NCBI GenBank assembly: GCA_019873735.1 | Contig: JAIOAQ010000005.1 | Coordinates: 1-64,000 of the forward strand | Direction of reading: 5' to 3' | Length of the DNA: 64,000 nucleotides | Origin: Chloroflexota bacterium | Lineage (GTDB): Bacteria; Chloroflexota; Anaerolineae; Anaerolineales; Villigracilaceae | Part shown: positions 1 to 64,000 of the stretch, one piece after another | Position numbering within the stretch: the first letter of the stretch is position 1 | Layout of the letters: the number at the start of each line of letters is the position of its first letter | Notes under the pieces: model-generated | Told to the model about the DNA's origin: nothing | The model's database searches: none | Seen by the model: only the letters and a program-made list of their open reading frames with translations | Position numbers and translations under genes: made by a program

Positions 1-36
1 CGCTAGGTTCGAGGTTCGAGTCCTCGGCCAGGAGCC
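1..36 (+). tRNA. 3' end of a tRNA, possibly tRNA-Asn (partial)
   Basis: Only the T arm and the 3' acceptor strand lie inside the window. Positions 10-14 and 22-26 form a 5-bp stem around the loop TTCGAGT, followed by a 7-nt acceptor strand and a G discriminator; CCA is not encoded. The G discriminator and a 5' strand that would read TCCTGGC suggest Asn, but the anticodon is outside the window. A strong terminator follows directly. Confidence 0.55.
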
Positions 37-40
37 TGAA

Positions 41-66
41 GCCCCTCTCGTTGAGGGGCTTTTTTG
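41..66 (+). terminator. Intrinsic terminator after the tRNA
   Basis: A perfect 7-bp stem (GCCCCTC / GAGGGGC) with a 5-nt loop is followed by six T residues. It ends the tRNA transcript. Confidence 0.85.
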
Positions 67-82
67 TCAGCAGCCTCAAAGG

Positions 83-88
83 TATAAT
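83..88 (+). promoter_or_regulatory. -10 box for the SH3-like lipoprotein gene
   Basis: A TATAAT hexamer lies between the tRNA terminator and the ATG at 120. No good -35 hexamer is visible. The start codon has its own ribosome binding site (GGAG). Confidence 0.45.
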
Positions 89-119
89 TTTTTTGCCAGG
101 TGCTTCTTACGGAGAAAGA

Positions 120-794
120 ATGTCCCAGCAAAAAGTTCGTGTCGTGTTTTTGTTGCTCATGCCGCTGCTTTTGTTAGGCTGCGAACCCCTTTTTGCGGCG
201 CCCACGCCCATGCCGGGCCTGAACACGGTCATCGCCCTGACGGCGCAAGCCGCCGCCTCTCAGACGGCTGCCGCGCTGCCGCCGCCTACTTCCACGCCCA
301 CGCCATCGCTGACGCCGCGTCCCACCACTGCCACCCCCTCGCCCACCGAGACCGTCCTATTTGACTTCTTCACTTCCACGCCATCCACTCCCACCTTCCA
401 GCCGCCGCCAGACGCCTGGCCCGCCTGGGAAACGGGGGAAGTGGTCAAAATGCCCAAAGGCAGCGGGGAGAACGTCGGCACCGTAAAATATTTCCCAAGG
501 CTGGCATATGTTAAAGTCATTGTCATTCGCGACAATGGGGTTAAACTGCGCCTGCTACCCAGCACCGAGGCGGGGACGAATCTAATGGCCGCCAGAGGAC
601 AGATTCTCGTTCTGCTCGGCTTCTGGAACAAAAATAGCGGCAACTCATATCTAAAAGTCAGAACTTCAGAGGGAAAAGAATACTGGGTGGGAGGGAACGG
701 CAACGCCGCGCCTGAGGTCAGCCTGGCTTTCCTGTATGAATCCACCCAAACCCCCACACCTGTTCCGTGGGTCATTGGAACGCCTACTGAATAA
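120..794 (+). CDS. Lipoprotein with C-terminal SH3-like domain
   Basis: The ATG at 120 was chosen because GGAGAAAG lies just upstream and because the translated start is a lipoprotein signal peptide: a hydrophobic core ending in LLLLGC, with the Cys as the lipidated residue. After it come about 70 residues rich in Thr, Pro and Ala, a typical spacer holding a domain away from the membrane. Residues from about 140 to the end (VKVIVIRDNGVKLRLLPS onward) resemble a bacterial SH3 (SH3b) fold, which often binds cell-envelope polymers. The specific ligand is unknown. The gene ends at a bidirectional terminator shared with the FmdB-type gene on the other strand. Confidence 0.7.
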   Translation: MSQQKVRVVFLLLMPLLLLGCEPLFAAPTPMPGLNTVIALTAQAAASQTAAALPPPTSTPTPSLTPRPTTATPSPTETVLFDFFTSTPSTPTFQPPPDAWPAWETGEVVKMPKGSGENVGTVKYFPRLAYVKVIVIRDNGVKLRLLPSTEAGTNLMAARGQILVLLGFWNKNSGNSYLKVRTSEGKEYWVGGNGNAAPEVSLAFLYESTQTPTPVPWVIGTPTE

Positions 795-797
795 AGC

Positions 798-827
798 AAA
801 CCGCCCGGCAGTTTTACCGGGCGGTTT
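798..827. terminator. Bidirectional terminator between convergent genes
   Basis: AAACCGCCCGG and CCGGGCGGTTT form an 11-bp stem around an 8-nt loop. A-rich and T-rich flanks make it usable from both sides, for the lipoprotein gene (+) and the zinc-ribbon gene (-). Confidence 0.8.
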
Positions 828-844
828 CGATTGTGAGCAATCCC

Positions 845-1105
845 CTATTCCTTCGGGGTAGTCGCCGCAGAAGCGCTGTCTTTGGTCTCTTCCTTCTTGG
901 CGCTGCGATTGACCTGCCCGGAGGGCGATTTGTGATCGGTGGCATAAAAGCCAGACCCTTTGAAGATAACGCCCACAGGCCCTATGACCTTCTTCAGGCT
1001 TTTCTGGTTGCATTCCGGGCAGCGCGTGAGCGGCTGTTCTTTAAAGGACTGCTGGCGCTCAAATTGAACGCCACAACTTTCACAACGATACGTATAAACC
1101 GGCAT
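845..1105 (-). CDS. FmdB-family zinc ribbon protein
   Basis: This 86-residue protein starts MPVYTYRC and carries two CxxC knuckles (Cys8/Cys11 and Cys29/Cys32), the pattern of the FmdB/CxxC_CxxC_SSSS putative regulatory family. The first ~55 residues are the conserved domain, including the GSGFYATD stretch. The last 25 residues are a polar Lys/Ser/Thr/Ala tail common in Chloroflexota members. The start has GGGAG upstream. The longer open frame upstream (to 1498) has no support and was cut. The family is often described as regulatory, but its molecular role is not established. Confidence 0.88.
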   Translation of the reverse strand: MPVYTYRCESCGVQFERQQSFKEQPLTRCPECNQKSLKKVIGPVGVIFKGSGFYATDHKSPSGQVNRSAKKEETKDSASAATTPKE

Positions 1106-1620
1106 ACGACACACTCCCATTTCCGAACTTGCAAGCATCATTATAGCGCGCATACCGGTTTTTAGCAAGAGGCTTGCCAGAGTGCTAAATCGAAAATCGG
1201 CCGCGAATTTCACAAAGCGGCACGAATTTTCCTGACATCTTTTGCAACTGCCCATCCTGACCCTCTGGCATTTCGTTTTTGAGGGTTGGGTTTGGCATTG
1301 GAGTTTTGGCCGGTAAGGTAAAGGGATGAGTGGTAGTAGTGGTAGTGGTAGGTCACGCTTGAAGCGTGACCTACCACTGCTCGTTTCCAGGCAGCGAGGG
1401 AAAAGCCAAACCCGGGCCGCCTGCGCCGCCCATCCGCCGGGGCTCACCCGAAAGGGTGCTTCGCGAAGCCCCTGCTCAGAGCGTGGAAATCCGCTCACCC
1501 TAAAGGGTGCTGCGCAAAGCGGATTCGGAGTCGGCTTTCAGCCGACTTGCATGGACTGAGGCGGGGGATTGATCCCCCCGCCGAAGATGGAAAAATACCG
1601 AATTGTTTTTTCAGGTTTCA
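1106..1620. other. Gene-free stretch with several hairpins
   Basis: No credible gene was found here. The stretch holds at least three strong palindromes: 1344-1378 (17-bp arms, 1-nt centre), 1528-1547 and 1560-1582. It also has an imperfect direct repeat of a CACCC-AAAGGGTGC hairpin at about 1443-1470 and 1495-1520. Part of the first palindrome (AAGCGTGACCTAC) recurs at 1623-1635, at the 3' end of the next gene. Confidence 0.6.
1344..1378. repeat. Perfect 17-bp inverted repeat
   Basis: The left arm AGTGGTAGGTCACGCTT and its exact complement are separated by a single G. A GTGGTAGTA microsatellite-like run precedes it. The 3' half is partly repeated at 1623-1635. It has no T-tract, so it is not a standard terminator. 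Confidence 0.75.
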
Positions 1621-2169
1621 TCAAGCGTGACCTACTGCTTGTGGCGTTGGTGAGTAAAGGGGTGGTATGGTGGGCGCGCGGGTTGGCGGACAGTAGGTGA
1701 TGCGCGGTGGGGTAAAAGGGATAAGGTTCGGGTCAAGGAGTTGGACAAAGATGGAGGAGCGACGGTTGCCGCCGCCACCTGGTGGGACTTCGCCGACCGG
1801 ACAGCAAGCAGGGTCGCCGTTAGGTTGTTGGCAGCAGTAGTAGCCGTTGGTGCATTTGCCGCCGCCGCAGGCTGTCTCATAAGGCGAGAGGGTGATGTTG
1901 GGGATGGTGGTGGCGTGAGGTAGGGTGGGGAGTGGATTGACTTCAGGAGGGTCTGTGGGGGTGGGGTCGTTAGAAGATAGAGATTTGCACTCACAGCCGT
2001 AAATTACATCGCCACTGCAGTATTCCGTTGTAGTGCAGACGACGCCACAACAATTGGATTTTGTACAAGAGGAGCAGTTGTTAACACCGGCATAGGTTGG
2101 GGATTTTAGGGGTGTTAGGGAGAGTAAGACGAATAAGACAAATAAGACTGATAAAAACCGGTTCACCAT
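1621..2169 (-). CDS. Secreted cysteine-rich protein, granulin-like spacing
   Basis: This 182-residue protein begins with a clear signal peptide (hydrophobic stretch FLSVLFVLFVLLSLTP, probable cleavage after TYA). The mature part is Cys-rich: NCSSCTKSNCCGVVC near the N terminus, then a Pro/Thr linker, then CGGGKCTNGYYCC and ACCPVGE. The CC pairs and spacing recall granulin or disulfide-rich adhesive modules, but this is resemblance only. The C-terminal third is Pro-rich. I do not recognise a bacterial family. Its last codons overlap a sequence repeated in the hairpin region downstream. Confidence 0.5.
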   Translation of the reverse strand: MVNRFLSVLFVLFVLLSLTPLKSPTYAGVNNCSSCTKSNCCGVVCTTTEYCSGDVIYGCECKSLSSNDPTPTDPPEVNPLPTLPHATTIPNITLSPYETACGGGKCTNGYYCCQQPNGDPACCPVGEVPPGGGGNRRSSIFVQLLDPNLIPFTPPRITYCPPTRAPTIPPLYSPTPQAVGHA

Positions 2170-2242
2170 CTTGTGGCGAACCGTAAAATTTTAATTTTTC
2201 TGGTTCGCCATAAGAAAATCATAGAAAAAACAAAAGGAAAAA

Positions 2243-3661
2243 TCAACTTGAGACTCGCAGGTCAAACGGATGGGGACCATAGAGTTGTAATTCGGGAGGA
2301 CATTGATAGGAAACACCTGGCGTGTCTAAAAGAATTTCTATTAGTTTTTTTTCTTGACTGAGTTGTTGTACACGTCTATTAATATCATGGGACCAGAAAT
2401 CGAGTTTACTTGCTTTATTACCCGGCAGGGAGAGGATGTGAGCGAGGCGGGGGTATTGGTCAAGAACAGAGCCTTCGGCGTGGATATAGATAAAAGGAAA
2501 AAGAGGTTTTTTTGTTTTATAGGCTTGTGTAAAGTCGGCAGGCTGGTATTCTTGGGTGAGGTCAATGCCGTTTACTTCTTCAGCCAAAACCCATTTTCCT
2601 TGCAAGCCAAATGGATCACCAGCGTTGTATCTGTCAACATCATCAGCGTCCATCATGGCAATAATAGCCATGTCATGGCGGTTACCTTGTTTGTCACGAG
2701 TGTAAGTCCACAGAGCGAGTTTCATATTAAGGCTGTCATAGGTTTGATTGGGTTGGTCGTTACCTTTGGACTTGAGGTAAACAATCTTACTTTCGTCATT
2801 TTGCATTTCAAACAACAAAGACAAGCCGCCGCCTTTATTCCAATTTTCAACTGCTTTTGGAGAGAAAAGGACATAGAGGTCGTCTTTGGTGATTTTTTCG
2901 CCTTTTTGGATTTTTTCCTGAAGAGGGCGAAGGAAGATGGAGCCTTGGAGGTCTTCGGCGGTAATCTTTTCGCCATTGTCCATTTTTTCTTGAATGGCTT
3001 GAATGGCTCGTATGGCTTTAGCCTGCTCAAGTCTTACAGATTGAAGAAGCGTCAGGCGCTCGTCATCTTTGGGTAAATCTTTGATGGATTGGATTGGGCG
3101 GTTGCCGTGGACGATATGGATGTAGGGGTGCTGGTCTACCTGATTGAGTTCGGGGTCATAGGCGCCGGATAAGTCTATGGCTTCGCGGAAGCCGCGCTCA
3201 GGTCCCTGCCAGAGGAGGGTGACTTCTGTTTTTCTGCCATTTTCATCCAGCCGGTAGGCTTCGACAGCCAGCGGCCGGGTCAAATCATCATAGATTTCAG
3301 TGTGGGCGTCAAAGGTGCCGGGTTCGATAATGTATTTGACTTGTTTTTGCTCGCCGTTATGGTAGATGACGGTGGTGGTGTAGACTTTTTCGCCGTCAAT
3401 GACTTCGCGCTTAATGTGTCCTTCTACGCCAGAGAAGAAGTCTTCTTGTCCGGCCGGAATGCCAAGTTCGGCCAGGGTCAATGGCGCTTCGGTGGGAGTG
3501 GGTTCGGGGGTCGGCGAGGGGGTGGGGGTGACGGTCGCCAGTCCGCCGTCCACCATCGGCGTGACGGTCAACGGTCTATCGTCCACGGTCTGCGGAGCAG
3601 GCTGGCAGGCGGCGAGCAGCAAGGCCGAAACGAGATAGAAAAAAAGCACGGCGCGCACCAT
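2243..3661 (-). CDS. Large lipoprotein of unknown function
   Basis: The start at 3661 has GGAGG 7 nt upstream and gives MVRAVLFF followed by a lipobox (LLLAAC), so the protein is probably anchored outside the membrane. A Thr/Pro linker (TVTPTPSPTPEPTPTEAP) follows. The rest, about 400 residues, is polar and globular, with an internal near-repeat (EKMDNGEKITAEDL / EKIQKGEKITKDDL at roughly residues 225-265). No catalytic motif was recognised. The longer frame up to 3700 lacks a ribosome binding site. Its neighbour (1621-2169) is also secreted, on the same strand, 73 nt downstream. Confidence 0.65.
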   Translation of the reverse strand: MVRAVLFFYLVSALLLAACQPAPQTVDDRPLTVTPMVDGGLATVTPTPSPTPEPTPTEAPLTLAELGIPAGQEDFFSGVEGHIKREVIDGEKVYTTTVIYHNGEQKQVKYIIEPGTFDAHTEIYDDLTRPLAVEAYRLDENGRKTEVTLLWQGPERGFREAIDLSGAYDPELNQVDQHPYIHIVHGNRPIQSIKDLPKDDERLTLLQSVRLEQAKAIRAIQAIQEKMDNGEKITAEDLQGSIFLRPLQEKIQKGEKITKDDLYVLFSPKAVENWNKGGGLSLLFEMQNDESKIVYLKSKGNDQPNQTYDSLNMKLALWTYTRDKQGNRHDMAIIAMMDADDVDRYNAGDPFGLQGKWVLAEEVNGIDLTQEYQPADFTQAYKTKKPLFPFIYIHAEGSVLDQYPRLAHILSLPGNKASKLDFWSHDINRRVQQLSQEKKLIEILLDTPGVSYQCPPELQLYGPHPFDLRVSS

Positions 3662-3751
3662 GAGATACCTCCAACACATCAAGATGAGGCTGTTGTACAA
3701 CGATCATTTTACCGCTGAGTGCATAGAGATTTCAAATTTTGGGAAGTGTGA

Positions 3752-3830
3752 AACAGGATATACAGGATAAACAGGACAGGATTTTTTGCACGCCTCAATC
3801 ATTTATCCTGCCTATCCTGTCCATCCTGTT
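3752..3830. repeat. ACAGGAT-type inverted repeat element
   Basis: Several ACAGGAT/ACAGGAC units on the left (3752-3785) are mirrored by ATCCTGT units on the right (3801-3830), with a T-run and a short loop between. A similar element lies at 26095-26162. Such arrays of ~8-nt units are non-coding; an open frame crossing it is not a gene. Confidence 0.65.
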
Positions 3831-3860
3831 CAAAAAGGTAGAAGGCACCCAGAGCGACCA

Positions 3861-3869
3861 TGTTATAAT
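3861..3869 (+). promoter_or_regulatory. Extended -10 promoter of the selenoprotein-trpS operon
   Basis: TGT-TATAAT matches the extended -10 form (TGn plus TATAAT) and lies 21 nt before the ATG at 3891. No -35 match is obvious, which is normal for extended -10 promoters. A GGAG ribosome binding site lies between. Confidence 0.6.
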
Positions 3870-3890
3870 TCCGCCGCGGAGAAAAAAACA

Positions 3891-4127
3891 ATGCTCAAAA
3901 TCAGCATCACCTATTGCGCTGTTTGACATTACACCGACCGGGCCGTGAGCCTGGCCACCGAACTCTTACGCAAACACGAACACAACATTGCATCGTTAAC
4001 GCTCATCCCATCGGATGGCGGCTGCTTTGAAGTAACCGTCAACGATCAGTTGATTTACTCCAAACTGGCCACCGGCCGCCATGCTGAGGCTGGCGAGGTG
4101 CTTGGGCTGATTGAGAAATTAATCTAA
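3891..4127 (+). CDS. SelW/SelT-like Rdx-family selenoprotein (in-frame TGA)
   Basis: Reading from the ATG at 3891 through a TGA at 3924-3926 gives a 78-residue protein starting MLKISITYCAVU, continuing without another stop to TAA at 4127. The motif CxxU (Cys9, Sec12) sits exactly where the Rdx/SelW-SelT-SelH thioredoxin-like family has its redox CxxC or CxxU. The rest fits the bacterial family: LTLIPSDGGCFEV, then LIYSKLATGRHAEAGE near the C terminus. The ATG has GGAG 10 nt upstream and an extended -10 promoter before it. A hairpin follows the TGA, as bacterial Sec decoding needs. It lies 17 nt before trpS and is probably co-transcribed. A gene caller that stops at TGA would start it wrongly at the GTG at 3945. 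Expected role: a small thiol/selenol oxidoreductase, substrate unknown. Confidence 0.88.
3924..3956 (+). other. Candidate bacterial SECIS element
   Basis: The in-frame TGA (3924-3926) is followed by a hairpin: CCGGGC (3938-3943) pairs with GCCTGG (3949-3954, one G-T pair) around the loop CGTGA. The GU in the loop is about 19 nt after the TGA, within the range known for SelB-binding bSECIS hairpins. The pairing is inferred by eye. Confidence 0.6.
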
Positions 4128-4144
4128 TTTTGTGCGAGGTATGT

Positions 4145-5131
4145 ATGGCAAAGAAAGGCCGCGTTTTTTCGGGCATCCGTCCTACCGGACGCGCCCATCT
4201 GGGAAATTATTTGGGCGCTATCCAGAACTATGTCGCTTTGCAGGACGAATATGAGTGCATTTACTGCATCGTGGACCTGCACGCGTTGACGACCGTTGAA
4301 GATACCATCAACCTGCGCCAGAACACCTATGAGATGGCGCTCGACCTGCTCGCGGCCGGCATTCGTCCAGAGGAGACCATCCTTTTCGTCCAGAGCCATG
4401 TCCCTCAAGTGACCGAACTCCATACCATCCTCTCCATGGTCACGCCGCTTGGCAAATTGACCGATCTGCCCACGTTCAAAGAAAAAGTCCGCCAGAATCC
4501 GAACAATGTCAATTACGGGCTGGTTGGCTACCCGGTGTTGATGAGCGCGGACATTGCCCTCTACAAGACAGATGTTGTGCCGGTAGGCATTGATCAGGCC
4601 CCACACCTGGAATTCGCCCGTGAGACCGTGCGTTCATTCAATTATCGTTACAACACCAACGTCCTCAAAGAAGCGGCCATGAAGACCACCGAAGTGCCTA
4701 AAGTGCTTGGCATTGACGGCAAAGAAAAGATGAGCAAGAGCCTGGATAACCACATTGAGATCGCCGCCACCCCCGAAGAGACGCTGCAACGAGTCATGAT
4801 GATGGTCACAGACCCCCAGCGTATCCGCCGCCAGGACCCGGGCAACCCGGATGTGTGCAACGTGTTTTCCCTGCACAAAATCTTCACGCCAAAAGAAGAC
4901 GTGGAGATGATTAACGTCGAATGCCGGCGGGCAGGCATCGGCTGTGTGGACTGCAAGAAACGCTTTGCCGCCAACTTGAACAAAGCGCTCGAACCCTTCC
5001 GCACCCGGCGCGCCGAACTCGCATCCCAGCCAGACCGGGTGATGGCGATCCTGGAAGACGGCGCAAGGCGCGCCCGCGCCATTGCCGAAGAGACGATGAA
5101 AGAAGTGCGGGCAGCCGTTCAATTGCCATAA
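4145..5131 (+). CDS. trpS: Tryptophanyl-tRNA synthetase
   Basis: The enzyme charges tRNA-Trp with tryptophan in the cytoplasm. The 328-residue length is normal for bacterial TrpS. Class I signatures are present: the HIGH-like element [12 protein letters not shown] near residue 15 and the KMSKS loop ([12 protein letters not shown]) near residue 198. The ATG at 4145 was chosen because GAGG lies just upstream; an in-frame TTG at 4130 is less likely. It follows the selenoprotein gene by 17 nt and precedes dtd by 8 nt. The three genes read as one operon. Confidence 0.97.
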
Positions 5132-5139
5132 CCCCTCAC

Positions 5140-5577
5140 ATGCGCGCGCTCATACAACGCGTTAGACACGCAAAGGTGATTGTCGAAGGCCAGACCATTG
5201 CCCAAATCGGGCAGGGGCTGGTCATTCTTTTGGGTATCGGCCACGGCGACGGGGAAGAACAGGCCCGCTTTTTGACCGAAAAGATCGCCGGTCTGCGCAT
5301 TTTTGAAGATGAACAAGGCAAAACCAACCTGTCTATCCAGGATGTCAAAGGCGAAGCCCTGGTCGTCTCGCAATTCACGTTGTATGCCGACACGCGCAAA
5401 GGACGCCGCCCCTCCTTCACCGACGCGGCCCTGCCAGACGTCGCCGCCCCGCTGGTGGAGCGCTTTGCCAGTCTCCTGCGTGAGCAGGGCGTGCCCACCC
5501 AAACCGGTCAGTTCGGGGCGCATATGCTGGTCGAGATCCACAACGACGGCCCGGTGACCATCTGGCTGGAACGATAA
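5140..5577 (+). CDS. dtd: D-aminoacyl-tRNA deacylase
   Basis: This 145-residue protein matches DTD over its whole length, including the two active-site motifs [17 protein letters not shown] (residues ~77-93) and NDGPVT (~135-140). DTD removes D-amino acids (and glycine from tRNA-Ala) mischarged onto tRNA, a proofreading job that suits its place directly behind trpS. The ATG at 5140 gives the canonical start MRALIQRV; the longer upstream frame is out of frame with trpS and has no support. Confidence 0.96.
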
Positions 5578-5607
5578 CAGACTGGCCAGAACTGCTGTCT
5601 ATTTTGC

Positions 5608-6114
5608 TCACACCCGGCGGCCATAATACCACTGGCCGCACAGACGCCCGTCAAACTCTGCCACTTCAGGCAAGTATCCCCAACGCTCAAAACCGAACTT
5701 CTCCAGCAAACGCCGGCTGGGCATGTTCCATTCCAGCAGAATGGCAAGATAAATTTTCCGGCCCAGAGACGGCGCTTGGCGGATGGCATGCGCCATCAGC
5801 ATCGAGCCAATCCCCCGGCCATGTTGACCATAATCTACGTAATAGGAGACCTCTGCGGTACGCGCCAGCGCCGGCCGGCTGCGATAAGGGCTGACAGAGA
5901 GCCAGCCCTGTACCTGTCCGCCCGCGTCGGTGCAGACGTAAATAGGATACGCCTCGGGCGTGTGCAGGTTGAACCACTCCAGACGCTGGTCGGGAGTAAA
6001 CGGCACAGTATCGGCCGTGGCATTGCGGGCAGCAATGGCTTGATTGTAAATCGCCGTCAGGCGCGGCAAATCTTCAAGCAGAGCCAGGCGGACAGAATAC
6101 AAATCTTGTGCCAT
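5608..6114 (-). CDS. GNAT-family N-acetyltransferase (Pat/phosphinothricin type)
   Basis: The 168 residues carry the GNAT fold: an N-terminal VRLALLEDLPRLTAIYN segment typical of the phosphinothricin-acetyltransferase-like subfamily and the acetyl-CoA loop GQHGRGIGSMLM (residues ~106-117). The C-terminal EWNMPSRRLLEKFGFE segment is also standard. The substrate cannot be told from sequence. The start has GGAG upstream. A copy of the dispersed inverted-end repeat begins only 25 nt upstream of the start. Confidence 0.85.
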   Translation of the reverse strand: MAQDLYSVRLALLEDLPRLTAIYNQAIAARNATADTVPFTPDQRLEWFNLHTPEAYPIYVCTDAGGQVQGWLSVSPYRSRPALARTAEVSYYVDYGQHGRGIGSMLMAHAIRQAPSLGRKIYLAILLEWNMPSRRLLEKFGFERWGYLPEVAEFDGRLCGQWYYGRRV

Positions 6115-6139
6115 CTTGTTTTCTCCAGAGAGAAAGTCC

Positions 6140-6261
6140 GTAACTGCCTACCCTCCCGCAGGTTTTGGCGCAATGTCCAGGCCGGAAGACGTCTCCAAAA
6201 TCACCAGCATCGCGGCCCAGCCCCGTTCTAACCTGCGGGAGGGTTAAGGCTGGGCAATTAC
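6140..6261 (+). repeat. Dispersed ~120-bp inverted-end repeat, copy 1
   Basis: The left end reads GTAACTGCCTACCCTCCCGC and the right end is its near complement (AACCTGCGGGAGGGTTAAGG, then CAATTAC). The conserved inner block is GGCGCAATGTCCAGGCCGGA. It has no coding capacity. It sits between the divergent GNAT gene and the membrane-protein gene. Six more copies occur in this window. Confidence 0.9.
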
Positions 6262-6397
6262 GCAAGTCCTGCATAGTGTATTCCGGCTGCGCCTTTCTGT
6301 CCAGTTGTGTTGCTCAGAAGTTTGTGCCATAATTGAAAGCAGTTCCCCACTGCCTGGGCGCGTCCGAATCCAGGCGGGCACGCCCACAAAGGTACTT

Positions 6398-7819
6398 ATG
6401 GAAAACCAGCCTCGCTCTGCCCCGCCGGTCCCAACGCCAGCCAAATCAGGCGGCATCTTCATCAAACTTAAGGGTCTGCCCCTAAATGTCAAACTCCTGA
6501 CCATCGCAGGGTACCTGGCTGTCTTTGGCTTATTGTTTTGCCTGCTGGCCCTGGAAATAACGGAAGAAACGGATTTCGTCCAGTACACGGTCAACGGGGA
6601 CAAAAGAGAACTTTCGCTGGCTGCTCTGGCCTTTTCCAGTTTTGCATTCATCCTTGGCTGGACGTATCTCATCACCGGCGCTGCTGCCGCCGGAGTGCGC
6701 ATCTTCCTGCCTGTTCTGGGATTGCTGGCCTTGCAACTTTTCCTGGTAGCCACAAATGCCGGCCTGCTCCCCCTGTTCCTGGAAACAGCCTTCTACTTCT
6801 TTGTGCTGGTTATCTACGCCCTGACATATCGGACACGATTCTGGCGCAGCCTGCCCTTGCTGCACTTCATCCCCTGGTTGATCGCAATCTTTGTCTTCTT
6901 CTTCCTCTCGGCCGGCAAAGCCAATTCGGATGCCGACACGGCCATGGCCATGTCCACCAATTTTGCCTTGTTGCTATTGCTTTCGCTGGCCTTCTGGGCC
7001 ATCCTGGGATTGGATATCGTCAATCTGGGCATAGGCATCGGGAAAGGGCTGACAAAACTTGCTCGCAGGCTCCTGCCCTCCCCCGTTCTGACGGCAGCCA
7101 CGGCTTTCATCCTGCTGATACACCCGGCCGTGATCGCCATCATCTTCTGGCTAACCCGTGACGGCTTCTGGCTGCTGGACTATCTACTCTCGCTGCCCCT
7201 GCTTGGCCTGGCCATTGCCCTGGGCTTGACCCGGCGCTGGTCGGTTCAGGCCAGCGCCACCCTGATGGCGCTCAGCCTGGCCAGCCCGGCCATCATTTTT
7301 GGCCTCTCGTTGGCATTTGCCGGTTATGACTTTACCGAATGGATACTGGAACTGACGGGGATATTCCCGCCGCTGCTCCTTTTCGTCTCCCTGACGGTTT
7401 ACAACCTGATGAGCATTGGCGTACGTTTCACCAGCGTGGACGGGCGTATCCTGCCGCGCACGGCGCGCGTTTTGCTCTATTTCGGAATGCTCATCCTGGT
7501 CCTCACCTTCATGCTCTTCATGCTAGACGAGCGCGACGCGCTGACCAAAGAACCCATCCAGGACATTCAGAGCCTTCTCAACAACCTGCTGGCATTGGGC
7601 GCCTTGGGGCTGGGACTTCCCTACCTTATCTGGCTGGTCTGGAAAAGACGAGAGAATCTGATCGGCGCAGAGACAGACTTCACCGCCCCGCCGCGATGGG
7701 CCTGGCTGGAACGGTTCCCGCCCCGGCTCTGGCTGCCCCTCAGCCTGGTCACTGCCTGCCTGGGCTGCTGCCTGTTAACCGGCACTCTATACTGGCTGAT
7801 AAGTCTGGGCGGGGCGTGA
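6398..7819 (+). CDS. Multi-pass membrane protein of unknown function
   Basis: The ATG at 6398 is preceded by AAAGG and gives a 473-residue protein with a short cytoplasmic Pro-rich head. About ten to twelve hydrophobic segments follow (for example FGLLFCLLALEI, IFVFFFLSAG, LLLLSLAFWAILGL). No transport or enzyme signature was recognised. The upstream extension to 6305 lacks support. It ends 1 nt before the convergent ligA gene. Confidence 0.7.
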   Translation: MENQPRSAPPVPTPAKSGGIFIKLKGLPLNVKLLTIAGYLAVFGLLFCLLALEITEETDFVQYTVNGDKRELSLAALAFSSFAFILGWTYLITGAAAAGVRIFLPVLGLLALQLFLVATNAGLLPLFLETAFYFFVLVIYALTYRTRFWRSLPLLHFIPWLIAIFVFFFLSAGKANSDADTAMAMSTNFALLLLLSLAFWAILGLDIVNLGIGIGKGLTKLARRLLPSPVLTAATAFILLIHPAVIAIIFWLTRDGFWLLDYLLSLPLLGLAIALGLTRRWSVQASATLMALSLASPAIIFGLSLAFAGYDFTEWILELTGIFPPLLLFVSLTVYNLMSIGVRFTSVDGRILPRTARVLLYFGMLILVLTFMLFMLDERDALTKEPIQDIQSLLNNLLALGALGLGLPYLIWLVWKRRENLIGAETDFTAPPRWAWLERFPPRLWLPLSLVTACLGCCLLTGTLYWLISLGGA

Positions 7820-7820
7820 C

Positions 7821-10040
<2,220 letters not shown>

Positions 10041-10091
10041 CTAACGCAAGGACGCAAAGGCGCCAAGATTTTTAAGGTCTATTTTTTATGC

Positions 10092-10139
10092 GTAACTGCC
10101 TACCCTCCCGCAGGTTTTGGCGCAATGTCCAGGCCAGAA
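10092..10139 (+). repeat. Dispersed inverted-end repeat, copy 2 (truncated)
   Basis: Only the left half is present (GTAACTGCCTACCCTCCCGC to AGGCCAGAA). The right end is missing and the sequence runs into the 3' end of the flavoprotein gene. Just before it, at about 10031-10065, is an AACGCAAGGACGCAAAGGCGC motif that also appears near copy 3. Confidence 0.85.
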
Positions 10140-10154
10140 AAGTAAAAAACGGCG

Positions 10155-11540
10155 CTACAACTGCCCAGAAACGGCGCTCCAGTCGGCCAGCAGAGAACGG
10201 TAAACAGGGTCCTCATAACGGCTGAGCAAAAAAGCCGGCGCATAGTCGGGCAGCGAATCGCTGCTCACATGCTGGGCCAGCAATTCACCGCCGGCCATGC
10301 TGCCCATAATGCCAAAACCGGAGACTGCGCCAAAGACAAATGCTCCATCCACCGGCAGAGGGCCAATCAGCGGGCGGTTTTCCTGAGTCTTGCAATAGTA
10401 TCCCCCATCTACAACCGGCGCATATAGCCTGCCAAAATACGCCGAAAGGCCGGGAATCATGTTGGCCAAACCGCGCAAGATCACCTCGCCATGCTCCGGC
10501 TCAAAGCGGGGATTCGGCACCGGCTCTTGCGTGCGGACATCATACGTCCAGATGGCCAAAACAATCGGGCTGTCTTCGCGGCCTTCGGGCCGAAAGTGCA
10601 CACCTGCCGGAAACGGCTCTAAAAGCCAGCGTGTGCTTTCGTCGGCTGCCAGTTCGCGGCGCTCGGCCTCCGTCCATTGCAGATACACTGGGTCATCCCA
10701 AAGCATAAGCGGCACATGCCGCGGGATGATTTTAAGAGGATCACTAAACGACAATTTGGCATGTAGTTCGTTATAGACCGGCAAATCCAGGTCGAGCATC
10801 CTGCCGGCCTGCTTCAGGAATGGCCCGGCAGCAATGACGTAGGCCCCGGTATGAACTTCGACGTTTCCCTGCGCCGTCTCAACCTGCACAGAACGGACAC
10901 GGTTCTTCTCCACGCTGACGCCGGCTACCCGGCCCCGAAGCAATTGCACGCCGCGGCGTTTGCCCTGCTCAAGCAGGTAAGACGCCAGTTGCTGGGCGCT
11001 CAACCACCCGCAGCGACGCGGGTGTAGCATGGCGACAACATTTTGGTTGATAAACGGGAATGTCTGCCGGATGATTTCAGGGTTAAGCACCAGATCCGCG
11101 CCGGTGGGCTGATCGCGGTACCCTTCGGGTGGAGAAAGCCGGTAAACGGAATCGGCTGCCGTCCCCGCGTGGACCCGCAGCGGTCCAGCGCCGAGGTCGC
11201 AAATCTGCCGCGCGGTTTGTTCGAATTCTCTGGCCCGTTCAGGACGGGAAGTCAAAAAGACATAGCCCCGCCGCTGAAGACCGAAGTAATTGTTGCTCTC
11301 TTCGGCCAATTCTTCCAGCAAGTCAATGCTGTGATTCATGAAGCGCAGCATGGAATCGCCCGGGCCAGGCCACCAGTTGCGATAACACTCGGTGGACTTG
11401 TCACTGGTAAACGACATCGGTTCGCGTTCATCTATCAGCAGGACTCGGCGAATCCCCTGTCTGACGGCCAGGTGATAAGCAGCCGAAATGCCGCAAATCC
11501 CCGCGCCGCAGATGACGACGTCGGCAGTAAGACGACTCAC
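10155..11540 (-). CDS. FAD-dependent oxidoreductase, DAO/sarcosine oxidase-like
   Basis: The 461 residues start with an ADP-binding motif (DVVICGAGICGISAAYHLA) and have the DAO-family layout. This includes a C-terminal FAD-contact segment (VDGGYYCKTQENRPLIGPLP, then FGAVSGFGIMGSMAGGELL). Members oxidise amines or amino/hydroxy acids. The GTG start at 11540 has AGGAG 7 nt upstream. It lies 11 nt downstream of the glycyl radical enzyme gene on the same strand, so the two are likely one operon and may act on the same compound. The substrate is not deducible. Confidence 0.85.
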   Translation of the reverse strand: MSRLTADVVICGAGICGISAAYHLAVRQGIRRVLLIDEREPMSFTSDKSTECYRNWWPGPGDSMLRFMNHSIDLLEELAEESNNYFGLQRRGYVFLTSRPERAREFEQTARQICDLGAGPLRVHAGTAADSVYRLSPPEGYRDQPTGADLVLNPEIIRQTFPFINQNVVAMLHPRRCGWLSAQQLASYLLEQGKRRGVQLLRGRVAGVSVEKNRVRSVQVETAQGNVEVHTGAYVIAAGPFLKQAGRMLDLDLPVYNELHAKLSFSDPLKIIPRHVPLMLWDDPVYLQWTEAERRELAADESTRWLLEPFPAGVHFRPEGREDSPIVLAIWTYDVRTQEPVPNPRFEPEHGEVILRGLANMIPGLSAYFGRLYAPVVDGGYYCKTQENRPLIGPLPVDGAFVFGAVSGFGIMGSMAGGELLAQHVSSDSLPDYAPAFLLSRYEDPVYRSLLADWSAVSGQL

Positions 11541-11551
11541 GTTATCTCCTG

Positions 11552-13918
11552 TCAGAAACCCTGATGCTCGGTGCGGGCAATGATTTCTTCCTGCAAGGCT
11601 TCACTCAGGTCGCAGAAATAATCGCTGTAACCGGCAACGCGCACAATCAGGTCGCGATACTGCTCGGGGTTCTTCTGGGCTTTGCGCAGCGTGGCAGCAT
11701 CAACCACATTGAACTGAATGTGGTGCCCGCCCAAACGGAAGTAAGAACGCACCAATTGTACCAGGGCATCCAGGCCGGCGTCATCTGCCAGCAGCGAGGG
11801 GGTGAATTTCTGGTTGAGCAGGGTGCCGCCGGTGCGGGTGTGATCCATCTTGGCAGCCGATTTGAGCACTGCGGTTGGGCCACGCCGGTCTGCTCCCTGC
11901 ACGGGCGAAATGCCCTCTGATAAAGGCGACCAGGCGCGGCGTCCGTCGGGCGTGGCCGCGGTGACCGAACCAAAATAGATGTGGCACGTGGTCGGCAGCA
12001 TGTCAATGTGGTACTCGCCGCCCTTGGTCGTCTTGCGTCCATCCACGGCGTTGAAATACGCGTTGAAGATGCGTAGCATGACCTCATCGGCGTAGTCATC
12101 ATCGTTACCGTATTTGGGAGTCTTGTTGAGCAGCAACTGACGCAAACGTTCATTCCCCTGAAAGTCGGCTTCGAGGGCAGCGAGCAACTCGTCCATGGAA
12201 AGCGTTTTGCGGTCGAAAACGTGATATTTGAGCGCCGTCAGCGCGTCTGTAACCGTGCCGATCCCCACCCCCTGGATATAGGTGGTGTTGTAACGGGCGC
12301 CGCCATCGTGATAATCTTTGCCTTTTCGAATGCAATCGTCAATCAGGATGGAAAGGAAAGGCGCCGGCATGTGGGTGGCATACAAACGCTCGATCACCTG
12401 ATTGCCGCGCACTTTGATATCTATAAAATGCAGCATTTGCTTCTCAAAAGCATCGAAGAGGGCATCAAAATCTGCAAACGCTTTGGGGTCGCCGGTTTCG
12501 GGTCCCAAGCGCTTGCCGGTGCGCGGGTCAATGCCGTTATGCAGGGTGATTTCAAGGACTTTCGGGAGGTTGAAGTAGCCGGTCAGGTTGTAATTTTCCT
12601 TGCCGAATGCGCCGGTCTCAACACAGCCGCTGGTACCGCCGCAGCGAGCATCTTCGAGCGACTTACCCACCCGCAGCATCTCCTGGATGACGGTCTCGAC
12701 GTTAAAAACTGAAGGTTGCCCAAAACCGGTGCGGATGATTCTGGCGGCACGCTTGATAAAATCATCCGGGTTCTTCTCACTAACCTGTATTGAAGAGGAT
12801 GGCTGTAACAGGCGCATCTCTTCAATCACATCCAGTAACAGGTAAGAAACCTCGCTGACGCCATCTGAGCCGTCCGGCAGAACGCCGCCAACGTTAATTT
12901 GGGCAAAATCGGTGTAGGTGCCGCTTTCGGCGGCAGTCACGCCCACTTTGGGCGGGGCAGGTTGATTGTTGAACTTGATCCAAAAGCATTGCAAAAGTTC
13001 TTCGGCCGCCGCGCGGGTCAGGCTCCCATCTTTCAGCCCTTTTTCGTAGAAGGGCGCCAGGTGATGGTCGAGATGTCCGGGGCAAAATGCATCCCAGGTA
13101 TTCAATTCGGTGGTCACTCCGAGATGGACAAACCAGTAATACTGAAGCGCCTCCCAGAAATCACGCGGGGCATGGGCCGGGACATGACTGCACACATCGG
13201 CAATCCGTTCTAACTCCAGGCGCCGCTGCGGGTCAGACTCAGCCTGGGCTTGTTTGCGCGCTTCTTCAGCGTGACGTTCCCCAAAGCGGATGAGCGCCTG
13301 GGCCGCGATCCGCATGGCCTTCAATTCCTCCTGCTTGGCATAGGCCTCCATGTCATGCAAGTAATCCAGCCGGGCGAGGTGGGCGTCAATATCGGCAATG
13401 AAGTCAAGCATGCCCTTTTGGTAGATTTTTCCATCCAGCACAGTGTGGCCTGGCGCGCGCTGTTCCATAAATTCGGTGAAAATGCCGGCTTCGTAGCAGG
13501 CCTTCCATTCATCTGTCATCTCGGCAAAGAGCGCATCGCGCATGGACTTGCCGCGCCAGAACGGGATGATTCTCTCGGCGTAGATTTGGCGAGTCTCCGG
13601 GCTGACGCTGAAGGGAATCTTCGGGCGCGAGTTGAGCAAGTCCAGGTCTTCCAGCGAGTGACAGCACAACTCAGGATAAGTGGGTGTGGCCTTTGGCGCC
13701 GGTCCCTTTTCGCCAACAATCAGTTCCCCCTCGCCAATGTAGATGGCCTTATGTTCCATTAAGTACTTAAAGGCCAATGCGCGCCGGACGGGCGCGGAAA
13801 TCAAACCATGATGCCGGGCATAAAACTCGGTCATCAATAGAGCGCGCTCGGCAGAAATATAGGGTTTTGCCTCCAGGCTTTGCTGGCGCAGACGGGCAAC
13901 ACGGGAAGTCATGGACAT
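11552..13918 (-). CDS. Glycyl radical enzyme (dehydratase/lyase class)
   Basis: The 788-residue enzyme has the two hallmarks of the family: an active-site Cys432 in GGTSGCVETGAFG and a glycine-radical loop RVAGYSDYF with Gly763 near the C terminus. The GCVE form rather than CC excludes pyruvate formate-lyase proper and points to the dehydratase/C-N lyase branch (glycerol dehydratase, choline lyase CutC, 4-hydroxyproline dehydratase HypD and relatives). The segment MLPTTCHIYFGSVTAATPDG resembles HypD-like members most closely by memory, but the substrate is not proven. The start at 13918 was chosen for GGAGG 8 nt upstream. The enzyme is strictly anaerobic and needs the activase encoded at 14308-15270. 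Confidence 0.93.
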   Translation of the reverse strand: MSMTSRVARLRQQSLEAKPYISAERALLMTEFYARHHGLISAPVRRALAFKYLMEHKAIYIGEGELIVGEKGPAPKATPTYPELCCHSLEDLDLLNSRPKIPFSVSPETRQIYAERIIPFWRGKSMRDALFAEMTDEWKACYEAGIFTEFMEQRAPGHTVLDGKIYQKGMLDFIADIDAHLARLDYLHDMEAYAKQEELKAMRIAAQALIRFGERHAEEARKQAQAESDPQRRLELERIADVCSHVPAHAPRDFWEALQYYWFVHLGVTTELNTWDAFCPGHLDHHLAPFYEKGLKDGSLTRAAAEELLQCFWIKFNNQPAPPKVGVTAAESGTYTDFAQINVGGVLPDGSDGVSEVSYLLLDVIEEMRLLQPSSSIQVSEKNPDDFIKRAARIIRTGFGQPSVFNVETVIQEMLRVGKSLEDARCGGTSGCVETGAFGKENYNLTGYFNLPKVLEITLHNGIDPRTGKRLGPETGDPKAFADFDALFDAFEKQMLHFIDIKVRGNQVIERLYATHMPAPFLSILIDDCIRKGKDYHDGGARYNTTYIQGVGIGTVTDALTALKYHVFDRKTLSMDELLAALEADFQGNERLRQLLLNKTPKYGNDDDYADEVMLRIFNAYFNAVDGRKTTKGGEYHIDMLPTTCHIYFGSVTAATPDGRRAWSPLSEGISPVQGADRRGPTAVLKSAAKMDHTRTGGTLLNQKFTPSLLADDAGLDALVQLVRSYFRLGGHHIQFNVVDAATLRKAQKNPEQYRDLIVRVAGYSDYFCDLSEALQEEIIARTEHQGF

Positions 13919-14307
13919 AAGGGCAGCCTCCAAAAGGATTTTCTTGCTTTTTCGTGAAAGCACAAAGAAAACGTAACTCAACCGCAAACTTTAACGCGAA
14001 GGCGCAGAGCCGCAAAGTTTTATACATCAACTTAAGCAAAGCGCCGTTTTTAAGCGTAAAAGGTAATTGCCTGCTCTTAACCCTCCCGCAGGTTAGGATG
14101 AGGCTGTCAACCGGTGCCGGCAATCAAGGAAACGATTTCCGCTTTGGAAATTGCGCCAAAACCTGCGGGAGGGTAGGCAGTTACCGTAAAAGCGGGTTCT
14201 CAAAAACAGATCTCATCCTTCTTTGCACCTTGGCGACTTCGCGTTGAGATTTTCTGTTTTTGCAGTGAAGTCAAACGTAAAAACGCGGCAATTTACAGGC
14301 AGCACAT
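13919..14307. other. Intergenic region with repeat copy 3
   Basis: No gene is seen. The stretch holds an AACGCGAAGGCGCAGAGCC motif (13990-14015) of the type also found at 10031-10065, then the dispersed repeat copy 3, then unremarkable A/T-rich sequence. The GRE gene probably has its own promoter here, but no clear hexamers were found. Confidence 0.5.
14063..14184 (-). repeat. Dispersed inverted-end repeat, copy 3
   Basis: It lies in the opposite orientation to copy 1: the left end is TTAACCCTCCCGCAGGTTAGG and the right end AAACCTGCGGGAGGGTAGGC. The inner block reads as the complement of the GCGCAATGTCC block. It lies 144 nt upstream of the GRE start codon. Confidence 0.9.
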
Positions 14308-15270
14308 CTAACCGCCGATACCGACCGTCAACCCAAAGGCGCGCAGGGTGGCAGCGATTTCTTCCATGCGTTCAGCAGAGGGCGACTTCAACCCCGCCAA
14401 AGAGTATTCTCGGCCCAAATTCTGGTACTTGGCCTCGGCAGAAGCATGATAGGCCAGGATGTCAACCCGCTCCAAAGCGGGCAATTGAGAGAGAAACTCG
14501 CCGCTCAAGCGCAGGTTTTCGGCATCATCGTTAAGGCCGGGGATAATGGGAATCCGCACGCGAATAGCGTGTCTCTCACGGCTCAAGGCCTGTAAATTGG
14601 AAAGAATGAGGGCGTTCGAAACGCCCGTGTAGCGGCGATGCCGGGCGTCGTCCATCAGTTTCAGGTCATACAGGAACAAATCCACCAGCGGGCGCACTTC
14701 GTCCAGCGCGCTCCAGGAACAGTAACCGCTGGTATCCAGGGCAGTATGCAAACCGCGAGCCTTGCACAGACGGAGCAAAGCCAGCAGGAACGGCCGCTGA
14801 CTCATCGGCTCGCCGCCGGTAAAAGTCACACCGCCGCCAGATTGCCGGTAAAAAACAAGGTCGCTTTCGATTTCAAGCCAGACCTGTTCCAGGCTGTATT
14901 CCTGACCAATCAATTGCCGCCCTTCTGCATAACACACGCGGGTGCATTCGCCGCAGGCCTGACACCTGGCACGGTCGGTGAAAATCGTCTTCGACTGAGG
15001 GTGGACTTCAATGGCCCCGTGCGGACACGCCTGCTCACACGCGCCACAGCCAATGCAACGGCCGGGCCGCAAAATGAGTTCGGGTTCAAAGGACTGACTC
15101 TCCGGGTTGTGACACCAGAGGCAGCGCAGCGGGCAGCCCTTGAAGAAAACCGCCGTACGAATGCCAGGGCCATCATGGATGGAGTATTTGCGAATGTCAA
15201 ACAATACACCCGTTGGCTGAGGCTTCTCAGCCGCGCCGATCGCAACCGCGGAGGGGGAATACAGGGTCAT
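14308..15270 (-). CDS. Glycyl radical enzyme activating enzyme (radical SAM)
   Basis: This 320-residue radical SAM protein has the CxxxCxxC cluster motif at Cys46, Cys50 and Cys53 (FFKGCPLRCLWCHNPES). An inserted ferredoxin-like domain with two further 4Fe-4S motifs follows (CIGCGACEQACPHGA and CQACGECTRVCYAEG). This insert is typical of activases for non-PFL glycyl radical enzymes. It abstracts the hydrogen that creates the glycyl radical on the partner enzyme. A sigma70-like promoter (TTGACA-N17-TATATT) lies just upstream, with a short leader containing AGGAA. Confidence 0.95.
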   Translation of the reverse strand: MTLYSPSAVAIGAAEKPQPTGVLFDIRKYSIHDGPGIRTAVFFKGCPLRCLWCHNPESQSFEPELILRPGRCIGCGACEQACPHGAIEVHPQSKTIFTDRARCQACGECTRVCYAEGRQLIGQEYSLEQVWLEIESDLVFYRQSGGGVTFTGGEPMSQRPFLLALLRLCKARGLHTALDTSGYCSWSALDEVRPLVDLFLYDLKLMDDARHRRYTGVSNALILSNLQALSRERHAIRVRIPIIPGLNDDAENLRLSGEFLSQLPALERVDILAYHASAEAKYQNLGREYSLAGLKSPSAERMEEIAATLRAFGLTVGIGG

Positions 15271-15290
15271 CGTCAGAAATTCCTGTTAAA

Positions 15291-15319
15291 AATATACACC
15301 GTAGAAGCGTCTTTGTCAA
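15291..15319 (-). promoter_or_regulatory. Sigma70-type promoter of the GRE activase gene
   Basis: On the minus strand TTGACA (15319-15314) and TATATT (15296-15291) are separated by 17 nt, near-consensus. The start codon is 20 nt downstream of the -10 box. Confidence 0.8.
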
Positions 15320-15337
15320 CATAAAATATGTCAGTTG

Positions 15338-15352
15338 TATATCAATCATATA
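15338..15352. promoter_or_regulatory. Candidate operator in the divergent GRE/GntR region
   Basis: The palindrome TATAT-CAATC-ATATA lies between the activase promoter and the regulator gene, flanked by further ATATG/CATAT-like half-sites. It is a reasonable site for the FCD-type regulator encoded next door, but the match to any known consensus is weak. Confidence 0.3.
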
Positions 15353-15419
15353 TCATTTGATTTGTATTTCAAGTCAATTCGTGGTTTAATTGCAGTAGAA
15401 CTGCCCCAAGGATCAAGCC

Positions 15420-16076
15420 ATGCCCACATCTTCTATCTCCACCCGTGAAAGCGATCGCGTCGAAAACGAACTTCGGCGTCTGATTCTGACCCTGGAACTG
15501 GAACCCGGCTCGGCTGTGAGCGAATCGGCGCTGATGAAACGCTACGGTTGGGGGCGCACTCCCCTGCGGGAAGCCTTTCAACGCCTGGCAGAACAGTCGC
15601 TGGTGCAAATCTTGCCCAGGCAAGGGGTGATCATTACCCCCTTGAGCGTCTTTGATTTTGTGGAAATGATGGATGCCATGGCCATGGTGATCGGTATAGC
15701 CGCATCTCTGGCCTGCAAACGCTTAACCGAGGACGAATTTGCCCACCTGGAAAAGATCGTCTCTCAGGGGGAGGCGGCTGAGGCCAGGCGCGATTTTGTC
15801 AAAGTTGCCGACCTGGACTACGAATTCCACCGCGCTCTGGCGCAGGCGACAGGCAATCGCTATCTGAGCCGCTATCTGTTGCATCTGCATCAAGTGGCTA
15901 CCCGCTTTAATTTTGCCGCCTGGAAGCGAGATGGCTCGGCCAGTCAGTCGGTGGGCGAACATCGTCAGATTTTGGAAACATTGCGCCAGCGCGACCCGAT
16001 GGCCGCCAGGGCAGTGATGCTGGCCCATATTGAACAGGCGCGTCAGCGTGTGCTGGGGGCAATGAAGGTGGAATAA
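15420..16076 (+). CDS. GntR-family regulator with FCD domain
   Basis: The 218 residues split into an N-terminal winged helix (ENELRRLILTLELEPGSAVSE, then RYGWGRTPLREAFQRLAEQ) and a C-terminal all-helical FCD ligand domain with metal-binding Asp/His residues (DLDYEFHRAL, EHRQILETL). FadR/FCD regulators usually bind a carboxylate-type metabolite. It is divergent from the GRE activase gene with 149 nt between, so it most likely controls the GRE module and itself. Confidence 0.92.
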   Translation: MPTSSISTRESDRVENELRRLILTLELEPGSAVSESALMKRYGWGRTPLREAFQRLAEQSLVQILPRQGVIITPLSVFDFVEMMDAMAMVIGIAASLACKRLTEDEFAHLEKIVSQGEAAEARRDFVKVADLDYEFHRALAQATGNRYLSRYLLHLHQVATRFNFAAWKRDGSASQSVGEHRQILETLRQRDPMAARAVMLAHIEQARQRVLGAMKVE

Positions 16077-16089
16077 ATCCGCCCAAATG

Positions 16090-16728
16090 TCACAGGCAAT
16101 GGCCTGAGGGGGAATCGGAGTGAACGAAACTTCGGCGGTGAATGTCGGTCAACCCCAGGCGAGAGATGGCCAGACGGTGAGCGGCTGTGCCATAGCCTTT
16201 GTGACGCGCCAAGGCATAACCGGGGTAGTCGGCATCCAATGCACACATGAGCGCGTCGCGGCTGGTCTTGGCCAGTACCGAGGCGGCGGCAATGCTGAGA
16301 GACCTTTGATCGCCTTTGACCAGCGCCATCTGCGAAATTTCGATCTCAGGTACACTCAAACGAAAATCACACAGTAAAAAGTTGGGGGTCAGAGTCAGCG
16401 AGGCAAGGGCGCGCATGGCCGCCAGTTGCACAGCGCGGACAATGCCCAGGGCATCGATCTCCCCTGCTGAGGCCAGGCCCACTGCCCAGGTTAGGGCAAG
16501 CGCCTGAATACGCGGCGCAAGGCGCGCCCGCTCAAGGGGAGTCATTTGCTTGGAATCGCGCACCCCTTCCAGAGTCCGCAAAAGAGCCATATCTGCCGGC
16601 AGGATCACCGCGCCAACGGCTACCGGTCCGGCCAAAGCGCCACGTCCGGCCTCATCCATGCCAGCGATATATGGCAGTCCTGCTTCCCAGAAAAAGGATT
16701 CAAGTGATAAATCAGGGGCGTTTTTCAT
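16090..16728 (-). CDS. rnhB: Ribonuclease HII
   Basis: RNase HII cleaves RNA in RNA-DNA hybrids and at single ribonucleotides in DNA. The 212-residue protein has the catalytic motif GMDEAGRGALAGPV (Asp25, Glu26) and the conserved KGDQRSLSIAAASVLAK and HKGYGTAAH segments. The ATG at 16728 is chosen over 16746 because it gives the usual N-terminal length. Both starts lack a strong ribosome binding site. It overlaps the end of the upstream glycosyltransferase gene by 17 nt, which implies coupling. Confidence 0.95.
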   Translation of the reverse strand: MKNAPDLSLESFFWEAGLPYIAGMDEAGRGALAGPVAVGAVILPADMALLRTLEGVRDSKQMTPLERARLAPRIQALALTWAVGLASAGEIDALGIVRAVQLAAMRALASLTLTPNFLLCDFRLSVPEIEISQMALVKGDQRSLSIAAASVLAKTSRDALMCALDADYPGYALARHKGYGTAAHRLAISRLGLTDIHRRSFVHSDSPSGHCL

Positions 16729-17452
16729 ACAGGCCGCGCCGGGCATTGCGGCGGATGGTGAAAATGTCCAGCATCATCTGAAGCGCATCGCGCCAGACAC
16801 TGAGTTTGCTTTCCGGGCTGTGATACCAGTCAATCGGCACTTCGACGATGCGGTAACCGCGCCGCCGGGCGATGTAGAGAATCTCAATATCAAATGACCA
16901 GCCGGGCAGGGTTTGCAGGCCAAACAGGTCTTGGGCGACTTCAGCCCGAAAGCACTTGAACCCGCACTGAGTATCGTGCAAACCGGGCAGGATGAGCAAG
17001 CGGATCATGAGATTGATGGCGCGTCCGCCCCAGTGCCGGTAAGAAGGTTCGTTATAACGCACTGCGCCGGGGGCCTCACGCGAGGCAATGGCAAGGTCAA
17101 AATCCATTTGGACCGGGGGCAGAAAGCGAACGAGTTGTTCCACCGGCATGGAGAGATCGGCATCGCACATGAAGCGATATTCGCCGCGGGCGGCCAGCAT
17201 TCCCTGGCGAATGGCCACTCCCTTGCCGCGCTGGCTACTCTGCAACACTTTCAATTGTGGAAAACGGCGGCTGTAGGATTGTGCAACCTCTAGGGTGCGG
17301 TCTGAACTGCCGTTCTCAACAACCAGCACTTCGCTGGCATACGACTGGGCCTGCAAAAAAGCAAAAATTTGCTCCAGAGAAACAGGCAATCGCTGTTCTT
17401 CATTGTGAGCAGGAATAACAACCGAGAGAAAAGGCGGCAAAGAATCAACCAC
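16712..17452 (-). CDS. Family 2 glycosyltransferase, dolichyl-phosphate glucosyltransferase-like
   Basis: The protein has the GT2 start FLSVVIPAHNEEQRLPVSLE, the nucleotide-binding DADLSMP (DxD) motif, and the segment YRHWGGRAINLMIRL. These match the polyprenyl-/dolichyl-phosphate beta-glucosyltransferase group, which loads sugar onto a lipid carrier. The GTG at 17452 was chosen because it overlaps the TGA of the upstream gene (GTGGTTGA). The longer frame to 17500 would overlap that gene by 56 nt. It overlaps rnhB at its 3' end. Confidence 0.85.
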   Translation of the reverse strand: MVDSLPPFLSVVIPAHNEEQRLPVSLEQIFAFLQAQSYASEVLVVENGSSDRTLEVAQSYSRRFPQLKVLQSSQRGKGVAIRQGMLAARGEYRFMCDADLSMPVEQLVRFLPPVQMDFDLAIASREAPGAVRYNEPSYRHWGGRAINLMIRLLILPGLHDTQCGFKCFRAEVAQDLFGLQTLPGWSFDIEILYIARRRGYRIVEVPIDWYHSPESKLSVWRDALQMMLDIFTIRRNARRGLYEKRP

Positions 17453-18389
17453 TGAAAAACACGAGATAGGCCAGCAGACCAAAGACGCACAAGGTGGCAA
17501 GGAACATCCCGCCCAGGATGACCAGTTGCAGCGGCGTGAAGAGACTGCGCCGCCTGCCAGAAGGCGTCACCTTCGCAACCGGCGGCGGTGGAGGCATAGG
17601 GCGCGAGGCCGCCGGTTCCTCAGCAAAAGCAAAGCCGAGTTCCGATGTATCAAAGGCGGCACTTGAGGCAGCATCAGAAGGGGGCGGCTCTACGCCCATC
17701 GGCTGGTAAGCAGGCACTTCCGGTTCTTCAGGCAAAAGAGCGGAAGGGAGCGAGGGCTCAGGCGCAGCAACAGGCGGAGGTGTTTTTGGTTTTGGCGGCA
17801 AGGGGTGTTGGATGCGTTCCACGATTTCATGTGCCGTTTCGAGAGTCATGACCGGACGCGCCTGCATCAGAGAAGCCGCAAAACGCTCAATGGCATCATT
17901 CAGCACCACCCGCACCAGCGGCCGGACCGACTCCACATGCAGGCCAGGATCGGCAGCCATAATCACAGGTTCCACCGTCCCAAAGCCGGAAAGGCCCTGA
18001 CGTTCAAGATGAACCTGCAGGGCACGCGCCAGCCCTGCGGTGCGTTTGAGCAAATTGACGCGCGCCGGCGTGAAACGCGTCCCGTCCACACTGCCCCAGG
18101 TATCTCCTTTGGCGCGGTAGACGCCGCGCAACTCGGTAGCATGGATCACAAAAATGCCCGGCGGCCCCACCAGCACAAGCGGCAGCGTCACCCCGGCTTG
18201 TTCCAGCGGCTGATTACGAATCAGGGTAAAGCCCCTTTCAAGGGCCTTACCTAGCCGCTCAATCACAGCCTGCTGGGCCTTGATTTCAACCGTCCAGGTG
18301 AGACCATACTTCATCGTTGCCTTTAATTGATCCAGGGGGCTAATCTCACCTTTTTCGGAAACAAAAGGGGTATGGTCAATAATATTCAT
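17445..18389 (-). CDS. NERD-like domain protein with C-terminal membrane anchor
   Basis: The N-terminal ~200 residues contain GPPGIFVIHATELRGVYR, which resembles the core of nuclease-related (NERD) domains; classical catalytic residues could not be confirmed. A Pro-rich, acidic linker (residues ~195-275) follows, then a basic patch (GRRRSLFTP) and one C-terminal transmembrane helix. The layout places the domain in the cytoplasm, tethered to the membrane. It is the first gene of a three-gene overlapping run with the GT2 and rnhB genes. Confidence 0.55.
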   Translation of the reverse strand: MNIIDHTPFVSEKGEISPLDQLKATMKYGLTWTVEIKAQQAVIERLGKALERGFTLIRNQPLEQAGVTLPLVLVGPPGIFVIHATELRGVYRAKGDTWGSVDGTRFTPARVNLLKRTAGLARALQVHLERQGLSGFGTVEPVIMAADPGLHVESVRPLVRVVLNDAIERFAASLMQARPVMTLETAHEIVERIQHPLPPKPKTPPPVAAPEPSLPSALLPEEPEVPAYQPMGVEPPPSDAASSAAFDTSELGFAFAEEPAASRPMPPPPPVAKVTPSGRRRSLFTPLQLVILGGMFLATLCVFGLLAYLVFFSG

Positions 18390-18434
18390 CTGGACGCTCC
18401 TCCTGACCGGGCGGCAGCCAAAAAGTGACCCGGT

Positions 18435-18743
18435 CTATAAAATCGGCACGTCTTCGAGCAAGTCGCGTTCGGCTTGATCGGTGGTAGTCACCACTTGCGA
18501 GCCATTTTTGCCCATGAGTTTGACCGGCTTGCCGACCTCAAAAGAGCCGGCCCATAAGACCCTGCGCTCGCCGGTCACAAAGCGTTTACCGCTTTGCAAC
18601 TTCTCTATCAGCCGCTGGCGGTCTATCAACACCCGATCTGAAAAGGCGCCGCCGCGCCGTTCATAGGCGCGCACAAATTCAATTTTGCCATCTGGCGTGT
18701 ACCGTACCGCTTCAATAACGCCGTCAAATTTCTGGCGTGCCAT
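18435..18743 (-). CDS. Conserved hypothetical protein, 102 aa
   Basis: The ATG at 18743 has a strong GGAGGG site and gives MARQKFDGVIEAVRY. The small, mixed-charge protein has no signal peptide or membrane segment. The DGVIEAVRYTPDGKIEFVRA segment looks like a small beta-barrel fold. I do not recognise a named family. Its gene lies between tRNA-Pro and the NERD-like gene, all on the minus strand; the tRNA would be upstream of it in the same direction. Confidence 0.65.
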   Translation of the reverse strand: MARQKFDGVIEAVRYTPDGKIEFVRAYERRGGAFSDRVLIDRQRLIEKLQSGKRFVTGERRVLWAGSFEVGKPVKLMGKNGSQVVTTTDQAERDLLEDVPIL

Positions 18744-18800
18744 AGGAATACCCTCCAGAATGAGATACCGCCGAGCACGGAAGTAGGCTCGGCGGGCAGG

Positions 18801-18874
18801 TCGGGGTGGGCGGACTTGAACCGCCGACCCCCGCGTCCCAAACGCGGTGCGCTGGCCCACTGCGCTACACCCCG
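18801..18874 (-). tRNA. tRNA-Pro (anticodon TGG)
   Basis: The 74-nt cloverleaf has acceptor arms CGGGGTG and CACCCCG, an A discriminator, an anticodon stem CCGCG/CGCGG with loop TTTGGGA (anticodon TGG), and a T loop TTCAAGT. The CCA end is not encoded. Its promoter overlaps the promoter of the divergent esterase gene. Confidence 0.95.
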
Positions 18875-18886
18875 GCGACAGTAGTG

Positions 18887-18916
18887 AGTATAATCCGAAG
18901 AATGTGTAACCGTCAA
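18887..18916. promoter_or_regulatory. Bidirectional promoter with overlapping -10 boxes
   Basis: On the plus strand TATAAT (18889-18894) is 7 nt before the esterase ATG. On the minus strand TTGACG (18916-18911) and TATACT (18892-18887), 18 nt apart, point at tRNA-Pro. The two -10 boxes share four base pairs, and the tRNA -35 box lies inside the esterase coding sequence. Confidence 0.6.
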
Positions 18917-19792
18917 GCCAAACTTGTCAATCGTTTTCTGCTTGCCTTAACGGTTCTTTTCGGACTTTCGGCCTGCGCGGCCGACCCGCAGCCTCTTCCT
19001 ACTCCCACGGCGGTTTTTGCCTCGGCCACAGCCACACCCTCCCCCACACCCCTCCCGATTCCCACATCTACCCCAGCGCCCCTGCCCTGCACAGCCCGGC
19101 CGGGGACGCTGCTCAGCGTCGCGCTTGATTCGGCCTCCATCCCCCGTTTTCAACTCTATCTGCCGGCCTGCTATCAAACCGATACCGAGCGGCACTTTCC
19201 GGTCGTTTATCTCTTTCACGGCGCCACTTATGATGATGGCCAGTGGCCGCGTCTTGGCGTCATCGAAGCCGCCGATCGCCTCATTGAAAGCAAAGAAGTC
19301 CCGCCGTTTATCATCGTCATGCCCTACAATCGGGCGTCATGGCGCAGTCCAGAAGATGACCCGTTTGACGAGGCCGTTCTGACCAGCCTGCTGCCCTATG
19401 TGGACACCCATTACCGCACGCTTCCCGACCGGGGTCACCGCGCCATTGGCGGACTCTCGCGCGGGGCGGCCTGGGCTTTCCGTCTCGGCCTGACACAGCC
19501 CCAACTATTCTCCCGCATCGGCCTGCATTCGCCCGTCATTTTCTACCAGGATCAATTCAAGGCCAGGGATTGGCTGCGCGCCCTGCCGGTTGACGCCCGG
19601 CCCAGCGTTTACATTGACATTGGCCGCAGCGACAAAGAACACGGCAATGCCGCCCAACTGGCCGCATTACTGGATGAAGCCCAAATTCCGGTTGACTGGC
19701 ATCTAGGCGAAGGCACGCACGACGAGGTGTACTGGCAGGCGCAGGTCGAAAACTACTTGCGCTGGTATGCCTCTGCCTGGAACGGCCCTTGA
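18902..19792 (+). CDS. Putative esterase lipoprotein (alpha/beta hydrolase)
   Basis: The start MCNRQAKL at 18902 leads into a signal peptide with lipobox LSAC, then a Thr/Pro linker. The remaining ~240 residues match the esterase D / Fes-like putative esterase family: PVVYLFHGATYDDGQW (oxyanion region), the nucleophile elbow GGLSRGA and a late His in GEGTHDE. It is probably an extracytoplasmic esterase; the substrate is unknown. There is no ribosome binding site, and TATAAT is 7 nt before the ATG, so the mRNA is probably leaderless. Confidence 0.88.
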   Translation: MCNRQAKLVNRFLLALTVLFGLSACAADPQPLPTPTAVFASATATPSPTPLPIPTSTPAPLPCTARPGTLLSVALDSASIPRFQLYLPACYQTDTERHFPVVYLFHGATYDDGQWPRLGVIEAADRLIESKEVPPFIIVMPYNRASWRSPEDDPFDEAVLTSLLPYVDTHYRTLPDRGHRAIGGLSRGAAWAFRLGLTQPQLFSRIGLHSPVIFYQDQFKARDWLRALPVDARPSVYIDIGRSDKEHGNAAQLAALLDEAQIPVDWHLGEGTHDEVYWQAQVENYLRWYASAWNGP

Positions 19793-19798
19793 GGCGGC

Positions 19799-19807
19799 TG
19801 GTATAAT
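19799..19807 (+). promoter_or_regulatory. Extended -10 promoter of leaderless gatC
   Basis: TGG-TATAAT has the TGn extension and ends 6 nt before the gatC ATG at 19814. No ribosome binding site fits in the gap. Confidence 0.6.
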
Positions 19808-19813
19808 CACCAC

Positions 19814-20116
19814 ATGGCCCTTACCCTGGAAGAGGTTGACCACATTGCCGCCCTGGCGCGGCTCGAACTCAGTGCAGACGAGAAAGAGCATTACCGCCTG
19901 CAACTCTCTGCCATCCTGGATTACATCCGCAAACTCCAGGAACTGGATACGCGCGGCATTCCGCCCACTGCAAGCGGGTTGATTTCGGCCACCCGCCTGC
20001 GCGAGGACGAACCCCGTCCCGGCCTGAAGCGTGATCACTTGCTGGCCAACGCGCCCGAGAAAGAAGAGGGGCAATTCAAAGTGCCGCCCGTTTTTGATTT
20101 GGACGGCGGACGGTAA
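19814..20116 (+). CDS. gatC: Asp-tRNA(Asn)/Glu-tRNA(Gln) amidotransferase subunit C
   Basis: The 100-residue protein has the GatC pattern: LEEVDHIAALARLELSADE at the N terminus and the LREDEPRPGL segment near residue 60. GatC stabilises GatA and GatB in the complex that amidates misacylated Glu-tRNA(Gln) or Asp-tRNA(Asn). It lies 3 nt before gatA. gatB is not in this window. Confidence 0.96.
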   Translation: MALTLEEVDHIAALARLELSADEKEHYRLQLSAILDYIRKLQELDTRGIPPTASGLISATRLREDEPRPGLKRDHLLANAPEKEEGQFKVPPVFDLDGGR

Positions 20117-20119
20117 ACG

Positions 20120-21583
20120 ATGAGCAAACCTGCGAATGAATGGACGGCTCTCACGCTGACCCAGGCCTGCGCGGCCATCCACAAGGGTGAATTCTCCCCC
20201 CTGGAATTCACGCACGCCTGTCTTGAACGCATTGAAACGCTGGAGCCGCGCCTGAACGCTTTCCTGCACATCGCCGGCGAGGCCGCCCTTGCTCAGGCTG
20301 CCAAAACAGACCCTGCCAGCCCGCTTCCGCTCCCAATTGCCGTCAAAGATGTTCTGACCGTGGAGAACATGCCCTGCACCTGCGGCTCAAAGATACTGGA
20401 AGGTTTCGTCCCGCCCTACACCGCCACCGCTGTAAAGCGGCTGCAAGAAGCCGGCGCGATTGTCATCGGCAAGACAAACACAGATGAATTTGCCATGGGC
20501 TCTTCCACTGAAAACTCAGCCTACAGGGTGACCCACAACCCATGGGACCTGAGCCGCGTGCCCGGCGGCTCCTCCGGCGGAAGCGCGGCAGCGGTGGCAG
20601 CGCGGCTGGTGCCGGCGGCGCTGGGCACCGATACGGGCGGCTCCATCCGTCAGCCGGCCTCTTTTTGCGGGTTGACCGGCTTGAAGCCCACTTATGGCCG
20701 TGTCCCGCGTTACGGCTTGGTGGCTTACGGCTCTTCGCTGGACTGTGCCGGCGTGCTGGCGCAGTCTGCAGAAGATGCGGCGCTGGTTTTCTCGCTCATG
20801 GCCGGTCACGACCCTCTGGATGCGACTTCGGCAGATGTCCCTCTGCCGGCTTTGACCCTGAAAGTCGAGGGTTCTCTGCCCCTGCGCGGGCTGAGAATCG
20901 GCGTCCCCCAGGAATATTTCATTAGCGGAATCCAGCCCGGGGTAGAAAGAACCGTAAAAAATGCCATCGAGCAGTTGAGTCACCTCGGTGCAGAAGTCCA
21001 ACAAGTCAGCCTGCCCCATACCGAATACGCCCTGCCGGTCTATTACATCATTGCTCCGGCAGAAGCCTCGGCCAATTTAGCCCGCTTCGACGGCATCCGT
21101 TACGGGCCGCGCGAACAGGCAGAGAGTCTGTGGGAAGTCTATATTCGCACGCGCGGGCGGCGCTTTGGGGCCGAGGTGGAACGGCGCATTATGCTCGGCA
21201 CATACGCCCTCTCGGCAGGCTATTACGATGCCTTTTATGGCCAGGCGCAAAAGGCGCGTACGCTCATCCGCCGCGATTTTGAGCAGGTTTTTGAGCAGGT
21301 GGATTTAATTGCTGCGCCGGTAGCGCCGACCACCGCCTTCCCCATTGGCGCTCACGGCGACGATCCGCTGGCCATGTACCTGGAGGATATTTTCACCCTG
21401 CCTGCCAACCTGGCAGGCGTGCCTGGGTTGGCTTTTCCGGTTGGGTTTGACGAGAACGGCTTGCCGGTAGGTTTGCAACTGATGGGGCCGCACTTTCGCG
21501 AAGACCTGTTGCTGCAGGTAGCACACGCCTACCAGCAAACAACCGACTGGCATCTGAAAAGGCCACCCATAGACAACAAATGA
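20120..21583 (+). CDS. gatA: Asp-tRNA(Asn)/Glu-tRNA(Gln) amidotransferase subunit A
   Basis: GatA is the glutaminase subunit that supplies ammonia for tRNA-dependent amidation. The 487 residues are full length, with the amidase signature VPGGSSGGSAAAVAAR, the cis-Ser and nucleophile Ser region GTDTGGSIRQPASFCG, and the catalytic Lys in LPIAVKDVL. It follows gatC by 3 nt. galE starts 31 nt downstream with its own GGAG site. Confidence 0.98.
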   Translation: MSKPANEWTALTLTQACAAIHKGEFSPLEFTHACLERIETLEPRLNAFLHIAGEAALAQAAKTDPASPLPLPIAVKDVLTVENMPCTCGSKILEGFVPPYTATAVKRLQEAGAIVIGKTNTDEFAMGSSTENSAYRVTHNPWDLSRVPGGSSGGSAAAVAARLVPAALGTDTGGSIRQPASFCGLTGLKPTYGRVPRYGLVAYGSSLDCAGVLAQSAEDAALVFSLMAGHDPLDATSADVPLPALTLKVEGSLPLRGLRIGVPQEYFISGIQPGVERTVKNAIEQLSHLGAEVQQVSLPHTEYALPVYYIIAPAEASANLARFDGIRYGPREQAESLWEVYIRTRGRRFGAEVERRIMLGTYALSAGYYDAFYGQAQKARTLIRRDFEQVFEQVDLIAAPVAPTTAFPIGAHGDDPLAMYLEDIFTLPANLAGVPGLAFPVGFDENGLPVGLQLMGPHFREDLLLQVAHAYQQTTDWHLKRPPIDNK

Positions 21584-21614
21584 CAGACATCCCTTATGTC
21601 TTTGGAGTTTGCAC

Positions 21615-22598
21615 ATGAATATCTTCGTCACCGGCGGGGCCGGCTACATCGGCTCTGCAACTGCTGAAACCCTGCTGAAAGCCGGGCATTCCGTTACCGT
21701 GTACGACTCGCTGATCAAGGGGCACCGGGCGGCGGTACCCGCCGGAGCGCGCTTCGTTCAGGCCGACCTGGCAGATGTCCACAGCCTCAATCAGACCCTG
21801 GCTTCGGAGAGATACGATGCCGTCATGCACTTTGCCGCCTTTATCGAAGCCGGTGAAAGCATGAAGGAGCCAGGGAAATTCATGGAAAACAACCTGGTCA
21901 ATTCCCTGCGCCTGATTGAAGCCGCATTTCGGGCAAAGATCGGTCGCTTTGTGCTTTCATCCACCGCGGCCGTTTATCAATCCAGCGACGCGCCATTGAG
22001 CGAAGAATCGCCGCTTGGGCCGACAAATACATACGGTTATACCAAACTGGTCATTGAGCAGGCGCTGGAATGGTACCGCCAGATCCATGGCCTGCGTTAT
22101 GCGGCCCTGCGCTATTTCAATGCCTGCGGCGCCTTGCCCGGCCGCGGGGAAGCGCATCAGCCCGAATCGCATCTCATTCCGCGCGTCTTGCAGGTGGCTC
22201 TGGGTCAGGCCGAACATGCCTCGATTTACGGCACAGACTACCCCACGCCAGACGGCACCTGCATTCGCGACTACATTCACATTGCCGACCTGGTTTCTGC
22301 CCACCTCTTGGCACTGGAAGCCCTGGGAGAACGTGACCGCCTCATCTACAATTTGGGAAACGGCAACGGTTATTCGGTGCGCGAAGTCATCGAAACAGCC
22401 CGCCGCGTGACCGGCCACCCCATTCCGGCCAAAGAGTTGCCGCGCCGGCCTGGCGACCCGCCGCGCCTGGTCGCCTCCTCCGAAAAGATTCGCCGCGAAC
22501 TGGGCTGGGTTCCACAGCATCCGGACCTGGAGGACATCATCGCCAGCGCCTGGGAGTGGCATCGTTCTCACCCTCACGGGTATGAAAAGACTTCCTGA
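21615..22598 (+). CDS. galE: UDP-glucose 4-epimerase
   Basis: The enzyme interconverts UDP-glucose and UDP-galactose with bound NAD+. The 327-residue protein has the Rossmann start NIFVTGGAGYIGSATAE, the catalytic Ser/Thr region LSSTAAVY, and the YGYTKLVIE (YxxxK) active site. The extended-SDR C terminus carries RRPGDPPRLVASSEK. The ATG at 21615 has GGAG 7 nt upstream; an in-frame TTG at 21609 is less likely. It could feed galactose to the polysaccharide genes that follow. Confidence 0.95.
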   Translation: MNIFVTGGAGYIGSATAETLLKAGHSVTVYDSLIKGHRAAVPAGARFVQADLADVHSLNQTLASERYDAVMHFAAFIEAGESMKEPGKFMENNLVNSLRLIEAAFRAKIGRFVLSSTAAVYQSSDAPLSEESPLGPTNTYGYTKLVIEQALEWYRQIHGLRYAALRYFNACGALPGRGEAHQPESHLIPRVLQVALGQAEHASIYGTDYPTPDGTCIRDYIHIADLVSAHLLALEALGERDRLIYNLGNGNGYSVREVIETARRVTGHPIPAKELPRRPGDPPRLVASSEKIRRELGWVPQHPDLEDIIASAWEWHRSHPHGYEKTS

Positions 22599-22622
22599 AT
22601 CCAGCCGCCCGACAGAGAACCT

Positions 22623-23279
22623 ATGGATATCCTCATCACTTTTCTGGTTGTACTTCTCGGCTGGATATTTTCGCTTTGTCTGCACGAGTTTTCACATGCG
22701 CTGGTTGCCTATTACGGCGGCGATACCACCGTGCGCGATAAAGGCTATCTCACCTTCAATCCGCTCAAATACACCCACCCTGTCTATTCGCTGGTGCTGC
22801 CGCTGATCTTTCTCCTGCTTGGAGGGCTGGGATTGCCCGGCGGGGCGGTTTACATTGAACGCTGGCGGCTGCGCGGCCGAGGCTGGGAGACAGCCGTCTC
22901 ACTGGCCGGTCCGGCGTCCAATTTGCTGCTGGCCGGCACGCTGACCATCATCCTGCGTTTTGCTCCGGCCTCAGGCGGCGGCATCTGGCCAGGGCTGGCC
23001 TTTCTGGCCTTCCTGCAAGTCATGGCAGTGGTGCTCAACCTGCTCCCCGTGCCACCCTTAGACGGTTACGGCGCGCTGGCCCCTTACCTCAAACCAGACC
23101 TGCGGCTCAAATTAGACCAGGCCGGCGGGACGTTGATGTGGGTCCTTTTTCTGCTCCTGTGGTACGTGCCTTTTATCAACACGGCCTTCTGGGGAATCGT
23201 CAGCCTTCTCTTCCTCTTGCTGGGTTTGCCCGGCCCATTGGCCATGCAAGGGTTGAATCTATTCCAGTTCTGGCGCTAA
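22623..23279 (+). CDS. Site-2 protease-type M50 zinc metalloprotease
   Basis: The 218-residue integral membrane protein has the zinc motif HEFSH (His21, Glu22, His25) in its first membrane segment and the third-ligand motif NLLPVPPLDG near residue 138. This is the compact M50B-type site-2 protease fold without PDZ domains. Such proteases cut within the membrane, often to release regulators, but a target is not evident. Its stop codon overlaps the stop of the convergent deacetylase gene. Confidence 0.88.
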   Translation: MDILITFLVVLLGWIFSLCLHEFSHALVAYYGGDTTVRDKGYLTFNPLKYTHPVYSLVLPLIFLLLGGLGLPGGAVYIERWRLRGRGWETAVSLAGPASNLLLAGTLTIILRFAPASGGGIWPGLAFLAFLQVMAVVLNLLPVPPLDGYGALAPYLKPDLRLKLDQAGGTLMWVLFLLLWYVPFINTAFWGIVSLLFLLLGLPGPLAMQGLNLFQFWR

Positions 23280-24325
23280 TCTGGCGTGCTTTCGCCGTAA
23301 GAGGCCGCCGAACTTCTGCTGACATTTCTTTTGTACCAGGCATACAGGGGCGTCATATGCAGGCTAAAAGTCACCGCGGAAAGACGCGGATGCATGCCCA
23401 AACGGGGAAAAGATAACAAAGCCGCCTGCCGCAGCCGGTCACTGCCCTCTACGGTGGTAACGGCAAAACGTACCCCCTGGCTGTGCAGATAGGCCATCAG
23501 GGATTCTGAGAAAAACTGCGCCTGACCATCGGGATAGGCAAAGAGCGGCAAGGCCTGCCCGATTTCGCGGCGGATGGTCTCCAACGAGGTGCGAATCTCG
23601 GCACAGGCCTCTTCGAAGGGAATGCGCGTCAACAGCGGGTGGCTATGTGTGTGCGCCGCCACTGTCGTTCCGCGCGCGGCCAGCGAACGCAGTTCATCCC
23701 AATCCAGCGTATCGGGTTCTTGAGGAGAAGGCAAGGGCGCATCTTCTGCCAGCGACTGCACAAAGCGCATCGCTTCTGCAAATGGCAGCGATTTGACATA
23801 GGAGCGCAGACGAATAAGCGCCTGCTGCCGCTCCGCTTCAGTCCCAACCCGATAGGTGCCCAGCGGGCTGGACAGATACTCCCCCCGACAGTTCATCACT
23901 GCACCGTAGAGACGGTCCCACCAAAAACCGCCGCGGCCGGGGTAGGCAGTAGGCACAAACAGCACCGGGCGGATGCCATACTTTTGCGCCACAGGAAAGA
24001 TAAACTCGGCATAATCTCGGTAGCCATCATCTACCGTCACCAGGACGGCGCGCGGCGGCAGAGGACGGTTCGTCTCAATGGCATGAATGACATCTTCAGC
24101 CGAGACGGGCGTATAGTGTGCAGCCAAGAGACGCATTTGCTCGGCAAACTGGGCGGGAGTGGCACTGATCAGGCTTGGGTCAAGCCAGGGACGGTGATCG
24201 GGTTCGTCCACGCGGTGATAGCCCAACACATACAGGTGATTGCGGCCCGCGCCCAAATGGCGCAACAGGCTCACAAAGCCAAGCCGGTCTAGAAGTCGCG
24301 TGGCTGTAGTTTTCAGGGAAGGCAT
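23276..24325 (-). CDS. Polysaccharide deacetylase (NodB/CE4 family)
   Basis: The 349-residue protein contains the CE4 motif 1 TVDDGYRDY, a preceding YHRVDEP segment, and a later motif AAHTHSHPLL with the metal His residues. A trailing FAYPDGQAQFF segment matches motif 3 of the family. There is no evident signal peptide, so it may act on lipid-linked or cytoplasmic-face sugars. It starts 4 nt after the end of the membrane glycosyltransferase gene and is likely co-transcribed with it. Confidence 0.88.
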   Translation of the reverse strand: MPSLKTTATRLLDRLGFVSLLRHLGAGRNHLYVLGYHRVDEPDHRPWLDPSLISATPAQFAEQMRLLAAHYTPVSAEDVIHAIETNRPLPPRAVLVTVDDGYRDYAEFIFPVAQKYGIRPVLFVPTAYPGRGGFWWDRLYGAVMNCRGEYLSSPLGTYRVGTEAERQQALIRLRSYVKSLPFAEAMRFVQSLAEDAPLPSPQEPDTLDWDELRSLAARGTTVAAHTHSHPLLTRIPFEEACAEIRTSLETIRREIGQALPLFAYPDGQAQFFSESLMAYLHSQGVRFAVTTVEGSDRLRQAALLSFPRLGMHPRLSAVTFSLHMTPLYAWYKRNVSRSSAASYGESTPD

Positions 24326-24329
24326 TGTT

Positions 24330-26054
24330 TCATCTCAAAGCACTCAGTTCAAAGATGGCCAGACGCGCCCCCAAAGGCTGTAGGGCTGCAGGAAAACGCT
24401 CAAAGACGGCGCGCATCACGCCAGGGTAGCCGCTCAGAATCACGGCTTCAGAATCAACTTCCAGCGTAGAAAGAGCCGAGAGCATTGTCTCAACATCGTC
24501 GGCTTCGGTCTCATGGTAGAACAGGAGAACAGTCTGCCCTTGCAAATCGACAAAACGACGCAAAGTAAAGTAAGTGGCTGTCTTGTCCTGTTCAAAAGGG
24601 TCAGAGGTGGTGAAGCCGCGATTGGAGAGTTCAAGCAGGTAGTAGTCTGGTGTCCAGTTTGTAACTACCAGCGGCAGGCCGCGCTGAATGGCAAGTTCAA
24701 CAGCCTGCTGGCGTTCCAGGGCGCTGGCTTGAACCAGATTCCGCCAGCCGCCTCCCAGCAGGGCATAACCATGGCCGTAGAGGGGGCGCGGACCTTCAGG
24801 GGTGGGGAACGCAGCGCCAGCGCCAATCGTCAGTTCAAAATCTGTTCCATCCACATCTTTGTAATCGAAGGTGCGCAACTCAAAGCCCGGGCCCCAGGCC
24901 GTCCCGCTACGCGTCACGCGCACCCCTATGCCCCAAGGTACCAAGAGCAACACCAACAACGCCAGGCTGCCAAAGATTTGCCAGCGCCGTTGAGAGGTAA
25001 AGCGCCAAAGCATCTCCAGGCCATAGACGAAACAAAGCGTCAGCGCCGGCCAGGCTGTGAGCAAGTTCTTGGGCACCCCGCTGTAAAGCCACGGCAGCAC
25101 GCTCAGCAAGCCGGCCGCAACCACCCATGCAAGCGAGTCCCGCTGGCGAATGAGGCCAAACAGGCCCAGCAGGGCCAGCAGTCCCATAGCAGGTGTAACC
25201 AAAGGAGAAACCTGCAGGGCGGTGTTCAGCAATTTTTCGGTTGACGAAGCAGATTGCGTGGGGCTGATGGTGCCAGCCTGACGCAACACATAGGTAAATG
25301 TCCGAAATGTCGTTTCAAAATCGGGCGCGCCGTTGGTGCTCAGGGCTATCATGACGAAAGAAGCGGTTAATGCCAGCAAGGCCCATAATCCACCCACAAG
25401 GAGGTGTTTTCTGGAAATGCCTCCTGAAAACGGCGAATTTGCCGGCTTGCGGCGTAACAAATCGACAACAATCACCAGTCCGTACGCCAGTATATTCCAG
25501 CGCAAGGCCACGCCAAAACCAAACAGAAGGAACGAGAGGACAAAGAGCCAGGTCTGGCGGGGTGTTTTTAAGTCTGCCAGGCCGTGGGGCCAATGTGTGC
25601 GCCGCAAAATCAGGTGCGCCGCCAGGACAAAGCACATGGCCAACAGGGACGGCGAGAACACCAGACCAATGTAGAACAATTCCGGGCATGCCAACAGGAA
25701 AGTTATTGCAACCAGCCAACGCGGGACCTGGAGGCCGCGTTCTGCCAGCCAGTTGAACACCAATGCCAGCACCAACAACGTCAACCCAACGGCGGCCAGG
25801 CCGCTCAAGAGAATGCCGGTCATCCGCAAGAGCGGCTCGCGCGCAGGCAAAAGGCCCAGCAGTTTATCCATCATGCCGTGATAGGAAGCATAAGGCGGTT
25901 GGAATTCCCGCTGGCGTCCCATCGCATGGTAGGCCATGGAACTGGCATCATCGCCTTCCACATAGACAAAAGTCATTGACCGGGCAAAAACTACAGCAAA
26001 GGCAAGAAGCACAATGGCCGCCCATCGGGCCGGTAAAATTGCCGTCTTGTTCAT
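24330..26054 (-). CDS. Membrane glycosyltransferase-like protein (GT39/ArnT type)
   Basis: The 574 residues contain about ten membrane helices in the first ~390 residues and a soluble C-terminal domain. The first outer loop carries an acidic pair (YVEGDDASSMAYHAMG), as in GT-C transferases that use polyprenyl-phosphate sugars. The assignment to that fold is by architecture, not by a strong motif. The start has GGAGG upstream. It leads the two-gene operon with the deacetylase. Confidence 0.65.
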   Translation of the reverse strand: MNKTAILPARWAAIVLLAFAVVFARSMTFVYVEGDDASSMAYHAMGRQREFQPPYASYHGMMDKLLGLLPAREPLLRMTGILLSGLAAVGLTLLVLALVFNWLAERGLQVPRWLVAITFLLACPELFYIGLVFSPSLLAMCFVLAAHLILRRTHWPHGLADLKTPRQTWLFVLSFLLFGFGVALRWNILAYGLVIVVDLLRRKPANSPFSGGISRKHLLVGGLWALLALTASFVMIALSTNGAPDFETTFRTFTYVLRQAGTISPTQSASSTEKLLNTALQVSPLVTPAMGLLALLGLFGLIRQRDSLAWVVAAGLLSVLPWLYSGVPKNLLTAWPALTLCFVYGLEMLWRFTSQRRWQIFGSLALLVLLLVPWGIGVRVTRSGTAWGPGFELRTFDYKDVDGTDFELTIGAGAAFPTPEGPRPLYGHGYALLGGGWRNLVQASALERQQAVELAIQRGLPLVVTNWTPDYYLLELSNRGFTTSDPFEQDKTATYFTLRRFVDLQGQTVLLFYHETEADDVETMLSALSTLEVDSEAVILSGYPGVMRAVFERFPAALQPLGARLAIFELSALR

Positions 26055-26373
26055 TGCACCTCCAGATACCTCAAATAGGACTCATGCAAAGCAAACAGAA
26101 TAGACAGGATTTGCAGGATCAAAACCCCTGAAATCGCCACACAGTATCCTGATTTATCCTGCCCAAAACCGCCTTTTGTGTAAGCCCTGTCTAACAGGGA
26201 TACGCAGGGAAATTGCCTGCTCTAAAAAATCCTTTAACGCCACGCCTGCCTGGTGGACGCTTTCCATAACTAGTGTACTACAAATTTGGGTCTCTGCCGA
26301 CAATTGGCGCAGTGGAGTATAATGCTGATAATTATCCAATTCAGGGACGCTTTTTGATTAACAAAGGAACCTC
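26055..26373. other. Intergenic region with ACAGGAT-type repeat
   Basis: No gene is seen. It contains the inverted repeat element at 26095-26162, a short CCCTGTCTAACAGGG palindrome near 26186-26200, a GGAAATTGCCTGCTCTAA fragment that resembles one end of dispersed repeat copy 3 (26209-26226), and TATAAT at 26318-26323 upstream of the GT4 gene. Confidence 0.5.
26095..26162. repeat. ACAGGAT-type inverted repeat element, second copy
   Basis: Left units AGACAGGAT and TGCAGGAT are mirrored by right units TATCCTG and TTATCCTG across a ~25-nt centre. It is the same kind of element as 3752-3830, with only the unit sequence conserved. Confidence 0.6.
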
Positions 26374-27534
26374 ATGCCCCCCAACGAAGAAAACCCCTCC
26401 GACCAACCCCTTCGAGTATTGATCCTGGATTTATCGCGCGGTTATGGCGGAAGCAGTTCAAGATTGCTGGGGCTGATGAGCCGCTTCTCACCTGAGGAGA
26501 TGGCGCTGGCTACGCTGCAAGGCAAGCCACTGGCCGCGGCCGCCCGTCAACAGGGGTTGAGCGTGTACGAAGTCGGCAGGCACAAACTCGACCCATTGAT
26601 TCTGCCGCGCCTGGTGCGCCTGATCCGGCAAGGCGGTTTCCAAATCATAGACACGCAGAATATCCAATCGAAATGGTGGGGAAGTCTGGCTGCCATGTTT
26701 ACCGGCACCACCTTGGTTTCCACCCTCAACTCCTGGTACAACCTGGAACACGGCGGCAGCCTGAAGGGACGTCTGTACACTCTGCTGGAACTGCTCACCA
26801 ATTTTCGGCTGGACGGTTACATTGTGGTCTCGGCAAGCGTCCGCCAGGCTGTGCTGCAGGCGGGAATCAAGGCCGAGATGATTGACCTGATTTACAACGC
26901 GGTTGAGATTGACCCGGACACGGTTCCCGGCGACGCCGGCTGGCTGCGAAGCAAATTCGGCCTGCCTGCCGAAGCCATTGTCTGCACTGCTGTCGGGCGG
27001 CTGGTATGGGCAAAAGGCTATGAAGACCTGATCCGCGCCCTGGCAGGGATTGCCAGGCAAGAACCGCGCCTGCACTGTCTCATCCTCGGCGAAGGAGAGT
27101 TGAGAAAACGGTTGGAAGATCTGATCCTGGAAACGGGCATGGAAGGGCGCGTTCACCTGGCCGGTTTTTATGAGCGGCAGGAGGTTTTGTCCATTGTCAA
27201 AGCCGGCGATATCTTTGTCATGCCCTCGCGCCAGGAAGGGACTCCCCTGGCCTTGCTTGAAGCCGCGGCGCTGGGCAAGCCCATCCTGGCAACTGCTTGC
27301 GGGGGAATCCCAGAACTGGTGCAGGATGGCCAGGAGGCGCTGCTTGTACCGGTTGGAGACTCAACCCAATTGGGGCTGAGCCTGCTTCGGCTGAGTCGTG
27401 ATCCGCATCTGGCAAGGCAGTTGGGTCTTCAGGCCCAGAGCAAAGTCCGGTCGGCGTTCAGTTTAAAGTCGCAGGCAGAAGCCACACGCCAGGCCTATCT
27501 CAAAGCCATCCGCCATCGAAAGGGGAAAGCGTGA
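26374..27534 (+). CDS. Family 4 glycosyltransferase
   Basis: The 386-residue GT-B protein has the GT4 C-terminal half: VGRLVWAKGYEDLIRAL, the nucleotide-sugar contact IFVMPSRQEGTPLALLEAAA (E-x7-E), and a later GGIPELV segment. The donor and acceptor are not deducible. It begins with AAAGGA upstream. Its stop overlaps the ATG of the next gene (ATGA), so the three genes from here to 29791 are translationally coupled. Confidence 0.92.
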   Translation: MPPNEENPSDQPLRVLILDLSRGYGGSSSRLLGLMSRFSPEEMALATLQGKPLAAAARQQGLSVYEVGRHKLDPLILPRLVRLIRQGGFQIIDTQNIQSKWWGSLAAMFTGTTLVSTLNSWYNLEHGGSLKGRLYTLLELLTNFRLDGYIVVSASVRQAVLQAGIKAEMIDLIYNAVEIDPDTVPGDAGWLRSKFGLPAEAIVCTAVGRLVWAKGYEDLIRALAGIARQEPRLHCLILGEGELRKRLEDLILETGMEGRVHLAGFYERQEVLSIVKAGDIFVMPSRQEGTPLALLEAAALGKPILATACGGIPELVQDGQEALLVPVGDSTQLGLSLLRLSRDPHLARQLGLQAQSKVRSAFSLKSQAEATRQAYLKAIRHRKGKA

Positions 27535-28694
27535 TGCGCATTCTCAAGTTTTTTGCCCTGTTTGCGCTAATGCTCCAGGGCTGTCAGCCTGTTGACGTTT
27601 CCCCTTCCACCTTTACGCCTGCTGCCCCCACCGTTACGCCTGAGATGCCGCCCCCAACAGCATCCTCACGGCAGGCAAGCACCCCAACGGCGCGCCTGGC
27701 GTGGTTCAGCAAACCGCCCAACGACTCCCTGGGGCTGCTGGCAGAGAACTTCGATTTGGTGATCCTCACCCACAAAGACGAACGGGCGCGCGACGAATTG
27801 CGCCTGTTCGGAAAAAAAGAACCCGTTCTGGCCTATCTCACCTTGATTGAACTCCGCGATCCGGGTTCCTGCACCGACGTGCCGTATGGCAATCAAGTAG
27901 CCAACCGCCCTGGCGATTTTTGCCGCATCAGCACAGAACACCCGGACTGGTTCCTGCTCGACCCGTTCGGTCAACGCATCAGCGACAATGGCGTCTATCT
28001 TATGGATCCCGGCCATCCGGGATATCGGGCCTTCTGGCTGGAACGCGCTCGCCAACTCATTGAGGAATATGGCTGGGACGGCATTTTCATTGACAACGTA
28101 GATGCCAGCCTGGAACGCCTGCTCACCCAGTACCGGACTATGCCGGCCGCTTACAATCAGAGCGAGTATCAACAGGCCATTGAAGGTTTTCTGGCCTACG
28201 CCTACGCCGGTTACTTTCGGCCCTCGCGCCGCCCGCTCATCGCAAACATCGTTGGCCTGGCAGAGCAAACCGTCTGGTTTCGCTACCTGCAATACCTGGA
28301 CGGCGCCCTGCTGGAAGACTTCGCGGTAGACTGGCATGACGGCTACCGCGCCCCCGCCCGCTGGGAAGAACAACTGGCGCTCATTGAGCAAACAACATCG
28401 CTTGGAAAATCTATCATCCTGGTTGCTCAAGGGACACGTGATGACTTAAGCCGGCAAACCTTTGCTTTTGCCTCATACCTGTTAATCGCAAACGATCAGA
28501 CCTACTTTCGATACACAGATGCAGATCACTACGATGAGATCTGGCTATACATGAATTACTCCGTCTCGCTTGGAGAGCCGCTCGGCGCACGCTATCGCCA
28601 GGACAACCTTTGGCGGCGGGATTTCAGCAACGGCACCGTGTTGGTAGATCCCTTTCGGCACAATGCCATCATCACAGAAAGGTCCAAAGAGTGA
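27534..28694 (+). CDS. Putative glycoside hydrolase lipoprotein (GHL15-like)
   Basis: The 386-residue protein has a lipobox (LMLQGC) and a Thr/Pro linker, then a TIM-barrel-like domain. Conserved points are YLTLIELRDPG, the DPGHPGYRAFW strand and the acidic WDGIFIDNVDAS, where the Asp residues are probably catalytic. This resembles the hypothetical glycosyl hydrolase 15 / GH114-like group. It sits in a polysaccharide gene run and overlaps its neighbours by 1-4 nt, so it may trim or release the exported glycan. Confidence 0.72.
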   Translation: MRILKFFALFALMLQGCQPVDVSPSTFTPAAPTVTPEMPPPTASSRQASTPTARLAWFSKPPNDSLGLLAENFDLVILTHKDERARDELRLFGKKEPVLAYLTLIELRDPGSCTDVPYGNQVANRPGDFCRISTEHPDWFLLDPFGQRISDNGVYLMDPGHPGYRAFWLERARQLIEEYGWDGIFIDNVDASLERLLTQYRTMPAAYNQSEYQQAIEGFLAYAYAGYFRPSRRPLIANIVGLAEQTVWFRYLQYLDGALLEDFAVDWHDGYRAPARWEEQLALIEQTTSLGKSIILVAQGTRDDLSRQTFAFASYLLIANDQTYFRYTDADHYDEIWLYMNYSVSLGEPLGARYRQDNLWRRDFSNGTVLVDPFRHNAIITERSKE

Positions 28695-29791
28695 CACAGA
28701 CATTTCAGATACGATTGATTCAAGAAACCGAGGCCTTTTACAATCTAAAGGAAGCGTGGAATACGCTGCTTGCCCACAACCCGGTACAGACGATCTTCCT
28801 GACCTGGGAGTGGCTTTACGCCTGGTGGCTTCATCGCCGCGGCCAGGCGAGTCTCCGGCTGGTCACCGCCTGGGAGGGCGAGAGCCTGGCGGGGATTGCT
28901 CCGCTGATGCTGGAAAGGCGCAGAAAACTGGGGTTTCATCAGCGCGTTCTATGCAGTCTTGGCACACCCGATATGGACGTGGCCGGTTTTATCGTCCGCG
29001 ATGGAGCAGGCGCGATTTACACCGCGCTGGCAGGTGAAATCCGCCGTCAGGCCGCCGAATGGGATGTGCTGGAGGTGAACGAATTCGACAGCCAGGGCGG
29101 CGAAATTCTGACCCTGCAGTCTGTCTTTGAGGATTACGCTTACACCCGCAAGGACAATATTCACTATTTCCTGCCCCCGCAGAAAGATTGGGAAACTTAC
29201 CAAAAAAGCCTTTCACAAAATGCGCGCGGAGATGCCCGCCGCCGCCTGCGCCGGCTGCAAGAAAACTTCAAAGTCACCTTTGTTCATCACCGCGGCCAGG
29301 AAATCAACTGGCAAGATATGGAAACCATCTTCGCGCTCAACGAACATGGCCGCTACCCTCACCTGTACCGTTCGGAATCGGAGCGCGCCTTTCAGCGTCG
29401 CCTGCTAGAACTCACGTCTGCCCAGGGCTGGCCTGAGGTCTTCCTGCTGTATCTGGACGGGCAAGCCGCGGCCTATCGTTACGGCTACACCTTTGCAAAC
29501 CGCTTTGAGGATTGGCGCAATGGGATTGATCTGCGCCTGTCTGAGCACGCAGCCGGCAAGGCCTTGTTGTGGCTGACGCTGGAAAACTGCCTCCAACGCG
29601 GCATACGCGAGATTGATTTTCTGCGCGGGGACGAGAATTACAAAGCCCGCTGGAAAACCGAAGAGCGTATCTACACGCAACTACGTTTCGTCTCCCGGAC
29701 CCGAGCCCTGGCTCTGCTCGCCTACATTTGGATCCCGCGTCTGAAGCAGTTCATCCGCCGCCAATTAAAAAAGCGGGCAAGAACCCCTTAA
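28691..29791 (+). CDS. CelD/BioF2-like GNAT acyltransferase
   Basis: The GTG at 28691 overlaps the stop of the upstream gene (GTGA) and gives 366 residues. The C-terminal half has the GNAT-type segment of the CelD/BioF2 family (AAYRYGYTFANRFEDW, GKALLWLTLENCLQRGIREIDF, RGDENYKARW). Members modify polysaccharides or transfer aminoacyl groups. Together with the GT4 and GHL15-like genes it forms a coupled three-gene unit. Confidence 0.82.
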   Translation: MTQTFQIRLIQETEAFYNLKEAWNTLLAHNPVQTIFLTWEWLYAWWLHRRGQASLRLVTAWEGESLAGIAPLMLERRRKLGFHQRVLCSLGTPDMDVAGFIVRDGAGAIYTALAGEIRRQAAEWDVLEVNEFDSQGGEILTLQSVFEDYAYTRKDNIHYFLPPQKDWETYQKSLSQNARGDARRRLRRLQENFKVTFVHHRGQEINWQDMETIFALNEHGRYPHLYRSESERAFQRRLLELTSAQGWPEVFLLYLDGQAAAYRYGYTFANRFEDWRNGIDLRLSEHAAGKALLWLTLENCLQRGIREIDFLRGDENYKARWKTEERIYTQLRFVSRTRALALLAYIWIPRLKQFIRRQLKKRARTP

Positions 29792-29960
29792 CGCAAAGCC
29801 GAGAGACACCCCGCTGCAAGACACGCATTCAACCTCGATGGGCAGGCCGCGCCTTCCCCTGGCAGGCTTTGCCAAGAAGCCTTTGCGGCTGTGTAGTTTG
29901 TGGTGCGGGTATTCTCTAACAAATCTCTTACGCCTGACATCCATTTCGCCAATGCAGTTT

Positions 29961-29999
29961 TGTTATAATCGCGCCATGAGAAAAGGATTCCGCCTATGA
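29961..29999 (+). promoter_or_regulatory. clpC promoter with a 7-codon leader ORF
   Basis: An extended -10 (TGT-TATAAT, 29961-29969) is followed after 6 nt by an ATG opening the mini-ORF MRKGFRL (29976-29999). Its TGA overlaps the clpC ATG at 29996 (ATGATG). The AAAAGGA inside it is also the clpC ribosome binding site. Confidence 0.45.
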
Positions 30000-32434
30000 T
30001 GCGATTTGACCGATTTACCGAACGAGCACAAGAAGCGGCCCAGCGCGCGGCCGAGATCATTCAACGCTATGGACACAATCAAATAGATACCGAGCATATC
30101 CTGCTGGCGCTGATTGAACAACCCGGCGGGGTCATCCCTCAGATTTTAGAGAACCTCAAAATCAACGCCAATGCCCTTGCCGAACGCCTGGATGCCACCT
30201 TGCGCGCCAGCCCACGCGCCAATATCTTTGGCGGAAGCGCCGGGCAGATTTTCATTACCCCGCGCGTCAAGCGGATCATTGACCTGGCCAACGAAGAAGC
30301 CAACCGTTTGAAAGACGAATACATCTCAACCGAGCACATCTTCCTTGCCATCCTGAGCGAGCGGAATACACCCGCGGCGCGCATTCTGGAAAGCGCCGGC
30401 CTGACGCGTGAACGCGTCTACGACGCCGTGCAACAACTGCGCGGCGGACAGCGCGTCACCGACCCGCAAGCCGAGACACGCTACCGCACACTTGAGAAAT
30501 ACTCCCGCGATCTGACCCAAATGGCGCGCGAAGGCAAATTGGATCCGGTCATCGGGCGCGACACAGAAATCTTGCGGCTCATCCAGATCCTCTCCCGCCG
30601 CACCAAGAACAACCCGGTATTGATCGGCGAGGCCGGGGTGGGGAAAACCGCCATTGTGGAAGGGCTGGCGCAAAAAATTGCCAACAATGACGTCCCCGAA
30701 ATCCTGGCTGGCAAGCGCGTGGTAGCCCTCGACCTGGGCGCCATGATTGCTGGTTCACGCTTCCGAGGCGATTTCGAAGAGCGCCTGAAATCGGCCATTG
30801 AGGAAGTTCAACGCGCCCAGGGCGAAATCATCTTGATGATTGATGAACTGCACACCGTCATCGGTGCTGGCGCCGCGCAAGGCGCAATGGATGCCTCCAA
30901 CATGCTCAAGCCCGCCCTGGCACGCGGTGAGTTACAGTGCATTGGCGCCACCACATTAGACGAGTACCACAAGTACATCGAGAAGGACGCCGCCCTTGAG
31001 CGCCGCTTTGCTCCAATCTATGTAGAAGAGCCAAGCGTCGAGGACACCATCAAAATGCTGCAGGGCCTGCGTGACCGCTATGAGGCACACCACAAAGTCC
31101 GCTTTTCAGACGACGCCCTGGTAGCCGCGGCCCGTCTGGCCGACCGGTACGTCACCGACCGCCGCCTGCCCGACAAAGCCATTGACCTGATTGACGAAGC
31201 GGCTGCAAAGTTGCGCGTGGCTCTCTACTCTTTACCGCCCGACTTGAAAGAGATGAAGAACGAAATCGAAAAACTGCGGGCAGAGGAGGAGCAAGCCGGC
31301 TTAGAACGCGACTACGAGCGCGCCGCCCAAAAGAAAGCCGAACGCCTGCGCCTGGAAGGCGAGTTCAACAGCCGGCGCGACAAATGGGAAGCCGAACACC
31401 AGCTGGACGAGGTGGTAGATTTGGACGACATCGCCGCTGTCGTTCACCAGTGGACCGGCATCCCTGTCTCCCAGATGATGGAGACCGAGTCTCAAAAGTT
31501 GCTTCAGATGGAAGAGCGCCTGCATGAGCGCATCATCGGGCAAGACGAGGCCATTCACGCCGTCAGTGACGCCATCCGCCGCGCCCGCTCAGGTCTCAAA
31601 GATCCATCGCGGCCGATAGGCTCCTTTATCTTCATCGGCCCGTCAGGCGTAGGCAAGACCGAACTGGCTAAAGCCCTGGCCTGGTTCCTTTTTGATGACG
31701 AGGACGCCCTCGTCCGCATTGACATGTCTGAATACCGCGAACAACACACAGTCAGCCGGCTCTTTGGCGCGCCGCCCGGTTACATCGGCTACGAAGAAGG
31801 CGGACAACTGACCGAAGCCGTCCGCCGCCGGCCCTACCGCGTTTTGCTTTTCGACGAAATCGAAAAAGCCCACCCCGAAGTCTGGAATGCATTGCTGCAA
31901 ATCCTGGACGATGGCCGCATGACCGACGGTCAGGGGAATGTCGTTGATTTCCGCAACACGGTTCTCATCATGACCTCCAACCTGGGCACCGAATACGTCA
32001 GGAAAGGCGGCACCCTGGGCTTCCTCCAGCAAAAAGCAAGCGATGAGGAACGCGAGGCGCACGACAAGATTGAAAAAGCCCTCAAGAGCACTTTCCGGCC
32101 AGAATTCCTCAACCGCATTGATGAAATCATCATGTTCTCCCCTCTCTCGGTAGAACAGATGGAAAAGATTGTGGATTTGCAACTGAAAGAAATCCAAGAG
32201 CGCTTGAACGAATACGATGTTGCAATTGAATTGACCGAAGAGGCGCGCAAGTGGCTGGCCAAGGCTGGCTATGACCCGGCCTTTGGAGCCCGTCCATTGC
32301 GCCGCGCCCTCCAAAAGCATGTGGAAAGCCCGCTTTCGGTCAAATTACTGGGCGGTGAAATCGGCGCCGGCTCCGTCGTCAAAGTGGACGTGGGCGAAAA
32401 CGACACCCTGACCTTCAGCGCAAAGAAGAAATAA
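29996..32434 (+). CDS. clpC: ATP-dependent Clp protease ATP-binding subunit ClpC
   Basis: ClpC is a Hsp100 unfoldase that feeds proteins to ClpP. The 812-residue protein has the N-terminal Clp repeat domain, two AAA modules with Walker A motifs GEAGVGKT and GPSGVGKT, and a middle region with a UVR-like helix pair (residues ~420-450). A C-terminal D2-small domain completes it. Tandem ATGs at 29996 and 29999 follow AAAAGGA. It stands alone between the polysaccharide genes and a terminator; clpP and mcsAB are not in the window. Confidence 0.97.
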
Positions 32435-32461
32435 TCGCCCCAACCGCCCGACGCCCCGACA

Positions 32462-32507
32462 AAAACTGGCAATTCTCCCTTCTGATGAGGATTGCCAGTT
32501 TTTTTGT
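32462..32507 (+). terminator. Intrinsic terminator after clpC
   Basis: AAAACTGGCAAT pairs with ATTGCCAGTTTT across a 17-nt loop, followed by a T-tract. It separates clpC from the hdr operon. Confidence 0.85.
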
Positions 32508-32548
32508 CAATTGTCATCTATTCTGCCTGCCAATTATCTTTACCTTTC

Positions 32549-32562
32549 GTGATGAAAGTCAC
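32549..32562. promoter_or_regulatory. Crp/FNR-family type palindrome before the hdr operon
   Basis: GTGA-TGAAAG-TCAC is a perfect GTGA-N6-TCAC core. It lies 10 nt upstream of the Rex-type site and about 120 nt before hdrA. The regulator that binds it is not known. Confidence 0.5.
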
Positions 32563-32571
32563 TTGAAACGT

Positions 32572-32589
32572 TTGTGAAAAAGCCCACAA
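32572..32589. promoter_or_regulatory. Rex-type operator before the hdr operon
   Basis: TTGTG-N8-CACAA is a perfect match to the Rex operator form. It overlaps a possible -35 (TTGTGA) set 18 nt before a TATAGA -10, so binding would block transcription. Rex responds to the NADH/NAD+ ratio, which suits the NAD(P)H-linked operon downstream. Confidence 0.65.
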
Positions 32590-32680
32590 TGTAGTTATAG
32601 ATAGTTATCCTTGCCAAAGGAAGGCCCGAGGTGTCTTTTTATTTAAATGACGCCATTGAATTGGGAAAGGAGACGCTCGG

Positions 32681-34699
32681 ATGAGCCATCTTGGAGACAC
32701 GCCGAAGCCTGCGCAAGCACGCGTCGGCGTTTATATTTGCCATTGCGGCACAAATATCGCCGCCACAGTTGACGTTGAGTCGGTAGCCCAATATGCCGCC
32801 CGCCTGCCGAACGTGGTTGCAGCACGCCATTACCTGTACATGTGTTCAGACCCCGGTCAGGCGCTCATTGCCCAAGACATCCGGCACGAGGGGCTGACTC
32901 ACGTTGTCGTAGCATCTTGTTCGCCCCACCTTCACGAAGGGACATTTCGTACAGCCTGCGCACAGGCTGGCCTGAACCCCTACCTGTTCCAGATGACGAA
33001 TATTCGCGAACAGTGCTCCTGGATCACGCCGGATAGGGCCGCAGCGACCGACAAAGCCAAAGCGCTGGTGGCGGCTGCCGTGCGGCGTGTCGTTTACCAG
33101 CAGCCGCTCGAGGCGCGCGCCGTCACCCTCAAACAATCGGCGTTGGTGGTTGGCGGAGGAATCGCAGGCATTGAAGCCGCCTTGCGTCTGGCAGATGCCG
33201 GCAAGCAAGTCTATCTGGTGGAACGCGAGCCCAGCATTGGCGGACACATGGCCCAACTTTACAAGACCTTCCCCACGCTGGACTGCGCGGCCTGCATCCT
33301 GACCCCCAAAATGGTTGCCGTTGGCCGGCATCCCAACATCACCCTGCTGACCTACAGCGAGGTAGAAAAGGTCAGCGGCTATGTGGGCAATTTCACCGTC
33401 ACCCTGCGCCGGAAGCCGCGCTATGTCATTGAGGAAAAGTGCAACGGCTGCGGCACCTGCATGGAGAAGTGTCCCTGGAAGAAGATCCCGTCCGAGTTTG
33501 ACCTGGGGCTGGGTTACCGCCCGGCAATTTATTACCCCTTCCCTCAAGCGGTGCCGCGTGTGCCGGTCATTGACACGGAAAATTGCGCCTATTTCAAGAG
33601 CGGGAAATGCCGCGCCTGCGAGAAATTCTGTCCCTCCCAGGCAATTGACTTTGAGCAGGAAGAGACGCTGATGGAAATTGACGTTGGGACAATCGTCCTG
33701 GCCACAGGCTTTCGCGATTTCGACCCGCGTCAGACCCCGCAATATGGCTATGGCGTTCTGCCCAATGTGGTCACCGGCCTCGAGTTGGAACGGCTGGTCA
33801 ATACCGGCGGACCGACTTCTGGCAATGTCCTGCTCAAGAACGGCAGCAAACCGGAAAAAGTGGCCATCATTCACTGCGTTGGCAGCCGGGGTGACCAGCA
33901 CGAGTATTGTTCCCGCATTTGCTGCATGTACTCTCTCAAACTGGCTCATCTTGTGCGCGATTATGTCGGCTCAGAAGTCGTCGAGTTTTATCGCGACCTG
34001 CGCGCCTTTGGAAAAGGGTACGAGGCCTTTTACGAACATGCAATGGAACGGGGCGTTCACTTTGTGCGCTTTGAGAAAGATATTCGAGTTGAACCGCGCG
34101 GCGAAAAACTGGCCGTTGTTTACAAAGACGTGTACACCGGCCAGTATGCTGAAGCGGTGGTAGATATGGTGGCCTTGAGTACCGGCGTGGAGGCCCAGCC
34201 CGATGCCCATCATATCGGACAGATATTTGGAGTCAGCACCGACCTGTCGGGCTTCTTCATCGAGAAACATCCCAAACTGGCGCCGGTAGATACCGCCACA
34301 GACGGCGTGTTTCTGGCCGGCGCCTGTCAAGGGCCAAAAGACATTCCCGACAGCGTGGCCCAGGGTGCGGCCGCAGCGGCGGCAGCCCTTTCCCTGCTCG
34401 ACCATGGCTCGGTCGAGTTGGAACCGTTCACTTCGTTTGTAGTTGCAGAACGTTGTGGGTCATGTCACACCTGCGAGGGGCTCTGTCCGTTTGGAGCCAT
34501 CTCCATGGTCGAATGGAATGGGAAACTGGTCGCGCAAATCAACGAAGTGTTATGCAAAGGCTGCGGCGCCTGCGTGGCAGCCTGCCCGGCCGGCGCAGCG
34601 GTTCAGCATGGATTTACGCTCGACCAGGTCCTGGCAGAAATTGAAGGCATACTTACACGGGAAACAGAAACGGCCGCAATCTTACAGGAGGCGGTATGA
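32681..34699 (+). CDS. HdrA-like iron-sulfur flavoprotein
   Basis: This 672-residue protein is related to heterodisulfide reductase subunit A. In order it has the HdrA N-terminal domain (VGVYICHCGTNIA near residue 10), the FAD site VVGGGIAGIEAALRLADAGK (~residue 155), an inserted ferredoxin-like cluster motif CNGCGTCMEKCPWKK, and a further CRACEKFCPS. The HdrA signature VGSRGDQHEYCSRICCMYS and two C-terminal 4Fe-4S motifs (CGSCHTCEGLCPFGA, CKGCGACVAACPAGA) follow. HdrA flavins bifurcate electrons in known complexes. The start has AAAGGAG. It overlaps the next gene by 4 nt. Confidence 0.93.
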   Translation: MSHLGDTPKPAQARVGVYICHCGTNIAATVDVESVAQYAARLPNVVAARHYLYMCSDPGQALIAQDIRHEGLTHVVVASCSPHLHEGTFRTACAQAGLNPYLFQMTNIREQCSWITPDRAAATDKAKALVAAAVRRVVYQQPLEARAVTLKQSALVVGGGIAGIEAALRLADAGKQVYLVEREPSIGGHMAQLYKTFPTLDCAACILTPKMVAVGRHPNITLLTYSEVEKVSGYVGNFTVTLRRKPRYVIEEKCNGCGTCMEKCPWKKIPSEFDLGLGYRPAIYYPFPQAVPRVPVIDTENCAYFKSGKCRACEKFCPSQAIDFEQEETLMEIDVGTIVLATGFRDFDPRQTPQYGYGVLPNVVTGLELERLVNTGGPTSGNVLLKNGSKPEKVAIIHCVGSRGDQHEYCSRICCMYSLKLAHLVRDYVGSEVVEFYRDLRAFGKGYEAFYEHAMERGVHFVRFEKDIRVEPRGEKLAVVYKDVYTGQYAEAVVDMVALSTGVEAQPDAHHIGQIFGVSTDLSGFFIEKHPKLAPVDTATDGVFLAGACQGPKDIPDSVAQGAAAAAAALSLLDHGSVELEPFTSFVVAERCGSCHTCEGLCPFGAISMVEWNGKLVAQINEVLCKGCGACVAACPAGAAVQHGFTLDQVLAEIEGILTRETETAAILQEAV

Positions 34700-37600
34700 A
34701 TCGTTCCAAAGTCAAAACAGGTGTTTATGTCTGCCATTGTGGGACGAACATTGCTGCCACAGTAGATGTGGCGGCAGTTGCCGAGTTTGCCCGCCATCTT
34801 GACGATGTTGTCGTTGCCCGCGACTATATCTACATGTGTTCCGAGCCGGGGCAGGGGCTCATCAAGCAGGATATTCAGGAATATGGTCTCAACCGCGTGG
34901 TGGTGGCCTCTTGCTCGCCGCTGATGCACGAGCCAACTTTCCGACGCGTCTGTGCCGAAGGGGGAGTCAACCCCTTCCTGTGCCAGATCGCAAATATCCG
35001 CGAACAATGCTCCTGGGTTATCAGCGACCGTCAGCAGGCAACGGCCAAGGCCAAAGGACTCGTGGCTGCAGCCGTTCGGCGTGTGCACAACAATCGGCCG
35101 CTTTCCATGCGTCAGGCCGAGATGACCCAGGCTGTGCTGGTGGTCGGCGGCGGAATCGCCGGCATTGAGGCCTCTCTGCGGCTGGCGGACGCGGGTAAGC
35201 AGGTGTATCTTGTGGAGCGCGACACCAGCATCGGCGGGCACATGGGGCAACTCTACAAAACGTTTCCAACCATCGACTGCGCCGCCTGTATTCTGACGCC
35301 GAAAATGGTCTCAGCAGGACGTCACCCTAACATCAAGTTGCTTTCTTACAGCGAGGTGGAATCGGTCTCCGGCTTTGTAGGCAACTATCAGGTGCGTATC
35401 AAACGTAAGCCCCGCTATGTGGATGAAACGCTTTGCGCCGGCTGCGGCAAGTGCGCGGATGTCTGCCCAATTGAAGTGACCAACCCCTTTGATGAGGGCC
35501 TGAGCAAGCGTAAAGCCGCCTACCGAAATTCGCCGCAGGCCGTACCGGGCGCCTATGCCATTGAAAAACGCGGAACGGCTCCATGCCGGGCAGCCTGTCC
35601 CACCGACCAGCGCGCACAAGGCTACATTGCCCTGATCCACGCGCGCCGGTATGCCGATGCCTACTGGGCGATCCGCCGGGAACATCCGTTCCCGTCGGTT
35701 TGCGGGCGTGTGTGCAATCACCCCTGCGAGGACGCCTGCACACGCGGCAAAGTGGACCAGCCGGTCAGCATCATGGCGCTCAAGCGTTTTGTTGCCGACT
35801 GGGCCTATGCCCACCGCGATGAACTGCCACAAATGCGGGATAAATCTCTGGTAGGCACACCCTACCAGCACAACCCGCCTCCAACCGGCAAGAAGGTAGC
35901 CATCATCGGCGCCGGGCCAGCCGGCCTGACCGCCGGCCTTGACCTGGTGCGGCTGGGACACAAAGCAACCGTTTTTGAAAGTTTGCCGGTAGCAGGCGGC
36001 ATGATGCGGGTTGGCATTCCGCCCCACCGCCTGCCCTATGAACGGTTGGACTGGGAGATTCAGCAAATTGTGGACGAGGGCGTTGAACTGCGCCTGAACA
36101 CGCGGGTAGATAACATCCCCGCCTTGTTTGAAAAAGGATATGACGCCGTCATCATCGCCACCGGCGCACACAGCGCCCAGAAACTGCCCATCCCCGGCTC
36201 GGAACATCCCGACAACTGGCTCAGTCTCGACCTGCTGCGCCGCGCCTGCCTGGGCGAACCGCTGGACTTGAGCGGCCGCGAAATTGTGGTGTTGGGCGCC
36301 GGCGACGTGGCGCTGGATGCGGCCCGCACCGCCATCCGCCTTGGCCAGCCAAAGGTCAAGATCGTCTGCCGTGGCATGCGCGCCTCCTTCAACGAACTGC
36401 ACGAGGCCGAAGCAGAAGGCGTCGAAATCATCAAGAACCGCGTCTTCAAGGAAATTGTGGTCAAGGGCGAGAAAATTATCGGCGTCATGTGTCTCGAGGC
36501 CGAAGTCGGGGGCATTGTCAATGGCCAGCGGCAAGTGCGCGAAATTCCCGGCAGCGAGCACATCATCCCTTGCGACATGGTCGTTTGGGCGCTCGGTCAG
36601 CGGCCCGACTTCTCCTTCCTGCCTGAGGACGGCAGCATTGCTATCCGCTACCCGATTGGCCTGTGGGCCAACGAAGAGATGATGACAACCCGCCCAGGAG
36701 TCTTTACCGCCGGCGACCTGCGGCGCGGCACCACCTTCTTCGTCGTCGACGCGATTGCCGAGGGACACCATGTGGCGCGCTGCGTGGACCGCTACTTGAA
36801 AGGCCAGGAAGGCGTGCCAGAGCCAAAACTCCCCCCTGCCGTGGAGATGAGCCCGGAGGAGATTGAAGCCAGATTTGCCAGCCAGGAGACCAAACGCATC
36901 CCGCGCACTGCCCTGCATACCATCCCGCCAGAAGAACGGGTCAACAACTTCAAAGAAGTAGACATGACCATGACCGAGGAAGAGGCGCTGGCAGAGGCCG
37001 AACGTTGCCTCCACTGCGGCATTTGCTCTGAATGCCTGGAGTGCGAGGCGGCCTGCGAGCGCGGCGCCATTGACCACAACATGCAGGAAGAATACATTGA
37101 TTTGACGGTGGGAGCCATTATCCTGGCGACCGGCTTCAAGACCTTCGACCCGCGCCGCGCCCCCGAACTCAATTACGGCAAACTGGACAACATCCTCACC
37201 GCGATGGAGTTTGAGCGGCTGATCAACACCGCCGGCCCAACCCAGGGGAAAGTCCTGCTCAAAAACGGCAAACCGCCCAAATCCATTGCCATTGTCCATT
37301 GCGTAGGCAGCCGCGATCACAACTATAACGATTATTGCTCCCGCGCCTGCTGTATGTACTCGCTAAAAATTGCCCAGATGGCGCACGACTATATGGGCGG
37401 CGTGGAAATTCACGAGATCTACCGCGACATGCGCACATACGGCAAAGGCTATGAAGAGTTCTACAACCGCACGGCCAAGATGGGCGTTCATTTCTACCAC
37501 GGCAAAGTCAAGGGCATTGAACAAAAAGGCAAAAAACTGCGCGTCTCGTGGAGCGAAGCCTTCCACGATCAGCCCAACCATGTGGATGTGGATATGGTTG

Positions 37601-38097
37601 TCCTGGCAACCGGCTTTGAGCCGCAGGCCGATGCGGCCAAAATCGCTTCCCTGTTTGGCGTCAGCCGCAGCAAGGACGGCTTTTTCCTCGAGCGGCATCC
37701 CAAACTGGCGCCGGTGGAAACGGTCAGTGAGGGCATCTATCTCGCCGGCGCCTGCCAGTCGCCCAAAGATATCCCCGACAGTGTTGCCCAGGCCGGGGCA
37801 GCCGCGGCAGCCGCGCTTTCCCTTTTGGACCAGGGCGTGATCGCCCTCGACCCGGTTGTGGCCGAAAACAACCCGCAACGCTGTGCCGGCTGCGGACAGT
37901 GCGTGGCCGCCTGCCCATACGGCGCAATAGAACTGCAAGACGGCCTGGCCAGCGTCAACACCTACCTGTGCAAAGGATGCGGCACCTGTGCGGCCGCCTG
38001 CCCCAACAAAGCCATCAGCCTGATCCATTTCAATGACACCCAACTGGTATCCGAAATCATCGGCGCACTGGCCGATGCTCCGCTGGAGGTGGCCTGA
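34696..38097 (+). CDS. HdrA fused with a GltD/NfnB-like NADPH-binding domain
   Basis: The 1133-residue protein starts as a second HdrA (VYVCHCGTNIA, FAD motif VVGGGIAGIEASLRLADAGK, cluster CAGCGKCADVCPIEV). At about residue 290 a complete GltD-type module is inserted. It has the N-terminal cluster domain CRAACPTDQRAQ / CGRVCNHPCEDACTRG, a first nucleotide site VAIIGAGPAGLTAGLDL near residue 403, and a second site VVLGAGDVALDAARTAI. After residue ~770 the HdrA part resumes (CLHCGICSECLECEAACERG, VGSRDHNYNDYCSRACCMYS) and ends in two ferredoxin motifs. The GltD/NfnB module normally binds FAD and NAD(P)H. The ATG overlaps the previous stop and has AGGAGG upstream. Confidence 0.92.
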   Translation: MNRSKVKTGVYVCHCGTNIAATVDVAAVAEFARHLDDVVVARDYIYMCSEPGQGLIKQDIQEYGLNRVVVASCSPLMHEPTFRRVCAEGGVNPFLCQIANIREQCSWVISDRQQATAKAKGLVAAAVRRVHNNRPLSMRQAEMTQAVLVVGGGIAGIEASLRLADAGKQVYLVERDTSIGGHMGQLYKTFPTIDCAACILTPKMVSAGRHPNIKLLSYSEVESVSGFVGNYQVRIKRKPRYVDETLCAGCGKCADVCPIEVTNPFDEGLSKRKAAYRNSPQAVPGAYAIEKRGTAPCRAACPTDQRAQGYIALIHARRYADAYWAIRREHPFPSVCGRVCNHPCEDACTRGKVDQPVSIMALKRFVADWAYAHRDELPQMRDKSLVGTPYQHNPPPTGKKVAIIGAGPAGLTAGLDLVRLGHKATVFESLPVAGGMMRVGIPPHRLPYERLDWEIQQIVDEGVELRLNTRVDNIPALFEKGYDAVIIATGAHSAQKLPIPGSEHPDNWLSLDLLRRACLGEPLDLSGREIVVLGAGDVALDAARTAIRLGQPKVKIVCRGMRASFNELHEAEAEGVEIIKNRVFKEIVVKGEKIIGVMCLEAEVGGIVNGQRQVREIPGSEHIIPCDMVVWALGQRPDFSFLPEDGSIAIRYPIGLWANEEMMTTRPGVFTAGDLRRGTTFFVVDAIAEGHHVARCVDRYLKGQEGVPEPKLPPAVEMSPEEIEARFASQETKRIPRTALHTIPPEERVNNFKEVDMTMTEEEALAEAERCLHCGICSECLECEAACERGAIDHNMQEEYIDLTVGAIILATGFKTFDPRRAPELNYGKLDNILTAMEFERLINTAGPTQGKVLLKNGKPPKSIAIVHCVGSRDHNYNDYCSRACCMYSLKIAQMAHDYMGGVEIHEIYRDMRTYGKGYEEFYNRTAKMGVHFYHGKVKGIEQKGKKLRVSWSEAFHDQPNHVDVDMVVLATGFEPQADAAKIASLFGVSRSKDGFFLERHPKLAPVETVSEGIYLAGACQSPKDIPDSVAQAGAAAAAALSLLDQGVIALDPVVAENNPQRCAGCGQCVAACPYGAIELQDGLASVNTYLCKGCGTCAAACPNKAISLIHFNDTQLVSEIIGALADAPLEVA

Positions 38098-39455
38098 TGT
38101 ATGAGCCGAAGATCATCGCCTTTCTCTGTAACTGGTGTTCCTACACCGGCGCCGATACAGCCGGCATTGCCCGTCTCAAATCTCCCGCCAACGTGCGCTC
38201 CGTGCGCGTGCCTTGCTCGGGGCGGGTCTCGCCAGAGTTGATTCTGCGCGCTTTCAACGAAGGGGCAGATGGCGTTCTCGTTTTGGGCTGTCACATCGGC
38301 GAATGTCATTACGACACCGGCAATCATCGCGCCGCAAAACGCATCCCCATCCTTAAGACCCTGTTGACCTTCGTCGGCCTGGAACCAGAACGCCTGCGGC
38401 TGGACTGGGTATCCGCCTCAGAGGGAGAACGTTTTGCCCGCATCACGAATGAATTTACACAGGCGGTTCGCCTGCTTGGACCCTCCACCTGGCGCGCCGA
38501 CCCGGCACAGGTCCAGGCCCTGAGCCGCTCTCTCGTCAGCCTGGACCCGGTCCCTTATGCCGCGACCGATTGCGCCGGCAAAGCAGAAGCCATTCAAGCC
38601 AAAGCCGCCGAACTGCTCAAAAGCGGCGCCGTCAGTTGCGTCATCGGTTACGAAACCGGACCACGCGGCCGAACACGTCCTGCTTTCGTCTGTGACCCGG
38701 ATGACGTGGAACGCCTGACCTGGAATCCAGACTGTACCCAAAACCTGACCACCTACATTGCCGACAAGGTCAGCATTTCGGGCGCACTGATGGCGGCCCA
38801 CCGCCGTGAGCCGCCCAAGCCGGTGGCGGTAGTGGTCAAGCCTTGTGATGCGCGCACGCTCAACGTTATGCTGGCCGAAAATCGTTTTCCACGCGATAAG
38901 GTGCACATCATCGGCGTGGCCTGCGAGGGCGTGCGTGACCGCACAGGCAATTTACAAAATCGCTGTCGCACCTGCGAGCAACGCCTGCCGGTGATTTATG
39001 ACACCCTCATCGGCGAAGCCCCCGCAGCAATTGACCTTTATCCTTCCCCCGTGCTTGAGAACGTGGCCGCGCTTGAATCCGCAACGCCTGCCGAGCGGAT
39101 GGAATTCTGGCTGGCCCAGTTTGACCGCTGCATCCGTTGTTATGCCTGCCGTCAGGCCTGCCCGCTATGCGATTGCCCCACCTGCCTGTTTGAGCGGGAT
39201 GACTCGCTCTGGGTGGGGCTGGGAATCGGCCTGAATGAGAAGCGCACTTTCCACCTTGGCCGTGCATATCATCTGGCGGGGCGCTGCGTAGGCTGCGATC
39301 AGTGCGAACAGGCCTGCCCGATGGACATTCCCATCAGTCTGCTCAACCGGCGTCTGGCACAGGAAATGGAAGCAGTCTTCGGCCACCGCGCCGGACAAGT
39401 TCCCGTCCCCTCGCCGGTGGTCAGTGTGCTGGCCGGCGAGTATAAGGAGGGCTAA
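38097..39455 (+). CDS. MvhD domain fused to an FrhB/FlxC-like iron-sulfur protein
   Basis: Residues 1-~125 match MvhD (FLCNWCSYTGAD, then VLGCHIGECHY), the subunit that hands electrons to HdrA. The rest has the motif VVVKPCDARTLNVMLAENR and a Cys-rich segment shared with FrhB-type and FlxC-type proteins, and ends in two cluster motifs (CIRCYACRQACPLCDCPTC near residue 345 and CVGCDQCEQACP near 397). It overlaps the HdrA-GltD gene by 1 nt. In FlxABCD-HdrABC operons the MvhD part (FlxD) is normally a separate gene. Confidence 0.86.
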   Translation: MYEPKIIAFLCNWCSYTGADTAGIARLKSPANVRSVRVPCSGRVSPELILRAFNEGADGVLVLGCHIGECHYDTGNHRAAKRIPILKTLLTFVGLEPERLRLDWVSASEGERFARITNEFTQAVRLLGPSTWRADPAQVQALSRSLVSLDPVPYAATDCAGKAEAIQAKAAELLKSGAVSCVIGYETGPRGRTRPAFVCDPDDVERLTWNPDCTQNLTTYIADKVSISGALMAAHRREPPKPVAVVVKPCDARTLNVMLAENRFPRDKVHIIGVACEGVRDRTGNLQNRCRTCEQRLPVIYDTLIGEAPAAIDLYPSPVLENVAALESATPAERMEFWLAQFDRCIRCYACRQACPLCDCPTCLFERDDSLWVGLGIGLNEKRTFHLGRAYHLAGRCVGCDQCEQACPMDIPISLLNRRLAQEMEAVFGHRAGQVPVPSPVVSVLAGEYKEG

Positions 39456-39456
39456 G

Positions 39457-40470
39457 ATGACCATTCCCCCTTCATCAACCTGGAAGATTACGCGGCAAGA
39501 ACTGAGCGAATGGCTCGATGCCCTGGCCGGCGTACAAACCCTGATTGCCCCGCGGCAGGTGAACGATACCCTGCTCTACCGACCGGTGAACAGCAGCCGC
39601 GAGATTTGCTTGCAATTTGACCGCCCTGCGCTTTCTGCAAAAGAGTTCTTCTTTCCGCCAACAGAGCGGTTGCTCAAAATAGAAAAGAAAGGTAAAGAGA
39701 TCAGTCTGGCGGAAACGCTGCCAGATGTTCAGCAGGTGCTCTTTGGCCTGCGTCCTTGTGATGCACGCGGTCTGTCCACGCTGGATGCCCTCTTTCTCAA
39801 GCAGCCTCCAGCCGACCCATATTATGCCCGCCGCCGCGAGAATACGACGGTCATCGTCCTGGCCTGCAAGGAAATGGGGCCGTTGTGCTTCTGCACTTCT
39901 GTGGGCGGGGCACCTGATGATCCGACGGGGGCAGATATCATGCTCTATGAAACAGACGAGGGGTATCAAGTGCAGGCACTGAGCGAAAAAGGACAGGCCA
40001 TCATCCCCCCTTACTGGCAAGCAACCCAAGCCACGCCCCCATCTGTGCAGGTTGAAGCGCCGGTCTATTCGGTCCTGGAGCATAATGCCTGGCCAGAGCA
40101 ATTTCAGGCAGATTACTGGCAAACTGCGGGAGAGCGCTGTCTTTCCTGCCGTGCCTGTGCTTACGTCTGTCCTACCTGCCGCTGCTTCATTGTGCGAGAT
40201 GAAATGATTCGCCCCGGCGAATTTGAGCGCCTGCGCTGCTGGGATTCTTGCAGCGGCGAAAACTACCGCCGCGTGGCCGGAGGTCACCGCCCGCGCGCCA
40301 ACCCTGGCGAGCGTCTGCGCAATCGCATCTTCTGTAAGTTCTATTACTACCCGGAGCAGTATGACCTGGGTGAGTTGCCTGCCTGCACCGGCTGTGGACG
40401 CTGCATTGAGGTCTGCCCGGTTAATATTGATATCACCGAAATATTGACCGACGTGGGGAGGTTGGCATGA
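39457..40470 (+). CDS. 4Fe-4S dicluster subunit, AsrA/HydB-like
   Basis: The 337-residue protein carries the same CDARG-type motif (GLRPCDARGLSTLDALF) as its upstream neighbour, then CLSCRACAYVCPTCRC near residue 228 and CTGCGRCIEVCPVN near residue 310. This is the layout of anaerobic sulfite reductase subunit A and sulfhydrogenase beta subunits, which pass electrons between an NAD(P)H flavoprotein and a partner. The start has AAGGAGG upstream. Its stop overlaps the start of the next gene by 4 nt, as asrA/asrB pairs often do. Confidence 0.88.
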   Translation: MTIPPSSTWKITRQELSEWLDALAGVQTLIAPRQVNDTLLYRPVNSSREICLQFDRPALSAKEFFFPPTERLLKIEKKGKEISLAETLPDVQQVLFGLRPCDARGLSTLDALFLKQPPADPYYARRRENTTVIVLACKEMGPLCFCTSVGGAPDDPTGADIMLYETDEGYQVQALSEKGQAIIPPYWQATQATPPSVQVEAPVYSVLEHNAWPEQFQADYWQTAGERCLSCRACAYVCPTCRCFIVRDEMIRPGEFERLRCWDSCSGENYRRVAGGHRPRANPGERLRNRIFCKFYYYPEQYDLGELPACTGCGRCIEVCPVNIDITEILTDVGRLA

Positions 40471-41300
40471 GTGAAAACCCGATGAAGCCTTACCTGGGAC
40501 GTTTGGTAGAAGTCAGAGATTTAGCCACAGAAATCAAACTTTTCCGCGTTGAACTCCTGAACGGCGGCCAGCAAGCCTTTTGCGATTGCAAACCCGGGCA
40601 ATTTGCCTTCCTCTCGGCCTTTGGTTTGGGCGAAGCGCCCTTTGGGATTGCCAGCGCCCCCGGGCGCGGCCCCTATGTAGATTTCGCCGTCAACCGGCTG
40701 GGGACGGTGACAAGTGGCCTGCACGAATTGGATGAAGGCGACATGGTTGGCGTGCGCGGCCCTCTGGGCAATTGGTTTCCCATGGATGCGTTCAAAGGCA
40801 AGAACCTGGTGGTATTAGGAGGCGGCATCGGCGGGGCGCCATTGCGTCCGGTGATCCAATATGTCATTGACCATCGTTCCGATTACGGTTCGCTCACCAT
40901 TTTATGGGCCGCGCGCCATCCCTCCCTGCTGGTCTTTACCGACGAGTATGACGAATGGCGCAAGGCGCCCAATACCCGCCTGCATCTGACAGTAGACACA
41001 CCCGACGAGAAATGGGATCACAGCGTGGGTCTGATTACCGACCTGCTTAAGAAAGTGGCCCCCTCGCCTGATAATAGTGTCAGCATCACCTGCGGCCCGC
41101 CGATCATGATTCACTATGTCACCCGCCTGTTGTCTGAGATGGGATTTGCCCCCCAAGACAACTACGTCACGCTGGAAGCCCGCATGCACTGCGGCCTCGG
41201 TAAGTGCGGCCGCTGTAACTTGGGCGAGAAACTCATCTGTGTGGATGGGCCGGTGTTCACCATGGCCGACATAGGAAGCCTGCTGGAAACCTACCTGTAA
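40467..41300 (+). CDS. NAD(P)H-flavin oxidoreductase subunit, AsrB/HydG-like
   Basis: The 277 residues form a ferredoxin-NADP reductase fold: an FAD-binding barrel (KPGQFAFLSAFGLGEAPFGIAS), the nucleotide-binding GGGIGGAPLRPVI, and a C-terminal Cys-rich cluster site (CGLGKCGRCNLGEKLIC near residue 242) as in sulfhydrogenase gamma and dihydroorotate dehydrogenase electron-transfer subunits. It is the probable NAD(P)H entry point of the complex and the last gene of the five-gene operon. Confidence 0.92.
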   Translation: MSENPMKPYLGRLVEVRDLATEIKLFRVELLNGGQQAFCDCKPGQFAFLSAFGLGEAPFGIASAPGRGPYVDFAVNRLGTVTSGLHELDEGDMVGVRGPLGNWFPMDAFKGKNLVVLGGGIGGAPLRPVIQYVIDHRSDYGSLTILWAARHPSLLVFTDEYDEWRKAPNTRLHLTVDTPDEKWDHSVGLITDLLKKVAPSPDNSVSITCGPPIMIHYVTRLLSEMGFAPQDNYVTLEARMHCGLGKCGRCNLGEKLICVDGPVFTMADIGSLLETYL

Positions 41301-41323
41301 GGATAAAAGGCAACGACGAGATA

Positions 41324-41434
41324 AGTACCTACCCTCCCGCAGGTTTTGGCGCAATGCCCCAACCAGAAGGCGTCTCCATGATTGCCAACATCGGTTGCCA
41401 GCCTCGTTCTAACCTGCGGGAGGGTTAAGATTAC
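41324..41434 (+). repeat. Dispersed inverted-end repeat, copy 4
   Basis: It runs from ACCTACCCTCCCGCAGGTT to AACCTGCGGGAGGGTTAAG with the GGCGCAATGCCCCAACCAGA inner block, and starts 24 nt after the hdr operon. This is the one copy not upstream of a minus-strand gene. Confidence 0.9.
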
Positions 41435-41443
41435 AGTACGATT

Positions 41444-41477
41444 GGAAAATGCCCGGCAAAAAAGTCGGGCATTTTCC
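41444..41477. terminator. Hairpin after the hdr operon
   Basis: GGAAAATGCCCG and CGGGCATTTTCC pair across a short A-rich loop. It lies 144 nt past the last hdr gene, beyond repeat copy 4, and has no distinct T-tract outside the stem. Confidence 0.6.
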
Positions 41478-41521
41478 AAAATTAGGATAAAATAGGGAAA
41501 CTTTTGCGGAGAATTCTGACG

Positions 41522-41746
41522 GTGGAACGACGCCTGGCCTCCCCTGTGATTGTTTTGCTGTCCATCCTGTTGATTTTGTGTCTGGGGTGTATGCTGATAT
41601 GCTGCGTGGGGACATATGCCCTCTACGCCATTGGCTCCCAGGTACCGTCAGAAACAATAGATCCGTCGTTGCGGGGGATGCCTGCAACGAGGTGCCTGCA
41701 GTGGGCAACCGCGCCGGTCACAGGCGGGCAAATCTCAATCTTGTAG
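41522..41746 (+). CDS. Small single-span membrane protein
   Basis: The GTG at 41522 has GGAG 10 nt upstream. The 74-residue product has one strongly hydrophobic segment (VIVLLSILLILCLGCMLICC). This segment resembles the N-terminal membrane anchor of the protease encoded 3 nt downstream, so it may be a partial duplicate of that gene start or a partner protein. The last 25 residues look unstructured. Confidence 0.4.
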   Translation: MERRLASPVIVLLSILLILCLGCMLICCVGTYALYAIGSQVPSETIDPSLRGMPATRCLQWATAPVTGGQISIL

Positions 41747-41749
41747 AAA

Positions 41750-43771
41750 GTGTGGCTGCCGACCTTGTCTAATAAAACAATTTGGATTTTCATTGCTTCA
41801 CTGGTCATCCTGTTCTGTGTTTGCTGCCTGGTGCTGGCAGGAGCGGGGTTGTTTTACGGTTATAAATTCAGCCAACAAATAGAGCCCCTGGTTGAAAATT
41901 ACGCTACCGAGACACCTGAGCCGCCGATTGAAATCGTCCGCCCTCGATTAGAGAAAGTGCCGGCTACCGGCGAGTCGATGCCGGATATGCTGACGGTGCT
42001 AAAAAGCACCATCGTTCCAGAAAACGACGTGTACGATTTGTCCTGCAGGCTACGGCGTGTGTGCAACCTGCCGCGCACCTTTCCATCCGAGTCGGTGAAC
42101 AGACAGGTGGGCGAAAAACAATCCTTTTGGGTAACCAACCTGGATACGAACGAAAACTTCCAGGTAAATGCTACGCTGCAATATGTCACGCCGCACGCGT
42201 ACTTTTGGATTGAGGATGGCGTCAAATACAACCCGGCCGATTTGAAGGCGCTGGCAGAGGCTTTTGAAAATAAGATTTACCCCACCAACCGCGAGTTCTT
42301 TGGCAGCGAGTGGAGTCCCGGCGTTGACGGCGATCCGCATATTTATGTGCTGTATGCAGGCGGCCTGGGATTTTCGCTGGCCGGTTATTTCTCCTCGGCC
42401 GACGCGTATCACCCGCTGGCGCATGAGTACTCCAACGCTCATGAGATGTTCGTCTTTAATTCAGACAACATGTCTCTCCGCAGCCAGGACACCTATGGCA
42501 CGCTGGCGCACGAGTTTCAGCACATGATTCACTGGTATCAAGACCGCAATGAGACCTCATGGCTGAACGAGGGCTTTTCGGTTTTGGCAGAATTTTTGAA
42601 TGATTACCCCACAGGCTTTGAGTATTCCTTCATCCGCGAGCCCGATTTGCAACTCACGGATTGGTCGCCTGACAGTTGGGCGAACGGCCCACATTACGGG
42701 GCCGGTTTCATGTTTACAAACTATTTTCTTGGCCGCTTCGGCAATGAAGCCACCCAGATGCTGGCGCGTGACCCTCTGAATGGGCTGGAAAGCGTGGACA
42801 ACGTTTTGAATCAAATAGAAGCATATGACCCGCTCAGCAAGCAGCCCATTCGCGCCGATTCCCTCATCCTGGACTGGATGATTGCGAACTATCTGCAGGA
42901 TGCGTCTGTGGCCGACGGGCGTTATGCTTACCCGCTTTACCCCAACGCGCCGCAGGCCAGCCCCACCGAGGAGATCAATGCCTGTCCTCACGTCGGCGAA
43001 TACAGGGTGCAACAGTATGGAGCAGATTATTATCGCATCACTTGTCCCGGCAAATACACCCTGACGTTTACAGGTTCAACCGTAACCCGTCTTCTCCCGC
43101 AAGACCCTCATTCTGGACAATACGCTTTCTGGTCAAACAAAGGCGATGAATCGGACATGACTCTGACCCGTTCCTTTGATTTGAGCGCGGTGGACGGTCC
43201 GGTCACATTCTCCTACTGGACCTGGTATGACATTGAGAAAGACTATGATTACGTGTACCTGGAAGTCTCTGAAGACGGTCAAACCTGGGACATCCTGCAA
43301 ACCCCATCCGGCACAGACGAAGACCCTTCAGGGAACAGTTTCGGCTGGGGCTACAATGGTTTGAGCAACGGCTGGATTAAAGAGGAAGTGGATCTTTCGA
43401 AATACGCCGGCAAGTCCATTCAGATTCGTTTTGAATATGTCACCGATGCAGCCGTGAACGGGGAGGGCTTCCTGCTGGACGATGTGGAGATTCCGCAAAT
43501 CGGCTACAGCGCCGACTTTGAGAACGGCGATGACGGTTGGCAAAGCGCAGGTTTTGTGCGTGTAAAAAACGTTTTGCCACAAACCTACCAACTGGCCTTG
43601 ATTTCGAAAGGGGCAAGTGGAACGCAAGTACAGGTCATCCCTTTGCAAGCCGATCAGACGGCCGAACTCTCCCTGGAAATTGGAAATGGTGTCAGCGAAG
43701 TTACCTTGCTGGTCAGCGGTTCAACCCGTTTTACCCGCATAGCAACAGATTATCGCTTAGAGATCAAATAG
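41750..43771 (+). CDS. Membrane-anchored zinc metalloprotease, M30/immune-inhibitor-like
   Basis: The 673 residues begin with one membrane helix (IASLVILFCVCCLVLAGAG). The catalytic domain has TLAHEFQHMIHW (HExxH near residue 253) followed by SWLNEGFSVLAE, whose Glu is the likely third zinc ligand, as in hyicolysin-type (M30) peptidases. The C-terminal ~220 residues contain a MAM/jelly-roll-like domain (GPVTFSYWTWYDIEKDYDY) like that in immune inhibitor A. It acts outside the cell. The GTG start is the best of weak choices; a TTG at 41765 is possible. Confidence 0.82.
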   Translation: MWLPTLSNKTIWIFIASLVILFCVCCLVLAGAGLFYGYKFSQQIEPLVENYATETPEPPIEIVRPRLEKVPATGESMPDMLTVLKSTIVPENDVYDLSCRLRRVCNLPRTFPSESVNRQVGEKQSFWVTNLDTNENFQVNATLQYVTPHAYFWIEDGVKYNPADLKALAEAFENKIYPTNREFFGSEWSPGVDGDPHIYVLYAGGLGFSLAGYFSSADAYHPLAHEYSNAHEMFVFNSDNMSLRSQDTYGTLAHEFQHMIHWYQDRNETSWLNEGFSVLAEFLNDYPTGFEYSFIREPDLQLTDWSPDSWANGPHYGAGFMFTNYFLGRFGNEATQMLARDPLNGLESVDNVLNQIEAYDPLSKQPIRADSLILDWMIANYLQDASVADGRYAYPLYPNAPQASPTEEINACPHVGEYRVQQYGADYYRITCPGKYTLTFTGSTVTRLLPQDPHSGQYAFWSNKGDESDMTLTRSFDLSAVDGPVTFSYWTWYDIEKDYDYVYLEVSEDGQTWDILQTPSGTDEDPSGNSFGWGYNGLSNGWIKEEVDLSKYAGKSIQIRFEYVTDAAVNGEGFLLDDVEIPQIGYSADFENGDDGWQSAGFVRVKNVLPQTYQLALISKGASGTQVQVIPLQADQTAELSLEIGNGVSEVTLLVSGSTRFTRIATDYRLEIK

Positions 43772-43784
43772 AGGAGATGGATAT

Positions 43785-44108
43785 ATGTCGACCATGCCCC
43801 AAGCCGAAGTCTGTGAAATGGCTTCTCTGGTTGACTATCAAGATGGCTCAATCGTCAGCCGCGTGATTGTCAAAGGAGAAAGCGGTAATGTCACCCTGTT
43901 CGCCTTCTGGCAGGATCAGGAACTGAGCGAACATACTGCGCCTTTTGATGCTCTGGTACACGTGTTAGATGGGGAAGCAGAAATTCGCATTGCTGGACGC
44001 GCCTATCGGCTGCAAAGCGGAGAAGCGATTCTGATGCCGGCCAATCAGCTGCACGCCGTCAAAGCAATCAAGCGGTTCAAGATGCTGCTGACCATGATTC
44101 GGGCATAA
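43785..44108 (+). CDS. Cupin-domain protein
   Basis: The 107-residue protein is a single small cupin barrel: the two motifs are around HTAPFDALVHVLDGEAEI and GEAILMPANQLHAVKA. The start has GAGGAG. Its two downstream neighbours (5 and 70 nt further on) handle copper and oxidase assembly, but a functional link is not shown. Confidence 0.88.
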   Translation: MSTMPQAEVCEMASLVDYQDGSIVSRVIVKGESGNVTLFAFWQDQELSEHTAPFDALVHVLDGEAEIRIAGRAYRLQSGEAILMPANQLHAVKAIKRFKMLLTMIRA

Positions 44109-44112
44109 GGTT

Positions 44113-44709
44113 ATGCGCCGGCGTGACGTGCTTGTGCTGGGGAGCGTGCTTATCCTGGCCGCGATTGGGCTGGGATACAGCCTGTTGAAACCGTACACCT
44201 TTCACGGGTCGGTGCTGGAACCGCTGCAGTCGGCTCCCGAAATTCAGTTGACCAATTTTGACGGTCAGGCTTTTCAGTTAAGCCAGCAGCGCGGCAAGGT
44301 CGTGCTACTCTTTTTCGGTTACACTTCCTGCCCGGATGTGTGCCCAACCACCCTGGCCGAATTCCGTAAAGTTTTCGCGGAACTGGGACCAAAATCGGCA
44401 CAAGTGCGGGCAGTTTTTATCACCGTTGACCCGGAACGCGATACGCCGGATAAAATTGCGGCCTATGTAACCATTTTCCACCCCGACTTTCTGGGGCTGA
44501 CAGGTTCGCCCGCCGACCTGGAAGCGGTCTACAAGGCCTATGGCGTTTTTCGCGAGAAACAGGAAAGCGGTAGCGCAGCCGGCTATCTGGTCAGCCATAC
44601 GGCCACGGTCTATGTCATTGACAAGCAGGGTAACCTGCGTCTGACCTTTCCGTATGGCTTGGGCTGGGAAGCCATGTTCAAAGACATTCGTCACTTGTTG
44701 AACGAATAG
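44113..44709 (+). CDS. SCO1/SenC-family copper chaperone
   Basis: The 198 residues comprise an N-terminal membrane anchor and a thioredoxin-like domain with the copper-binding CPDVC (Cys73, Cys77) and His162 in LVSHTATVYV. SCO proteins deliver copper to the CuA centre of cytochrome oxidase or act as thiol reductants. Together with the PCu(A)C gene 70 nt downstream it suggests that the organism assembles a copper-containing oxidase, even though much of the window is anaerobic in character. Confidence 0.94.
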   Translation: MRRRDVLVLGSVLILAAIGLGYSLLKPYTFHGSVLEPLQSAPEIQLTNFDGQAFQLSQQRGKVVLLFFGYTSCPDVCPTTLAEFRKVFAELGPKSAQVRAVFITVDPERDTPDKIAAYVTIFHPDFLGLTGSPADLEAVYKAYGVFREKQESGSAAGYLVSHTATVYVIDKQGNLRLTFPYGLGWEAMFKDIRHLLNE

Positions 44710-44779
44710 CCGTCAGGAAAAGCACAGCCAACGGCCTGAGCCTGGTGGTTGCCCCTTAACTACAGCAAGGAGTTCAGCG

Positions 44780-45205
44780 ATGAATATCAAGAGATCTTTC
44801 GTCATCGTCTTGCTAGCCATCATGTTAACGGCCTGCAGCCGCGCCGCATCTCTGCAGGTAGAGGAGGCCTGGGCGCGCCCTGTACCCGCCGGAGGTAATG
44901 GCGGTGTCTTCTTTACGATTGAAAATCCTACCGATCAACCCGACCGCCTGCTTTCTGCGACCGCCCCTGTGGCAGAAGTGAGCGAGTTGCATATGAGCAT
45001 GATGCAAGGTGGGGTGATGTCCATGCAGCCGCAGGAAGCGGTTGAGGTACCGCCCAGGTCAACCGTCAGATTCGAACCGGGAGGCCTGCATGTGATGTTA
45101 ATCGGTGTGAGACAGGACTTGAAGGCGGGAGATACCTTCCCCTTGACTCTGCATTTTGAAAAAAGCGGCGACATTCAGGTAACGGTAACGATCAAACAGC
45201 CATAA
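44780..45205 (+). CDS. Periplasmic copper chaperone PCu(A)C, lipoprotein
   Basis: The 141-residue protein has a lipobox (MLTAC) and the PCu(A)C copper site: His and Met residues in ELHMSMMQGGVMSM and GGLHVMLIG, matching the H(M)x10Mx21HxM pattern in outline. It carries Cu(I) to SCO or the oxidase. The start has AAGGAG. Confidence 0.93.
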   Translation: MNIKRSFVIVLLAIMLTACSRAASLQVEEAWARPVPAGGNGGVFFTIENPTDQPDRLLSATAPVAEVSELHMSMMQGGVMSMQPQEAVEVPPRSTVRFEPGGLHVMLIGVRQDLKAGDTFPLTLHFEKSGDIQVTVTIKQP

Positions 45206-45334
45206 GCACCGATCTCCCCCTGCGACACGTTGAAGGAATGGCTCTCTGCTCAAGCAAGTCCAGTCCGCCTTGCAGATTTGTTTTTATCGCGGTTAAAAAG
45301 GAGGATATAATTTTATCAGGATGGTCAAAAAACT

Positions 45335-48300
45335 ATGACATCTAAGCCTCCTTCTCCTAGCAGAAAAACGATTGGGGTCCTGGCTGCTCGCCTGGAACGC
45401 GTTTGGGGCTCGGAGTTTATGTCTGGCCTGACCGACGCGGCAATTGCCAGCGACGTCAATTTGATTTGCTTTGTGGGCGGGAAACCCAATCCCATCATCA
45501 CCCCCGGAAATCTACAGCCTTCTTACGGTCTGTATGACCTGGTTAAGCACGACCCATTGGACGGGCTCATATTGTGCGCCGACCTGGCACATGGGTTGAA
45601 AAGCGGCGAATTGCGTCAATTCTGTCAGAATTTCGCCGGCACGCCAACCGTTACCCACGCCATTGACCTGGAAGGAGCCCCCAATCTCCTGGCCGACAAC
45701 CTGAGTGGGATGCGCGCTGCCATTCGCCATCTGATTGAAGTGCACAAATGCCGGCATATCGCCTTTATCCGCGGGCCGCGCGATCAAACCGAAGCCGAGC
45801 AACGCTTTCAGGCCTATCAGGAAGAACTGCTCTCACACAACATCCGCTACGATGAGCGACTGGTGGTGCAAGGTGACTACAGCCTTGAGAGCGGACGGGC
45901 AGCCACACAAGCCCTGCTCGATCAGCAAAAGATACGCATTGATGCAATTGCAGCCTCCAACGACCGCATGGCCTTTGGCGCCCTGGAGGTCTTGCAAACT
46001 CGAGGCATTCAGGTGCCAGGGGAAATTGCCCTGACCGGCTTTGATGATGTGGACGAGGCGCAGTCGCTGGGGGTGCCTTTAACCACTGTGCGCCAGGACT
46101 TTTACGAAATTGGACGCCAGGCACTGCTGACTCTATTACAAGTAATTGAGGGCAAATCATTTGCCGGCCGGCTGATTCAACCTTCCTCCCTGATTGTACG
46201 CTGGTCTTGTGGCTGCCTGCCAGAAAGCATCCGCAATGCTGTGGTTGGTCCGCAAGAAGTGGCCCGCACCGGTCAACTGGCCAACAAGCGGGAGGCTGCC
46301 ATTCAAGCCCTGCTCCAGGCAGGCGGAATAGGACAAGATCACCCCGCCACGCAGGAATTTCGCCAGGCCATCGGCGCTGCGTGGGATGCCTTCCTGGCGG
46401 CTTTGCGCGGCGTAGGAAACGGCGATGCATTTCTCAAAGCCATTGAGGCGCTGATTGGCCTCTTACAACGGCATCATTGCGATGTCTCTGTCTGGCACAA
46501 CGAGATTTCTATTTTGCGCCGGCATGCTCTTGCCGGAATCAACGATACCGAATTGGCTTTGCATGCAGAAAACCTGTTCCAGCAGGCACGTATGCTGGTA
46601 GGTGAACTCTCTCAGCGCGCACAGGCCTACCACCGCCTGGTGCTGGAACGGCAGGAAGAAATCTTGCAGGGCCTGAGTTTCTCCATGGCACCGGCCATGA
46701 GCCTGAACGAAATCGGAGATGCCATTACTCAACATTTCCCCACCATTGGCATTCCCCGCTGGTATGTCATGTTCTATAGCGACGTTGTCTCGCCCGAATC
46801 GGTGCTGAGTGTCCCGTCCCGTAATTACCGCCTGCTGATGCGCTACGACAAAAACGGCTTCCAGATTCCCGCCGACCAGCCCAATTTGGCCACAGGGCAA
46901 CTCATCCCGCGCGGCGAATTACCAAGTGAACAACGCTACACCGCCATTGTCATGCCGCTTGCCCTGGCGCGCAACCGTTTTGGCTTCATGTGGGTTGAAA
47001 TGGGGCCACGCGACTGGGAAACCTACGGGCGGCTCCGCAATCTGGTCAGCAGCGCGCTATTACGTACCATGCTGGTTGAACAACGCGAACAGGCCCAACG
47101 CAAAGTAGAACACCTGTATGCAGAAGTGCAGCAGCGGGCAGATGAACTGGCCGCAGCCAAAGAAAAAGCCGAACAAGCCGCCCTCGAAAATGCCAGGCTG
47201 TACCAGGCCGAGCAGGGCCGGCGCGAGCAGGCCGAAGCCCTGGCCAGAGCCGCCCGTCAACTCTCCTCCCTGCTCAAAGTGGAAGATGTCACCCGCCAGA
47301 TTCTGGAGCAACTCCATACCGTTGTCCCCTATGCCCGCGGCGGCGTGCTGCTGGAACAGCCCGGCGGCGATATTTCCATTGTCGCCCAGCGCGGCTTTCC
47401 AGATGACATCAGCGCCGAAGAGTTGCTTCGCCAAGTCAATTTAGGGGAGGCCTATGCAAGCATTGCTCGCAAAGGCGACCCGCTGATTGTGGATGACGTA
47501 ACCAAACTCAAAGGCTGGAAGCAAACCGGCGACCTGCCCCTTCACCATTCCTGGATTGGCGTGCCACTATTTGCCAGAGATAAGGTTATAGGCATGCTCT
47601 CCTTAACCCGTGTCGAACCCAATGCCTTCAGTTCAGATGACCGTTTGCTGGCGGCCACCTTTGCCACGCAGGCCGCGATTGCGCTGGAGAACGCCCGTCT
47701 ATACGAAGAAGTCACCCGCTTCAACGAGATGATGGAGCGCATGGTGGAGCAGCGGGTAGATGAGCTCAGCCAGGCCTACGACACGCTGGCAAAACTTGAC
47801 CAAAACAAGGCCAGTTTCATTCGAATGGCTGCCCATGAACTGAGGACACCACTGACGGTCATGAAAGGTTACGTTGGGATGCTGCGCGGCCACCCGGCGG
47901 TTCAGGACAACCCCGAACTGGTTCAGGCCATTGACGGCGTCCTGACCGGGACAGATCGGCTGCACAACGTGGTCAACAGCATGTTAGATGTAGCCCGCCT
48001 GGAGGGCGAAGTCCTGAAACCTGTTGTCGACCCGTCTCAATTGTCACTCATTTTGCGTCTGATTCAGAAGGATTACACCGAAGCACTCGCCGAGCGCAAC
48101 CTGACCCTGGTCATTGATGAAAGCGTTAACAACCTGCCCTTGGTGATGGTGGATTCGGAAATGATACAAAAAGCATTAGATCATGTGATCGTCAACGCCA
48201 TTAAATACACCCCTGATGGCGGAACCATCACCGTGCGGGCCTCGGTTGTGGCAGATGAACGTATGGGAGAATGTGCTGAAATCCAGGTGCAGGATACCGG

Positions 48301-48562
48301 CATCGGCATTGACCCGGCCAATCACAAAATTATTTTCGAAAAACTGTACTCACTGGGCAAAGTAGAACTGCATTCTTCCGGGCGTACCAAATTCAAAGGC
48401 GGCGGCCCGGGTCTTGGCCTGGCAATAGCAGCCGGTATTGTCAAAGCGCATGGCGGCAAAATTTGGGCAGAAAGCCCCGGCTACGACGAAGAGAAATGCC
48501 CCGGCAGCACATTCTTTATTCGGCTGCCGTTGGCAAAGTCCCAAACGAAAACACCCCGCTAG
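45335..48562 (+). CDS. Histidine kinase with LacI-like sensor and GAF domains
   Basis: Residues ~10-290 match the sugar-binding domain of LacI-family regulators (Peripla_BP_3: TIGVLAARLERVWGSEFMSG, AAIRHLIEVHKCRHIAFIRG, ALTGFDDVDEAQSLGVPLTT) but with no DNA-binding head. A helical linker follows, then a coiled segment, a GAF domain (~635-785), a HisKA domain with His834 in RMAAHELRTPLTVMKGYVGM, and an ATPase domain (VIVNAIKYTPDGG, DTGIGI, GGGPGLGLAIA). There is no signal peptide or membrane helix, so it would sense a small molecule in the cytoplasm. No response regulator is adjacent. A 5-codon mini-ORF (45321-45338, MVKKL) ends in a TGA overlapping its ATG. Confidence 0.9.
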   Translation: MTSKPPSPSRKTIGVLAARLERVWGSEFMSGLTDAAIASDVNLICFVGGKPNPIITPGNLQPSYGLYDLVKHDPLDGLILCADLAHGLKSGELRQFCQNFAGTPTVTHAIDLEGAPNLLADNLSGMRAAIRHLIEVHKCRHIAFIRGPRDQTEAEQRFQAYQEELLSHNIRYDERLVVQGDYSLESGRAATQALLDQQKIRIDAIAASNDRMAFGALEVLQTRGIQVPGEIALTGFDDVDEAQSLGVPLTTVRQDFYEIGRQALLTLLQVIEGKSFAGRLIQPSSLIVRWSCGCLPESIRNAVVGPQEVARTGQLANKREAAIQALLQAGGIGQDHPATQEFRQAIGAAWDAFLAALRGVGNGDAFLKAIEALIGLLQRHHCDVSVWHNEISILRRHALAGINDTELALHAENLFQQARMLVGELSQRAQAYHRLVLERQEEILQGLSFSMAPAMSLNEIGDAITQHFPTIGIPRWYVMFYSDVVSPESVLSVPSRNYRLLMRYDKNGFQIPADQPNLATGQLIPRGELPSEQRYTAIVMPLALARNRFGFMWVEMGPRDWETYGRLRNLVSSALLRTMLVEQREQAQRKVEHLYAEVQQRADELAAAKEKAEQAALENARLYQAEQGRREQAEALARAARQLSSLLKVEDVTRQILEQLHTVVPYARGGVLLEQPGGDISIVAQRGFPDDISAEELLRQVNLGEAYASIARKGDPLIVDDVTKLKGWKQTGDLPLHHSWIGVPLFARDKVIGMLSLTRVEPNAFSSDDRLLAATFATQAAIALENARLYEEVTRFNEMMERMVEQRVDELSQAYDTLAKLDQNKASFIRMAAHELRTPLTVMKGYVGMLRGHPAVQDNPELVQAIDGVLTGTDRLHNVVNSMLDVARLEGEVLKPVVDPSQLSLILRLIQKDYTEALAERNLTLVIDESVNNLPLVMVDSEMIQKALDHVIVNAIKYTPDGGTITVRASVVADERMGECAEIQVQDTGIGIDPANHKIIFEKLYSLGKVELHSSGRTKFKGGGPGLGLAIAAGIVKAHGGKIWAESPGYDEEKCPGSTFFIRLPLAKSQTKTPR

Positions 48563-48577
48563 TCAAGGGGTGTTTTC
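48547..48577. terminator. Terminator between the kinase and arsenic operon
   Basis: GAAAACACCCC and GGGGTGTTTTC form an 11-bp stem with a 9-nt loop. It overlaps the kinase stop codon and can work from both sides. Confidence 0.8.
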
Positions 48578-48621
48578 AGTTACGCGCTTCCACTCTAAAG
48601 TTATAAAAGAAGCCCCATTCA

Positions 48622-48876
48622 TTACTTCTTCAAGTCTGCCAGCCGCTCCTCTACCGCCTGGACCTCGAGTTTGAGTTCGGCCAGATAGGCTTCCAGGTCG
48701 GCGATTTGCTCGGCCTTGGTCTGATAGCGGCGCTGGAAGCGATGGCCGCCGCAGCAGTGGCAGCCGCAGTCACAACCGCAGTTGCAGCCGCCATGGCAGT
48801 TGCATTCGCAACCGCAGGAGCAGCCTTCGCCGCATTCGCAACAACCGCCTTGGCAATCACAGGTTTTGTCGGACAT
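48622..48876 (-). CDS. Cys-rich metallothionein-like protein with coiled-coil tail
   Basis: The 84-residue protein has 17 Cys and 3 His in its first ~47 residues, arranged as CxC, CC and CxxC runs (CDCQGGCCECGEGCSCGC onward). A basic hinge (HRFQRRYQTK) follows, then a heptad-patterned helix (AEQIADLEAYLAELKLEVQ) likely to form a coiled coil. A strong AAAGGAG precedes the start. It is the last gene of the arsenic operon, 39 nt after acr3. The first part looks like a metal(loid)-thiolate binder and the tail like an oligomerisation or docking helix. I know of no named family with this combination. Confidence 0.75.
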   Translation of the reverse strand: MSDKTCDCQGGCCECGEGCSCGCECNCHGGCNCGCDCGCHCCGGHRFQRRYQTKAEQIADLEAYLAELKLEVQAVEERLADLKK

Positions 48877-48915
48877 TTTTTACTCCTTTCTCCTCTTGGT
48901 TTTGCGAAAATTATT

Positions 48916-49995
48916 TCATTCCTGATTGAACAATCTCTTTTGCAGCCAGAACGCCACGTTGACCAGCCCGATCATCACCGGCACCTCTACCAGCGGGCCA
49001 ATGACCGCCGCAAAGGCTGCCCCGCTGCTGATGCCAAAGACCGCCACCGCCACCGCAATCGCCAGTTCGAAGTTGTTGCTAGCGGCAGTGAACGAGAGCG
49101 TGGTCGTCTTCGAGTAGTCCGCGCCGAGGCGGTGCCCCATGAAGAACGAGACCAGGAACATGGCGACAAAGTAAATCAGCAGCGGGATGGCAATCCGCAC
49201 CACGTCCATCGGAATCTGCACAATAAGATTACCCTTGAGCGAGAACATCACCACAATGGTGAACAGCAATGCGATGAGCGTCAACGGGCTGACCTTCGGC
49301 ACGAAATTCTTGTAATACCATTCCTTGCCTTTGGCGCGCACCAAAATCAGGCGGGTGAAAAATCCTGCCAGGAAGGGGATGCCCAAGTAAATGAAGACAC
49401 TCTTGGCGATTTCGCCGATGGTGATGTCTACCACCGCGCCGCTCATGCCGAACAGGGGCGGCAGTTTGGTGATGAAAATCCAGGCATAGACGCTGTAGAA
49501 CAACACCTGGAAGATGCTGTTGAACGCCACCAGCCCGGCAGCGTACTCCGTGTCGCCGTGCGCCAGTTCGTTCCAGACGATGACCATCGCAATACAGCGC
49601 GCCAGGCCAATCATAATCAACCCCGCCGCGTATTCGGGGTAGCCGCGCAGGAAAATGATCGCCAGCGCAAACATCAGGATCGGGCCAATCACCCAGTTCT
49701 GGATGAGCGAGAGCGCCAGCACTTTTTTGTTGCGGAAGACATCGCCCAGTTCCTCATACTTCACTTTGGTGAAGGGCGGATACATCATCAAAATCAGGCC
49801 GATCGCAATCGGGATGTTGGTCGTCCCGACCGAGACGGCCGCGTTGAACCGTTCGACTCCCGCCGGAAAGAGAAAGCCGATGAAGACCCCCGCCGCCATC
49901 GCCAGGAAAATCCACAGCGTCAGGTAGCGGTCGAGGAACGAGAGTTGTTTGCTCAGGCTTTTTGCCGGGGCTTTGGTCAGTGCAACTTCAGACAT
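48916..49995 (-). CDS. acr3: ACR3-family arsenite efflux permease
   Basis: The 359-residue membrane protein has ten hydrophobic segments and ACR3 signatures: [19 protein letters not shown], which contains the conserved Cys needed for arsenite transport, and [17 protein letters not shown] near the C terminus. It exports As(III). GGAGG precedes the start. Confidence 0.95.
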
Positions 49996-50019
49996 GAAAA
50001 ACCTCCAGATTCGATAGTT

Positions 50020-50328
50020 TTATGCGCTCATGGCGCGTAATTGCTGACGAAACATCTCCACCGTTGGCGCGCCCCTCATCCCCTGCAGCGTCTGATACAC
50101 CCGGCAACTCAGGTTGTAGCGGACGCGCACTTCGGGCCACCAATCCACGCCGTTCACGCGGAAGGACGGCGAACCGAGAAACTTCAGCCGGGCGGCCTCG
50201 TCGTTGTCCTTTACGTTCACCAGACGAATTTCTGCCTGCATGCCTTCGGCTTCGAGCGCGGCTTTGAGATTTTCCAGCGCCTCTTGCCAGGATGGGCAGC
50301 CGTCGAAGTAGAATAGGTCAATTTGCAT
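50020..50328 (-). CDS. Thioredoxin-like small protein of the arsenic operon
   Basis: The 102-residue protein starts MQIDLFYFDGCPSW and has the beta-alpha-beta pattern of thioredoxin-fold proteins (LGSPSFRVNG corresponds to the cis-Pro loop). It keeps only one Cys of the usual pair in the GCPSW motif; a second Cys occurs late, in LSCRVYQ. Relatives sit beside mercury and arsenic genes. It starts inside the 3' end of arsC (11-nt overlap) with GGAGG upstream. Confidence 0.7.
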   Translation of the reverse strand: MQIDLFYFDGCPSWQEALENLKAALEAEGMQAEIRLVNVKDNDEAARLKFLGSPSFRVNGVDWWPEVRVRYNLSCRVYQTLQGMRGAPTVEMFRQQLRAMSA

Positions 50329-50749
50329 AGTCCTCCAAAATCTTGGGGATCACCCGCGCAATCTCATCGCGCACTCTACGAAAATCGTCCATGTCATCGG
50401 TCTTGGCCGGATCGGGGAAACTGTGATGGACGCGCTTCCCCTTTCCCAGCCAGACGGGACACTCCTCCGCGGCCGAATCGCAGACCGTGACCACCAGGTC
50501 GAAGTCCACGCCGCGGAATTCATCCGCCAGTTTCGAGCGGCCCTCGTGCCTGATTCCGATTTCTGCGAGCGCTGCCACCGCCTTGGGATGGACGTAGCCC
50601 GCTGGCTTCGTCCCCGCGCTGACGGCTTCCCACTCCTCGCCTCGCGCAGCATCCCCGCAGGGGACATGCCGGGCGTTGACGATCGCCTCCGCCATTTGGG
50701 AGCGGCAGGAGTTGCCGGTGCATAAGAATAAAACTTTGCGTTTCATCAT
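50318..50749 (-). CDS. arsC: Arsenate reductase, low-molecular-weight phosphatase type
   Basis: The 143-residue enzyme reduces As(V) to As(III). It has the P-loop LCTGNSCRSQMAE (Cys10, Cys15) and the resolving pair Cys90 and Cys97 (VCDSAAEECPVW), the same 7-residue spacing as in thioredoxin-coupled ArsC. Two thioredoxin-like genes in the operon could supply electrons. Tandem ATGs follow GAGG. Confidence 0.95.
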   Translation of the reverse strand: MMKRKVLFLCTGNSCRSQMAEAIVNARHVPCGDAARGEEWEAVSAGTKPAGYVHPKAVAALAEIGIRHEGRSKLADEFRGVDFDLVVTVCDSAAEECPVWLGKGKRVHHSFPDPAKTDDMDDFRRVRDEIARVIPKILEDYAN

Positions 50750-50755
50750 TTTCCT

Positions 50756-51487
50756 CTATTCACTCCGCCGCGCCAGGGTACGCACGGCCAGCGCAAATAG
50801 TACCACGCTGAACGCCGCCAGCGCGCCCAGGTCGAGGGCGGCGGCGGACCACGAACCGCCCAAAAGCGCGGCGTGCAGCGCCTCCACCGAATAGGTCAGC
50901 GGCAGGCAGCGCGCCACCACCTGTAATCCGACGGGCAGCGATTCGACCGGCACGAACACCCCGCCCAGGAACATCATCGGGAAGCGGATGAAGTTCGCCA
51001 GCGTCTGCGCCTCGAAGACTTCCTTGACCGCCACCGAGACGAACGCGCCCAGGGCCGAGAAAGCCGTCGCCGAGAGCAAAAGCGCCAGGAACAGGAGCAG
51101 CCAGTTCGTCCCGCGCGAGCCGAAGATCGCCAGCGAAATCACCAGCACCACGAGCGTCACCGTCAGCCCGAAGGTCATCCCGCCCAGCAGTTTCCCCGCC
51201 AGCAGCGCCGGCAAGCGGATGGGCGCCAGGAACAGGCGTTCCAGCGAACCGATCCGCCGCTCGAAGACGATGACGATGGCCTCCATCGAACTCGTGCCGA
51301 ACAGCACCGTCAGCGCCAGCAGGCCCGGCACGAGGGCGCGCAGGTCACCGGGGTTGCGGATGGCGAAGGCCAGGATGAAGGCGAACGGGAACAGGATGCC
51401 CCAACTGATGTTGGGCGGCTTGAAATAATACGCCTTCAGGTCTTTCAGGGCAATGTAGAACATGCCGCGCAGGTCATCCACCAGCAT
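50756..51487 (-). CDS. ABC-2 type transporter permease
   Basis: The 243-residue protein has six hydrophobic segments and the ABC-2 exporter layout (SLERLFLAPIRLPALLAGK, then RFPMMFLGGVFVPVESLP). The ATG at 51487 has GGGAGG 5 nt upstream. It overlaps the ATPase gene by 14 nt and ends 6 nt before arsC, so an exporter is embedded in the arsenic operon. Confidence 0.9.
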   Translation of the reverse strand: MLVDDLRGMFYIALKDLKAYYFKPPNISWGILFPFAFILAFAIRNPGDLRALVPGLLALTVLFGTSSMEAIVIVFERRIGSLERLFLAPIRLPALLAGKLLGGMTFGLTVTLVVLVISLAIFGSRGTNWLLLFLALLLSATAFSALGAFVSVAVKEVFEAQTLANFIRFPMMFLGGVFVPVESLPVGLQVVARCLPLTYSVEALHAALLGGSWSAAALDLGALAAFSVVLFALAVRTLARRSE

Positions 51488-52418
51488 TGCCACCTCCCTT
51501 TCCGCCTTTTTCAGACAACATCACCTCGGCGCTCAGGCCGGTCAGTTCGACGAAGACCTCCTCCAGCGAGGGGCGCAGGGTATCCACGGCCAGGACGCGC
51601 CGCCCGCCGGTTTCGTCCAGCAGACGCCGCACGGCGGGTTCGACGCCGTCCTCGCATTCGAGACGCCGCTTTTCGGGCTGACCGTCGGCCCCTTCCAGCG
51701 TCACCTCCACGATCGTCTTGCGCTTCGCCCCGGACCTCAGGCCTGCCACCGTGTCCAGGGCGACGATCCGCCCCCGGACGATGATGACGACGCGGTCGCA
51801 CAGGCGCTCGGCTTCTTCCAGGTAATGCGTGGTCAGGAAGACGGTCACGCCCTCGTCGCGCAGCCCGGCGATCATCTGCCGCAGGCTGCGGGCGCTCATC
51901 ACATCCAGGCCGGTGGTGGGTTCGTCCAGGAAAACCAGCGGCGGACGGTGCGCCAGGGCGGCGGCGATGGTCAGGGCGCGCTTCATGCCGCGCGAGAGTC
52001 TGGCAAAGGGCACGTCGCGCTTTTCGCTCAGGCGGAAGCGTTCCAGCAGGGCCTCGGCGCGCGGCTTGCGCTCACGGCGCGGCACGCCGTACAACTGCAT
52101 GGCGAAGACAAGGTTGTCGAAGGCGGTCAGTTCGTCGTACAGGTTGGAGGCCTCCGGCACGACGCCGATGCGCTTCTTGATGCGCGGCAGGTCGGCGGCC
52201 AGGTCCAGCCCCAGCACCTGCGCCCGGCCCGCGCTGGGGCGCGAGAGGCCGGTCAACATGCGGATGGTGGAGGTCTTCCCCGCGCCGTTGGGGCCGAGGA
52301 AGCCGAAGACCTCGCCCTCGTGGACGGTGAAGTCAACCCCGTCCACGGCGCGCAGGGGCGGGCGGCCTTTGATGGTGAAAACTTTGGTCAGTCCTTCGAC
52401 CTGGATGGCTTCGGTCAA
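51474..52418 (-). CDS. ABC-2 type transporter ATP-binding protein
   Basis: The 314-residue ATPase has Walker A GPNGAGKTS, a Q-loop region, an ABC signature LSRGMKRALTIAAAL (SRGMK instead of SGGQ), Walker B LVFLDEPTTGLD and an H-loop (TTHYLEEAERLCD), followed by a ~70-residue C-terminal domain of the DrrA/NatA type. No ATG fits; the TTG at 52418, 5 nt after the stop of the thioredoxin gene, is the best start. The long open frame beyond it (to 53402) is antisense shadow. Confidence 0.9.
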   Translation of the reverse strand: MTEAIQVEGLTKVFTIKGRPPLRAVDGVDFTVHEGEVFGFLGPNGAGKTSTIRMLTGLSRPSAGRAQVLGLDLAADLPRIKKRIGVVPEASNLYDELTAFDNLVFAMQLYGVPRRERKPRAEALLERFRLSEKRDVPFARLSRGMKRALTIAAALAHRPPLVFLDEPTTGLDVMSARSLRQMIAGLRDEGVTVFLTTHYLEEAERLCDRVVIIVRGRIVALDTVAGLRSGAKRKTIVEVTLEGADGQPEKRRLECEDGVEPAVRRLLDETGGRRVLAVDTLRPSLEEVFVELTGLSAEVMLSEKGGKGGGNAGG

Positions 52419-52423
52419 GGAAA

Positions 52424-52675
52424 TTACTCTTCCATCAGCGCGGTGGTCACCCAGGTGGTCACTTCCGCCGGGGTGGGGATGCGCCCCGAGGAGACGACTT
52501 TTTCGTTGATGACCAACCCCGGCGTGGACAGGATGTTGTACTTCATGATTTCGTTGTAGTCGGTCACTTTGACGATTTGGGCCTCGATGGCCAGGTCGCC
52601 AACGACCTTTTGCGCAATCTGCTCGACACGTTTGCAGTTTGCACAACCCGAACCGAGAACTTTGATGGTAAGCAT
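52424..52675 (-). CDS. Small thioredoxin (TM0996/MTH895 family)
   Basis: The 83-residue protein starts MLTIKVLGSGCANCKRVE, with the CxxC active site at residues 11-14, and has the cis-Pro loop LSTPGLVINEKVVSSG. It is a mini-thioredoxin of the type often encoded beside ArsP-like permeases. AGGAG precedes the start. It follows the permease gene by 33 nt and could reduce ArsC or the permease. Confidence 0.92.
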   Translation of the reverse strand: MLTIKVLGSGCANCKRVEQIAQKVVGDLAIEAQIVKVTDYNEIMKYNILSTPGLVINEKVVSSGRIPTPAEVTTWVTTALMEE

Positions 52676-52708
52676 AGCGAGTCGCTCCTTGTTCGATTTG
52701 GTATTCAA

Positions 52709-54184
52709 TCAATCTGCGAATGCCTTTTCCGCAATCGCTTTTTGTTGGTTGCGCCGGTTGACCAGCCAGAGCATGCCGGCCAGCAGGGCCAGGAAGAGCG
52801 CCAGGTAGAGCGCCACCAGGCCGAGACTGACGCCGTCCACCCAGGCGCCGTAGATGAGGCCGGCCAGCGTGCTGAAGAGCGCCACCCAGCCCACATACGT
52901 CCAGGCTTTCAGGCGGCCGATGATGACCGAAATCATCAGGATGCTTTGCAGGCTGAGTTCGGGGTCGGCCATCAGGTAGGCCAGCAGGGGACCGCGGTGC
53001 ATGCCCAGGCTGAGGAACATGTTGGCAATCGGCACTTCCACCAGGGTGGGAAAGTACATGAAGACGCCGAAGAGCACGCCAACCAGGTTGCCCAGCAGGG
53101 TGTTCTGCCCGGCCAGGGCTTCGATCCATTCGGGCTTGATAAGCACGCGGATGACGCCCACGGCGAAGACGCCCACCACCAGCAGCGGGAAGATCTGCTT
53201 GACGAAGCGCCACGATTCCCACAGCCAGTCGCGCAGTTCGTCCTCGCTCAGGCCCTTGAACATCAGCCAGACCAGGGCGGCGATGGCGAGGAGCACGCCG
53301 AAGAAGCGCCCCGTGAACCGGATATCCAGCCCGCCGGCGTGCGGCGACATGCCAACAGCGGCGGTGAGCAGCGTCAGCCCAACCAGGCTCATGGCGATCC
53401 ACGTCCAGGCGTTGAAGCCTTCGTGGATGTTGTCCAGCCCCTTCCAGGAGGTCAGGCCGATGAGCAGGAGCAGGCCGATGAGAATCGCGCCCTGGGCAGT
53501 GACCCCTTCCTGCCCCTTGCTGGCATCGTAGGGTACGAGACGGTACAGGAAATCCTGGAAGCGGTCCATGCCGGCGATGGGCAGCGTGACCTGCCCGTAG
53601 GAGTTGGTCAGCAAGCCGATCTTGAAGGTGCCGGCCAGCAGCAGGGCCACCAGGAGCAGCAGGAAGATCAGCGCGGCGCGGCGCATCTTCCCTTGACCGG
53701 CAAACATGGCGTCCGTGGCGGCATCATGCTCGATGTCGGAGCGGCGGAAGATGAGCGCCATGATCATGCCAATGCCGATGCCGAAGGTCAAAGAGAGGAT
53801 GAGGCGGGCAAACGCCAGGTCAAGGCCGATGACGCCGCCCGTATAGACCAGCGCCAGGATGTTGGCGGCTGGCGCGAAGAACAGAAAAGTGATGGCCGGA
53901 CCGATCCCGGCGCCTTTCTTGTAAATCCCGGCAAACAGGGGGACAATGGTGCAGGAGCAAACCGCCAGCACCGAGCCGGCCAGCGCCGCGGCCGGGTAGG
54001 CGATCCACTTGGGGGCGTTGCGTCCCAAAAAGCGCGTGACCGACTCCTTGGGGATGAGGGCGGTCATTGCCCCGGCGATGTAGAAGGCCGGCAGCAGGCA
54101 CAGCAAGACGTGCGCGGCAAGGTAAGCAGCCAGATTGCCCAGGCCGCCATAAAGCATGTTGGTGAGAAATGAGAGGATGTTCAT
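52709..54184 (-). CDS. ArsP-like permease (DUF318/SO_0444 type)
   Basis: The 491-residue membrane protein has about eleven hydrophobic segments in two halves. The first half carries the family's Cys motif VLAVCSCTIVPLFAGIYKKG followed by AGIGPAITFLFFAPAANI. Relatives include ArsP, which exports trivalent methylated arsenicals, and SO_0444-type metal exporters. The ATG at 54184 overlaps the arsR stop (ATGA), which confirms the start and the coupling. The second half has a similar GPLLAYLMADPELS segment. Confidence 0.88.
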   Translation of the reverse strand: MNILSFLTNMLYGGLGNLAAYLAAHVLLCLLPAFYIAGAMTALIPKESVTRFLGRNAPKWIAYPAAALAGSVLAVCSCTIVPLFAGIYKKGAGIGPAITFLFFAPAANILALVYTGGVIGLDLAFARLILSLTFGIGIGMIMALIFRRSDIEHDAATDAMFAGQGKMRRAALIFLLLLVALLLAGTFKIGLLTNSYGQVTLPIAGMDRFQDFLYRLVPYDASKGQEGVTAQGAILIGLLLLIGLTSWKGLDNIHEGFNAWTWIAMSLVGLTLLTAAVGMSPHAGGLDIRFTGRFFGVLLAIAALVWLMFKGLSEDELRDWLWESWRFVKQIFPLLVVGVFAVGVIRVLIKPEWIEALAGQNTLLGNLVGVLFGVFMYFPTLVEVPIANMFLSLGMHRGPLLAYLMADPELSLQSILMISVIIGRLKAWTYVGWVALFSTLAGLIYGAWVDGVSLGLVALYLALFLALLAGMLWLVNRRNQQKAIAEKAFAD

Positions 54185-54573
54185 AGGGTGGGATTGACCT
54201 CTTCGAGGTGAGGGTGTTTGTTGAATCGCCTGGCGCCTTTTTCCTGGCAGCGCGGGCAAGTACAGGAGGGGGGCGGGATGGGAAGGGGCGCCGTTTCCCC
54301 GCTCTGGCTGATCTGGTGCAGGGCGTCAATCAGGGTGTAGATTTCGGGCCGGGTGACGCGGTAGTAGACATTCCAGCCCTCGCGGCGGTCGGCCAGCAGA
54401 CCGGCGGCGCGCAGCACCATCAACTGCTGGGAGATGTAGGCCTGCCGCCAGCCGAAGAGCGCCTCCAGGTGACAGACGCACGCCTCGCCCGGCCGCAGGG
54501 CTTCCAGAATCGCCAGCCGCGCCGGGTGGCTGAGGGCTTTCAACAGGGTGATTTCGTTCGTATATTCGTTCAT
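54181..54573 (-). CDS. arsR: ArsR-family metalloregulator
   Basis: The winged-helix protein has the ArsR core (LLKALSHPARLAILEALRPG), the metalloid-binding motif ACVCHLE on the recognition side, and the DNA helix AYISQQLMVLRAAGLL. The C-terminal tail adds PSCTCPRCQ, another possible thiol site that many ArsR proteins lack. The ATG at 54573 was chosen over a TTG at 54591; neither has a good ribosome binding site. It heads the nine-gene operon that runs down to 48622. Confidence 0.93.
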   Translation of the reverse strand: MNEYTNEITLLKALSHPARLAILEALRPGEACVCHLEALFGWRQAYISQQLMVLRAAGLLADRREGWNVYYRVTRPEIYTLIDALHQISQSGETAPLPIPPPSCTCPRCQEKGARRFNKHPHLEEVNPTL

Positions 54574-54585
54574 GGCCGAACTCAC

Positions 54586-54601
54586 ATTCAATTTTCTGAA
54601 T
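54586..54601. promoter_or_regulatory. Candidate ArsR operator, proximal
   Basis: ATTCA-N6-TGAAT lies 12 nt upstream of the arsR ATG. It has the same half-sites and spacing as the distal site at 54659-54678. Confidence 0.5.
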
Positions 54602-54658
54602 GAGATTTTACGCTCAATTTCTGCCTTTGGAAGGGCAGAATGTCACGAGTAGAGCATG

Positions 54659-54678
54659 ATATTCATCTTTTTGAATAT
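54659..54678. promoter_or_regulatory. Candidate ArsR operator, distal
   Basis: ATATTCA-TCTTTT-TGAATAT is a perfect 7-6-7 palindrome, of the ATTCA-N6-TGAAT type seen for ArsR/SmtB proteins, 85 nt upstream of arsR. Confidence 0.6.
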
Positions 54679-54686
54679 GTTTTGCG

Positions 54687-54719
54687 AAAAAAGGCTGGCT
54701 CTCCCGAGAAGAGCCAGCC
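54687..54719 (-). terminator. Terminator of the 65-aa gene
   Basis: On the minus strand GGCTGGCTCT and AGAGCCAGCC form a 10-bp stem, followed by six T residues. It ends transcripts coming from 54955 and insulates the arsR promoter. Confidence 0.8.
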
Positions 54720-54757
54720 CGTGGCCGAGGTACTACGGATCAGAATCTGGCCGCATA

Positions 54758-54955
54758 TTACCGGCGTTTTACGATGCGATAAACTCTTTGAAACCCTGAT
54801 TCAGCATCCTGTCTCCAACGGTGATATTCGAGTCGAATCTCTTCCAGGGCTGCCAGCCGTTCCGGGTAGGGACGGGAACGCCAATAGGCAGCGTCATTGC
54901 GCCGCGTTCCAAGGCGGATCTTGCAAACAGTTTTGGCTATCGAGGTCGTTTTCAT
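54758..54955 (-). CDS. Small conserved protein, antitoxin-like
   Basis: The 65-residue product contains RRNDAAYWRSRPYPERLAAL and ends QRVYRIVKRR. This pattern (YWRSR-PxERLAALE-IR...RVYRIV) is familiar from short proteins encoded next to nucleotidyltransferase-like genes in toxin-antitoxin-like pairs. No partner gene is present here. A terminator follows directly on the same strand, which supports that it is a real gene. GAGGA lies immediately before the ATG. Confidence 0.6.
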   Translation of the reverse strand: MKTTSIAKTVCKIRLGTRRNDAAYWRSRPYPERLAALEEIRLEYHRWRQDAESGFQRVYRIVKRR

Positions 54956-55100
54956 TCCTCAGAAAGGATACTCCAGAGAATCTCGACTGTTTTGTTTCAG
55001 GACGCGACTGCCGTCAACAAATTGGGAATATATGCCTGCTTGGCAGCGCTCGTCGTAGAACTATCTTTTGAAACAGTTTCCTCTAGGTTAACCCTTTTCC

Positions 55101-56351
55101 TCAACTGCCGCTCAGCGCGCGCAAAAGAATATGGCGATCCACCAAACCGAGGGGCAGTCCATTCTCGTCCACCACGACCAGCCACTTTCTTCGGGTAGAG
55201 AGCATCAGACGAGCGGCTTCGGGCAGAGGCAGGTCAGGCGGGGCGGTCAACACGCCCGGCGACATCAGGTCGGCTGCCGTGACCTTGCTGGAGGGCGTCT
55301 CGGAACGAGCAAAGAGCGCCTTCAGAACGCCGCGGCGTTGCTCGGGCTGGATGCGGCCGACAACGTCCGAATCGCTGATCAGGCCGATCGCCCTGCCGTC
55401 TTCTCCCAATACAATAATCCGATGGGTGCCGCTCTCAAGAAAGGTCTCTACGATCTCGGCCAGTCCATCCTCTGCCTGTACCGCGGGGATCGCGGACGAC
55501 ATGACCTCACGCACCGTTTTGGCTGCTCCCGGCGGCGGAAGCGGATGTCCAACCGGTTTTTCGGCCAGGAGCCGCAAAATATCTACCCGTGAAAGAATGC
55601 CGACCAGACGCCCCTGGGCATCTACGACCGGCAGCCGTTTGATCCCCTCTTTGGCCATGCGTGTGACTGCTACCCCCACCGGCTCGTCGAGGCGGATCGT
55701 GATGGCAGGCGTTGTCATCACATCGGCAACGGTCAACGGCGATTGACGCAAGCGTTTGATTTCTTCCTCCAGCAATGACGCCTCTAAACGTTCGGCTACC
55801 GAGAGACGTTGCTGCAAGCCGGCGCGTTCGAGCAAATCTTCGTCGGTGACCATCCCCTGCACCCTTCCATCCTCACTGACAACTGGCATGGCTTTGATGA
55901 GCGTATCGAGCATCTTTTGCCACGCTTCGGCTACCGACATGTGGGCGGCAAGCGTTTGCACCTCATGGGTCATCACTTCTTTCACCAGGCGGTCGGCTGG
56001 AAGAGGGTTAAGGTAACGATGGGTGTAGCGCATCACCTGAACATCTTGCAAAGTGATGAGTCCCTCACGCACCATCGGAGCGACAACTTCGATGGCGCGG
56101 CGGATATGCTCCGGCGAATCGACAACTTGAATAATCACCGGCAAATCTTCAGAGAGACGCAAGATCGCAGCCGTATGGATACGGGAGTGGGCGCCGAAAC
56201 CGGCCACCCCGCGCGTGACAGTAGCGCCGGCCATGCCTTCGCGCTTCAGCGCTTCCAAAATGGCAGCATAGAGCGGCTTGCCGCGCCAGCGGTCGCTCTC
56301 TCCGATGTAAATCGAGAGCAATTGGGCTTGATTGAGGAGTTTCTGAGGCAT
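55101..56351 (-). CDS. DUF190 protein with four CBS domains
   Basis: Residues 1-~110 are a DUF190 domain (LLSIYIGESDRWRGKPLYAAI, a PII-like fold). They are followed by two pairs of CBS domains (VKEVMTHEVQTLAAHMSVAE, VADVMTTPAITIRLDEPVG, VREVMSSAIPAVQAEDGLAE, AADLMSPGVLTAPPDLPLPE). CBS pairs usually bind adenine nucleotides. The start has GGAG. It lies 16 nt downstream of crcB on the same strand; DUF190 and CrcB genes are often paired, so a regulatory role in fluoride export is likely. Confidence 0.9.
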   Translation of the reverse strand: MPQKLLNQAQLLSIYIGESDRWRGKPLYAAILEALKREGMAGATVTRGVAGFGAHSRIHTAAILRLSEDLPVIIQVVDSPEHIRRAIEVVAPMVREGLITLQDVQVMRYTHRYLNPLPADRLVKEVMTHEVQTLAAHMSVAEAWQKMLDTLIKAMPVVSEDGRVQGMVTDEDLLERAGLQQRLSVAERLEASLLEEEIKRLRQSPLTVADVMTTPAITIRLDEPVGVAVTRMAKEGIKRLPVVDAQGRLVGILSRVDILRLLAEKPVGHPLPPPGAAKTVREVMSSAIPAVQAEDGLAEIVETFLESGTHRIIVLGEDGRAIGLISDSDVVGRIQPEQRRGVLKALFARSETPSSKVTAADLMSPGVLTAPPDLPLPEAARLMLSTRRKWLVVVDENGLPLGLVDRHILLRALSGS

Positions 56352-56367
56352 GTTATCTCCTGTTTCC

Positions 56368-56742
56368 CTACAAGATTCGTCCCAACAAGATGCCAGCAAT
56401 GGCAGCCAGCGTACCGAGCAGGGTGCTACCAAGCAGGTTGAGCATTCCCAGCCAATGCTGACCGCTCAACAACAAAAGCGTGCTTTCGTAAGTATATGTC
56501 GAAAAGGTGGTATAGGAACCTAAAAAGCCGATTGCAATCAGCAAACGCCAGGCAGGGTCAACAATAAAGCGTTCACCAATGACGGTGAGGAAGAAGCCCA
56601 GGATAAAACTGCCGCTTATATTGATGATCAACGTGCCATAGGGGAAGTAGGCGCCGAGTTTCTCGGCAACCCATCCTCCCAGCCAATAGCGGGCATTGGC
56701 GCCCAAAACAGCACCTATGGAAATGAGAAGAAATTTTGTCAT
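56368..56742 (-). CDS. crcB: Fluoride channel CrcB/Fluc
   Basis: The 124-residue protein has four membrane helices and Fluc signatures: GAVLGANARYWLGG, PYGTLIINISGSFILGF and GFLGSYTTFSTYTYES. Fluc dimers let fluoride out of the cell. The ATG at 56742 has GAGG upstream; the longer frame to 56799 is not supported. Confidence 0.95.
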   Translation of the reverse strand: MTKFLLISIGAVLGANARYWLGGWVAEKLGAYFPYGTLIINISGSFILGFFLTVIGERFIVDPAWRLLIAIGFLGSYTTFSTYTYESTLLLLSGQHWLGMLNLLGSTLLGTLAAIAGILLGRIL

Positions 56743-56823
56743 AGCCTCGTTTTTTCGAAAATGACGCCATCTGCGGCGGAAAGAAGAAACAATCGCCATC
56801 TTTCACCTTTTTGATTTTTGCTG

Positions 56824-56945
56824 GTAACTGCCTACCCTCCCGCAGGTTTTGGGGCAATATCCAAACCAGAAGACATCTCCATAAGTGCTGGCATTGCTTG
56901 CCAGCCCCGTTCTAACCTGCGGGAGGGTTAAGGGTAGGCAATTAC
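56824..56945 (+). repeat. Dispersed inverted-end repeat, copy 5
   Basis: Full-length copy: GTAACTGCCTACCCTCCCGC at the left, AACCTGCGGGAGGGTTAAGG with GGCAATTAC at the right, and a clear inner block (GGGGCAATATCCAAACCAGA). It begins 81 nt upstream of crcB. Confidence 0.9.
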
Positions 56946-57030
56946 TTTTGCTGTCCTTGATCGTAGAGACGGTTTTCCTGCTAAAACAGTAAAATCTGAC
57001 CTTCCTGGCCGCAGCGCAGAAGATGAAAAT

Positions 57031-57061
57031 AGCCTCTACTGAACCACGATCTCAGTAGAGG
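57031..57061 (-). terminator. Terminator of the ABC importer operon
   Basis: AGCCTCTACTGA pairs with TCAGTAGAGGC across an 8-nt loop, and on the minus strand a T-rich run follows. It lies 105 nt past the ATPase gene. Confidence 0.65.
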
Positions 57062-57166
57062 CCATTAGTCGTCAGGACGGTTTCGGCGAGCCTCATCGCC
57101 GCGCCTGATTGTACCACAGAGCAGAGGCTGGCCAGCAAACCATCCAAGAATAGCGCCCTTTTCTCT

Positions 57167-58477
57167 TCACACCGCGACTTTCTCCGGTGTGCTCTCCAGG
57201 TAGATTTCCTCGTCGCTATCATCGTAAGCGAGAATCTCGGCGTAGCGGCCCCACTGGATGAGCGTTTCAAGTTGCTTTCCGGCCTCCTCGGGCGGAAATT
57301 CCAACTCAAGCGCTACCTTGACCACCTCGCTCTTCAGCGAGTGCTTCTCGGCGCGTTGGAGCATGCCGATCAACCAGCGCACCAGCGGCAGGCGGCGGAT
57401 GCGGCTGGCGAAAATCTCCTTGCGCGCCAGGATGCTGGCCTCGGCAAAGGTCTCGCCGAGCGGGGTCAATTCAATATCGCCTTTGGCAACGGTGACAAAG
57501 CCCAGCAGTTCGGCCGTCTCGGTCAGGCGCAGGACGTGATCCGAGTCAAGGGTCAGTTCTTCGGTGAGGCGGTAGATGTCGTCGCGGTCACCGGGTTTTT
57601 CGGCCAGGTGTTCGAGCAGACCGGTCAGGTCGCCGATATGAACATCGGGAAGGGAGCGGACGCGGCCGATCTCGCCCGGCGCGGCGCCCAGTTCGACGCT
57701 TTCGGGTTGCGTCTGGCCGGCCAGCAGGGCATAGACATCGTCAATCAGGGCGCGGAATTCGTCCGATTGGCGCTGACGCGGGTGCGCCAGAGGAATTTCC
57801 AGTTCCGCCAGGATGCGCCCCGGCTCTTTGTCCATGATCACGATCCGGTCGGCCATGAAGACGGCCTCCTCGATGTTGTGGCTCACCATCAGAATCGCTT
57901 TGGTGGGGATGCTGCCGCTCGTCCACAGTTCCAGCAGTTCGCCGCGCAGCGATTCGGCGGAGAGCACATCCAGGGCCGAGAAGGGTTCATCGAGACACAG
58001 GAGTTCCGGTTCAACGGCCATGGCGCGCGCAAAGCCGACCTTTTGGCGCATGCCGCCCGAAAGTTCGCGCGGATAAGCGTTCTCGAATCCGTCCAGGCCA
58101 ACCCGGTCAATCAGGTCGAGGGCGCGCGGCGTTCGAATGCTGGGTGGAATGCCGCGCGCCTTGAGCGCCAGTTCGACGTTTTCCAGCACGGTCAGCCACG
58201 GAAAGAGGGCAAATGTCTGGAAGACGATGGTCGCGTGCGGGTTGACGCCCTCTAACGGCTGGCCGCGATAAAGCACCATGCCTTCGGATGGCTTTTGCAG
58301 GCCGGTCAGGATGCGCAGCAGGGTGCTCTTGCCGCAGCCCGAAGGTCCGAGCAAGGCCACGTATTCGCCCTCCTGAACGGTCAGGTTGACATCTTCCACA
58401 GCGGTAAATTTGCGTGTGCCGCTGGTGTAAATCTGATGGATGTGCTTGAGTTCGAGCAGAGGCGTTCCGTTGGTCAT
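57167..58477 (-). CDS. ABC importer ATPase with C-terminal AAA-associated domain
   Basis: The 436-residue protein has an SsuB/TauB/NrtD-type ATPase (Walker A GPSGCGKST, signature LSGGMRQKVGFARAMA, Walker B LLCLDEPFSALD). It ends in a ~150-residue winged-helix-like AAA-associated domain (residues ~290-420) that may regulate it. AGGAG precedes the start. Its partner permease is upstream on the same strand. No substrate-binding protein is nearby. Confidence 0.92.
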   Translation of the reverse strand: MTNGTPLLELKHIHQIYTSGTRKFTAVEDVNLTVQEGEYVALLGPSGCGKSTLLRILTGLQKPSEGMVLYRGQPLEGVNPHATIVFQTFALFPWLTVLENVELALKARGIPPSIRTPRALDLIDRVGLDGFENAYPRELSGGMRQKVGFARAMAVEPELLCLDEPFSALDVLSAESLRGELLELWTSGSIPTKAILMVSHNIEEAVFMADRIVIMDKEPGRILAELEIPLAHPRQRQSDEFRALIDDVYALLAGQTQPESVELGAAPGEIGRVRSLPDVHIGDLTGLLEHLAEKPGDRDDIYRLTEELTLDSDHVLRLTETAELLGFVTVAKGDIELTPLGETFAEASILARKEIFASRIRRLPLVRWLIGMLQRAEKHSLKSEVVKVALELEFPPEEAGKQLETLIQWGRYAEILAYDDSDEEIYLESTPEKVAV

Positions 58478-58556
58478 AAGGCACTCCTGTAGGGTGGATT
58501 TTCAGTCCGTGCGCTGACAGGCTAAAGCCATGTGCTTTGACAGGTTAAGGCCTGTG

Positions 58557-60275
58557 CTACTCCAGGCGGTATTTTTCTTCGGCCAGGCGGTAGAGCGGCC
58601 GCCAGAACAGACGATTGAGCAGCACCACGGTCAGCACCATGCTGAGCGTGGCGGCCAGCAAAAGGGGATAGTTGCCGCTGGCAGTGGCCTGCGAAATCAG
58701 GGCGCCCAGGCCGGTGGTGCTGAGCGTCTGCCCGCCGAATTGTTCGTACTCGGCCACGATGCTGGCGTTCCATGCGCCGCCGCTGGCGGCAATGCCGCCG
58801 GTGACGATATAGGGGAAGATGGCCGGCAAAATCAACGTCCGCCAGCGCGCCCAGCCCTTCAGTCCCATCAACGCCGAGGTGTACTTCAAATCCTGCGGGA
58901 TGGCGCTTGCCCCGGCGATAACGTTGAACAGCAGGTACCATTGCGTGCCCATCAGCATCAGGAAGATGGCGGCAATGTCCAGGCCGCCGGTCAGGTGGAT
59001 GACCAGGAGCAGGAAGATCGGGAAGATGGCCGTGGCCGGCACCGAGGCGGTCACCTGGACGATGGGCTGGAGCACCGCGGCGAGACGCCGGTTCGTCCCG
59101 ATGGCAACCCCGACCGGAATCGTCCAGGCCAGGGCGATGACCAGGGAAACGGCCACCCGCAGCAGGGTCGCCAGCGTGCCGAGGAGAATCTTTCCCCACT
59201 CCGCGATGGGCAGCGCGGCGAGCATTTGCGCGGCGCGCACGCCGCCGTAGAGCAGGAGTCCGCCCAGGAGCAGATTCAGCAGGATGTTCAGCCAGTTGCG
59301 TTTGTGGGCGGCCTCGTCTGGCGTCCGCATCGGAGAGCGACGAATCAGCCAGGCGTCGAGGCGCTCGCCCAGCGGCGCCAGCATCCGCCCCAGGGCGTTC
59401 ATCAGCGCCGAATTGTGCAGGGCATCATAGAACCAGGAGGTGGGCGGCTGGTCGCTTTCCGTCATCTCCAGTTTGAAGCGGTCGGCCCAGGCCAGGAGCG
59501 GCCGCCAGACGAACTGGTCGAGAGCGACGATGGTCAGGATGAGCGTGCCGATGCCCCACAGGATGGCGCGCGTGTCGCCCTGATTGGCAGCCTCCTGCAG
59601 GTAGGCGCCCAGCCCCGGCAGGCGGAAGTCGCGCGCCCCGACGGTAAAGATCTCGGCTGCCATCAGGAAGAACCAGCCGCCGGCCCACGACATCATGCTG
59701 TTCCAGAGAAAACTGATCATGCCAAAGGGGAATTCCAACCGCTTGAAGCGCAACCAGGTGTTTAGGCGGAAGATGTCGCTGGCCTCGCGCAGTTCCTTGG
59801 GGATGGTGGTGAGCGACTGATACCAGCCGAAGGTCAGGTGCCAGGCCTGGCTGGTGAAGATCAGCACGATGGAGGCCAGTTCGACGGCGACTTTTTGCGG
59901 CAGGATGGCGCTCAAACTGAGCAGAACGACCGGTAGGAAGGAGAGAATCGGCACGCTCTGCAGCACGTCCAAAAGGGGCATCAGCACCCGCTCGGCGCGG
60001 CGGTTGTAGGCGGCAGCGCGCCCGTAAAGGATGGCAAATACAACCGAGAGGGCGTAGGCGGCGGCCATGCGGCCGATGGAAAGCAAGGCATACCAGGGCA
60101 AGAGGCGCGGTTCCAGGCGGATGGTCGGCCCTTGAATCTCGGCCGGGGCGTTGAACGCCAGGCGCACGCCGCCGTAGAGGGCGACGGCGATGAGCAGTAA
60201 TGCCGCCGCGTCGCCCCAGGTGAAGAGGCGCTGCATGCGTTCTTTGGGAGGAAGGATGTTTTCGAAGAGTCCCAT
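58557..60275 (-). CDS. ABC importer permease with two fused transport domains
   Basis: The 572-residue protein contains two complete BPD permease domains in tandem, each with an EAA-type loop (EASDIFRLNTWLRFKRLEFPFG in the first; a GLKGWARWRTLILPAIFPY segment in the second). Normally the nitrate/sulfonate-type permease is one domain and dimerises, so this protein is a built-in dimer. AGGAG precedes the ATG. It is the first gene of the operon, behind a ~310-nt leader. Confidence 0.9.
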   Translation of the reverse strand: MGLFENILPPKERMQRLFTWGDAAALLLIAVALYGGVRLAFNAPAEIQGPTIRLEPRLLPWYALLSIGRMAAAYALSVVFAILYGRAAAYNRRAERVLMPLLDVLQSVPILSFLPVVLLSLSAILPQKVAVELASIVLIFTSQAWHLTFGWYQSLTTIPKELREASDIFRLNTWLRFKRLEFPFGMISFLWNSMMSWAGGWFFLMAAEIFTVGARDFRLPGLGAYLQEAANQGDTRAILWGIGTLILTIVALDQFVWRPLLAWADRFKLEMTESDQPPTSWFYDALHNSALMNALGRMLAPLGERLDAWLIRRSPMRTPDEAAHKRNWLNILLNLLLGGLLLYGGVRAAQMLAALPIAEWGKILLGTLATLLRVAVSLVIALAWTIPVGVAIGTNRRLAAVLQPIVQVTASVPATAIFPIFLLLVIHLTGGLDIAAIFLMLMGTQWYLLFNVIAGASAIPQDLKYTSALMGLKGWARWRTLILPAIFPYIVTGGIAASGGAWNASIVAEYEQFGGQTLSTTGLGALISQATASGNYPLLLAATLSMVLTVVLLNRLFWRPLYRLAEEKYRLE

Positions 60276-60318
60276 GCCGTCTCCTGAACGAATCGGTTTG
60301 CCAGAATGAATTTTATGT

Positions 60319-60426
60319 GCTTAACCCTCCCGCAGGTTAGAACGGGGCCGGCAGTCAATACCGGTAATCGAGAGGTCTTCTGGCTTGGATATTGTGCCAA
60401 AACCTGCGGGAGGGCAGGCAGTTACG
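60319..60426 (-). repeat. Dispersed inverted-end repeat, copy 6
   Basis: It lies in the inverted orientation (TTAACCCTCCCGCAGGTTAG to AACCTGCGGGAGGGCAGGCA). It lies inside the predicted transcribed leader of the ABC importer operon, 43 nt upstream of the permease start. Confidence 0.9.
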
Positions 60427-60591
60427 TTCCCTTACACGCACAAAGCCCCGCGCCGGTTCGAGCGCGGGGCAGGAGACAGCCAGTGTGCAGGCAGGGTCAA
60501 TGTCCCGGCCGGTCGCTACGAACCGCAGGGGGAGAAAAGGTACGGAGAGGGTCGGTTGAACTGTGCGACTCCATAGTTTCGAACGGGCGTG

Positions 60592-60621
60592 AGTATACTT
60601 CCGGCAGCGAGGCTGTGTCAA
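60592..60621 (-). promoter_or_regulatory. Sigma70-type promoter of the ABC importer operon
   Basis: Minus-strand TTGACA (60621-60616) and TATACT (60597-60592) are 18 nt apart. Both hexamers are near consensus. Confidence 0.75.
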
Positions 60622-60647
60622 GAGAGTTTTGCGTTAACCCTCCCGAC

Positions 60648-62576
60648 TCACTCGTTTGCCACCACGATGATCTTATCCTCGGCCGCAAACGTCACCCTCT
60701 CGGACTTGTTCGGGTTAGTATGCACGCCGTAGGATTTCGCCGCCTCCCCGGCTTCGGCTGCCAGGCGGTAACCGATGGCCGTCTCGCCGCGGCGGCGGGC
60801 CGCCTCGACGACAGTGTAGAAATTGACCGGCTGGCCGAGTTTCACATACCCGCCGGCCGGCTTCAGGTAGATTTCGGCGCCCTCGGGGTCGAGGATGTCG
60901 GCGAAAACCGCAAACAGACGGGGATCCTCGGCCAGTTGTGCCATCATCAGGCTGATAAGGTGATCGCTGACGATAAAATCGTCCACCCGGGTCACCTCGG
61001 CCAGTTGGCGGTTGCGCAGGTCGCGCATCTCGCTGACGATGGAGAACGGCGTCTCGTCGCGTTCGGCGATATCGCGCAGGTGCAGCAGGGTGACGAGCGT
61101 CTTCGCGTCGGCTTGCTGGACCTCGAGGCCAGCGTAACTCAGGACGATGACATGGTCATAGTCCGCGGCGCGGATGCTTTCCAGCAGTTCCCGGTCGGTG
61201 GTATCGCCTTCCTGGAAGGTCACTTTCTGATTGGAGAATTTCCGGTTGATCCGGCGCAGGACTTTCTCGGCTTCTTTCACCTCGTCTGAAACGCGCGGGT
61301 CGGCCACCACCAGCACCTGTGAGCCGGCCGGCACGTAGTGATCCAACTCGCAGAGAATCACCGGCGCGCAGCCATTCCAGCCCAAAACGAGGCACTTCTC
61401 CGGCGCTTCGGCCTTGACCGCGGCAGCCGGTTGAATGGCGGATTCGTCTATCGGGAGAGAGGACTTGCCCGATACAACCAGGGTGTCATCATCGGCGCTG
61501 AGGGCAAAGAGCTGGTCGTCTGCTCCCAGGATGGTGTCCATCGGCGGGTTCAGGGTTGCCCGTCCGTCCGCCGTGCGGATGCCCATCACTGCCGAGGTCT
61601 CGTAGGCCAGCAGGGCTTCGCCATAGGTCTTGCCCATCAGGGTCGGCTCCTGGGTGAAGTAAATCTCGTCCCCGCCAAAATTGAACAACTCGGTATAGAC
61701 CGTCGAAAGGCCGCGCTGGCGCGAGGTCTGGGCGGTGACGCGGGCGATCAGGCCGCCGGTCAGCAGCGCCTGGATGTTGTCGCGCTGGCCGAGCAGCCGG
61801 ATGACCTCCATGTTCTTTTCATCGCGAATCTGGGTGACGATGTGATACGGCGCCTCGCGGCGATTGGGGGCGTTGGTAATCGCCAGGACGGTCTTGATGA
61901 CGGCCGTATCGGCGTCATCGCCTTCCGGCGGCAGGACGATGATGGATTTGGCCTCCTGCGGGCTGACAATTTCCAGGTCGGCGGGGTCCATCGGCGAACC
62001 GGAGCGGCAAATGACCCGCGTGCTGCCCACCGTTTCGACGCGGGCGCGAATCTCCTCCTCCATCTCCACCTTGTCCTTGTCGGCCAGGATGACAAGACGG
62101 GCCTTTTTCTGGTTGGCGTTGGCTTCCATCAACTCGGACAGGATGGTGAACACCTGCGGCGACCAGCCCAGGATGAGCGTGTGGCCGCGCTCCAGCACCT
62201 GCGAGCGTCCCTTGCGCAGTTCTTCCAGTTTGCCTTCCACGCCGGCGGTCAGGACGCCGATGAGCGTGCTGACGATGAAAACCCCGCCCAGGGTGACGGC
62301 GAGCATCACCAGCCGGAAGCCCCAGCCGACATCGCCGCCCATCGTCCCGGCGTCCAGGGTGCGCATCAGGCTTTCCCAGGCCGCCTCGACGAAGCCCATC
62401 CCCTCGGAGCCTTCGGGGGCCAGCAGGCGCCCGCCCAGCGAGATGACCAGCCCGGCCAGCAGAATCAACAAGAGCGAAACCAGGCCCAGCCCGCCGATGA
62501 GGGCAATCGTCCCTTTGGACATGAAATTATCGAAGAAATACTGAAAGCGTTGTTTGAAGGTGCGTTTGGGCGGCAT
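60648..62576 (-). CDS. CASTOR/POLLUX-type ion channel protein with RCK-like domains
   Basis: The 642-residue protein has two membrane helices near residues 25-130 and a pore-like segment between them (ESLMRTLDAGTMGGDVGW), then long nucleotide-binding regulatory parts (ILGWSPQVFTILSELME, VLGWNGCAPVILCELDHYV). The arrangement and the LGWS motif match the CASTOR/POLLUX/SYM8 family, known in plants as nuclear cation channels and widespread but little studied in bacteria. The start has GGAGG. Confidence 0.88.
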   Translation of the reverse strand: MPPKRTFKQRFQYFFDNFMSKGTIALIGGLGLVSLLLILLAGLVISLGGRLLAPEGSEGMGFVEAAWESLMRTLDAGTMGGDVGWGFRLVMLAVTLGGVFIVSTLIGVLTAGVEGKLEELRKGRSQVLERGHTLILGWSPQVFTILSELMEANANQKKARLVILADKDKVEMEEEIRARVETVGSTRVICRSGSPMDPADLEIVSPQEAKSIIVLPPEGDDADTAVIKTVLAITNAPNRREAPYHIVTQIRDEKNMEVIRLLGQRDNIQALLTGGLIARVTAQTSRQRGLSTVYTELFNFGGDEIYFTQEPTLMGKTYGEALLAYETSAVMGIRTADGRATLNPPMDTILGADDQLFALSADDDTLVVSGKSSLPIDESAIQPAAAVKAEAPEKCLVLGWNGCAPVILCELDHYVPAGSQVLVVADPRVSDEVKEAEKVLRRINRKFSNQKVTFQEGDTTDRELLESIRAADYDHVIVLSYAGLEVQQADAKTLVTLLHLRDIAERDETPFSIVSEMRDLRNRQLAEVTRVDDFIVSDHLISLMMAQLAEDPRLFAVFADILDPEGAEIYLKPAGGYVKLGQPVNFYTVVEAARRRGETAIGYRLAAEAGEAAKSYGVHTNPNKSERVTFAAEDKIIVVANE

Positions 62577-62769
62577 ATTGTCCTCCGAGTGTAAACTAAG
62601 GATTATTATAGAGGGAGTTACCGGCTTTGCCAACTACCGATTCCCGCCTTTTTGGCTTTCTCAAAGTCCGAGATTGGTTTTACCGCTTTTGCCATCACTC
62701 CAAGCCTCTGTTACTGCCAGGCGAGTGTTTCCTGGCGGCGCGGCACAATGGCTTCGGAGCAATTAGAAT

Positions 62770-62807
62770 AGGACTTCCGAGGTCTCAACGATCTCGGAAG
62801 TTGTCCT
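62770..62807. terminator. Terminator after arsM
   Basis: GGACTTCCGAG and CTCGGAAG-TTGTCC form a long, slightly imperfect stem. It lies directly beyond the arsM stop on the minus strand and is followed by a T-rich sequence. Confidence 0.7.
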
Positions 62808-62808
62808 T

Positions 62809-63546
62809 TCACACGGCTTTTCGGGCAGTGATCGTTGCCGAGAAAACTTTCCCTTTCAAGGTGGATGCCTCGATGAGATCACTGGCATCGCCTTTCGGCT
62901 GGACTTTTACCTCAACAAAACCCGCCTGGGTCAGGCCTGCCGTGTACTCGCGCACATCCAGCGCGCCGGCCACGCACGCACCCCAGGCAGCCATGTCCTT
63001 TTGTAATTCTTCAGGCAGCGGCCCATCCGTCACAATGTCCGAGACGGCCACCCGCCCGCCCGGTTTGAGCACCCGGAATACCTCGCGAAAGACCTGCGGC
63101 TTGTCGGGCGAAAGGTTGATGACGCAGTTCGAGATGACCACATCCACGCTGGCGTCATCGACCGGCAGGCTTTCAAGGAAGCCCTGGCGGAACTCCACGT
63201 TGCGGACCTGCATCCGCTCCACGCTGGACCGGGCGCGGGCGAGCATCTCCGGGGTCATGTCCACGCCGATGACGCGGCCGGTCTCTCCGACCTTCCGCGC
63301 GGCCAGGAAGCAATCCAGCCCGCCGCCGGAACCGAGGTCCAGCACCGTTTCGCCGGGCTGGAGCGCGGCCACGCTGATCGGGTCGCCGCAGCCCAAGCTG
63401 AAGTCCGCCACATCAGGCGGCAGGCCGATGGTCAGTTCTTCGAGATAGAACAGGCTGCTCCCGCCGCAGCAGGGACTTCCGGCGCGGGCCTGCGCGGCAT
63501 AATGTTCACGGATGCTTTCGCGGATGGGATCAGGGTCTTGGGGCAT
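62809..63546 (-). CDS. arsM: Arsenite S-adenosylmethionine methyltransferase
   Basis: The 245-residue protein has the SAM-binding motif VLDLGSGGGLDCFLAARKVG and three conserved arsenic-binding cysteines as in ArsM: Cys53 (LGCGD), Cys141 (SNCVINLS) and Cys191 (GACVAGA). The 50-residue gap between the last two matches ArsM enzymes. An N-terminal Cys pair (PCCGG) is also typical. It methylates As(III). GGAGG precedes the start. The other ars genes lie 8 kb away. Confidence 0.94.
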   Translation of the reverse strand: MPQDPDPIRESIREHYAAQARAGSPCCGGSSLFYLEELTIGLPPDVADFSLGCGDPISVAALQPGETVLDLGSGGGLDCFLAARKVGETGRVIGVDMTPEMLARARSSVERMQVRNVEFRQGFLESLPVDDASVDVVISNCVINLSPDKPQVFREVFRVLKPGGRVAVSDIVTDGPLPEELQKDMAAWGACVAGALDVREYTAGLTQAGFVEVKVQPKGDASDLIEASTLKGKVFSATITARKAV

Positions 63547-63869
63547 TTCTTCCTCCAGAGAGTAAATTTGTCAAATCAGGTAATTGCCTACCCTCAACCC
63601 TCCCGCAGGTTAGGACGGGGCCGACAAGCAATACCGGCAATCATGGAGATGCCTTCTGGCTTGGACATTGCGCCAGAACCTGCGGGAGGGTAGGCAGTTC
63701 CACTTGCGCCGTCAAGATGTTTATCAGTAGTATATGGGGAAAAACAAGGACAATTTTGCCGCTTTTGGCAGGAAAATTCGTTTCATGCGTCCGCCCACTT
63801 CGGAAGATGTTATGTTTATGGTGAGACAAAGAAGGGCACGAGGGAATCATCCGGCAAAAGAAGCATCTA
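63547..63869. other. Intergenic region with repeat copy 7
   Basis: No gene is seen. It contains repeat copy 7 and then ~170 nt with a TATACT-like box (63734-63739, minus strand) as a possible arsM -10. A weak GCCGCTTTTGGC palindrome follows. Confidence 0.45.
63580..63700 (-). repeat. Dispersed inverted-end repeat, copy 7
   Basis: Inverted orientation, with a short duplication at the left end (CTACCCTCAACCCTCCCGCA). The right end is AACCTGCGGGAGGGTAGGCA. It starts 33 nt upstream of arsM. Confidence 0.9.
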
Positions 63870-64000
63870 TCAGGCCAATTTGCGAATGCGGACTTCGATG
63901 CCGCTGCCGGCAAGCAGGGACACCAGTTCCTGCGGGTCGGTGTTGCCGTAGTGATAGGGGTAGAGAATCTTCGGCATGAATGAACGGGCGGCCGCAGCGG
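63870..64000 (-). CDS. Metallo-beta-lactamase-fold hydrolase, C-terminal end (partial)
   Basis: The last 43 codons of a minus-strand gene run off the window edge. They encode MPKILYPYHYGNTDPQELV and GIEVRIRKLA before a TGA at 63872-63870. This tail is typical of UlaG-like MBL-fold metal-dependent hydrolases, where the final YHYG His is a metal ligand. Upstream parts are not visible. Confidence 0.75.
   Translation of the reverse strand, partial: AAAARSFMPKILYPYHYGNTDPQELVSLLAGSGIEVRIRKLA

Follow-up and report, generated by a model that had tools for sequence, protein, structure and literature searches.

A SelW/Rdx-type gene with an in-frame TGA, a predicted selenoprotein gene upstream of trpS in the Anaerolineales

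A 2006 survey listed SelW-like selenoproteins among those of bacteria and noted few Cys homologues in organisms that use selenocysteine (Sec); it counted three selenoproteins in the Chloroflexi (PMC1794560). In the Global Ocean Sampling the SelW-like family is the most abundant selenoprotein family, with 427 Sec genes and 56 Cys homologues (PMC2398784). The hairpin that directs Sec insertion in bacteria has been described by a model with a stem of 4–16 bp, a loop of 3–9 nt, a spacing of 16–37 nt between UGA and loop, and an energy of -7.5 kcal/mol or lower; a G occupies one of the first two loop positions and is often followed by G or U (PMC13188914).

Here we describe rdx, a gene in the 64-kb stretch of DNA analysed (the window), which forms contig C5 of a draft genome (3.06 Mb, 71 contigs). 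The TrpS encoded in the window shares up to 88% identity with its counterparts in named assemblies of Anaerolineales, Anaerolineaceae and Chloroflexi, and the host is therefore a member of the Anaerolineales within the Chloroflexota. We consider it nearly certain that rdx encodes a SelW/Rdx-type selenoprotein, a small thiol/selenol oxidoreductase into which Sec would be inserted at UGA 3924 by means of a SECIS element and SelB.

The interrupted frame and its product

Direct reading gives a frame that opens at ATG 3891, closes at TAA 4125–4127 and has TGA 3924–3926 as its sole interruption (Table 1), precisely the three codons named in the first-pass annotation. That annotation had placed the TGA at the second position of a CxxU motif, which is incorrect: the motif is C9-A-V-U12 (CAVU, residues 9–12), and the TGA, residue 12, is its fourth position. 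The read-through product has 78 residues: MLKISITYCAVUHYTDRAVSLATELLRKHEHNIASLTLIPSDGGCFEVTVNDQLIYSKLATGRHAEAGEVLGLIEKLI.

Table 1. Features at and around rdx in the window.
Feature	Position	Strand	Basis
Possible extended -10 promoter element TGTTATAAT	3861..3869	+	direct reading; weak
Ribosome-binding site GGAG, 9 nt before ATG	3878..3881	+	direct reading
rdx/selW gene, 78 residues, predicted Sec at residue 12	3891..4127	+	Pfam Rdx E 5e-21; TIGR02174 above cut-off
In-frame TGA, predicted to be read as Sec, last residue of CxxU	3924..3926	+	TGA in relatives; U/C alignment
Predicted bacterial SECIS hairpin, 6-bp stem CCGGGC/GCCUGG, loop CGUGA (3944–3948)	3938..3954	+	comparison; PMC13188914 model
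trpS, tryptophan--tRNA ligase, likely same operon	4145..5131	+	TIGR00233 above cut-off
dtd, D-aminoacyl-tRNA deacylase, likely same operon	5140..5577	+	TIGR00256 above cut-off

A hexamer model was trained on the long genes of the window and used to score all of its TGA read-through frames. The rdx frame had the highest rank in coding potential before and after the TGA, with equal scores for the two parts (0.33 and 0.34). By the same measure no second convincing selenoprotein was found in the window; the next candidates resemble ordinary neighbouring genes. Elsewhere in the window a permease-like gene (52424–53296, minus strand) ends in a TGA, after which a small thioredoxin-like protein (MLTIKVLGSGCANCKR...) follows in the same frame; these are probably two adjacent genes, not a case of read-through.

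The product matches the Pfam family Rdx (PF10262; 75 bits, cut-off 22.6, E 5e-21) and the NCBIfam SelT/SelW/SelH family TIGR02174 (59.7 bits, cut-off 34.2); it falls short of the equivalog cut-off of NF041051 SelTWH_Campy (79.3 bits versus 88). No other Rdx match occurs in the genome. The assignment to a SelW/Rdx-type protein with a CxxU motif, made at first from the letters only, is thus borne out by the profiles, whereas the expectation that standard annotation would miss the gene was only partly right, since TIGR02174 matches above its cut-off.

An AlphaFold model built from 31 aligned relatives has a mean pLDDT of 95 and places the CxxU motif between the first strand (2–9) and the first helix (15–32). 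Its best matches in the PDB are the SelW-related structures 2obk, 2fa8 and 2p0g (TM 0.92–0.94), and the predicted fold is the thioredoxin-like fold of SelW. Invariant residues among the 31 relatives include Y8, C9 and residue 12. These residues bear on the possibility that the UGA is a true stop and that a shorter protein of 60 aa starts at GTG 3945, a frame (3945–4127) which does appear among the listed open reading frames. Such a protein would begin after the first strand and would not contain the invariant YC..U motif, whose Y8 and C9 stand upstream of the TGA; moreover, GTG 3945 falls within the SECIS loop, and constraint on the RNA accounts for its presence there. We regard a genuine stop at this codon as extremely improbable.

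Conservation of residue 12 and the route to selenocysteine

Two sets of genomes, mostly draft assemblies, were compared: 61 closer relatives from the family and order, and a wider sample of 400 from the phylum. Rdx matches were found in 46 of the 61, and all 46 contain exactly one internal stop, a TGA. In the phylum set 186 genomes have a match, and each listed match is either uninterrupted or interrupted by a single TGA; an internal TAA or TAG is present in none of the matches listed from either set. Residue 12 is U in 93 and C in 27 of 120 copies aligned phylum-wide, with no other residue at this position, so that the Sec-or-Cys alternation which the first-pass annotation had looked for in homologues holds for every aligned copy. 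Comparisons with 34 family members gave a pS of 0.82 versus a pN of 0.25 downstream of the hairpin and TGA, which shows that the sequence beyond the TGA is under selection as protein. Judged by these comparisons, the Rdx/SelW gene is real and conserved across the Anaerolineales.

A single exception to Sec or Cys at residue 12 lies outside the 120 aligned copies. Upstream of trpS in a metagenome-assembled genome (MAG) of Anaerolinea thermophila (locus L140, about 1264–1450) there is a decayed rdx with CGA at the Sec position, a disrupted frame and no hairpin; this decay could also be an assembly error.

The existence of a decayed copy lends some colour to the notion that rdx itself is a pseudogene, killed by mutation of a Cys codon to TGA. 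This would need a recent, lineage-specific TGA and is refuted by the conservation of the codon in all 46 relatives; the constraint on the downstream frame and the lack of any TAA or TAG among the matches listed also count against it, and the probability that the gene is dead is close to nil. Much the same applies to a sequencing or assembly error that turned TGC or TGT into TGA. The genome is a draft, as its many contigs attest, but the same TGA occurs independently in dozens of assemblies, including those of the isolates Levilinea saccharolytica, Thermanaerothrix daxensis and Bellilinea caldifistulae; this refutes the error, to which we attach a vanishingly small probability.

Reading the TGA as Sec calls for a dedicated machinery. 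The first-pass annotation had surmised that the cell makes Sec and had named selA, selB, selC (tRNA-Sec) and selD as the genes to look for, and all four have counterparts in the genome: SelA (E 1e-129; TIGR00474, 536.7 bits), SelB (E 5e-104), SelD (E 4e-106) and a tRNA-Sec with anticodon TCA (UCA). On the strength of these matches, the host has a complete Sec route. The selD gene has an in-frame TGA of its own, near its start (contig C56:7281–8216 of the host genome G000, locus L043; motif SCAGUASKL), and its product is itself a selenoprotein candidate. No in-frame TGA was found in the matched stretches of the host's molybdopterin oxidoreductases.

Across genomes the machinery accompanies the TGA. 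A strong SelA match is present in 94 of the 95 genomes with a listed Sec-rdx, compared to 31 of the 43 with a Cys-rdx only (Fisher p 3e-6) and to 228 of the 305 other genomes (p 2e-9). Three genomes have a TGA-containing rdx and an incomplete set: G012 (88% complete) has SelB and tRNA-Sec, with SelA not found; in G038 (93% complete) SelA was not found and SelB is a fragment at a contig end; in G377 (77% complete) neither was found. These gaps fit incomplete assemblies, without proving them. In G042, from the same order, SelB and tRNA-Sec are present while Rdx and SelA were not found, which means either that this genome uses Sec but has no rdx or that its assembly is incomplete.

Leaky reading of UGA by tRNA-Trp is known in bacteria, and the next gene is trpS; the codon might accordingly specify tryptophan, or be passed by near-cognate read-through, instead of specifying Sec. 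However, TGG stands at residue 12 in no copy, the alternative in the 120 copies always being Cys, and the TGA goes together with a SECIS and a full Sec machinery, both of which are present here. We give this reading of the codon almost no credence.

The hairpin downstream of the TGA and its two registers

The hairpin that the first-pass annotation had noticed 12 nt downstream of the TGA, with GU in its loop, is there: CCGGGC-CGUGA-GCCUGG has its first base at +12 and an energy, taken alone, of -8.8 kcal/mol. With a stem of 6 bp, a loop of 5 nt, G-U at loop positions 2–3 and a spacing of 17 nt, it agrees with the published model in every respect (PMC13188914), as the proposed prediction of a bacterial SECIS would have it. 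Within its 48-nt context the free energy is ordinary (z -0.46); energy alone would therefore not prove the hairpin, and it is comparison that does. Likewise, Sec and Cys copies cannot be told apart by the total folding energy of the 48 nt that follow the TGA.

Of 89 distinct Sec copies, 77 have a hairpin with 5 bp or more in the stem and a 5-nt loop NGUNN; none of 27 Cys copies has one. For the null model, codons were exchanged for synonyms drawn from the same set of genes in 200 shuffles; this gave an expectation of 4.7 ± 2.2 and a maximum of 10. With a relaxed definition (G or U after the G; loops of 5–6 nt) the hairpin was found in 119 of 130 copies, compared to 19.8 ± 3.8 under the null model, and in one of 28 Cys copies. 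The codons under the hairpin are near-frozen in the host's family (GCC 35/35, GTG 31/35, AGC in 20 of 22 Ser codons, CTG 31/35) and more uniform than most others in rdx. On this comparative evidence the element is a predicted bacterial SECIS, and it is conserved.

Strong hairpins occur little outside two registers that stand 4 nt apart. In register A the loop starts 18 nt after the TGA and is mostly CGUGA or CGUGG; in register B it starts 22 nt after the TGA, with the loops AGUUU, GGUCU, CGUGC and AGUCU. The stem of register B covaries: pair 20–28 is U-A in 21 copies and C-G in 18, and pair 19–29 is G-C in 28 and A-U in 12. Register A is found in most of the host's family and in a few members elsewhere; register B is found in most of the phylum and in two genera inside the host's family (G022 and G010). 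Traced on a protein tree, the register changes about 10 times, at least three of these changes being forced by well-supported branches; the number is soft, the tree being weakly resolved from 78 columns. Six sequences (L019, L133, L168, L180, L193 and L198) can form both stems in the first 48 nt after the TGA, and such genes could be intermediates of a register shift, the step that a change of this kind would need. A SECIS with two registers that has shifted several times within a phylum seems new, and the occurrence of both registers in one gene family provides a natural test set for the distance tolerated between the UGA and the loop that binds SelB.

In the mechanism we propose, SelB, held by the hairpin, would deliver Sec-tRNA(Sec) to ribosomes at the UGA, and Sec would be inserted there. 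The completed protein, with a thioredoxin-like fold and Cys9-Ala-Val-Sec12 as its redox site, would then act as the small oxidoreductase named above. Our best guess at its role is general thiol redox repair, with the protein kept reduced by a thioredoxin-type system.

The trpS–dtd neighbourhood and comparison with known systems

The gaps between rdx and trpS (17 nt) and between trpS and dtd (8 nt) point to co-transcription, and the three genes likely form one operon. Of the first-pass annotation's claim that rdx is co-transcribed with trpS and dtd, the adjacency is confirmed and conserved; the co-transcription is what the short gaps suggest. In 43 of 50 loci from the order trpS lies downstream of rdx on the same strand, mostly 9–110 nt away and at most about 240 nt, and in four more dtd follows rdx directly. 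The reverse view, from 80 trpS-anchored loci in named genomes, shows upstream of trpS a CxxU rdx in 59, a divergent CxxC protein in one, a decayed copy in one and no match in 19, some of the last with little upstream sequence; the gap to trpS has a median of 12 nt and is 60 nt or less in 53 of 60. Among cultured strains, Bellilinea caldifistulae GOMI-1 and Thermanaerothrix daxensis GNS-1 each have an rdx with the motif CAVU ahead of trpS. Outside the order trpS was beside rdx in none of the loci examined. The rdx–trpS linkage seems new.

A scan of the plus strand upstream of rdx found no sigma-70 -35/-10 pair; the extended -10 element in Table 1 is graded weak for want of a -35 partner. Just upstream of rdx there is also an inverted repeat (3753–3834; arms 3753–3771 and 3802–3820) of ATCCTGTC units. 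Its 16-mer ATCCTGTCNATCCTGT occurs 13 times in the genome, compared to once for the reversed control, and the unit therefore looks like a dispersed repeat.

It is also conceivable that the Sec codon serves, in addition, as a selenium gauge. With selenium, translation would continue into trpS–dtd; when selenium is low, the stop at codon 12 would uncouple translation or expose the message, and expression of trpS–dtd would fall. The tight, conserved spacing to trpS in the 60 trpS-anchored loci and the order-wide linkage are in keeping with such a switch; against it, the spacing varies up to its 240-nt extreme, no rdx was found ahead of trpS in 19 of the 80 trpS-anchored loci, and none of the loci examined beyond the order shows the linkage. 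We think the switch unlikely. If true, it would link the charging of tryptophan and the proofreading of tRNAs to the availability of selenium. As for the selenoprotein itself, the lasting link to trpS offers a lead on what bacterial SelW does.

A limited search of the open-licence literature found no earlier description of the Anaerolineales lineage, the trpS/dtd linkage or the two SECIS registers, and, among papers on selenoproteins and Anaerolineae or Chloroflexota judged by title and abstract, none that describes this gene. That the Anaerolineales, cultured type strains included, have a well-conserved SelW which mostly uses Sec is of interest in a phylum credited with only three selenoproteins in 2006 (PMC1794560).

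Because SelW-like proteins have long been known in bacteria (PMC1794560, PMC2398784), rdx is familiar in type, with two modest new details, the register shift and the trpS linkage. It shares with the described bacterial SelW-like selenoproteins the family, as defined by profile (PF10262, TIGR02174), the CxxU motif, the position of Sec and the dominance of the Sec form in Sec-making bacteria; it differs from them in its Anaerolineales lineage, its conserved linkage to trpS (often with dtd) and its SECIS in two registers. The SelW-related proteins of Agrobacterium (2fa8), Vibrio (2p0g) and Pseudomonas (2obk) have the same predicted fold, but are only about 30–35% identical to the rdx product in sequence. 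Mouse SelW (2npb) belongs to the same family by sequence profile (E 3e-6), while its structural match to the rdx model is looser (TM 0.57). In eukaryotes the SECIS sits in the 3'UTR, whereas in rdx it is an in-frame hairpin. Compared to the bacterial SECIS model of the E. coli formate dehydrogenase type (PMC13188914), the rdx element shares the short loop whose positions 2–3 are G and U, the 6-bp stem and the 17 nt between UGA and loop; the rdx family departs from it in that the loop starts at either +18 or +22 after the UGA, with some members able to form both stems.
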